From Bacilli bacterium (lineage in GTDB: Bacteria; Bacillota_I; Bacilli_A; RF39; UBA660), in assembly GCA_028708945.1 (NCBI GenBank), contig JAQVXV010000010.1, positions 1-31,092 on the forward strand: 31,092 nucleotides of DNA, read 5' to 3'. The position numbers and the translations under genes are program-made. The notes below the pieces were generated by a model. It was not told the DNA's origin and did no database searches. It saw only the letters and a program-made list of their open reading frames with translations. Below are positions 1 through 31,092 of the stretch, in pieces (the first letter of the stretch is position 1; each line of letters begins with the position of its first letter).

Positions 1-1
1 C

Positions 2-79
2 TTAAATTTCGTAAAGAAAAATGGAGATAATATATCAATAAAAATTAATAATCCAAATGAACAAGTAAAATCAAGATAA
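2..79 (+). CDS. 3' end of a CDS cut by the window start
   Basis: An open frame enters from the left edge and ends with TAA at 77-79, giving 25 residues rich in Asn, Lys and Ile with no recognisable motif. It is followed at once by a hairpin terminator, which supports it as the true end of a gene. Nothing can be said about function. Confidence 0.4.
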   Translation, partial: LNFVKKNGDNISIKINNPNEQVKSR

Positions 80-80
80 A

Positions 81-104
81 AAAAATCAGTAAATACTGAT
101 TTTT
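81..104. terminator. bidirectional hairpin terminator
   Basis: A-rich arm AAAAATCAGT (81-90), loop AAAT-like, and arm ACTGATTTTT (95-104). With A-run on the left and T-run on the right it can end transcription from both sides, serving the partial plus-strand gene and the minus-strand gene whose stop codon abuts it. Confidence 0.7.
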
Positions 105-337
105 TACTGTTGTCGATAAATAGGACTGTAATAGTTATAAGTAGAAACAGGATAAGGTGCTGGATAAGGTGCTGGATAAGGTGCTGGATAAGGCATTGGA
201 TAATTACAGCATGGTCTTGGATAAAATGCTGGAGCAAGTAATCCGCCTGTTATACCACCAAGAATAAAAGGGGCTAAGGCACCACCAAAACGATTATCTT
301 GGTTGTATGGTCCATATGCATATGGGTTATTATTCAT
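104..337 (-). CDS. small Gly/Pro/Tyr-rich protein, possible coat or surface protein
   Basis: 77 aa. The ATG at 337 has a strong ribosome binding site, AAAGGAG, 8 bases upstream (plus positions 346-352), so expression is likely. The middle carries a short hydrophobic Gly-rich stretch (GGALAPFILGGITGGLLAP, about residues 18-36), then a CC pair and repeated PYPA units, ending in a Tyr-rich tail. Small proteins with a Gly-rich hydrophobic core followed by PY-rich repeats are common in Bacillota and some are spore-coat associated, but the family is poorly defined; coat or surface location is inference. The repeats arise from a 12-bp DNA tandem repeat. It is divergent from the aminopeptidase gene, with 50 bp between the two start codons. 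Confidence 0.7.
   Translation of the reverse strand: MNNNPYAYGPYNQDNRFGGALAPFILGGITGGLLAPAFYPRPCCNYPMPYPAPYPAPYPAPYPVSTYNYYSPIYRQQ
150..197. repeat. 12-bp tandem repeat (3 exact copies plus 1 imperfect)
   Basis: The unit GGATAAGGTGCT occurs at 150-161, 162-173 and 174-185, with a diverged fourth copy at 186-197. It encodes the PYPA repeats of the minus-strand gene. Being a multiple of three, copy-number change by slippage would keep frame and only alter repeat length. Confidence 0.9.
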
Positions 338-387
338 AAAATACTCCTTTCATAGTATATTATTCTAATAATAGAAAAAGGTGAAAT

Positions 388-1485
388 ATGGAAAGATTAG
401 ATAAATTAAGTAAAACAATTGTTAATTATTCACTTGGAGTTGAAGAAAACAATCGCGTGTTAATAACTGTTGAGGGATTAACGCCCAAACCTTTAGTGAA
501 AAAAATCATTAAAGATGTAATAAAAAACAAAGGAATTCCGTTTGTTAAGATAATTGATGAAGAATTAAACAGTTTAATATCTGAAACGATGTTAGATAAT
601 CATTTAGACTCAATTGAAGAACAAAAAAAATACGAAATAAATAATTTTGATTGTTTTGTGCTTATAAGTTGTAATCTAAACGATTATGAAAGAAAGAATA
701 TAAAAAGTGAAACTCTTAAAAAAATTGGAAATGTTGCTAGAAAATACAATGACATTAAAATAAATGATCGTAGGTGGGTAATATTAAATTATCCTAATGA
801 GATAGCAGCATATAAAGCTAAAATGACAACCGATGAATTTCATAATTATGCTTTAGATGTTATGTCAATTGATTATCAAAATATGAGAGAAGATTGTGAA
901 CCATTAAAAAAATTAATGGAAAAAACCGATAAAGTTAGAATTGTTTCACCAGGAACTGATATAAGTTTTAGCATTAAAGGAATGCCTATAATACCTTGTG
1001 TTGGAGAGAGAAATTTACCAGATGGGGAAATTTTCACAGCACCTATTAAAAATAGTGTCAACGGAATTATAACTTATAATACACCTAGTCCTTACAATGG
1101 GAATGTATTTAATAATGTAAGTTTGACATTTAAAAATGGTAGAATAATAAGCGAAACTTCTAATGAAAATGGGTATTTATTGAAAGAAATATTTGACACT
1201 GATGATGGTGCTAGATATGTAGGCGAATTTTCTTTAGGTCTAAATCCTAAAATTATTCATCCAATGGGAGATATATTATACGACGAAAAAATAACTGGAA
1301 GTCTTCATTTTACACCTGGAAAATGCTATAGAGAATGCGATAATGGAAATGATTCTTCTATTCATTGGGATATGGTTTTAATTCAAAGAAAAGATTATGG
1401 TGGTGGAGAAATATATTTTGATGATGTCTTAATAAGAAAAGACGGATCATTTACTTTACCAGAATTAAAACATTTAAATAAATAG
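388..1485 (+). CDS. M29 family metallo-aminopeptidase (AmpS/PepS type)
   Basis: 365 aa, a little shorter than the usual ~410. Cytosolic exopeptidase that removes N-terminal residues from peptides using two metal ions. The C-terminal half holds all the expected metal ligands of family M29: Glu214 in GEIFTAP, Glu280 in GEFSLG, His307 and Tyr314 in SLHFTPGKCY, and His326/Asp328 in IHWD. The N-terminal half (about 1-190) is the Rossmann-like part of the fold and is more diverged. Start ATG follows AAAAAGGTGAAAT. The gene is flanked by a divergent small gene and, downstream, by a hairpin that overlaps the next start codon, so it is probably transcribed alone or loosely with the next gene. Function at peptide-recycling level is well supported; the exact substrate preference is not. 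Confidence 0.9.
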   Translation: MERLDKLSKTIVNYSLGVEENNRVLITVEGLTPKPLVKKIIKDVIKNKGIPFVKIIDEELNSLISETMLDNHLDSIEEQKKYEINNFDCFVLISCNLNDYERKNIKSETLKKIGNVARKYNDIKINDRRWVILNYPNEIAAYKAKMTTDEFHNYALDVMSIDYQNMREDCEPLKKLMEKTDKVRIVSPGTDISFSIKGMPIIPCVGERNLPDGEIFTAPIKNSVNGIITYNTPSPYNGNVFNNVSLTFKNGRIISETSNENGYLLKEIFDTDDGARYVGEFSLGLNPKIIHPMGDILYDEKITGSLHFTPGKCYRECDNGNDSSIHWDMVLIQRKDYGGGEIYFDDVLIRKDGSFTLPELKHLNK

Positions 1486-1493
1486 TTAAAATA

Positions 1494-1543
1494 AAAAAAC
1501 TTTCTCATATATTTAATTAGGTGATATTATGAGGAAGTTTTTT
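1494..1543 (+). promoter_or_regulatory. hairpin enclosing the RBS and start codon of the next gene (or terminator)
   Basis: Left arm 1494-1508 (AAAAAACTTTCTCAT) pairs with 1529-1543 (ATGAGGAAGTTTTTT): 14 Watson-Crick pairs plus one G-U. The right arm begins exactly at the downstream ATG, and the 20-nt loop (1509-1528) contains its AGGTGAT ribosome binding site. The T-run at the end makes it also look like an intrinsic terminator for the aminopeptidase gene. Either it ends most upstream transcription, or it tunes translation of the next gene in read-through mRNA. Confidence 0.6.
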
Positions 1544-2311
1544 AGTTCACTAGGACTTATTACATTAATTTGTTTTAGTTTTTTTTATACGTCAAAAACA
1601 GTTAGTGTCGTTAAGGAATTAGATGACATTATGATTGAGATAAGAGGCATTGAAGATAGTTACAGAATTGAACCGGAAGATGCCATTATAAAAGAAAATA
1701 CTATTATACCGGGAATTTCTGGTAATGAAATTGATGTGTCAAAAAGTTATAATCGAATGAAACAAATAGGAAAATTTAATAAAAATTTATTAATTTTTAA
1801 AAATGTGAAACCAAAAATTTCGGTAAAAGATAATATTGATAAAGAAGTAATAAGTGGTAATCAATCATTAAGTCAAATGAGCATTGTATTAATCATTGAT
1901 GAAGATATATCAAAAATAAACGAAATCGTTGAAACTAATAAAGTGAAAGTAAATTATTTTATTACTAATGATTTCTATGATAACAACAATAAAATAGTGA
2001 ACAATTTAACAAAAAAACATAACTTTGGATTTATTGACACTTGTGAAGCTTGGGTAAATAACACCTTAAAAAAATTAGGACAAAAAAACTGTTATTGTTT
2101 AAATAACAGTTGTCTTGATTGTTATAAAATTAAACCATCTTATAGTATAAAATATAGTGCATTAAAAGAAACTAAAGAAAACTTAAAAAACGGCAGTATT
2201 TTATTATATAAAGTAAACGATAATTTAAAAAAAGAATTTGATTTAGTTATTAAATATATTAAATCAAAAGGAATGAAAATTGTTTTATTAGATGAATTAC
2301 TTGAAGAATAG
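1529..2311 (+). CDS. membrane-anchored degenerate NodB-like (polysaccharide-deacetylase-fold) protein
   Basis: 260 aa. Residues about 5-26 form one hydrophobic segment after MRK, giving a signal anchor; the rest would be outside the cell. The C-terminal ~140 residues resemble a decayed NodB domain: a strand VLIIDED in place of the TFDDG motif, KVKVNYFI in place of KATFF, and an ending KSKGMKIVLLDELLEE typical of the last helix and strand of polysaccharide deacetylases. The usual Asp-His-His metal triad is not visible, so catalysis is doubtful. A small Cys cluster (NCYCLNNSCLDC) is unusual. The start lies inside a hairpin. Its 3' end overlaps the convergent mnmL by 15 bp. The family call is inference from motif order only. 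Confidence 0.6.
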   Translation: MRKFFSSLGLITLICFSFFYTSKTVSVVKELDDIMIEIRGIEDSYRIEPEDAIIKENTIIPGISGNEIDVSKSYNRMKQIGKFNKNLLIFKNVKPKISVKDNIDKEVISGNQSLSQMSIVLIIDEDISKINEIVETNKVKVNYFITNDFYDNNNKIVNNLTKKHNFGFIDTCEAWVNNTLKKLGQKNCYCLNNSCLDCYKIKPSYSIKYSALKETKENLKNGSILLYKVNDNLKKEFDLVIKYIKSKGMKIVLLDELLEE

Positions 2312-3220
2312 TCGTCCTTGATATGTATCTCTTTTTACCATTTCTTTATCTAAATCATTTAATAAAATAGTTTTTTTAATTGACCATTGTGGTTCAATTA
2401 AATCATCAACTCGAGGATCTCCTGTTATACGATTAATAACAATTTTAGGATCCATAATTTCAAGTTGTGAAATAACGATATCAATATATTCTTCTTTAGT
2501 TAATATATGAAATTTTTCTTTCTGGTATAATTTTTCTAAAGCTGTATTTTTTACAACATATAACATATGTATTTTAATACCTTGAATATCTAAATTATTT
2601 AGATGTTTTACTGTATCAAGCATCATTTTTTTATTTTCATAAGGTAAACCATTTATAATGTGTACTAATACATTGATGTTATTTTTTCTAAGTACTTTAA
2701 CCATGTCATCAAAACACTTTAAAGTGTGACATCTATTTATTAGTTTGCTTGTTTTAGAATGAATTGTCTGTAACCCTAATTCGATTGTTAAAAAGGTCCT
2801 TTTATTTAATTCAATTAAATATTCTAAAAGATCTTCACTGATGGCATCGGGTCTAGTAGCAATTGAAAGACCAACGATATCTTTTTGGTTTAAAATAAGT
2901 TCATATTTTTCTTTTAAGATTGGTGTTTCAGCATATGTATTAGTATTAGCCTGAAAATAACCAATATATTTTCCTTGCCATTTTTTGTTCATAATTTTTT
3001 TTACTTTGTTAAATTGTTCTAATAAAGGAACGTCTTTTAATTCGCCGCTTCCTTTAGAACAATAAATACAGCCGTTATAACCGACAGTACCATCGATATT
3101 AGGACATGTAAAACCAGCATTTAAACTAATTTTAAACACTTTTTGTTTAAATTTTTGCTTATAAAAGTAGTCTAAAGTATAATATCTTTTATTACTATTA
3201 CTATAAATAAAAGGATTCAT
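2297..3220 (-). CDS. mnmL: radical SAM enzyme MnmL (YtqA family), tRNA wobble uridine modification
   Basis: 307 aa, the normal length for the YtqA/TIGR01212 group. The N-terminus (NPFIYSNSNKRYYTLDYF) and the iron-sulfur cysteines Cys39, Cys51 and Cys54 in the CPNIDGT...GCIYC pattern match this group, as do IATRPD, ELGLQT, HIINGLP and IKIHML further on, and RDTYQGRLFF at the end. Members from Bacillus and Streptococcus act with the methylase MnmM to make mnm5s2U at position 34 of tRNAs for split codon boxes. Here no mnmM neighbour is visible, although the pair is often adjacent. RBS GGTGAT precedes the ATG at 3220. The gene converges on and overlaps the NodB-like gene by 15 bp. Function follows from family; not tested for this protein. 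Confidence 0.85.
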   Translation of the reverse strand: MNPFIYSNSNKRYYTLDYFYKQKFKQKVFKISLNAGFTCPNIDGTVGYNGCIYCSKGSGELKDVPLLEQFNKVKKIMNKKWQGKYIGYFQANTNTYAETPILKEKYELILNQKDIVGLSIATRPDAISEDLLEYLIELNKRTFLTIELGLQTIHSKTSKLINRCHTLKCFDDMVKVLRKNNINVLVHIINGLPYENKKMMLDTVKHLNNLDIQGIKIHMLYVVKNTALEKLYQKEKFHILTKEEYIDIVISQLEIMDPKIVINRITGDPRVDDLIEPQWSIKKTILLNDLDKEMVKRDTYQGRLFFK

Positions 3221-3257
3221 TTAATCACCAAATTAATTATAACAAATATTTTAATAA

Positions 3258-3286
3258 TTGACTAAATTTTTGATATTTGTTATACT
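3258..3286 (+). promoter_or_regulatory. near-consensus sigma-A promoter with extended -10
   Basis: TTGACT (3258-3263), a 17-bp spacer ending in TGT, and TATACT (3281-3286). It is the best promoter match in the window. The predicted start near 3293 falls at the first bases of the hairpin at 3292-3345, so the transcript begins with a terminator. Confidence 0.75.
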
Positions 3287-3291
3287 TTAAT

Positions 3292-3345
3292 AAGAAGCCA
3301 GTAGTATAAGTTTTACTTATATATCTTAGTTGGCTTCTTTTTTAT
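3292..3345 (+). ncRNA. candidate ~50-nt self-terminating hairpin RNA or leader attenuator
   Basis: Outer stem AAGAAGCCA (3292-3300) pairs with TGGCTTCTT (3331-3339), followed by a T-run (3337-3343). An inner stem TATAAGT/ACTTATA (3305-3311 and 3315-3321) closes a TTT loop, with unequal internal loops between (4 and 9 nt). As the promoter immediately upstream would start transcription at the outer stem, the product would be either a tiny structured RNA or an attenuated leader of the operon starting at 3400. It could also just be an insulating terminator. Confidence 0.5.
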
Positions 3346-3399
3346 TATTTACTTTTTTTTTACTTAAAAATATGTTAAAATGATATTAGGTGGTAAAGT

Positions 3400-4251
3400 A
3401 TGACTGAAATATATGGATTGTTATTGATAACTTATTATGTTTTTACAGTTGGGTTTATGTTTTTCTTGTATTACAAGAATGGATTATCGCATCCAATTGA
3501 AGAACAAACAGGTGTAGAAACACCTCCAAGTGCGTTAACTTATTCTGAATTAAGCGTTTTACTTTACAATAAAATTATACCTAGTGTTTTTATTTGTACT
3601 GTTATTGATTTAATAAGCAAGAATTTCTTTATTGTTGAGAAAACAGATAAAGAATATTATTTAATTCCTGCTAATATAACATATAAAGGTTTAACTAATA
3701 GCGAAAAATATGTTTTAGAAATGTTATCTAGAATTAGAGATGATAAAGGTTCTCTTTCATTAACACAAATTTTTAATTATTGTGATAGCAAAAAAAATAA
3801 AGATGGTTTTTCAATTGACTATGGCGTATGGAAAAAAATCGCAAGAAAAGAAGTAACAAAGAAGTTTTATGAAGAAAAAAAATTTTATAATGCAGTAAAT
3901 ATAATTGTTTTCATAGGAGTAGTATTTTTAATTATAAACCTTTTATTTGGATTAAATACAATTGCGGGATTTATATTAATAATTCCAATAGCAGCACTTC
4001 CACAATATTTTAATATGTTAAACAAAAGAACAAAAGAGAGTAATATAGAATACAACAAGTGGTTATGCTTTAAAGATTATTTAGAAAAAACAAGTTCTTT
4101 CTCACTTAGTAGAACAGACACTTTTAAGTATTTAAGTTATGGCATAATTTTAGATGTTGAAAGTTTAAGTAATAAAATATTCAAAACTGATTTTATTAAA
4201 TATTTACATAAAGCTTTATGTAAATGTATATCGGCTATTGGTATTAAATGA
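3400..4251 (+). CDS. membrane protein like the C-terminal part of DUF2207 proteins
   Basis: 283 aa. One hydrophobic segment at about residues 5-24 and two close ones at about 165-205. Between them, the cytosolic stretch PPSALTYSELSVLLYNKI..., ending in a winged-helix-like region (SEKYVLEMLSRI), and the tail NKWLCFKDYLEKTSSFSLSR resemble the C-terminal half of DUF2207 membrane proteins. The large extracellular N-terminal half of that family is absent here. Function is unknown. RBS AGGTGG at 3388-3393. It is first in a coupled operon: its TGA overlaps the ATG of the metallopeptidase gene by four bases (ATGA). Confidence 0.7.
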   Translation: MTEIYGLLLITYYVFTVGFMFFLYYKNGLSHPIEEQTGVETPPSALTYSELSVLLYNKIIPSVFICTVIDLISKNFFIVEKTDKEYYLIPANITYKGLTNSEKYVLEMLSRIRDDKGSLSLTQIFNYCDSKKNKDGFSIDYGVWKKIARKEVTKKFYEEKKFYNAVNIIVFIGVVFLIINLLFGLNTIAGFILIIPIAALPQYFNMLNKRTKESNIEYNKWLCFKDYLEKTSSFSLSRTDTFKYLSYGIILDVESLSNKIFKTDFIKYLHKALCKCISAIGIK

Positions 4252-4877
4252 AATATGAATTAGAAAATAAAACATATGAAGTTATAATAATCAGAAAGCA
4301 TATTAAAAACACATATATAAGGGTTAAAGATGATGAGAAAATCTATGTCACTACTAATTTTTTAATGCCTAATATAATTATTAAGAAATTGTTAGATAAA
4401 AATTATGAATATTTGTTAAAAAGAATAAAAAAAATAAACAACTCGAATCAAAAGGAATCAGATTTTTATTTATTTGGTAAAAAATATAAGATAGTATTTA
4501 TGGATACTGATTTAAAAATAATAGGTGATATTATATATGTTAAAAATATTGGCACTTTAAAAAAATGGATGGAAAAAGAGACTAGAAAAATATTTGAAGA
4601 CAGATTAAAGGTCGTTTATAATCTATTTGAAGAAAAAATACCTTTTCCAAATTTAAAGATTAGAAAAATGCAAACAAGATGGGGAGTATGTAATAGAAAA
4701 ACTAAAACAATAACAATAAATAGTAATTTAATAAGAGAAGAGTTGAATAAAATAGATTATGTTATGATTCACGAATTAAGCCATTTTGTTCACTTTAATC
4801 ATTCAAAAGAATTTTGGATTGTTGTTAATAAGTATGCTCCTGAATATAAAAAAATAAAAAAAGAGCTAAAAAGTTGA
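4248..4877 (+). CDS. YgjP-type zinc metallopeptidase domain protein (M48-related, DUF45)
   Basis: 209 aa, typical size for the YgjP/DUF45 group. The C-terminal part carries HELSH (His175, Glu176, His179) and the third ligand His185 in FNHSKEFW, plus the preceding family motif around KMQTRWGVCNRKTKTITIN. No signal peptide or membrane segment, so it is cytosolic. The N-terminal ~120 residues form a beta-rich region common in this family. The start codon overlaps the previous stop (ATGA) and the stop overlaps the RBS of the next gene, so it is translationally coupled on both sides. Biological substrate is not known. Confidence 0.85.
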   Translation: MKYELENKTYEVIIIRKHIKNTYIRVKDDEKIYVTTNFLMPNIIIKKLLDKNYEYLLKRIKKINNSNQKESDFYLFGKKYKIVFMDTDLKIIGDIIYVKNIGTLKKWMEKETRKIFEDRLKVVYNLFEEKIPFPNLKIRKMQTRWGVCNRKTKTITINSNLIREELNKIDYVMIHELSHFVHFNHSKEFWIVVNKYAPEYKKIKKELKS

Positions 4878-4885
4878 GGTGTAGT

Positions 4886-6088
4886 ATGAAAAAGTTTTTA
4901 AATATATTTTTCTTAATAACATTTCTATTTGTTAATTTCTTTATACCTTCAGATGAGGTAAAAGGAAAAACTTTAAGGGAGTATAAAAAAGAATTAGCGC
5001 AATATGAAGCTGAGTATAAGGCAAATAAAGATAAAGAAAAATTAAATAACGAGGAAAAATCAAGAATAAAAGCTAATATTACTAATATTCAAATTACAAT
5101 AACTGAGATGCAAGATACCATGGTAAAGTTAAATGAAGAAATCGAACAGTTAGGAAAAGATATTGAAAAAAGAAATGAACAAATCAAAAAAATAGCAAAT
5201 TTTATTCAAGTTTCAAGTGGTGAATCAGCGTATTTAGAGTATACTTTTGGAGCTAAAGATTTTACTGATTTTATCTATCGAATGGCAGTTGCAGAACAAT
5301 TATCAAATTATAATAAAAAATTAATTGATGAATATTATCAATTAATAAAAGACAATGAAAATAAAAAGGTTGAATTAAATAAAAAAGAGGAAAGTTTAAA
5401 TGTCAAATCTGTTCAATTATCTGGTGAGTTATCAAAATTAAGTGTAGAAAACGAACAACTTTATGAAACATATGGAACCTTAGAAAGTTCGATTAAAACA
5501 CAAAGAGCTATAATAGCAAATTATGAAGCTCAAGGGTGTTCTTTAGATCAAGATGTTGAAACTTGTATAAACCCTATGAGAGATATTGGTTTTTGGAGAC
5601 CTTTACAATCAGCATGGGTAACTAGTGTATATGGAATGAGATATCATCCAACTAGAAAAAGATGGTTACAACACGAAGGAATCGACTTAGCAACTGGAAC
5701 TTATGGAACAAACATTTATGCAGCTGCAAACGGTTATGTTGTAGCAATAGAAAGAAGAACTTCTTGTGGAGGAAATCGAGTATTCTTAACTCACAATGTA
5801 AATGGCAAAAAATTTACTACTGTATACCAACATTTATATCAAATAAAAGTATCTTCTGGTCAGTATGTCAAAAAGACAGATGTCATTGGAACTGTAGGCG
5901 GTGTCTCTTGGTTGACTCCATGGGATGGCTGTAGTACAGGAGCGCATCTTCACTTTGGAATATTAACAGGATGGGTTGGAACTGACTATTATTTATGGGA
6001 TTCAAGATTTTATGCAAGTTTTAGAGATCCTGCATATTATTTGAGATTTCCAGGTAATGGCGGATATTATAATGGTCGAGCTTGGTAA
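4886..6088 (+). CDS. secreted coiled-coil M23 (LytM-type) peptidoglycan endopeptidase
   Basis: 400 aa from the ATG at 4886, chosen over the TTG at 4874 because GAGGTG (4876-4881) is properly spaced and the protein then starts with a classic signal peptide (MKKFLNIFFLITFLFVNFFI). Residues about 30-215 are Lys/Glu-rich coiled coil, as in EnvC/PcsB-like regulators. Residues about 240-385 form the M23 domain with His263 and Asp267 in HEGID and His354/His356 in HLHFG, all metal or catalytic residues in place. It should cut peptide cross-bridges in the wall, perhaps during division. Two Cys pairs (TSCGG, DGCSTG) lie in the catalytic domain. It is last in the operon with the two genes upstream; no terminator is seen after it. 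Confidence 0.9.
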   Translation: MKKFLNIFFLITFLFVNFFIPSDEVKGKTLREYKKELAQYEAEYKANKDKEKLNNEEKSRIKANITNIQITITEMQDTMVKLNEEIEQLGKDIEKRNEQIKKIANFIQVSSGESAYLEYTFGAKDFTDFIYRMAVAEQLSNYNKKLIDEYYQLIKDNENKKVELNKKEESLNVKSVQLSGELSKLSVENEQLYETYGTLESSIKTQRAIIANYEAQGCSLDQDVETCINPMRDIGFWRPLQSAWVTSVYGMRYHPTRKRWLQHEGIDLATGTYGTNIYAAANGYVVAIERRTSCGGNRVFLTHNVNGKKFTTVYQHLYQIKVSSGQYVKKTDVIGTVGGVSWLTPWDGCSTGAHLHFGILTGWVGTDYYLWDSRFYASFRDPAYYLRFPGNGGYYNGRAW

Positions 6089-6113
6089 ATCGACAAATTA
6101 TTTAATTATTGTT

Positions 6114-6122
6114 TGATATAAT
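6114..6122 (+). promoter_or_regulatory. extended -10 promoter of the cse60-like gene
   Basis: TGA-TATAAT (6114-6122) lies 16 bases before the ATG at 6138; no good -35 at 17 bp. The predicted 5' leader is about 10 nt, just enough to hold GGTGATT. Confidence 0.5.
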
Positions 6123-6137
6123 GAAAATGGTGATTAA

Positions 6138-6311
6138 ATGAATGTAAAAATATTTGATGAAAATGATGAAAAAGATTTAGAAAACAAAATAAATCTTTTT
6201 TTTAAAGAAAATGATGTTGAATTAATTGATATAAAATATCAAGTGGCAATGGCTATGTTTGCAGAAGATCAAATATATTGTTTTTCGGCTATGATAATAT
6301 ATACAAAATAA
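6138..6311 (+). CDS. cse60: Cse60-like small protein
   Basis: 57 aa, starting ATG after GGTGATT. The sequence MNVKIFDENDEKDLENKINL, then IDIKYQVAMAM and the ending QIYCFSAMIIY match the layout of the sporulation protein Cse60 family: a short alpha/beta protein with a Glu/Asp-rich first half and a conserved YCFSA strand near the C-terminus. In Bacillus subtilis Cse60 is made in sporulating cells, but related proteins occur in non-sporulating Bacillota, so the gene does not prove sporulation. It sits alone between its own promoter and a palindromic terminator. Confidence 0.75.
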   Translation: MNVKIFDENDEKDLENKINLFFKENDVELIDIKYQVAMAMFAEDQIYCFSAMIIYTK

Positions 6312-6330
6312 AAAAGACTTAAGTCTTTTT
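6311..6330. terminator. bidirectional palindromic terminator
   Basis: AAAAAGACTT directly followed by AAGTCTTTTT. It separates cse60 (plus) from the convergent minus-strand gene, whose stop codon starts at its edge (6330-6332). Confidence 0.75.
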
Positions 6331-6881
6331 TAAATGCTTGCTTGATATAATATATATACTAATACCCCTAAACTAAAACCAAATGATAATATTGATAATA
6401 TTAACAAGTCTATAAAAGCTGTTTTTCTGAAATTATTTGAATTAGGTTTTAATAACTTTATTTTAGGATTTTGTTCTAATTTTAATTCCTTTTCAGAGTT
6501 TTTAAACATTTCAAATCTTTCTTCTAATGATTTAATTTGTCCAGGTGTAAGTTTATCTTTTTCGTTTTTAAGTAGATATTCTGTTTCATATTGTCCTAAG
6601 TTATTAACATCTAGTCCGTTAACAGCTTCGGGTTTATTAACAGGTTCTTCTTTTTTAATTGTTTCTGAAGGTGTCTCTTTACTAGAAGTTCTATCATACA
6701 AATCTAGCAATAAAGGAATGCACGTTTCAAAGTCTAAACTATTTATTCCATATTTTGAAGAAAATTCACTGTCTTCCTTGATGAGATTAAGACTTACGAT
6801 CAATTGTTGTTTAGATTTGTATTGACCGGTAGAGATCATTTCAACGAGTTTATTATATAGTCTTCCTAAATTTTCATTCAT
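6330..6881 (-). CDS. unknown protein with a C-terminal membrane anchor
   Basis: 183 aa from the ATG at 6881, which has AGGTGAT in front; a longer frame to 6920 lacks an RBS. No family is recognised. Residues 1-75 look helical and soluble (NENLGRLYNKLVEMISTG...). The middle is a charged low-complexity linker rich in Lys, Glu, Pro and Thr (about 75-100). There follows a charged helical stretch and a single strongly hydrophobic segment in the last ~28 residues, with nothing after it. This layout suggests a tail-anchored protein with its body in the cytosol. It lies between cse60 and galE, transcribed in the same direction as galE but with its own RBS. Confidence 0.7.
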   Translation of the reverse strand: MNENLGRLYNKLVEMISTGQYKSKQQLIVSLNLIKEDSEFSSKYGINSLDFETCIPLLLDLYDRTSSKETPSETIKKEEPVNKPEAVNGLDVNNLGQYETEYLLKNEKDKLTPGQIKSLEERFEMFKNSEKELKLEQNPKIKLLKPNSNNFRKTAFIDLLILSILSFGFSLGVLVYILYQASI

Positions 6882-6986
6882 AAAATCACCTCTCTGATTA
6901 AAGTATACAATATTTTTCACTTTTTTTCAATAATAGTTTAAAAAAACAATATATTTGATTACTTTTAATATCATTTTTTAAAATTA

Positions 6987-7009
6987 AAAAGAATCCTAAA
7001 GATTCTTTT
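6987..7009 (-). terminator. galE terminator hairpin containing the stop codon
   Basis: AAAAGAATC (6987-6995) and GATTCTTTT (7001-7009) flank a 5-base loop holding the galE stop codon (complement of 6996-6998). On the minus strand the hairpin is followed by a T-run. Confidence 0.7.
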
Positions 7010-7994
7010 CATTTTTAATAAAGTTATAAGCATCTAGACACATTTCATCTAAAGTATGCTTAGCTTCCCAATTTAGTCTTTTTTTAGCATAACTAGAATC
7101 AGCATAACAAGCATCTATATCCCCAGGACGTCTTTCTCCTATTTTATAAGGAATATCTACTTGATTTACTTTAATAAAAGTATTGGCGATATCAAGAACA
7201 CTATAACCATTACCAGTCCCTAGATTAATGTATTCAATCCCGGGATTTAATATCTCTAAGGCGCTTAAATGACCTAGTGCTAAATCAACAACGTGGATAT
7301 AATCTCTAACACCAGTTCCATCGTGAGTATCATAATCATTACCATATACATTTAAAAATGGTAACTCTCCTACAGCTACTTTCATAATATAGGGCATTAA
7401 ATTATTTGGAATATCATTAGGATTTTCTCCAATTAACCCGGATTTATCAGCACCAATTGGATTAAAATAACGAAGAACGACAATTGACCATTCAGGGTCA
7501 GAAACATATAAATCCTTTAAAATACCTTCAATGTATAATTTAGTTGAACCATACGGGTTAGTAGTTGATAATGGAAAATCTTCTTTAATAGGCAATGTTT
7601 TTGGTTTACCATATACAGTAGCACTACTAGAAAAAATAAGTTTTTTGCAATCGTATTTTTCCATAACTTCACACAAAGTTAAAGTTCCATCAATATTATT
7701 ACGATAATACATCATAGGTTTTTTAACCGATTCTCCAACTGCCTTTAAACCTGCAAAATGAATAACCGCATCAATTCCTTCTTTTTGAAATATCTCTTCT
7801 AATAGTAATTCGTCTCTAATATCTCCTTGATAAAACACCAAATCTTTACCAGTAATTATTTTAATTTTATCTACAACTTCTATTTTAGAATTTGATAAAT
7901 TGTCGATAATAACGACATCAAAGTCACTTTTTAATAACTCAACACAAGTATGACTACCGATATAACCAGTTCCGCCTGTTACTAATATTTTCAT
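6996..7994 (-). CDS. galE: UDP-glucose 4-epimerase
   Basis: 332 aa, normal length. It interconverts UDP-glucose and UDP-galactose with bound NAD, supplying galactosyl units for surface glycans or feeding galactose into glycolysis. The N-terminal Rossmann motif is TGGTGYIGSH (residues 6-15). The catalytic Ser124 lies in SSSATVYG, and Tyr148 and Lys152 form the YxxxK motif in NPYGSTK. RYFNPIGA and GTGVRDYIHVVDLA, typical of GalE, follow. The RBS (GTGAG) is weaker than in neighbours. No other sugar gene is beside it. A perfect 14-bp palindrome at 8015-8028 lies 20 bp upstream of its start and could be an operator. Confidence 0.95.
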   Translation of the reverse strand: MKILVTGGTGYIGSHTCVELLKSDFDVVIIDNLSNSKIEVVDKIKIITGKDLVFYQGDIRDELLLEEIFQKEGIDAVIHFAGLKAVGESVKKPMMYYRNNIDGTLTLCEVMEKYDCKKLIFSSSATVYGKPKTLPIKEDFPLSTTNPYGSTKLYIEGILKDLYVSDPEWSIVVLRYFNPIGADKSGLIGENPNDIPNNLMPYIMKVAVGELPFLNVYGNDYDTHDGTGVRDYIHVVDLALGHLSALEILNPGIEYINLGTGNGYSVLDIANTFIKVNQVDIPYKIGERRPGDIDACYADSSYAKKRLNWEAKHTLDEMCLDAYNFIKNEKNL

Positions 7995-8014
7995 AACTCA
8001 CACATAATCTAATT

Positions 8015-8028
8015 ATGGTTATAACCAT
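8015..8028. promoter_or_regulatory. palindrome between galE and clpC, possible operator
   Basis: ATGGTTATAACCAT is a perfect 14-bp inverted repeat without a loop, in the 199-bp divergent region between galE and clpC. Size and symmetry suit a dimeric repressor site. The rest of this region holds AT-rich -10-like boxes and two TTTGACT heptads (8054-8060, 8130-8136). Confidence 0.35.
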
Positions 8029-8193
8029 TAAATAGATTTCTTTCTTTTTATATTTTGACTGTTATTTGTCATTATAATTATACAATATTTTTTATCTTTT
8101 TAAAACCATTATTAAAAAAAATGTTTATATTTGACTATCATAAAAAAACTTTATATTTATAATATTGGCATATAATAATAATGAGGTGATAAA

Positions 8194-10482
8194 GTGTTTG
8201 GAACATTTGATGAAGAAGCAAGAAAAGTACTAATGAATGCAAAAAAAGAAATGTATGAATTAAGACATCCTTATGTTGGTAGTGAACATTTATTATTATC
8301 GATTTTAAAAGATGAAAATAGTGTTTCTAAAAAATTAAAAGATTATAATTTAACATATGAAACATTAAGAAAAGAAATAATTGCAATAATTGGTAAGGGT
8401 ACTAAAGAAAGCGAATATTTCTTATATACTCCTTTATTAAAAAGGGTGATTGAAAATTCGATAGCAGATGGTAAAGAGAATAATGAAAACATAACAATTG
8501 AAATGTTGTTTATGAATCTCCTTGAAGAAGGTGAAGGAATTGCTATAAGATTAATACTAGGAATGAATATAAATATTGATGATTTATATAGTGAATTTTC
8601 CTATAATTCGATTAAAAAAACAAAGTTAAAGAAAACAATGTTAGAAGAAATAGGAGTCGATTTAAATCAAAAAGCTATTAATAATGAAATAGATCCAGTA
8701 ATAGGTCGTAAGAAAGAAATACAAAGGTTGTTAGAAATATTATCGAGAAGAACAAAAAACAATCCTCTTTTAATTGGGGAAGCCGGTGTTGGTAAAACTG
8801 CTATAGTAGAGGAATTGAGTAGATTGATTGTTCAAGGTGATGTACCTTTAAGTTTAAGAAACAAAAGAATAATTAGTTTAGACATGGCTTCAGCAGTAGC
8901 TGGAACAAAATATCGTGGTGAATTTGAAGAAAGAATGCGCAAAATATTAAAAGAAATAGAAGAAAGCAACGATATTATATTATTTATAGACGAAATACAT
9001 ACTTTAGTAGGTGCTGGCGGTGCTGAAGGAGCAATTGATGCTTCTAATATATTTAAGCCATCGCTCGCACGCAATAAAATAAGATGTATAGGTGCTACTA
9101 CTACTGATGAATATAAAAAGTTTATTGAAGAAGATAAAGCGTTAGATCGAAGATTTCAAAAAATTTATATTGAAAAACCAGATATAAAGACAGTAAAAGA
9201 TATTCTTATGCATCTTAAAGATATATATGAGCAATATCACTCTGTTAAAATAAGTGAAGAAATAATTGATTTAATTATAAAATTATCAGAAAAATACATT
9301 CATGATCGTAATCAACCAGATAAATCAATAGACCTTCTCGATGAAGTATGCGCTAAAGTAAGTTTAAAGGAAAGCAAGGAATTATTAAAATATAATCAAA
9401 TAAATAGAGAATTAAAAGAAATAATAAATGCCAAAAATAAAGCAATAAAAAACAATAGTTTTGATGAAGCTTCTAAGTATAAACAAAAAGAAAATAGTCT
9501 AATGAATAAAGTAAATGAATTAGAACTAAAAATATATAAAACTAATAGTACTAAAGAGGTTACTAAAGAGGATTTAAGAAGCATTTTAGCATCTAGAACT
9601 AAACTCCCTATTTTTGAACTAATAAAAGAAAAAAATAACATTATTAAAGATATAGAAAAAGAAATGAAGACTAATATTTTAGGGCAAAATGAAACAATCG
9701 ATAAATTATTGAAAATAATTAAAAGAAAAAAAATGGGATTAGATAACGAAAAAAACTCATCGTTACTTTTTGTTGGTGGTAGTGGAGTGGGAAAGACTGA
9801 ACTTGGTAAATTGTTTGGAAAGTGTTTAGTTGGGAAAGAAAATGTTATTAAATTAGATATGAGTGAATTTTCAGAACCACATAGTGTCAGCAAATTGATT
9901 GGGACATCGGCAGGATATATTGGATATAACGATAACAAAAATATATTTGAAGAAATAAGAAATAAACCGTTTTCAGTATTGATATTAGACGAAATAGAAA
10001 AAGCAAATCAAACAGTTATAAATTTGTTTTTTCAAATCTTAGATGAAGGCCATATTAAAGATTCAAAGGGAAATGTCATTAGATTTGATAACGTGACAAT
10101 AATAATGACTTCTAATATTGGATTTGAAGAAATTAGTGTCGGATTTAATAAAAATAACGAAATTTTTTCAAAATTAAAGGATAATTTTTCTACTTCTTTT
10201 ATAAATAGAATAGATAATATTTTTATTTTTAATAAATTAGATGAAAGTATTATTTTTCTTCTAATTGAAAGAAAAATAAAGGAAATAAAAGATAAGTACA
10301 AAAATGTTAAATTAAACATTGATAAAAATATCTATAAAGAAATTTTAAAAAAATCTAATTATAATGATTTTGGAGCTCGTAAAATCGATAAAATTATTAA
10401 GGATAAAATAGAAAACATTATAATTGATAATTTACTTAAAGAAGAATATGAAATAAATATAAAAGAACTGTCAGTTACATAA
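8194..10482 (+). CDS. clpC: ClpC-type AAA+ unfoldase with UVR insert
   Basis: 762 aa, slightly shorter than the usual ~810. GTG start after GAGGTGAT; the resulting N-terminus ([18 protein letters not shown]) matches the family. Order: Clp-N double repeat (1-140), AAA-1 with Walker A GEAGVGKT (195-202) and Walker B (262-267), UVR-like coiled segment (about 418-445) that separates ClpC from ClpA, AAA-2 with Walker A GGSGVGKT (528-535) and Walker B (595-600), and a VGF loop (649-651), the ClpP-docking tripeptide, after SNIGFEEIS. The C-terminus has the sensor-2 motif FGARK. It should unfold proteins for ClpP. Usual partners ctsR, mcsA and mcsB are not beside it; the gene is alone between a divergent galE and its own terminator. 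Confidence 0.93.
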
Positions 10483-10504
10483 AAGCCATTTATTGGTTTT
10501 TTTT
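10481..10504 (+). terminator. clpC terminator
   Basis: AAAAGCCA (10481-10488) pairs with TGGTTTTT (10494-10501) with one G-U, followed by T's to 10504. Confidence 0.65.
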
Positions 10505-10539
10505 AATACTAAAATATAATGGCACTTTAGTAAAAAATA

Positions 10540-10548
10540 TGATAAAAT
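10540..10548 (+). promoter_or_regulatory. extended -10 promoter of the first pilin-adhesin gene
   Basis: TGATAAAAT at 10540-10548, 22 bases before the ATG, with no clear -35. The same block, with ATTATACTAAGGAGTGAC behind it, recurs before four more genes of the cluster, so promoter, leader and RBS are copied as one unit. Confidence 0.55.
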
Positions 10549-10570
10549 TATTATACTAAGGAGTGACCAA

Positions 10571-12115
10571 ATGAATAAAAAAGGTTTTACATTAATAGAG
10601 TTGTTATCAATTATAGTAATATTAGCCGTAATAGCTTTAATAGCGACTCCTAGAATCCTCGATTTAATTAGAAATAGTCAAATTAATTCTTTAATAATTA
10701 ATGAAAATATGTTAGTAAAAGCCGCTAAAACATATGTGGGAGCTAATAACAATATTTTGCCTGTTAATGTTGGTGAAACAAAAGAAATTTCTTTATCTAC
10801 CTTACATACTAATAATTATATAAGTAAAATTGTTTCTCCTTATGATAAAACAAAGGAATGTAATGGATATGTAATAATAACAAAGATAGAAGCTGAAAAA
10901 TATGATTATAGTCCACATTTAAATTGTATAAACAATATAGGTAATTCGACAGACGATGGATTAGTAGCACATTATAAGTTTAATGATTTTCAAGAACCTA
11001 CAGTAAATTTAGTTACCTTACCTTTTGATTTTTCAAGTGGATATTGGAAAAGTGCATCGTCATCTGTTATTAATAGCAAACTATTGAATTTTGATGAATC
11101 ATACACCGCTTGGACCTTTTCTGGTGGTGGGATTGCCAGAACTGGGACTCCGGCCACTTTAGGTTCTAAGTATACAACCACATGGTATATTAAAGCTGGT
11201 ACTGCAAATACAATATCAGTTAATTGGGGCGGTGCTCATCAAGGAACTAAAACAACATTTAAACTAAATTTGGAGACTGGTGTTGTTAGCGAACTTAATG
11301 TAATTGATGGTGAATATTATGAGGTTCATCCTGTTGCAAATGGCTTTTGGCAAATTTCATATTCCTCAACATTAATTTCTGGTACAAATTATTATCCTCA
11401 AATATCAACTGTTTCTGGAAGTGTAATATTGGGGGCTTTACAGATAGAGGCTAAACCATACGCTACTCCATTTGTCGAAGGAACACGCCATGGAACAGTG
11501 ACGGATTATTCTGGGCAAAACAAAAATGTTGATTTAACTTTAGATTTTACACCGAAATGGGAAAATGGTAGTTATTATTTTAATGGTAGTAATACATACA
11601 TTTTGCTTTCAAACGATATTATTTCTACATCAAATGCTAGATTGAAAGGAATTAGTTATTCTATTTGGATTAAACCGGAAAATATAAAAGAACAAAGGGT
11701 TTTGGGTCAACAAATTTCCGTAGGATATTCAGATTATTCAAATGGAGGTATTGGAATAAATAATGCTGGAAAACCAATGATGATTGCATATTCTGATCTT
11801 AATCCCGCGGCATATATATATGCCAGGGGGAGTACAACATTAAAGGTCAATGAATGGGTCCACATAGCTGGTGTATATGACAATAATAACTCTTTATTGA
11901 AAATATATGTTAATGGAAAATTAGACTCTTCACCAAGCGCGATAGGTTTATTTTCAAGATTGCATGAAACAACAACAAATCGAATTGGAAAAAAGGAACA
12001 CGCAAATACATATTTTTATAAAGGTTTTTTGGATGAGGTAAGGATATATAATAGGGTTTTAAACGATTCTGAAATTTGGAATATTTACTCTTCAGAATGG
12101 GGAAAATTTTATTAG
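10571..12115 (+). CDS. prepilin-like protein with C-terminal laminin-G-like domain
   Basis: 514 aa. Type III prepilin leader MNKKG with predicted cleavage before Phe6, Glu at mature position 5, and a hydrophobic helix to about residue 26. Residues 27-125 form a pilin stalk with Cys97 and Cys119 in CNGYV and PHLNC. Residues about 135-300 are a beta-rich region with Trp/Gly patterns ending in LGALQIEAKPYATPFVEGTR, a phrase known from phage-type fibre and carbohydrate-binding proteins. Residues about 335-510 are a concanavalin-like LamG domain (SYSIWIKPE, WVHIAGVYD, IYVNGKLD, FLDEVRIYNRVL). Likely exported and held at the surface by the pilin helix, binding glycan or protein; the ligand is unknown. 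Own promoter and AAGGAGTGA RBS; the next gene starts 36 bp on and may be cotranscribed. Confidence 0.85.
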   Translation: MNKKGFTLIELLSIIVILAVIALIATPRILDLIRNSQINSLIINENMLVKAAKTYVGANNNILPVNVGETKEISLSTLHTNNYISKIVSPYDKTKECNGYVIITKIEAEKYDYSPHLNCINNIGNSTDDGLVAHYKFNDFQEPTVNLVTLPFDFSSGYWKSASSSVINSKLLNFDESYTAWTFSGGGIARTGTPATLGSKYTTTWYIKAGTANTISVNWGGAHQGTKTTFKLNLETGVVSELNVIDGEYYEVHPVANGFWQISYSSTLISGTNYYPQISTVSGSVILGALQIEAKPYATPFVEGTRHGTVTDYSGQNKNVDLTLDFTPKWENGSYYFNGSNTYILLSNDIISTSNARLKGISYSIWIKPENIKEQRVLGQQISVGYSDYSNGGIGINNAGKPMMIAYSDLNPAAYIYARGSTTLKVNEWVHIAGVYDNNNSLLKIYVNGKLDSSPSAIGLFSRLHETTTNRIGKKEHANTYFYKGFLDEVRIYNRVLNDSEIWNIYSSEWGKFY

Positions 12116-12151
12116 CAAAAATTATATTATAAAATAAAGGATGAGGATTTG

Positions 12152-13351
12152 ATGAATAAGAAAGGTTTTACATTAATAGAGTTGTTATCAATTATAGTAA
12201 TATTAGCCGTAATAGCCTTAATAGCAACTCCTAGAATAACAGATGCTATTAATGAAGCAAGGGAAAAAGAGTATAGAATTCAAGAAAATTATATTTCTCG
12301 TGCTGCAATGAATTATGTGGCCGTTAATAGAGAATATATTCCAAATGCAATAGGACATATTAATATTATTAAATTAAATGAATTACAATCATCAAATATG
12401 ATAGATGAAATTTTTGATTCTAAAGATTCGTCTCAAAAATGCGATGGATATGTATATGTGGAAAAAGATGAAAATGTAGATTTAAAAACAAAGTCATTTT
12501 TGAAATGCGGAAGTAATTATGTTACTGAGGGCTATATCGAAAATGCATTTTTTCAAGTTGATTTTTTAGTAGTTGCCGGTGGCGGTGGAAGTGGTAGTGG
12601 TGACCGCGTTGGTGGTGGCGGAGCAGGTGGATTAATTTTTGCACAAAAAATAGTTAATGAAAAGATTAATGTCATTAATATAGGTGCAGGAGGAACAATA
12701 GAAAATAATGGTCAAAATTCCTCTGCTTTTGATTATATAGCAATTGGTGGCGGTGCTGGTGGTTGTTCATCAAATTCAATTAATTGCAATGATGGAAAAA
12801 ATGGAGGTTCTGGTGGTGGAGCAGGTAATGGATCATATTGGTATAACAACATAGGAACAATTATTCCTGGTGGTCTAGGAACTGCTAAACAAGGTAATGC
12901 AGGTGGAAATTCTACATATAGAACCCCTTATACTGGTGGTGGAGGCGGAGGCGCTGGTAGTCCTGGTGTAGATTTTAACCCTACAACAAATCTCAATGGT
13001 AATGGTGGCGATGGTTTGTATTTCGGTGATAAATTTGGAACATCATTTGGTCAAGAAGGATGGTTCGCAGGTGGCGGAGGCGGAGGGTGGTATGGTATCT
13101 CTGGCGGATTTGGTGGCCGTGGTGGTGGCGGTAATTCTAAATCAGCTAGTGTTCTTGTTTCACAGCCTGGTATGCCAAATACTGGAGGAGGTGCTGCTGG
13201 TAGAGGTGGTTCTGGCGGTTCTGGCATTGTATTAATCCGTTACTCAGGATCTCAAAAGGCTACTGGAGGGACAGTTATATCTGTAAATGGTTATACTATC
13301 CATGCTTTTATAGAAGTTGGGACACATACTTTTGAAGTTCTAGATTTTTAA
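12152..13351 (+). CDS. prepilin-like protein with glycine-rich C-terminal domain
   Basis: 399 aa from the ATG at 12152 (a TTG just upstream is unlikely). The first ~26 residues are almost the same as in the gene before, at DNA level too. Stalk residues 27-125 contain Cys97 and Cys119 (KCDGYV, LKCGSN). From about residue 135, VDFLVVAGGGGSG opens a glycine-rich domain with repeated GGGG loops between beta strands, closing with GGSGGSGIVLIRY and GYTIHAFIEVGTH. This pattern is the Gly_rich_2-like type known from fibre and surface proteins of phage and bacteria. It has no clear promoter (spacer 36 bp), so it may share the mRNA of the LamG-type gene. Adhesive role is inference. Confidence 0.83.
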   Translation: MNKKGFTLIELLSIIVILAVIALIATPRITDAINEAREKEYRIQENYISRAAMNYVAVNREYIPNAIGHINIIKLNELQSSNMIDEIFDSKDSSQKCDGYVYVEKDENVDLKTKSFLKCGSNYVTEGYIENAFFQVDFLVVAGGGGSGSGDRVGGGGAGGLIFAQKIVNEKINVINIGAGGTIENNGQNSSAFDYIAIGGGAGGCSSNSINCNDGKNGGSGGGAGNGSYWYNNIGTIIPGGLGTAKQGNAGGNSTYRTPYTGGGGGGAGSPGVDFNPTTNLNGNGGDGLYFGDKFGTSFGQEGWFAGGGGGGWYGISGGFGGRGGGGNSKSASVLVSQPGMPNTGGGAAGRGGSGGSGIVLIRYSGSQKATGGTVISVNGYTIHAFIEVGTHTFEVLDF

Positions 13352-13371
13352 AAACCTTTTCAAAGGTTTTT
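13351..13371 (+). terminator. terminator after the first glycine-rich pilin
   Basis: AAAACCTTT (13351-13359) and AAAGGTTTT (13362-13370) with a TC loop and trailing T; the left arm starts on the last base of the stop codon. Confidence 0.7.
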
Positions 13372-13436
13372 AATTTTTTAGATAATTTAATTAATAATAC
13401 TAATTTAAATATAATTTTTTAATTTATATAAAAATA

Positions 13437-13445
13437 TGATAAAAT
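13437..13445 (+). promoter_or_regulatory. extended -10 promoter
   Basis: TGATAAAAT, 24 bases before the ATG at 13470, followed by ATTATACTAGGGAGTGAC as RBS block. Confidence 0.55.
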
Positions 13446-13469
13446 AGTATTATACTAGGGAGTGACAAA

Positions 13470-14684
13470 ATGAATAAAAAAGGTTTTACATTAATAGAGT
13501 TGTTAGCAATTATAGTAATATTAGCCGTAATAGCATTAATAGCGACTCCTAGGATAACAGATGCTATTAATGAAGCAAGAGAAAAAGAATATAAAATCCA
13601 AGAAAATTATATTTCTAAGGCTGCCATGAATTTTGTAGCTGTCAATAGAGAATACATTCCAGATACAAAAGGATATATTAGTGTAGTTAAATTAAGTGAA
13701 TTACAAGCATCAAATATGATAGATGAAATTTTTGATTCTAAAGATTCGTCTCAAAAATGCGATGGATATGCCTATGTAAAAAAAGAGGAAACTGTTGATT
13801 TAAGAGTAACATCATTTATAAAATGCGGGAGTAATTATATTACTGAAGGTTATGTTGAAGAACCTCTTTCTAAAGTTGATGTTTTAATAGTTGCTGGTGG
13901 CGGCGCTGGTGGTAGTCATGTAACCCAAGTAGGTACGCAAACTGGATCAGGTGGTGGAGGTGCTGGGGGCCTTATATATAGAAGTGATTTTACAGTAGAT
14001 TCATTATCAAATATTGAAGTAATTGTTGGGGCAGGCGGAATTTCTCCTGAAACATTAGGTGCTGGTGAAAATGGCAGTAATTCTAAATTTGGGACATTTA
14101 TTGCAATTGGCGGCGGAGGCGGTGCACACAGAAACTCAGTTCCAAAATCTGGTGGTTCAGGTGGAGGGGTTAATTATAACTCGGCAACAGGTGGTAGTGG
14201 AACAGTAGGACAAGGATATGCCGGCGGTAATGGAGGTAGTTTTTATGGAGGTTCTGGCGGAGGAGGAGCTGCTGGACCAGGAGTAAATGCAACTGGAAAT
14301 AATGGTACTGCTGGTGGAAATGGTTTATACTATGGAAATATATTTGGTGATTCATATGGATCTTTTGGATATTTTGCTGGCGGAGGCGGCGGTGGTACAG
14401 GTAGCGGGACTTTTAATGGCACAGAAGGCTTAGGTGGCCTTGGTGGCGGCGGCAATGGTGGTAATAAGAGTAATGGAACATCAGGATTAATCAATACCGG
14501 ATCGGGTGGTGGCGGTTCAACTAGTCATGGATTCCGTGGTGGAAATGGTGGTTCAGGAATTGTATTAGTACGTTATCAAGGTCCGCAGAAAGCCAATGGA
14601 GGAACAATAACCTATCTAAATGGCTATACTATTCATGCCTTTACTGAGGTTGGAACACACACCCTTAAGATTTTAGATTTTTAA
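13470..14684 (+). CDS. prepilin-like protein with glycine-rich C-terminal domain (second copy)
   Basis: 404 aa. Leader MNKKG/FTLIE, helix to residue 26, and a stalk nearly identical to that of the previous gene (TDAINEAREKEYKIQENYIS) with Cys97 and Cys119. The glycine-rich domain (about 137-380) differs in its loops and order of GGGG blocks but keeps the frame VDVLIVAGGGAGG at the front and GGSGIVLVRY plus GYTIHAFTEVGTH at the end. So stalk and domain edges are conserved and the middle varies, as expected for paralogs that exchange or diversify binding loops. It has its own promoter and terminator. Confidence 0.83.
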   Translation: MNKKGFTLIELLAIIVILAVIALIATPRITDAINEAREKEYKIQENYISKAAMNFVAVNREYIPDTKGYISVVKLSELQASNMIDEIFDSKDSSQKCDGYAYVKKEETVDLRVTSFIKCGSNYITEGYVEEPLSKVDVLIVAGGGAGGSHVTQVGTQTGSGGGGAGGLIYRSDFTVDSLSNIEVIVGAGGISPETLGAGENGSNSKFGTFIAIGGGGGAHRNSVPKSGGSGGGVNYNSATGGSGTVGQGYAGGNGGSFYGGSGGGGAAGPGVNATGNNGTAGGNGLYYGNIFGDSYGSFGYFAGGGGGGTGSGTFNGTEGLGGLGGGGNGGNKSNGTSGLINTGSGGGGSTSHGFRGGNGGSGIVLVRYQGPQKANGGTITYLNGYTIHAFTEVGTHTLKILDF

Positions 14685-14686
14685 AT

Positions 14687-14710
14687 AAAAACCTTGAAAG
14701 AGGTTTTTTA
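14687..14710 (+). terminator. terminator after the second glycine-rich pilin
   Basis: AAAAACCT (14687-14694), 6-base loop, AGGTTTTT (14701-14708) and further T's. Confidence 0.7.
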
Positions 14711-14743
14711 TATTGAATAATTAATGTAAATAATAAAAAAGTA

Positions 14744-14752
14744 TGATAAAAT
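14744..14752 (+). promoter_or_regulatory. extended -10 promoter
   Basis: TGATAAAAT, 27 bases before the ATG at 14780; the leader has a small insertion (ATTGTTAGATACT) relative to sister genes. Confidence 0.55.
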
Positions 14753-14779
14753 TATTGTTAGATACTAAGGAGTGACAAA

Positions 14780-16267
14780 ATGGATAAAAAGGGTTTTACA
14801 TTAATAGAGTTGTTAGCAATTATAGTGATATTAGCCGTAATAGCATTAATAGCGTCGCCTAGAATAGTAGAAACAATCGAAAAATCAAGAATCGAATCTT
14901 ACAAACAAAATATGCAAACATTAATTGAAATTTCGAAAAAGTATGTGTTATTAAATAGGGCTAGGCTTGATTTGAAATTGGGTGAATCTATTGAAATAAC
15001 ATTAGCAGATTTAATAAATGCTGATTTAATAGATAAAATAGACAGCCCATGGGGTGATAATGGGTGCAATGGTTATATTATTGTAACCAAATTATCTGAT
15101 AAAGATATAGATTATAATCCTCATTTAAATTGTTTTGCAAATATTGGAGATAATAGTGAAGATGGTTTGATTGTTCATTATAAATTTGATGATTTTCAAG
15201 AACCAACAGAAAATATTGCAAATTTAAGGATTAGTGGTATGAATAACATTACTTATAAACAAGTTGGGAAGGAAAATGGTTATGATAAGTATTCTATTAG
15301 TGGAACTTGGAATTCTGGAAGTTATCCTTATTCATTTAATTTAGGTTCAAATTATTATAATGCTAATAAGAGTTATAGTGTTAGTTGTGAAATATATACA
15401 AATGTCAAAGAAAAATTCACCTCGGATTTTGGAGTAATAAATATAGTAAATGATTCTAATATGACAGGTTTAAGAACATTAGTTCGGAACGATAATTATA
15501 GTGCACGAATGGATTATATTCATAGTATTAATATGAGTAATCCAAGTTATATAATTTCAAGACCAATTGCAAATGGTACTACTTTTGATCCGAACACAGA
15601 TTTTGTTTATGTGAAAAATTATCAAGTAGAAGAAAAACCATATGCGACACCATATACATTTAGTATTAGGGAAGGAATTATAAAAGATTACTCTAGTAAT
15701 GGAAATGATGGGTTATTAGAAAAAACAACAACGCCAAGGTGGGTGGATAATTGTTATTCTTTCGATGGTTTTAATGATTTTATTGCACTAGATCAAGATT
15801 TTAATAATTTTGGTAATGAAGGTGATTTTTCAATAAGTGCATGGATAAAACCTAGCAATAATAAGAGGAGTGCTATTATTTCATCAGGGTATTTACAGAC
15901 TGAATATGGGAGATTTGGTTTATATTCAGATGGTGTATATGTAAGGGATGGTGGAAACAATCACATCAATGCTCTATCTGTTGATCACTTTGATAATAAA
16001 TGGCATCAAATTATTGGGGTATTCAATCGTTCTCAAAATAAGATAATATTTATTGTTGATGGTAAATTAAAATCATCAAGTAATTGGAATGGGACACTTT
16101 CTTATGATACAGGAGATATGAGTATTGGTAATCTTATTAGACCATCAGGGATCAATGAATTTTATTTTAATGGCTTAATTGATGATGTAAAAATGTATAA
16201 TAGAGCTTTAACTATAGAGGAAACAGAGAAAAATTATAACATTGATTTAGTAAATTATGTAAAATAA
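14780..16267 (+). CDS. prepilin-like protein with C-terminal laminin-G-like domain (second copy)
   Basis: 495 aa. Leader MDKKG/FTLIE and helix; stalk with Cys96 and Cys118 (CNGYI, PHLNC), then the linker DGLIVHYKFDDFQEPTEN shared with the first LamG-type gene. Residues about 150-295 are a beta-rich region ending in VEEKPYATPY. Residues about 330-490 are a LamG-like domain (DFSISAWIKPSNN, KWHQIIGVFNRS, FIVDGKLKSSS, FNGLIDDVKMYNRAL). The stalk past residue 30 is clearly closer to the next gene than to the glycine-rich ones. Binding partner unknown; surface display is inferred from the pilin leader. Own promoter; no clear terminator before the next gene. Confidence 0.84.
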   Translation: MDKKGFTLIELLAIIVILAVIALIASPRIVETIEKSRIESYKQNMQTLIEISKKYVLLNRARLDLKLGESIEITLADLINADLIDKIDSPWGDNGCNGYIIVTKLSDKDIDYNPHLNCFANIGDNSEDGLIVHYKFDDFQEPTENIANLRISGMNNITYKQVGKENGYDKYSISGTWNSGSYPYSFNLGSNYYNANKSYSVSCEIYTNVKEKFTSDFGVINIVNDSNMTGLRTLVRNDNYSARMDYIHSINMSNPSYIISRPIANGTTFDPNTDFVYVKNYQVEEKPYATPYTFSIREGIIKDYSSNGNDGLLEKTTTPRWVDNCYSFDGFNDFIALDQDFNNFGNEGDFSISAWIKPSNNKRSAIISSGYLQTEYGRFGLYSDGVYVRDGGNNHINALSVDHFDNKWHQIIGVFNRSQNKIIFIVDGKLKSSSNWNGTLSYDTGDMSIGNLIRPSGINEFYFNGLIDDVKMYNRALTIEETEKNYNIDLVNYVK

Positions 16268-16320
16268 TTAATATAAAGACTTTGTTTTTTAAGTGTGGTT
16301 AGTGAATTTTACTTAAAATA

Positions 16321-16329
16321 TGGTAAAAT
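16321..16329 (+). promoter_or_regulatory. extended -10 promoter
   Basis: TGGTAAAAT, 22 bases before the ATG at 16352, followed by ATTATACTAAGGAGTGAC. Confidence 0.55.
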
Positions 16330-16351
16330 TATTATACTAAGGAGTGACAAA

Positions 16352-17734
16352 ATGAGTAAAAAGGGTTTTACATTAATAGAGTTGTTAGCAATTATAGTAA
16401 TATTAGCCGTAATAGCATTAATATCATCACCTATGATAATTGAAACATTAGAAAATTCAAAGATATCAGCCCATATGCAAAATGAAAAAACGATGATCGA
16501 TGTGTCAAAAAAATATCTAGCAATTAATAATTTTCAATTTCCTTCTGAAATCGGTGAGACAATTGAAATAACTTTAGATGAATTAAGGGGAGCAAATTTA
16601 ATTGATAAAATTGAAAATCCATGGAATAAAAACGATTGTAATGGTTATGTTTTAGTAACAAAAATATTTGAACAAAGTTATGATTATACACCCCATTTAA
16701 ATTGTTTTAAGAACATTGAACGTAATAGTGATAATGAATTATTGTTACATTATAAATTAAATAAAAGTAGTCATAATCTAGGTAATGAATTAATTAAAAA
16801 TGGTGATTTTTCAAGTAATTTACACTGGATTAAGGGGGAGTCTTGGAATATAGCCAATGGACAAGCAACATCAGATGGTACAAATTCTTCATATAGTTCA
16901 TTAAGACAAACTATTCCTACTGAGATTGGAAAAACCTATTTAATAAGTTTTAATCTGATTGAAATTCATTCTGGGTTTGTAAAAATATGGCTGCCTGGCG
17001 ACTATATTCTTGGAGATCAAATTAATACACTAGGACAACATGAATATATAAAAACAGCAACTGCGGTTAATGAACAATTATTTATAGAGATTAGTCCGGG
17101 TTTTAGGGGCACTATTGATAATGTTTCAGTACGAGAATTAACGATTTTAGATTCATCAGCAAACAATAATTATGGTGTGATAAACAATGCGAAATTATCG
17201 GAAGATAAATATGGTAATAAAAACAGTGGTTTTGTATTTAATGGAACATCAAGTATAAATACAAACAAAAATGTTTTTTGGAATAATACAAATGATATTT
17301 CTATTAGTTTTTGGGTAAAACCTGCTACATTATCTTCAAATCTTGGAATAATAGGTGAAAAATTTTCAAGTTATGAATGGTCATTTTATCAATCGGGAAA
17401 TACACTAGGATTTGTTTATTGGAATAGTAGTGGAGGTCATACTAATGGAATGGATTTGAAGATTTCAAATGTTTTTTTTGTAAATAAATGGGTTCACGTT
17501 GTTTATGTTTGGGATAAAAATAAAAGCGATATTTTTATAGATGGAAAACTCGCAGGAACTAAGGTTGCTGTTAATTCTTTAATAAATAAAACAAGCGAGT
17601 CGCCAACGATGATTGGTGGAAATATTTATACATGGGGCGATTCATATTTTAGTGGGAATATTAGCGATGTCCGTATATATGGAAGAGTTTTATCTAACGA
17701 TGAGGTAAAAGTATTATACGAAACAACAAAATAA
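16352..17734 (+). CDS. prepilin-like protein with CBM-like and laminin-G-like domains
   Basis: 460 aa from the ATG at 16352, which has AAGGAGTGAC at the right distance; an in-frame ATG at 16295 would put 19 residues before the leader and has no RBS. Leader MSKKG/FTLIE, helix, stalk with Cys96 and Cys118. Residues about 140-260 read NELIKNGDFSSNLHWIKGES... to TIDNVSVREL, a jelly-roll of CBM_4_9-like carbohydrate-binding type. Residues about 285-455 are a LamG-like domain (DISISFWVKPATL, KWVHVVYVWDK, IFIDGKLAG, FSGNISDVRIYGRVL). Two possible sugar-binding folds on one pilin stalk argue for glycan adhesion, which remains inference. Confidence 0.84.
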   Translation: MSKKGFTLIELLAIIVILAVIALISSPMIIETLENSKISAHMQNEKTMIDVSKKYLAINNFQFPSEIGETIEITLDELRGANLIDKIENPWNKNDCNGYVLVTKIFEQSYDYTPHLNCFKNIERNSDNELLLHYKLNKSSHNLGNELIKNGDFSSNLHWIKGESWNIANGQATSDGTNSSYSSLRQTIPTEIGKTYLISFNLIEIHSGFVKIWLPGDYILGDQINTLGQHEYIKTATAVNEQLFIEISPGFRGTIDNVSVRELTILDSSANNNYGVINNAKLSEDKYGNKNSGFVFNGTSSINTNKNVFWNNTNDISISFWVKPATLSSNLGIIGEKFSSYEWSFYQSGNTLGFVYWNSSGGHTNGMDLKISNVFFVNKWVHVVYVWDKNKSDIFIDGKLAGTKVAVNSLINKTSESPTMIGGNIYTWGDSYFSGNISDVRIYGRVLSNDEVKVLYETTK

Positions 17735-17779
17735 GCATTTGATATTTTTTAAAAACCATTATGGATTTTAATAAAAATG

Positions 17780-17788
17780 TGGTAAAAT
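17780..17788 (+). promoter_or_regulatory. extended -10 promoter
   Basis: TGGTAAAAT, 22 bases before the ATG at 17811, followed by ATTATACTAAGGAGTGAC. A weak hairpin AAAAACCA/TGGATTTT lies just upstream (about 17750-17770) and may end the previous gene. Confidence 0.55.
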
Positions 17789-17810
17789 TATTATACTAAG
17801 GAGTGACAAA

Positions 17811-18971
17811 ATGAGTAAAAAGGGTTTTACATTAATAGAGTTGTTAGCAATTATAGTAATATTGGCCGTAATAGCATTAATAGCAACTCCTAGAATAACA
17901 GATGCTATCAATGAAGCAAGAGAAAAAGAATATAAAATCCAAGAAAATTATATTTCTAAGGCAGCTATGAATTTTGTAGCTGTTAATAGAGAATATATTC
18001 CAGATTCAACAGGACAAATTAATGTTGTTAAATTAAGTACATTACAAACATCGAATATGATAGGTGATGTTTTTGATCCTAGAAATTCATCCCAAAAATG
18101 TGATGGTTATGTATATGTAAAAAAAGGCGATAAAGTTGATGTAGAAACCCAATCATTTTTAAAATGTGAAAATAATTATGTTACGGATGACTATAGCATA
18201 ACTCCACTTTCAATTGTTGAAGTTTTAATCGTTGCCGGAGGCGGTAGTGGAGGAACAAGTAGAGGTGGTTCTGGCGGTGGCGGCGGTGGAGGTGCCGGTG
18301 GAGTAATTTATAATACAAACTATCAGCTTTCTTCTTCGCTTGTAGATTTAAAAGTAGGAGCAGGAGGACTTTCTAGAACGAAATTCTATGAATATGGGAT
18401 GAATGGTGAAGACTCATATTTTGATTTGCTTACAGCATTAGGTGGTGGCGGCGGCGGTATGTCTGGAGGCCCTGGGCTAGTAGGTGGTTCAGGTGGCGGG
18501 GCTGGATATAATGGTTATAAGTATCGAGCTGGTACTGAAGGTACTCCAAACCAAGGATATAAAGGCGGAGATGTTTTATATAATAACAACGGTGCCGGAG
18601 GCGGTGGAGCAGGAGGAAATGGTGGTAATACGACCGATACTGCTGGAGTTGCCGGTGGTGTTGCAGGAGCAGGAGGATTAGGATTAACTTTTTCTGTTAG
18701 TGGAGAAAACATTACATATGCTACTGGTGGTGGCGGCGGTGGTAATGGACAAACTTGCGGAAAACCCGGTTTAAACAATACTGGTAATGGTGGAAATGGT
18801 GTTTATGCTGCTTATTGTGCAAGTTCAGGAAGCGGTGGTTCTGGGATTATTATAGTTCGTTATCCAGGCATTCAAAAGGCTAACGGTGGAACTATTACCT
18901 CTATAGATGGGTATACTATACACACCTATACAGAAGTTGGAAATCATGTTTTCCAGGTTTTAGAATTTTAA
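17811..18971 (+). CDS. prepilin-like protein with glycine-rich C-terminal domain (third copy)
   Basis: 386 aa. Leader MSKKG/FTLIE; stalk with Cys97 and Cys119 that is near-identical over residues 1-65 to the gene at 13470 despite the two LamG-type genes between them. The glycine-rich domain (about 135-365) begins VEVLIVAGGGSGG and ends GSGIIIVRY and GYTIHTYTEVGNH. One Cys pair inside the domain (QTCGKPG and AAYCASSG) is not found in the two sister proteins. Own promoter and terminator. Confidence 0.83.
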   Translation: MSKKGFTLIELLAIIVILAVIALIATPRITDAINEAREKEYKIQENYISKAAMNFVAVNREYIPDSTGQINVVKLSTLQTSNMIGDVFDPRNSSQKCDGYVYVKKGDKVDVETQSFLKCENNYVTDDYSITPLSIVEVLIVAGGGSGGTSRGGSGGGGGGGAGGVIYNTNYQLSSSLVDLKVGAGGLSRTKFYEYGMNGEDSYFDLLTALGGGGGGMSGGPGLVGGSGGGAGYNGYKYRAGTEGTPNQGYKGGDVLYNNNGAGGGGAGGNGGNTTDTAGVAGGVAGAGGLGLTFSVSGENITYATGGGGGGNGQTCGKPGLNNTGNGGNGVYAAYCASSGSGGSGIIIVRYPGIQKANGGTITSIDGYTIHTYTEVGNHVFQVLEF

Positions 18972-18988
18972 CCAATATAATATTTATA

Positions 18989-19014
18989 AAAAGTCAATAT
19001 AATTGGCTTTTTTT
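18989..19014 (+). terminator. terminator after the third glycine-rich pilin
   Basis: AAAAGTCAAT (18989-18998) pairs with ATTGGCTTTT (19002-19011) with one G-U, then T's. The hairpin after the next gene (22251) is nearly the same. Confidence 0.7.
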
Positions 19015-19038
19015 ATTTCAAAACAATAAAATATGATG

Positions 19039-19044
19039 TATAAT
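19039..19044 (+). promoter_or_regulatory. -10 box of the 1061-aa gene
   Basis: TATAAT with TG directly in front; a second TATAAT at 19049-19054 would place the RNA start inside the RBS AGAGGTGAT. This leader differs from the block shared by the other cluster genes. Confidence 0.4.
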
Positions 19045-19066
19045 AAATTATAATAGAGGTGATAAA

Positions 19067-22000
19067 ATGAAAAGATTGAATGAAAAAGGATTTGCAACAT
19101 CAAGCATTATATATTCGTTGTTAATTCTTTTTGTTTTTTTAGCACTAGGTGTTTTAACATTATTTGCAAATAGTAAAATGGTTTTTGATAAAATGAAGAC
19201 CGACATGCTAGCCTCATTAAACGGAGTAGATAAAGTAGTTATAACTCCTAATGCTGAATATGTGGTAGCGGATTTTGGCAGTAAAGATGATATCTTATCA
19301 ACTTATTTTACTTTTAGATTAATTGGAGAAAGTCCAATATTAACAAAAGTATGTATAGATAAAAGTCGTTCAAATACTCAGGTAGTAAATGTTGAGGAAT
19401 TATCAATCGGTCAACATGAAATAGAATGTACAATAATAAAAGAAAATGGTTACAGTAAAAGTGCAACCATAAATATAACAATCGATTCAGATTATGTATG
19501 TAGTTCAGTAACAAATACAACAGGAGGTAAAATTGCTTTTGGAGACTATTTACTAGGAGATGAATATGAATGTAATCCTGGAGATGGAAATGGAAGAAGA
19601 TTTTATGTAATTGCTAGTAATTATGATAATGTAAGTTTAATAATGAATAAAAATATTGGTGACAATATTGAATATGATGCTAGTGGTGGAAACTTATTAA
19701 AAGAGGCAGAGACTCAATTAGTATCAAAAACAAATGATTGGACTTCGGCAACAGTAAGTTTTCCAACTAAAGATCAAATAATGACCTCAGTATTAGGAAG
19801 TTCACCAAATACATTAAATGAATATTCATTTAATAAATCAAATTATGAATGGATATTGACAAATACAAATTGTTTTAATAGGAGCTGTAGTGATGAAGGA
19901 ACTACAGATACAACTTTAGGATATTGGATCAGTGGATCAGTATCTGATGGAAAAGCTTGGACTGTAGACTATAACGGCAAGTTTATTAGAGAAAACACAA
20001 ATATAATAACTAAAGGAGTAAGACCAGTAATAACAGTTAATAAAACAGATATATACAACGCTTTAGAGGCAATCGATATTCCATTAATAACTGTAACACC
20101 AAGTAGTGGATGGTCACCAGGAAAAAACGTAACAATTTTATTTCCGGCTAGAATGTATGAAGTTGATTATGAATATAGTACAAATGGGATAAACTGGATA
20201 ACGTTAGATCCAAGCGAAAGAATAGCAAATGTTCCATTTACAGAAGATGGATATGTTGTAGCAAGAATGATGGTAGATGACAAATTAATTCATTCAGTTA
20301 CAACAAATATAGGTAATATTGATACAAATTACCCTGTTATTGTAGCAAATCAAACAACAGGTATAGAGGTAAAAAATCTAAATTTAAATATATTCTCATC
20401 ATATGTAACAGCAACAAATGTCGGACCTTCACCTGTTTTTTCAAAGATATGTACAGATACAAATCATGCTTCTGCTATTATAACAAATGTAAATCAAATG
20501 ACTGCAATCGGAATGCATAATCTAACTTGTACAATAACAAAAGAGAATGGGTTAAGTAGAAGTGTTAACATTTCAATTGAAATCTTTAATAGAGAATACG
20601 TATATAATTATAATGGTTACTATTCAACTTTTGTGGCACCTAAAACAGGATATTATAATTTAGAAGCTTGGGGAGCGAGTGGTGGAAATAGTGTAGGAAA
20701 TGATTCGAATGCTTGTCCTGTTGGTACATCATATGGGTCTGGTTGTGGTGGCGGCGGTTCTTATGCTCAAGGTGCAATTTTATTAAATCAAGGTGAAACA
20801 ATATATGTATATGTAGGATCTAGAGGAAAAGATGGTATTGTTAGTGGAATTGCTCCAGGTGGTTACAATGGAGGAGGAAACGGGGAGTACGATCATAGTG
20901 ATAATGAAGCCGGCGGAGGCGGAGGAGGAGCTACAGATTTTAGATTGGTGTCTGGTTCATGGAATTATTCAACAGGTTTAAGATCAAGAATAATGGTTGC
21001 AGCAGGTGGTGGTGGCGCATCAGATATTTATCCCGGTGGACCAGGTGGGGCTCTAAGTAGTGTTGTAACTAGGTTTTCACCACCAGCTACACAGACAAGC
21101 GGAAATGCATTTGGAATAGGACAAAATGCTATATATCATACAGCGAACATAGAATCTGGCGGTGGTGGTGGTGGATATTATGGTGGATATTCATATGCAT
21201 CAGACCCGGCCAATAATGGTAGTTATGGTCACACTGGTACAGGTGGATCTTCATTTATTTCTGGTTGTGTTGGATGTAACGCTGTTAATTCGAGTGGTGT
21301 GCATACAGGAAATTCAACACATTATTCAGGGAAGGTATTTACGAATATAATAATGAAATCAGGCTTAGAGGAAATGCCTGTACAAATGGGACCGGGTACG
21401 ACAGTAGGAAACCATGGGAATGGTTTTGCAAAGATAACGTATCTTGGTAACAATTCATTAGGAATTGGAGAAAATGTAGAATATGTACATAATGGAAGCA
21501 CACAAACTTTTGTATCACCAGTAACAGGTAAATATAAGCTTGAAGTATGGGGTGCTAGTGGTGGCGGATACACCTCATCGTATGCAACAAACGGTGGACG
21601 AGGTGGATATTCAGTCGGAACAGTTAATTTGAATGTCGGAACAATATTATATATTTATGCAGGTGGCGAAGGTGGTTACAATAATACCAACGGTGGTTTT
21701 AATGGTGGCGGAAATTCTAAGTCATATGGTGGTTCCGGAGGCGGGGCATCAGATATTAGGATTGGAACCGATTCTTTATATTCCAGGGTAATTGTCGCTG
21801 GTGGCGGCGGCGGTGCTGGCTATACTACAAGAATAGGCGGTTATGGTGGAGGAACTTATGGTGGAGATGGAGATCCTGGAACAGCAACTCCCGGAGGTGG
21901 AGGAACTTCAACTTCTGGAGGGACAACAGGTTCAACAGGTGTAATTGGTGTATTCGGTGGAGCCCAAGATCGTTCAAGTGGTGCTGGCGGAGGCGGCGGT

Positions 22001-22252
22001 GGCGGCTGGTATGGCGGTGGGTCTGGTATGAGCAGTGGCTCCGATTCTGGCGGTGGTGGCGGTTCGGGTTATGTATATACGTCGGCTACTGCTAGTCAAT
22101 GTCCATCAGGTTGTTTATTAGTGCCATCATATTATTTATCAGGCGCATCAACTTATAGAGGAAATACAACGTTTTTAAGCCCTGAAGGTAATAACGCTGT
22201 TGGCCATACTGGAAACGGATATGTCCGAATAACATTAATTTCGCAAAGTTAA
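19067..22252 (+). CDS. large prepilin-like surface protein with two ALK-type glycine-rich domains
   Basis: 1061 aa. MKRLNEKG/FATSS then a hydrophobic segment to about residue 34: a prepilin-like leader in which mature residue 5 is Ser, not Glu, as in some tip (GspK-like) pseudopilins. Residues 60-140 and about 425-508 are copies of one beta repeat, each with a Cys pair (96 and 121 in the first; VCID...IECTI versus ICTD...LTCTI). Residues about 145-340 resemble a DUF6273/FGE-like lectin module (GYWISG...KAWTVD...GVRPVI). Residues 340-425 look Ig-like. Two PF12810-type glycine-rich domains follow, about 510-790 and 803-1061, each starting YxYN/HxG...FVAPKTGYYNLEAWGASGG-like. It may cap the fibre or act as the largest adhesin; role is inference. 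Confidence 0.82.
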   Translation: MKRLNEKGFATSSIIYSLLILFVFLALGVLTLFANSKMVFDKMKTDMLASLNGVDKVVITPNAEYVVADFGSKDDILSTYFTFRLIGESPILTKVCIDKSRSNTQVVNVEELSIGQHEIECTIIKENGYSKSATINITIDSDYVCSSVTNTTGGKIAFGDYLLGDEYECNPGDGNGRRFYVIASNYDNVSLIMNKNIGDNIEYDASGGNLLKEAETQLVSKTNDWTSATVSFPTKDQIMTSVLGSSPNTLNEYSFNKSNYEWILTNTNCFNRSCSDEGTTDTTLGYWISGSVSDGKAWTVDYNGKFIRENTNIITKGVRPVITVNKTDIYNALEAIDIPLITVTPSSGWSPGKNVTILFPARMYEVDYEYSTNGINWITLDPSERIANVPFTEDGYVVARMMVDDKLIHSVTTNIGNIDTNYPVIVANQTTGIEVKNLNLNIFSSYVTATNVGPSPVFSKICTDTNHASAIITNVNQMTAIGMHNLTCTITKENGLSRSVNISIEIFNREYVYNYNGYYSTFVAPKTGYYNLEAWGASGGNSVGNDSNACPVGTSYGSGCGGGGSYAQGAILLNQGETIYVYVGSRGKDGIVSGIAPGGYNGGGNGEYDHSDNEAGGGGGGATDFRLVSGSWNYSTGLRSRIMVAAGGGGASDIYPGGPGGALSSVVTRFSPPATQTSGNAFGIGQNAIYHTANIESGGGGGGYYGGYSYASDPANNGSYGHTGTGGSSFISGCVGCNAVNSSGVHTGNSTHYSGKVFTNIIMKSGLEEMPVQMGPGTTVGNHGNGFAKITYLGNNSLGIGENVEYVHNGSTQTFVSPVTGKYKLEVWGASGGGYTSSYATNGGRGGYSVGTVNLNVGTILYIYAGGEGGYNNTNGGFNGGGNSKSYGGSGGGASDIRIGTDSLYSRVIVAGGGGGAGYTTRIGGYGGGTYGGDGDPGTATPGGGGTSTSGGTTGSTGVIGVFGGAQDRSSGAGGGGGGGWYGGGSGMSSGSDSGGGGGSGYVYTSATASQCPSGCLLVPSYYLSGASTYRGNTTFLSPEGNNAVGHTGNGYVRITLISQS

Positions 22253-22275
22253 AAGTCAATTATATTGACTTTTTT
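22251..22275 (+). terminator. terminator after the 1061-aa gene
   Basis: AAAAGTCAAT (22251-22260), loop TAT, ATTGACTTTT (22264-22273) and more T's. Confidence 0.8.
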
Positions 22276-22278
22276 AGT

Positions 22279-22306
22279 TTGTGAATAATAGAAGTATATC
22301 TATAAT
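22279..22306 (+). promoter_or_regulatory. possible promoter in front of a hairpin
   Basis: TTGTGA (22279-22284), 16-bp spacer and TATAAT (22301-22306). The predicted start near 22313 leads into the hairpin at 22334-22358, with no gene between. Confidence 0.4.
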
Positions 22307-22333
22307 TTAAATATGATATAAAAACCAATAAGT

Positions 22334-22358
22334 TGAAAAGGACAATTTGTCCTTTTCA
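22334..22358. terminator. perfect 11-bp hairpin, terminator or end of a small RNA
   Basis: TGAAAAGGACA (22334-22344), loop ATT, TGTCCTTTTCA (22348-22358), then TTTATAT. It is symmetric and can act on both strands. Together with the box at 22279 it would yield a ~50-nt RNA. Confidence 0.5.
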
Positions 22359-22398
22359 TTTATATATGGAAAAAATACTTTAAAAAAAATTAGTAAAA

Positions 22399-22622
22399 TG
22401 ATATAATGGAAAAAACGATGAACCTTAGAGGAGTAAAATAATTTAGTTTATAGAGAATTAGTGCATGGTGGAAACTAATAATGAAGTTATTTGAAGGTTG
22501 CTAGGGGAGTTCACAAAAATGTGCGTAAATATGCGTTAAATAGACTTAAGATTATATTAAATTATAATAAATTAAGGTGGTACCACGTCATCACGTCCTT
22601 ATACTATATAGGGACTTTTTTT
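22399..22622 (+). promoter_or_regulatory. T-box leader (tRNA-Val responsive) with promoter and terminator
   Basis: Promoter TGA-TATAAT at 22399-22407. Stem I starts with GATGA (22418-22422, K-turn), CCTTAG pairing with CTAGGG (22501-22506), AGTA (22432-22435) opposite GAA, distal AGAGA and GGTG loops, and a specifier codon read as GTT (Val) at 22497-22499. The T-box proper is AAGGTGGTACCACG (22574-22587); its TGGT bulge pairs with tRNA 3' end ACCA, fitting discriminator A of tRNA-Val. The terminator stem is GTCCTTATA/TATAGGGAC (22595-22615) with a T7 run. Uncharged tRNA-Val should favour the antiterminator and raise expression of the two genes below. Confidence 0.9.
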
Positions 22623-22634
22623 AAGGGAGGAAAT

Positions 22635-23375
22635 ATGATTGAAGAATTTAAAAACTATGTAAATAAATATGATATGGATAATGTTGATATTAAATTAAAA
22701 TATGACCATTCATTTAGAGTAATGGAACTAAGTGAAAATTTAGCAAAAAAACTTAATTTAGATGAAGAAAACGTCAAATTAGCAAAACTCATTGGTCTTC
22801 TTCATGATTATGGAAGATTTGAACAATTAAGAATATATAACACCTATAATGATGATAAATCAATCGATCATGCTAATTATGCTACTCAAATTTTGTTTGA
22901 TAATAATGAAATAAGAAAATTTATTGACAAAACAGACTATGATCATATAATTAAAGTAGCAATCAAAAATCATAATAAATATGTTATTGAAGATGGTTTA
23001 AATGAACAAGAATTAGTCCACTCTAAAATAATAAGAGATGCTGATAAAATTGATATTCTTAAAATAGTCACTGATTCAGCAGAAATGCAGATGAAAGATA
23101 CTGATGAAGATTTTAGTGTAAAAGTCATTGAACAGTTTAATAATAAAGAATCAATTAATAGAAAACATATTAAAAATAAAAATGATCTTATTTTATCAAG
23201 AATTGGATTTATCTACGATATTTACTATAAGGATAGTATTCAATATATTTTAGATCATAAATTAATCGATAAATTGTATAACAATATCGAAAACAAAGAA
23301 AAATTTAAAAAATATTTTCAAGATATAAAAAAATATGTGTTTAATTTTGTAAAGGATGATAATAATGTTAGATAA
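22635..23375 (+). CDS. HD-domain phosphohydrolase
   Basis: 246 aa from the ATG at 22635 with RBS GGGAGG; a frame extending upstream to 22491 runs through the T-box and is not used. HD-superfamily metal ligands: His25 (KYDHSFRV), His57-Asp58 (GLLHDYGRF) and a later Asp in IIRDADKIDIL; a further conserved His appears in IKNHNKY. Such proteins hydrolyse phosphate esters, often nucleotides, with a divalent metal in the cytosol; the substrate here is unknown. It is the first gene after the valine T-box and overlaps the start of valS by 11 bp, so its expression must follow tRNA-Val charging. Confidence 0.85.
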   Translation: MIEEFKNYVNKYDMDNVDIKLKYDHSFRVMELSENLAKKLNLDEENVKLAKLIGLLHDYGRFEQLRIYNTYNDDKSIDHANYATQILFDNNEIRKFIDKTDYDHIIKVAIKNHNKYVIEDGLNEQELVHSKIIRDADKIDILKIVTDSAEMQMKDTDEDFSVKVIEQFNNKESINRKHIKNKNDLILSRIGFIYDIYYKDSIQYILDHKLIDKLYNNIENKEKFKKYFQDIKKYVFNFVKDDNNVR

Positions 23376-25887
23376 AAAATATAATCATTTAGAGGTAGAA
23401 AAAGAAAAATATACTAAATGGAAAGAAAGCGGCTATTTTGAATCTGGAGATCTATCAAAAAAACCATTTTGTATAGTTATACCACCGCCTAATGTAACAG
23501 GTAAACTTCATTTAGGTCATGCTTGGGATACGACACTACAAGATATAATTATAAGATATAAAAGAATGGACGGTTATGATACATTATGGTTACCAGGAAT
23601 GGACCATGCTGGAATTGCTACTCAAGCTAAAGTAGATGCTAAATTAAAAAGTATGGGCCTAAAACCAAGGGAAATGGACCGTGATGAATGGCTAGATCAT
23701 GCTTGGAAATGGAAAGAAAAATATGGCGATAATATTCACGAACAATGGGCTAAATTAGGATTAAGTTTAGACTATAATAAAGAAAGGTTTACATTAGATG
23801 ATGGACTTTCTGATGCTGTAAAACATGTTTTTGTTTCTTTATATAATAAGGGTTTAATTTATAGAGGAGAACGCATTATAAATTGGGATCCGGAAGCTAT
23901 GACAGCATTATCTAATGAAGAAGTAATTTATAAAGATGTAGAAGGTGCTTTTTATCATATAAAATATATGATAGAAAATAGTGATGAATATTTAGAAGTA
24001 GCAACTACAAGACCAGAAACATTGTTTGGAGATACTGCTGTTGCTGTTAATCCAAAAGATGAAAGATATAATAAATTAGTAGGTAAATATGTAATTCTAC
24101 CAGTAATAAATAAAGAAATACCAATTATTTCAGATATTCATGCAGATCCAGAATTTGGGACAGGTGTTGTAAAAATCACTCCAGCACATGATCCAAACGA
24201 TTTCGAAGTAGGAAATAGACATAATTTAGAGCGAATAGTGGTTATAAATCCAAATGGTACTATGAACGAAAATGCTAGTATATATAATGGCATGGATAGA
24301 TTTGAATGTCGTGAAAAACTAGTTCAAGACTTAGAAAAACAAGGATTGTTAGTAAAGATTCAAAAAATAACTCATAATGTAGGACATTCAGAAAGAACTG
24401 ATGTTATGGTTGAACCTTATTTATCAAAACAATGGTTTGTAAAGATGAGACCTTTAGCAGACAGAGTTTTAAAAAATCAAAAAAACAAGGATACTAAAGT
24501 TAATTTTGTACCATCGAGATTTGAAAAAGTAATGAATCATTGGATGGAAATAACTTATGATTGGTGTATTTCTAGACAATTATGGTGGGGACATAGAATT
24601 CCTGCTTGGTATAAGGATGATAACATTTATGTTGGATATGAATCACCTAAAGAAGATGGTTGGACTCAAGATAAAGATGTACTTGATACTTGGTTTTCAA
24701 GTGCCCTATGGCCGTTTTCAACTTTAGGATGGCCACAAGAGGAATTAAATAGATATTATCCAAACGATGTATTAGTAACTGGTTATGATATTATTCCTTT
24801 TTGGGTAAATAGAATGACTTTTCAAGGACTTGAATTTACAGATCAAAGACCATTTAAAGATTGTTTAATTCATGGATTAATAAGAGATAAACAAGGAAGA
24901 AAAATGAGTAAATCATTAGGTAATGGAGTAGATCCAATGGAAGTTATAGATGAATACGGTTGTGATTCATTAAGATTTTTCTTAACAACGTCTTCAGCGC
25001 CAGGAATGGATTTAAGATATGATGAAGAAAAAGTAAAATCTACTTGGAATTTTATTAATAAACTATGGAATGCTTCGAGATATGTACTTATGAATGTAGA
25101 AGATTTAGAGCAATTAACATTTACTAATCTATCTAATATTGATAAATGGATTTTAACTAAATTAAATCAAACGATTAAAAAAGTTAGAAAACATATGGAA
25201 AAGTATGAGTTTAATGTAGTTGGCAGTGAACTTTATAGTTTTATTTGGAATGATTTCTGTGATTGGTATATAGAATTATCAAAAGCAAATATGACTGATA
25301 CTACTAAATCAGTATTAACAAAAGTTTTAATTGATATTTTAAAAATGTTACATCCTCTAATGCCTTATGTAACAGAAGAAATTTATCAAAAGTTTGAAGA
25401 TCAATCAATAATGATAAGTAATTATCCTGTCTATAATAAAGATGAGATGTTTAAAACAGATATTGATCAGGTAATTGAAATAATAACGAAAATTAGAAAA
25501 GCAAAACAAGAAAATAATATAGGGACAGATTATTATATAGTTTCTAAAAATAAAATAATATTAGACAATATTAATCTAATTAAAAAAATGTTAAAACAAG
25601 AAAATATTGTTTCTGAATTTGAAGGTAATGATTTAACAAATATCCAAATTTCTTTTGAAGATGATATTGTAAATATTTATTATGATGGTAATGTTAATTT
25701 AGAAAAAGAATTAGAAAGATTAAAACAAGAACAAGATAAATTAACAAATTCTATAGCTAGAAGAGAAAAGTTATTAAGTAATGAAAATTATGTTAGTAAA
25801 GCACCTTTAGATATTGTAGAAACTGAAAAAAAATCATTAGAGAAAGAAAAACAAGAATTAAAGGTGATATTAGAAAAGTTAAAATAA
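23365..25887 (+). CDS. valS: valyl-tRNA synthetase
   Basis: 840 aa from the ATG at 23365 (AAAGGA 8 bases ahead; an ATG at 23356 is too close to that site). It charges tRNA-Val with valine. Class I signatures HLGH (residues 49-52, in PPPNVTGKLHLGH) and KMSKS (513-517), the editing domain with TTRPETLFGDTAVAV and GTGVVKITPAHDPNDFEVG, an anticodon-binding domain after about 560, and a C-terminal coiled coil arm (about 775-840) that grips the tRNA. Length is slightly below the usual ~880. Cotranscribed with the HD gene under the T-box and closed by its own terminator. Confidence 0.97.
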   Translation: MLDKKYNHLEVEKEKYTKWKESGYFESGDLSKKPFCIVIPPPNVTGKLHLGHAWDTTLQDIIIRYKRMDGYDTLWLPGMDHAGIATQAKVDAKLKSMGLKPREMDRDEWLDHAWKWKEKYGDNIHEQWAKLGLSLDYNKERFTLDDGLSDAVKHVFVSLYNKGLIYRGERIINWDPEAMTALSNEEVIYKDVEGAFYHIKYMIENSDEYLEVATTRPETLFGDTAVAVNPKDERYNKLVGKYVILPVINKEIPIISDIHADPEFGTGVVKITPAHDPNDFEVGNRHNLERIVVINPNGTMNENASIYNGMDRFECREKLVQDLEKQGLLVKIQKITHNVGHSERTDVMVEPYLSKQWFVKMRPLADRVLKNQKNKDTKVNFVPSRFEKVMNHWMEITYDWCISRQLWWGHRIPAWYKDDNIYVGYESPKEDGWTQDKDVLDTWFSSALWPFSTLGWPQEELNRYYPNDVLVTGYDIIPFWVNRMTFQGLEFTDQRPFKDCLIHGLIRDKQGRKMSKSLGNGVDPMEVIDEYGCDSLRFFLTTSSAPGMDLRYDEEKVKSTWNFINKLWNASRYVLMNVEDLEQLTFTNLSNIDKWILTKLNQTIKKVRKHMEKYEFNVVGSELYSFIWNDFCDWYIELSKANMTDTTKSVLTKVLIDILKMLHPLMPYVTEEIYQKFEDQSIMISNYPVYNKDEMFKTDIDQVIEIITKIRKAKQENNIGTDYYIVSKNKIILDNINLIKKMLKQENIVSEFEGNDLTNIQISFEDDIVNIYYDGNVNLEKELERLKQEQDKLTNSIARREKLLSNENYVSKAPLDIVETEKKSLEKEKQELKVILEKLK

Positions 25888-25905
25888 CTCTGCAAAGAGT
25901 TTTTT
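25886..25905 (+). terminator. valS terminator
   Basis: AACTCT (25886-25891), loop GCAA, AGAGTT (25896-25901) then T's; the left arm overlaps the stop codon. Confidence 0.75.
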
Positions 25906-25927
25906 AATTGAAATAAATTATCTGTTA

Positions 25928-25936
25928 TGTTAAAAT
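25928..25936 (+). promoter_or_regulatory. extended -10 promoter of the small pilin cluster
   Basis: TGTTAAAAT, 23 bases before the ATG at 25960; no clear -35. Confidence 0.5.
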
Positions 25937-25959
25937 TATTTAAAGAAAGAAGGTAAAAA

Positions 25960-26343
25960 ATGAGAAAAGGATTTACTTTAATTGAATTGTTAGCAGTAAT
26001 CATTATTATAGCCATTATTGCATTAATAACAACGCCAATTATTATCGGTGTAATTACTAACTCAAAAAAAGAATCTATAATAAGAAGCGCTGAATATATT
26101 GCTAGAGCAGCACAAAATGCATATTTAGATAATCAAGCAAAAATACCTTCTGAAAGAACTTTAATGCCAATATCCCAAGGTGGAAATGAATATGAAATTA
26201 GTCAATTAGACTTAGATAATCCACCATTATCGGGAACTTTTATAGTTGATCAAAATAATTACGACATAACCGTAAATAATGCTGTTTTTGAAGAATATAC
26301 TTGTAGTGGAACTGTTGCTAATATGGCTTGCGTTAAGAATTAA
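25960..26343 (+). CDS. small type IV pilin-like protein
   Basis: 127 aa. Leader MRKG, cleavage before Phe5, Glu at mature position 5 and a hydrophobic helix to about residue 30. A helical linker follows, then DLDNPPLSGTF and a C-terminal Cys pair (Cys115 and Cys124, C-x8-C). It is the most diverged of the six small pilins: Thr-Thr-Pro rather than Ala-Ser-Pro after the helix and a different C-x-C loop length. RBS GAAGGT. Could be a minor subunit or an older paralog. No terminator before the next gene. Confidence 0.85.
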   Translation: MRKGFTLIELLAVIIIIAIIALITTPIIIGVITNSKKESIIRSAEYIARAAQNAYLDNQAKIPSERTLMPISQGGNEYEISQLDLDNPPLSGTFIVDQNNYDITVNNAVFEEYTCSGTVANMACVKN

Positions 26344-26402
26344 GAAAATCGTATAAATTTCAATTAATAGTAAAAGATATTAATGTATAGAAAGGAATTT
26401 AT

Positions 26403-26759
26403 ATGAAAAAAGGTTTTACATTAATAGAATTATTAGCAGTAATTGTTATTTTGGCTATAATTGCCTTAATAGCATCACCAATCGTAGTAGGTTTAATTGA
26501 AGATGCAGATCGTCAAGCAGCAGAAAGAAGTACAGAAGCAGTAGTAAATGCTGCTAAGACTAGATATGCTCTTAGTCAAATGAATCCAACAGAATACTCT
26601 TTAGTGACAGATGCTTCACTAATAGAAGTTGATAATCCTCCTACATCAGGAACTATTGCCTATGGAACAACTGGTCAAATAACGCTTTCAAATGTTATAA
26701 TCGGTGATTATAGTTGTGCTTATACAACAGCTACTAAGGCAACATGCACTAAACAATAG
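26403..26759 (+). CDS. small type IV pilin-like protein
   Basis: 118 aa. Leader MKKG/FTLIE; helix LLAVIVILAIIALIASPIVV; then GLIEDADRQAAERSTEAVV, shared with the genes downstream. C-terminal Cys105 and Cys115 (C-x9-C) would close a small disulfide loop, as the D-region does in type IV pilins. Motif VDNPPTSGTI precedes the last strands. RBS AAAGGA. A possible promoter TTGCGT-18-TATAAA (26328-26357) overlaps the end of the previous gene. Confidence 0.87.
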   Translation: MKKGFTLIELLAVIVILAIIALIASPIVVGLIEDADRQAAERSTEAVVNAAKTRYALSQMNPTEYSLVTDASLIEVDNPPTSGTIAYGTTGQITLSNVIIGDYSCAYTTATKATCTKQ

Positions 26760-26809
26760 AAGATATATATCTATATTAAATGAGCCATAATTTTTTTTAA
26801 AATAATGGG

Positions 26810-26847
26810 CAATGTAAATATATTTATTATTTATATTGTTTTTTTTT
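26810..26847 (+). terminator. terminator between small pilin genes
   Basis: CAATGTAAATA (26810-26820) pairs with TATTTATATTG (26828-26838) with one G-U, then a T9 run. Confidence 0.8.
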
Positions 26848-26855
26848 AGTTAAAG

Positions 26856-26864
26856 TGTTATAAT
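26856..26864 (+). promoter_or_regulatory. extended -10 promoter
   Basis: TGTTATAAT, 9 bases after the upstream terminator's T-run and 32 bases before the ATG at 26897. Confidence 0.6.
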
Positions 26865-26896
26865 TCAGTTAGATTATAAAGTAAGGTGGTGATGAA

Positions 26897-27271
26897 ATGA
26901 AAAAAGGTTTTACATTGATAGAATTATTAGCAGTAATCGTAATTTTAGCAATAATCGCTTTAATAGCTTCACCAATTGTAGTAGGTTTAATTGAAGATGC
27001 AGATCGTCAAGCAGCTGAAAGAAGTACTGAAGCAGTAGTAGAAGCAGCTAAAACAAGATTTGCCCAAAATCAAATTGATCCATCAACATATCCTATAGTA
27101 ACTACCGCTAGTCCACTTGTTCTTCTTCAAGCGTCAGCTTTACCATTAGATAATAAACCAACAGGAGGAACTGTTGCATATGGTTCAAAAGGGGAAGTAA
27201 CATTAGCAGGTATAAAATTTGGAAAATATACATGCACTTATACAGCAGCGGCTGGAGCAGCTTGCAGTTAA
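26897..27271 (+). CDS. small type IV pilin-like protein
   Basis: 124 aa. The first ~46 residues equal the previous pilin (through ERSTEAVV). The middle is ~6-10 residues longer than in its neighbours (a loop with TASPLVLLQASALP). It ends with LDNKPTGGTVAYGSKGEVTL and Cys113/Cys123 (C-x9-C). RBS AAGGTGGTGAT. Alone between its own promoter and terminator. Likely a fibre subunit; which of the six is the main one cannot be told. Confidence 0.87.
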   Translation: MKKGFTLIELLAVIVILAIIALIASPIVVGLIEDADRQAAERSTEAVVEAAKTRFAQNQIDPSTYPIVTTASPLVLLQASALPLDNKPTGGTVAYGSKGEVTLAGIKFGKYTCTYTAAAGAACS

Positions 27272-27290
27272 TTCTACTATATGATAATTA

Positions 27291-27311
27291 AAACTCTTAA
27301 AGAGTTTTTTT
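27291..27311 (+). terminator. terminator, copy 1 of a repeated hairpin
   Basis: AAACTCT/AGAGTTT with T7; the same hairpin and its flank (ACTATATGATAATT) recur at 27743 and 28198. Confidence 0.75.
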
Positions 27312-27319
27312 ATAAAAAG

Positions 27320-27348
27320 TTGAAAAAAATTTTAGTTAGTGATATAAT
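27320..27348 (+). promoter_or_regulatory. strong promoter of a pilin gene
   Basis: TTGAAA (27320-27325), 17-bp spacer ending TGA, TATAAT (27343-27348). Extended -10 plus a good -35: stronger than those of the large pilin genes, in line with a major subunit. Confidence 0.75.
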
Positions 27349-27378
27349 CAAAATAGAAAATAGGATGGTGGTGATAGA

Positions 27379-27723
27379 ATGAAAAAAGGTTTTACGTTGA
27401 TAGAATTGTTAGCAGTAATCGTAATTTTAGCAATAATCGCTTTAATAGCTTCGCCAATTGTAGTAGGTTTAATTGAAGATTCAAATAGACAAGCTGCAGA
27501 AAGAAGTACTGAAGCAGTAGTACAAGCTGCTAAAACAGAATTTGCATTAAGTAAACTGAATAAAACTACGCCTTCAGCGACTGCTGCAGGTCTAGACTTA
27601 GATAATGCACCAACAGGAGGGACTGTTACATATGGTTCAAATGGCGAAATAACACTATCGGGTGTGGTATTCGGAAAATATACATGTACTTATACAGCAG
27701 CGGCTGGCGCAAAATGTAGTTAA
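27379..27723 (+). CDS. small type IV pilin-like protein, identical copy A
   Basis: 114 aa, shortest of the set. MKKG/FTLIE leader and helix, GLIEDSNRQAAERSTEAVVQ, short loop, DLDNAPTGGTVTYGSNGEITL, Cys103 and Cys113 (C-x9-C). Alanine- and glycine-rich tail (TAAAGAKCS). Identical in DNA to the next gene, which with the strong promoter suggests dose: it is the best candidate for a major subunit. Confidence 0.88.
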   Translation: MKKGFTLIELLAVIVILAIIALIASPIVVGLIEDSNRQAAERSTEAVVQAAKTEFALSKLNKTTPSATAAGLDLDNAPTGGTVTYGSNGEITLSGVVFGKYTCTYTAAAGAKCS

Positions 27724-27742
27724 TTCTACTATATGATAATTA

Positions 27743-27764
27743 AAACTCTTAAAGAGTTTTTTTT
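27743..27764 (+). terminator. terminator, copy 2
   Basis: AAACTCT/AGAGTTT with T8. Confidence 0.75.
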
Positions 27765-27774
27765 ATAAAAAAAG

Positions 27775-27803
27775 TTGAAAAAAATTTTAGTTAGTGATAT
27801 AAT
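27775..27803 (+). promoter_or_regulatory. strong promoter, duplicate
   Basis: TTGAAA (27775-27780), 17 bp, TGA-TATAAT (TATAAT 27798-27803), as in copy A. Confidence 0.75.
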
Positions 27804-27833
27804 CAAATTAGAAAATAGGATGGTGGTGATAGA

Positions 27834-28178
27834 ATGAAAAAAGGTTTTACGTTGATAGAATTGTTAGCAGTAATCGTAATTTTAGCAATAATCGCTTTAA
27901 TAGCTTCGCCAATTGTAGTAGGTTTAATTGAAGATTCAAATAGACAAGCTGCAGAAAGAAGTACTGAAGCAGTAGTACAAGCTGCTAAAACAGAATTTGC
28001 ATTAAGTAAACTGAATAAAACTACGCCTTCAGCGACTGCTGCAGGTCTAGACTTAGATAATGCACCAACAGGAGGGACTGTTACATATGGTTCAAATGGC
28101 GAAATAACACTATCGGGTGTGGTATTCGGAAAATATACATGTACTTATACAGCAGCGGCTGGCGCAAAATGTAGTTAA
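27834..28178 (+). CDS. small type IV pilin-like protein, identical copy B
   Basis: 114 aa, same DNA and protein sequence as the gene at 27379-27723 over all 345 bases. Absence of even silent changes means a very recent duplication or continuing gene conversion. Own promoter, RBS and terminator as in copy A. Confidence 0.88.
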   Translation: MKKGFTLIELLAVIVILAIIALIASPIVVGLIEDSNRQAAERSTEAVVQAAKTEFALSKLNKTTPSATAAGLDLDNAPTGGTVTYGSNGEITLSGVVFGKYTCTYTAAAGAKCS

Positions 28179-28197
28179 TTTTACTATATGATAATTA

Positions 28198-28218
28198 AAA
28201 CTCTTAAAGAGTTTTTTT
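28198..28218 (+). terminator. terminator, copy 3
   Basis: AAACTCT/AGAGTTT with a T-run; marks the right limit of the duplication, after which the flanks diverge. Confidence 0.75.
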
Positions 28219-28237
28219 ATTGTCAAATATTGTCAAA
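28218..28237 (+). promoter_or_regulatory. 10-bp tandem direct repeat, possible operator
   Basis: TATTGTCAAA twice in a row, just upstream of the -35 box. It reads TGTCAAA-TAT-TGTCAAA, one base per half-site away from the CtsR consensus RGTCAAA-NAN-RGTCAAA. Absent from the other pilin promoters. Confidence 0.4.
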
Positions 28238-28242
28238 ATCGG

Positions 28243-28272
28243 TTGAATTTTTTAGATATATAATGATATAAT
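28243..28272 (+). promoter_or_regulatory. promoter of the last small pilin gene
   Basis: TTGAAT (28243-28248), 18-bp spacer ending TGA, TATAAT (28267-28272). Confidence 0.65.
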
Positions 28273-28305
28273 CAAAATAGAATAATTGATGGGTGGTGAT
28301 GAAAT

Positions 28306-28662
28306 ATGAAAAAGGGTTTTACGTTGATAGAATTATTGGCAGTAATTGTAATTTTAGCAATAATCGCTTTAATAGCCTCACCAATTGTAGTAGGTTTAAT
28401 TGAAGATTCAAATAAACAAGCAGCAGAAAGAAGTACTGAAGCGGTAATAAAAGCTGCTAAAACTCAATATGCATTAAGTCAAATGAATGATGAATATGAT
28501 GAACCAACAACTTATACAGATTTAGATTTAGACAATCCCCCAACAGGAGGAACAGTTTCCTTTGATGCAAATGGAGATGTAGTATTAACAGGTGTAAAAT
28601 TCGGAAATTACACATGTGCTTATACAAAAGCAGCAGGTGTAACATGTACTAAAAATCCATAA
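28306..28662 (+). CDS. small type IV pilin-like protein
   Basis: 118 aa. MKKG/FTLIE leader and helix, GLIEDSNKQAAERSTEAVIK, a loop with an acidic stretch (NDEYDEPTTYTD) not found in the sisters, LDLDNPPTGGTVSF, Cys104 and Cys114 (C-x9-C). RBS GGTGGTGAT. Its promoter alone has the TATTGTCAAA repeat, so it may be controlled differently from the duplicated pair. Confidence 0.87.
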   Translation: MKKGFTLIELLAVIVILAIIALIASPIVVGLIEDSNKQAAERSTEAVIKAAKTQYALSQMNDEYDEPTTYTDLDLDNPPTGGTVSFDANGDVVLTGVKFGNYTCAYTKAAGVTCTKNP

Positions 28663-28671
28663 TATAATTTA

Positions 28672-28694
28672 AAAACTCTTTAAGAGTTTTTTTT
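28672..28694 (+). terminator. terminator of the pilin cluster
   Basis: AAAACTCT-like arm (28672-28679) and AGAGTTTT (28683-28690) with T's to 28694; the lepA -10 box begins 8 bases further on. Confidence 0.75.
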
Positions 28695-28698
28695 ATTG

Positions 28699-28707
28699 TG
28701 CTATAAT
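28699..28707 (+). promoter_or_regulatory. extended -10 promoter of lepA
   Basis: TGC-TATAAT (TATAAT 28702-28707) right behind the upstream T-run; no recognisable -35. Confidence 0.6.
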
Positions 28708-28722
28708 TATGTAGGTGGTTTT

Positions 28723-30522
28723 ATGAAACAACAAAATATTCGTAATTTTTCAATTATTGCACATATCGATCATGGTAAGAGTACTTTAGCAGATCGTATT
28801 TTAGAGATAACTCAAGCAATCGATAAAAGAAATTTAAAAGACCAATTATTAGATAATATGGATATTGAAAAAGAACGTGGCATTACAATTAAGTTAAATG
28901 CCGTTCAACTTAAATACAATTATAAAAATGAAGATTATTTACTACATTTGATTGATACTCCAGGTCATGTAGATTTTAGTTATGAAGTTAGTAGAAGTTT
29001 AGCAGCATGTGAAGGTGCTATTTTAGTGGTGGATGCAGCTCAAGGAATAGAGGCACAAACTTTAGCAAATCTTTATTTAGCACTTGAAAACGATCTAAAA
29101 ATAATACCAGTTATTAATAAAATTGATTTACCTAATGCCGATCTTGAAAGGGTTAAAAAAGAATTAATTGATAATTTGGGTTTTGAAGAAGATGAGATAG
29201 TTTTAACAAGTGCTAAAGAGGGAATAGGAATAAAAGAATTAATTGAAACAATAATAGAAAAAATTCCTAGTCCTAAAGGTAATCAAAATGATAAATTACA
29301 GGCTTTAATATTTGATAGTTACTATGATTCTTATCGCGGAATAGTAACTTCTATTAGAGTAGTTAATGGCAAAGTAAAAGTAGGAGACACTATTAAAATG
29401 ATGAATAGTAATAGTGAATATGAAGTAAGTTTCTTAGGGGTTCATTGTCCACAAGAAGTATATAAAAAAGAATTGGTGGCTGGTGAAGTTGGTGTACTTG
29501 CAGCAAGCATCAAAACAATCGAAGATGTTGAAGTAGGAGACACAATAACTTTAAAAAATGATAGAGCTAACTCTAAGTTACCGGGATATAAACCAATGAA
29601 GCCAATGGTTTTCTGTGGAATATATCCAACAGTGTCATCAAAATACCCAGAATTAAGAGAAGCTTTAGAAAAACTAAAATTAAATGATGCATCATTACAA
29701 TTTTCAGCCGAAACTTCAAAAGCTTTAGGATTTGGTTTTAGATGTGGCTTTTTAGGATTATTACATATGGAAATAATTTCAGAACGAATTGAAAGAGAAT
29801 TTGGAATAGATTTAATTGCAACTAGTCCATCGGTAATATATGAAATAACACTTACTGATAGAAGTATTATAAACATTGATAGTCCTGTTAAAATGCCAGA
29901 TAGACAAAAAATACTTGATATCAAAGAACCTTATATAAGAACTAATATCTTTGCACCAAGTGAATATATAGGACCTATAATGGAGTTATGTCAAAATAAA
30001 AGAGGTAATTTTATTTCAATGGAATATATAGACTCAATCAGAGCAAATATTCATTATGAAATACCGTTATCAGAAATAGTGTATGACTTTTTTGATAAAC
30101 TTAAATCATATACTAAAGGATATGCTTCTTTTGATTATGAATTAATTGGTTATAAAAGTAGTGATTTAGTAAAAATGGACATTTTATTAAATGGTGAAAT
30201 AGTCGATGCTTTCAGTCTTATTGTGCACAAAGATTTTGCATATAAAAGAGGTAAAATAATTGTTGAAAATTTAAGTAAATTAATACCTAGACAACAATTT
30301 GAAGTGCCGATACAAGCAACTATTGGTAATAAAGCAATTGCTCGTTCTGATATAAAAGCAATTCGAAAAAATGTATTAGCAAAATGTTATGGTGGGGACG
30401 TTTCAAGAAAAAGAAAATTACTTGAAAAACAAAAAGAAGGTAAGAAAAAGATGAAAATGATTGGTAGTGTAGAAGTACCACAAGAAGCTTTTTTAGCAGT
30501 TTTAAGTATGGATGAAGAATAG
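28723..30522 (+). CDS. lepA: elongation factor 4 (LepA), ribosomal GTPase
   Basis: 599 aa from the ATG at 28723 with AGGTGG ahead; an upstream in-frame ATG at 28696 lies inside the promoter. LepA binds stalled or paused ribosomes and can back-translocate. GTPase motifs: AHIDHGKST (residues 13-21), [14 protein letters not shown] and TSAKEG. Then domain II, the EF-G-like domains III and V, and the LepA-specific C-terminus [20 protein letters not shown] with [14 protein letters not shown]. Full length. Followed by hemW, an order also found in other Bacillota. Confidence 0.98.
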
Positions 30523-30539
30523 TATCTTCATCTTTTTTT
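30511..30539 (+). terminator. lepA terminator built from its last codons
   Basis: GATGAAGA (30511-30518) and TCTTCATC (30525-30532) with a 6-base loop containing the TAG stop, then a T7 run. Confidence 0.85.
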
Positions 30540-30540
30540 A

Positions 30541-30549
30541 TGCTATAAT
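30541..30549 (+). promoter_or_regulatory. extended -10 promoter of hemW
   Basis: TGC-TATAAT (TATAAT 30544-30549), 15 bases before the ATG. Confidence 0.6.
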
Positions 30550-30564
30550 TGAATAGGTGATAAT

Positions 30565-31092
30565 ATGGTTAAATCAGTATATATACATATTCCCTTTTGC
30601 GATAACATTTGTAGTTATTGTGATTTTTGCAAAATGTATTATAAAGAAGAATGGGTTTCTAATTATCTTGTAAGTTTAGAAAAAGAGATAAAACAAAACT
30701 ATCGAAATGAAATAATAAAGACCATTTACATAGGTGGTGGAACACCTAGTTGTTTAAATGAAAATCAATTGCTTAAATTATTTGAAATAATAAAAATCTT
30801 TAAAACATCAAATGATTTAGAATATACAATTGAATGTAATTTAGATTCATTAAATTATGCAAAAATAGAGCTATTTAAAAAATATAAAATAAATAGAGTT
30901 AGTATTGGTATTCAAACATTTAATAAAAAACATTTAGAATTTTTAAATCGAAAAGAAGGTAATATTAGTACAATAATTAAACAGTTAAAAGATGCTAAAA
31001 TAGACAATATCAATGTCGATTTAATGTATGGATTTCCCAATCAAACAATAGAGGAGTTAAAAGAAGATATAAAAAAAATAAAGGAATTAGAT
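30565..31092 (+). CDS. hemW: HemW-like radical SAM protein (3' end beyond the window)
   Basis: First 176 residues only. ATG after AGGTGAT. The radical SAM cysteines are Cys12, Cys16 and Cys19 (HIPFCDNICSYCDFC), followed by YIGGGTPS, the SAM-binding glycine motif, an ECN strand (about residues 91-93), RVSIGIQTF and VDLMYGFPNQT, all typical of HemW. Family members act as haem chaperones rather than as the coproporphyrinogen oxidase once annotated. In a fermentative anaerobe the need for haem transfer is unclear. Position after lepA supports the call. Confidence 0.92.
   Translation, partial: MVKSVYIHIPFCDNICSYCDFCKMYYKEEWVSNYLVSLEKEIKQNYRNEIIKTIYIGGGTPSCLNENQLLKLFEIIKIFKTSNDLEYTIECNLDSLNYAKIELFKKYKINRVSIGIQTFNKKHLEFLNRKEGNISTIIKQLKDAKIDNINVDLMYGFPNQTIEELKEDIKKIKELD

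Follow-up and report, generated by a model that had tools for sequence, protein, structure and literature searches.

The window, a 31,092-nt stretch of DNA with a GC content of 29.3%, contains a row of seven genes whose products are probably modular minor pilins, displaying different heads at or near the tip of a type IV pilus as a repertoire diversified by recombination. These pilus subunits are unusually large, and as a set they resemble an evolving toolkit for surface attachment. Each modular pilin would be inserted in the membrane and cleaved by prepilin peptidase after the leader glycine, and the common N-terminal helix would pack it into the pilus, the body of which may consist of small pilins encoded at 25960–28662. 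The bulky heads would sit only at or near the tip and bind surfaces there, the LamG and jelly-roll heads most likely recognizing polysaccharides and the phage-fiber-type glycine-rich heads other surface receptors. Through recombination, a promoter/leader/helix cassette would be kept alike within a genome, and stalk-plus-head units and head domains would be duplicated, replaced or lost. Cleavage, helix packing, tip exposure and adhesion are proposed from the precedent of PilB and PilC of Streptococcus sanguinis, described as modular pilins with demonstrated binding (PMC8179133, PMC9934059).

Layout of the array

All seven open reading frames named in the first-pass annotation were confirmed on the + strand. 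They are flanked by a clpC-like gene on one side and an HD-domain gene on the other, beyond which come valS, six small pilin-like genes and lepA (HD, valS and lepA identified by reading). LamG heads are carried by g1 (10571–12115), g4 (14780–16267) and g5 (16352–17734), and glycine-rich heads by g2 (12152–13351), g3 (13470–14684) and g6 (17811–18971); the last gene, g7 (19067–22252), is different in kind. By reading, the starts at 12152 and 16352 have better ribosome-binding sites than those at 12149 and 16295 chosen by the ORF caller.

The first 84 nt are nearly identical across six pilin genes. In five of these six, a common upstream stretch of ≈45 nt includes an extended −10-like motif. The resulting 5′ cassette, recognized by sequence likeness and comprising this stretch, a ribosome-binding site, the leader and the helix, lies at 10526–10655 (+ strand) for g1, and also precedes 13470, 14780, 16352 and 17811. 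The exception, g2, starts 36 nt past the g1 stop and has no such promoter-like stretch. Where the flanking stretches were folded, terminator-like hairpins were found 3′ of clpC, g2, g3, g6 and g7 and none after g1, g4 and g5. This distribution suggests that the array is likely to form several transcription units, with g1–g2 as one. Both the motif and the hairpins were recognized by reading; counts of promoter-like sites (152 observed, 108.4 in shuffles, sd 12.6) and terminator-like sites (7 observed, 6.0 in shuffles, sd 2.7) were not taken as evidence.

The small pilin-like genes, which the first-pass annotation had left out of its array, start at 25960, 26403, 26897, 27379, 27834 and 28306 (+ strand, ending at 28662) and encode proteins of 114–127 aa. 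The three that were scanned (25960, 26403 and 28306) all scored above the N_methyl cutoff. Two of the small genes, 27379–27723 and 27834–28178, are identical in DNA (345/345 nt), which points to a very recent duplication or conversion.

Heads and their folds

The head families were as first described. LamG (PF13385) matched g1, g4 and g5 with E-values of 5.3e-25, 1.8e-18 and 7.8e-27, and Gly_rich_2 (PF21722) was over the cutoff in three of the seven proteins, g2, g3 and g6, with 2.2e-15, 1.3e-20 and 1.1e-20. These matches are far beyond chance, and the extra C-terminal domains over the cutoff, PF13385 and PF21722, are not specific to pili. In g1, residues 142–303 also matched GTA_spike_fiber (NF048003) with 51.5 bits against a cutoff of 36. 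A sequence search of the PDB with g1 returned only pilin helices and a weak match to the GTA head spike fiber; with g3, it returned pilin helices only, and with g7, no match. In the predicted structure of g4, a strand at residues 130–134 is followed by a jelly-roll-like stretch at ≈150–284 and then by the remaining LamG. We read this stretch as an inserted domain, so that the LamG head of g4 is present, as proposed at first, but appears split. The predicted heads resemble binding-type folds, among them the arabinan-binding domain of AbnA. Host glycans, suggested earlier as the target, found no support. Many toxin-binding domains also occurred among the fold matches and reflect the shared jelly-roll fold; a toxin role is unsupported. 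LamG pilins as such are already known: PF13385 is named in a 2021 survey of >1,200 modular pilins with 264 architectures (PMC8179133).

The predicted glycine-rich head (g3) shares its fold with glycine-rich domains of phage tail fibers, with 120 fold matches among viral models at E ≤ 0.001. Identity to the query averaged 0.83 over 86 glycine columns and 0.37 over 146 other columns. The same fold is found in Pam3 gp24 (PMC9608196), S16/PP01 gp38 (PMC12892980) and the Bxb1 tail tip (9d93), where the glycines are likewise conserved and the residues between them variable. The carrier, however, is the cell's own pilin rather than a virion fiber, and binding by the array heads is only putative. Among the titles listed in our literature searches, none combined pilins with these glycine-rich domains, although Dataset S1 of PMC8179133 may list such pilins. 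As far as our searches show, the phage-fiber-type heads on pilins, the size of the array, and its mosaic structure with head turnover appear to be new.

The g7 protein had been described as a composite with glycine-rich domains. Two such domains are present (residues ≈513–790 and ≈806–1061), preceded by Ig/HYR-like segments recognized by reading, but both belong to the ALK/LTK family (ALK_LTK_GRD, PF12810, 2.9e-87), which is distinct from Gly_rich_2; here, they occur in tandem and in variable number on a prepilin-like protein. Five relatives were found for the first 520 residues. Across the window and related sequences, g7 shows four domain arrangements: X+Z (window), Y+Z (P0239), Y+X+Z (contig C63, start missing) and Z alone (P0240, which has also lost the segment preceding Z). 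Outside the variable domain, the variants are 87–98% identical over the compared segments of at least 50 residues. By BLAST and reading, another relative, P0241 (1801 aa), has four or more ALK-type domains. C63 and protein P0242 both start at g7 residue 417, adjoining the module skipped by P0240, a coincidence that could reflect either population variants or an assembly branch. Separately, a viral contig that also bears a small pilin gene encodes, by reading, an ALK-type glycine-rich protein (L039, 9723–11414).

Shared helix, class-specific stalk and probable head turnover

A prepilin leader had been claimed for all seven proteins. Six have a Class III leader with the glycine and Glu5 and score above the N_methyl (PF07963) cutoff (for example, 25.6, 27.1, 26.8 and 24.8 bits for g1, g2, g5 and g6). 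The leader of g7, KGFATSSIIY, is prepilin-like with a serine at position 5, but N_methyl did not match g7 even at a maximum E-value of 5. Glu5 is also absent from PilA and from the tip-capping K subunit (PMC9934059); by this analogy, one might guess that g7 serves at the tip or as an initiating subunit. In both of the proteins modeled (of seven), structure prediction gave a long, pilin-type N-terminal helix (residues 8–58) and a small β module with strands to residue ≈119.

The heads had also been called interchangeable. Between head classes, residues 1–35 are indeed 69–89% identical, but residues 36–125 only 22–30%, compared to 70–77% among the glycine-rich and 43–51% among the LamG pilins. 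The body of the stalk thus appears to be coupled to the head class rather than freely swapped. At shared codons, silent differences between LamG and glycine-rich pilins were 20/200 (0.10) in mature codons 1–24 and 87/210 (0.41) in codons 36–125. The corresponding values were 7/64 and 43/126 within the LamG class, and 8/70 and 41/198 within the glycine-rich class; between the big and small pilins, silent differences reached 372/669 (0.56). With so few silent differences in the helix codons, selection on the protein alone is insufficient; recent spread, gene conversion or an unrecognized DNA constraint would account for the pattern.

In a comparison of 12 proteins from three contigs (the window and two others), helix residues 1–28 were 83.0% identical between pilins of the same genome with other heads (13 pairs) and 57.6% between pilins of other genomes with the same head (23 pairs); for the rest of the stalk, the values were 26.6% and 37.0%. 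A helix that is more alike within a genome than within a head class is expected if it packs in the cell's own filament. This is less easily reconciled with a membrane-anchoring model, in which the proteins stay outside any filament, held by the helix, and bind at the surface of a monoderm cell. The leader of g7, lacking Glu5, would fit such anchoring, and the heads would presumably face outward on a monoderm in either case, but we consider it unlikely given the retention of Glu5 in six of the seven proteins, an E10 that does not vary in the 64 rows of alignment A1 or the 33 rows of A2, and the small pilins nearby.

The heads themselves differ between relatives, both in the arrangements of g7 and in a related array, L001. 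In L001, genes s2 and s3 are identical in 362/375 nt (97%) of the stalk and in 426/582 nt of the head, compared to 88% for the stalks of their counterparts g2 and g3. The stretch upstream of s2 is closest to that of g2 (88%). The second glycine-rich head of L001 shares 60–61% identity with the g2 and g3 heads, and the third is 97% identical to that of g3 over the part present. This evidence for turnover comes from a few metagenome contigs, in which the glycine-rich domains are repeats, and the differences might thus be assembly artifacts in an array that is in fact stable, as the common start of C63 and P0242 could also suggest. We think this somewhat less likely still than membrane anchoring: the Y domain of P0239 is a different domain and not a collapsed copy, being identical to the X domain of the window in 137/247 residues and to the Y domain of C63 in 251/265, and the s2 head is too distant from g2 and g3, at the identity given above.

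A further alternative, in which the proteins are pseudopilins that form a short filament for secretion or competence and their heads act on secreted substrates or on DNA, is very improbable considering the large binding-type heads, the many paralogs and the lack of any gsp or comG operon on reading the 26 ORFs of the window.

Known systems and relatives

Modular minor pilins at a pilus tip thus remain our preferred reading. The idea of a pilin platform with different heads agrees with the sequence, the two predicted structures and the binding-type folds; it needs amendment in that stalk and head are coupled, the seventh protein is only prepilin-like, and modular pilins are already a published class. 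PilB (vWA) and PilC (lectin) of the monoderm S. sanguinis (PMC8179133, PMC9934059) share with the array a Class III leader, a short pilin module and a large C-terminal binding module, and the ConA-like lectin module of PilC is likewise placed after another domain. The array differs in gathering six or seven proteins with heads at one site, where S. sanguinis has two; its glycine-rich heads are of the phage-fiber type, its helices are alike between head classes, and its heads show turnover. The PilV shufflon of plasmids R64/TP114 similarly joins a constant pilin part to alternative C-terminal adhesin parts that select the target, but that system relies on a tyrosine recombinase that switches a single gene (PMC9045228), whereas the array consists of whole genes side by side. 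No site-specific recombinase was recognized on reading the 26 ORFs. Among 122 inverted pairs, the 25 longest were examined and included no fitting repeats, so that an invertible switch is unsupported, although very short sites could escape; the best-matched pair consisted of two terminator-like hairpins. A 24-nt pair (18988–19011/22251–22274, 96% complementary), each arm itself a terminator-like hairpin, flanks g7.

More tentatively, and as a reading somewhat less likely than not, the pilus may bear phage-tail-tip-type recognition domains as a multigene repertoire, a counterpart of the shufflon without a dedicated recombinase, in which gene conversion would match the cassette to the cell's own filament, and stalk–head units and tandem head domains would be exchanged between strains. 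If so, pili and phages draw on one receptor-binding fold, and the array shows an adhesin repertoire evolving under filament constraint, with the packing part constant per genome and the exposed part varying. The array also offers a way to test what region of a modular pilin determines the filament it joins, and hints at what an uncultured bacterial group holds on to.

Counting by eye, N_methyl together with Gly_rich_2 occurred in 30 of the 120 listed relatives of g3 (of 1917 found), including two proteins from the window and one from L001; N_methyl with LamG occurred in 72 of 118 new proteins listed for g4 (of 1167 found), three of which come from the window, also by eye. Nine listed relatives of g4 carry an organism name, seven from Bacilli or Mollicutes and two from the Tissierellia MAG of L001. 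Among 299 genomes around G001 (the bin of JAQVWY010000141.1, Tissierellia MAG STF2_113), five, G001 included, matched g4 at 1e-8. G001 itself has two copies of valS, one 96% and the other 51% identical to that of the window, and is thus a mixed bin of the window's species and another organism. Together with the organism names, this points to an uncultured representative of the Bacilli as the probable host. The best valS outside G001, in 398 genomes, is 59% identical, and these searches covered the wrong lineage. In G001, T2SSE was over the cutoff on contigs C105 (three matches) and C73 (one), with two more below it, and an A24 peptidase occurred on C105 only. The tetranucleotide correlations of C105 (0.36–0.53 with the window halves, 0.53–0.64 with C73) did not settle the owner of C105 and C73, the two halves of the window themselves correlating at only 0.52.

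Among viral contigs, 30 loci matched A1 and 23 matched A2, mainly helix-only or glycine-tail matches by their coordinates, and no second array was seen in the five loci inspected. One contig of the viral collection, with hisS- and asnS-like genes, is probably bacterial; its 1902-aa protein (L037, 9416–15124) starts with a prepilin leader and is probably a giant pilin-led protein. Three relatives of g4 (P0231, P0234 and P0238; 277–286 aa) are pilin-led and annotated with a dockerin domain (PF00404), and perhaps represent a pilus-linked dockerin.
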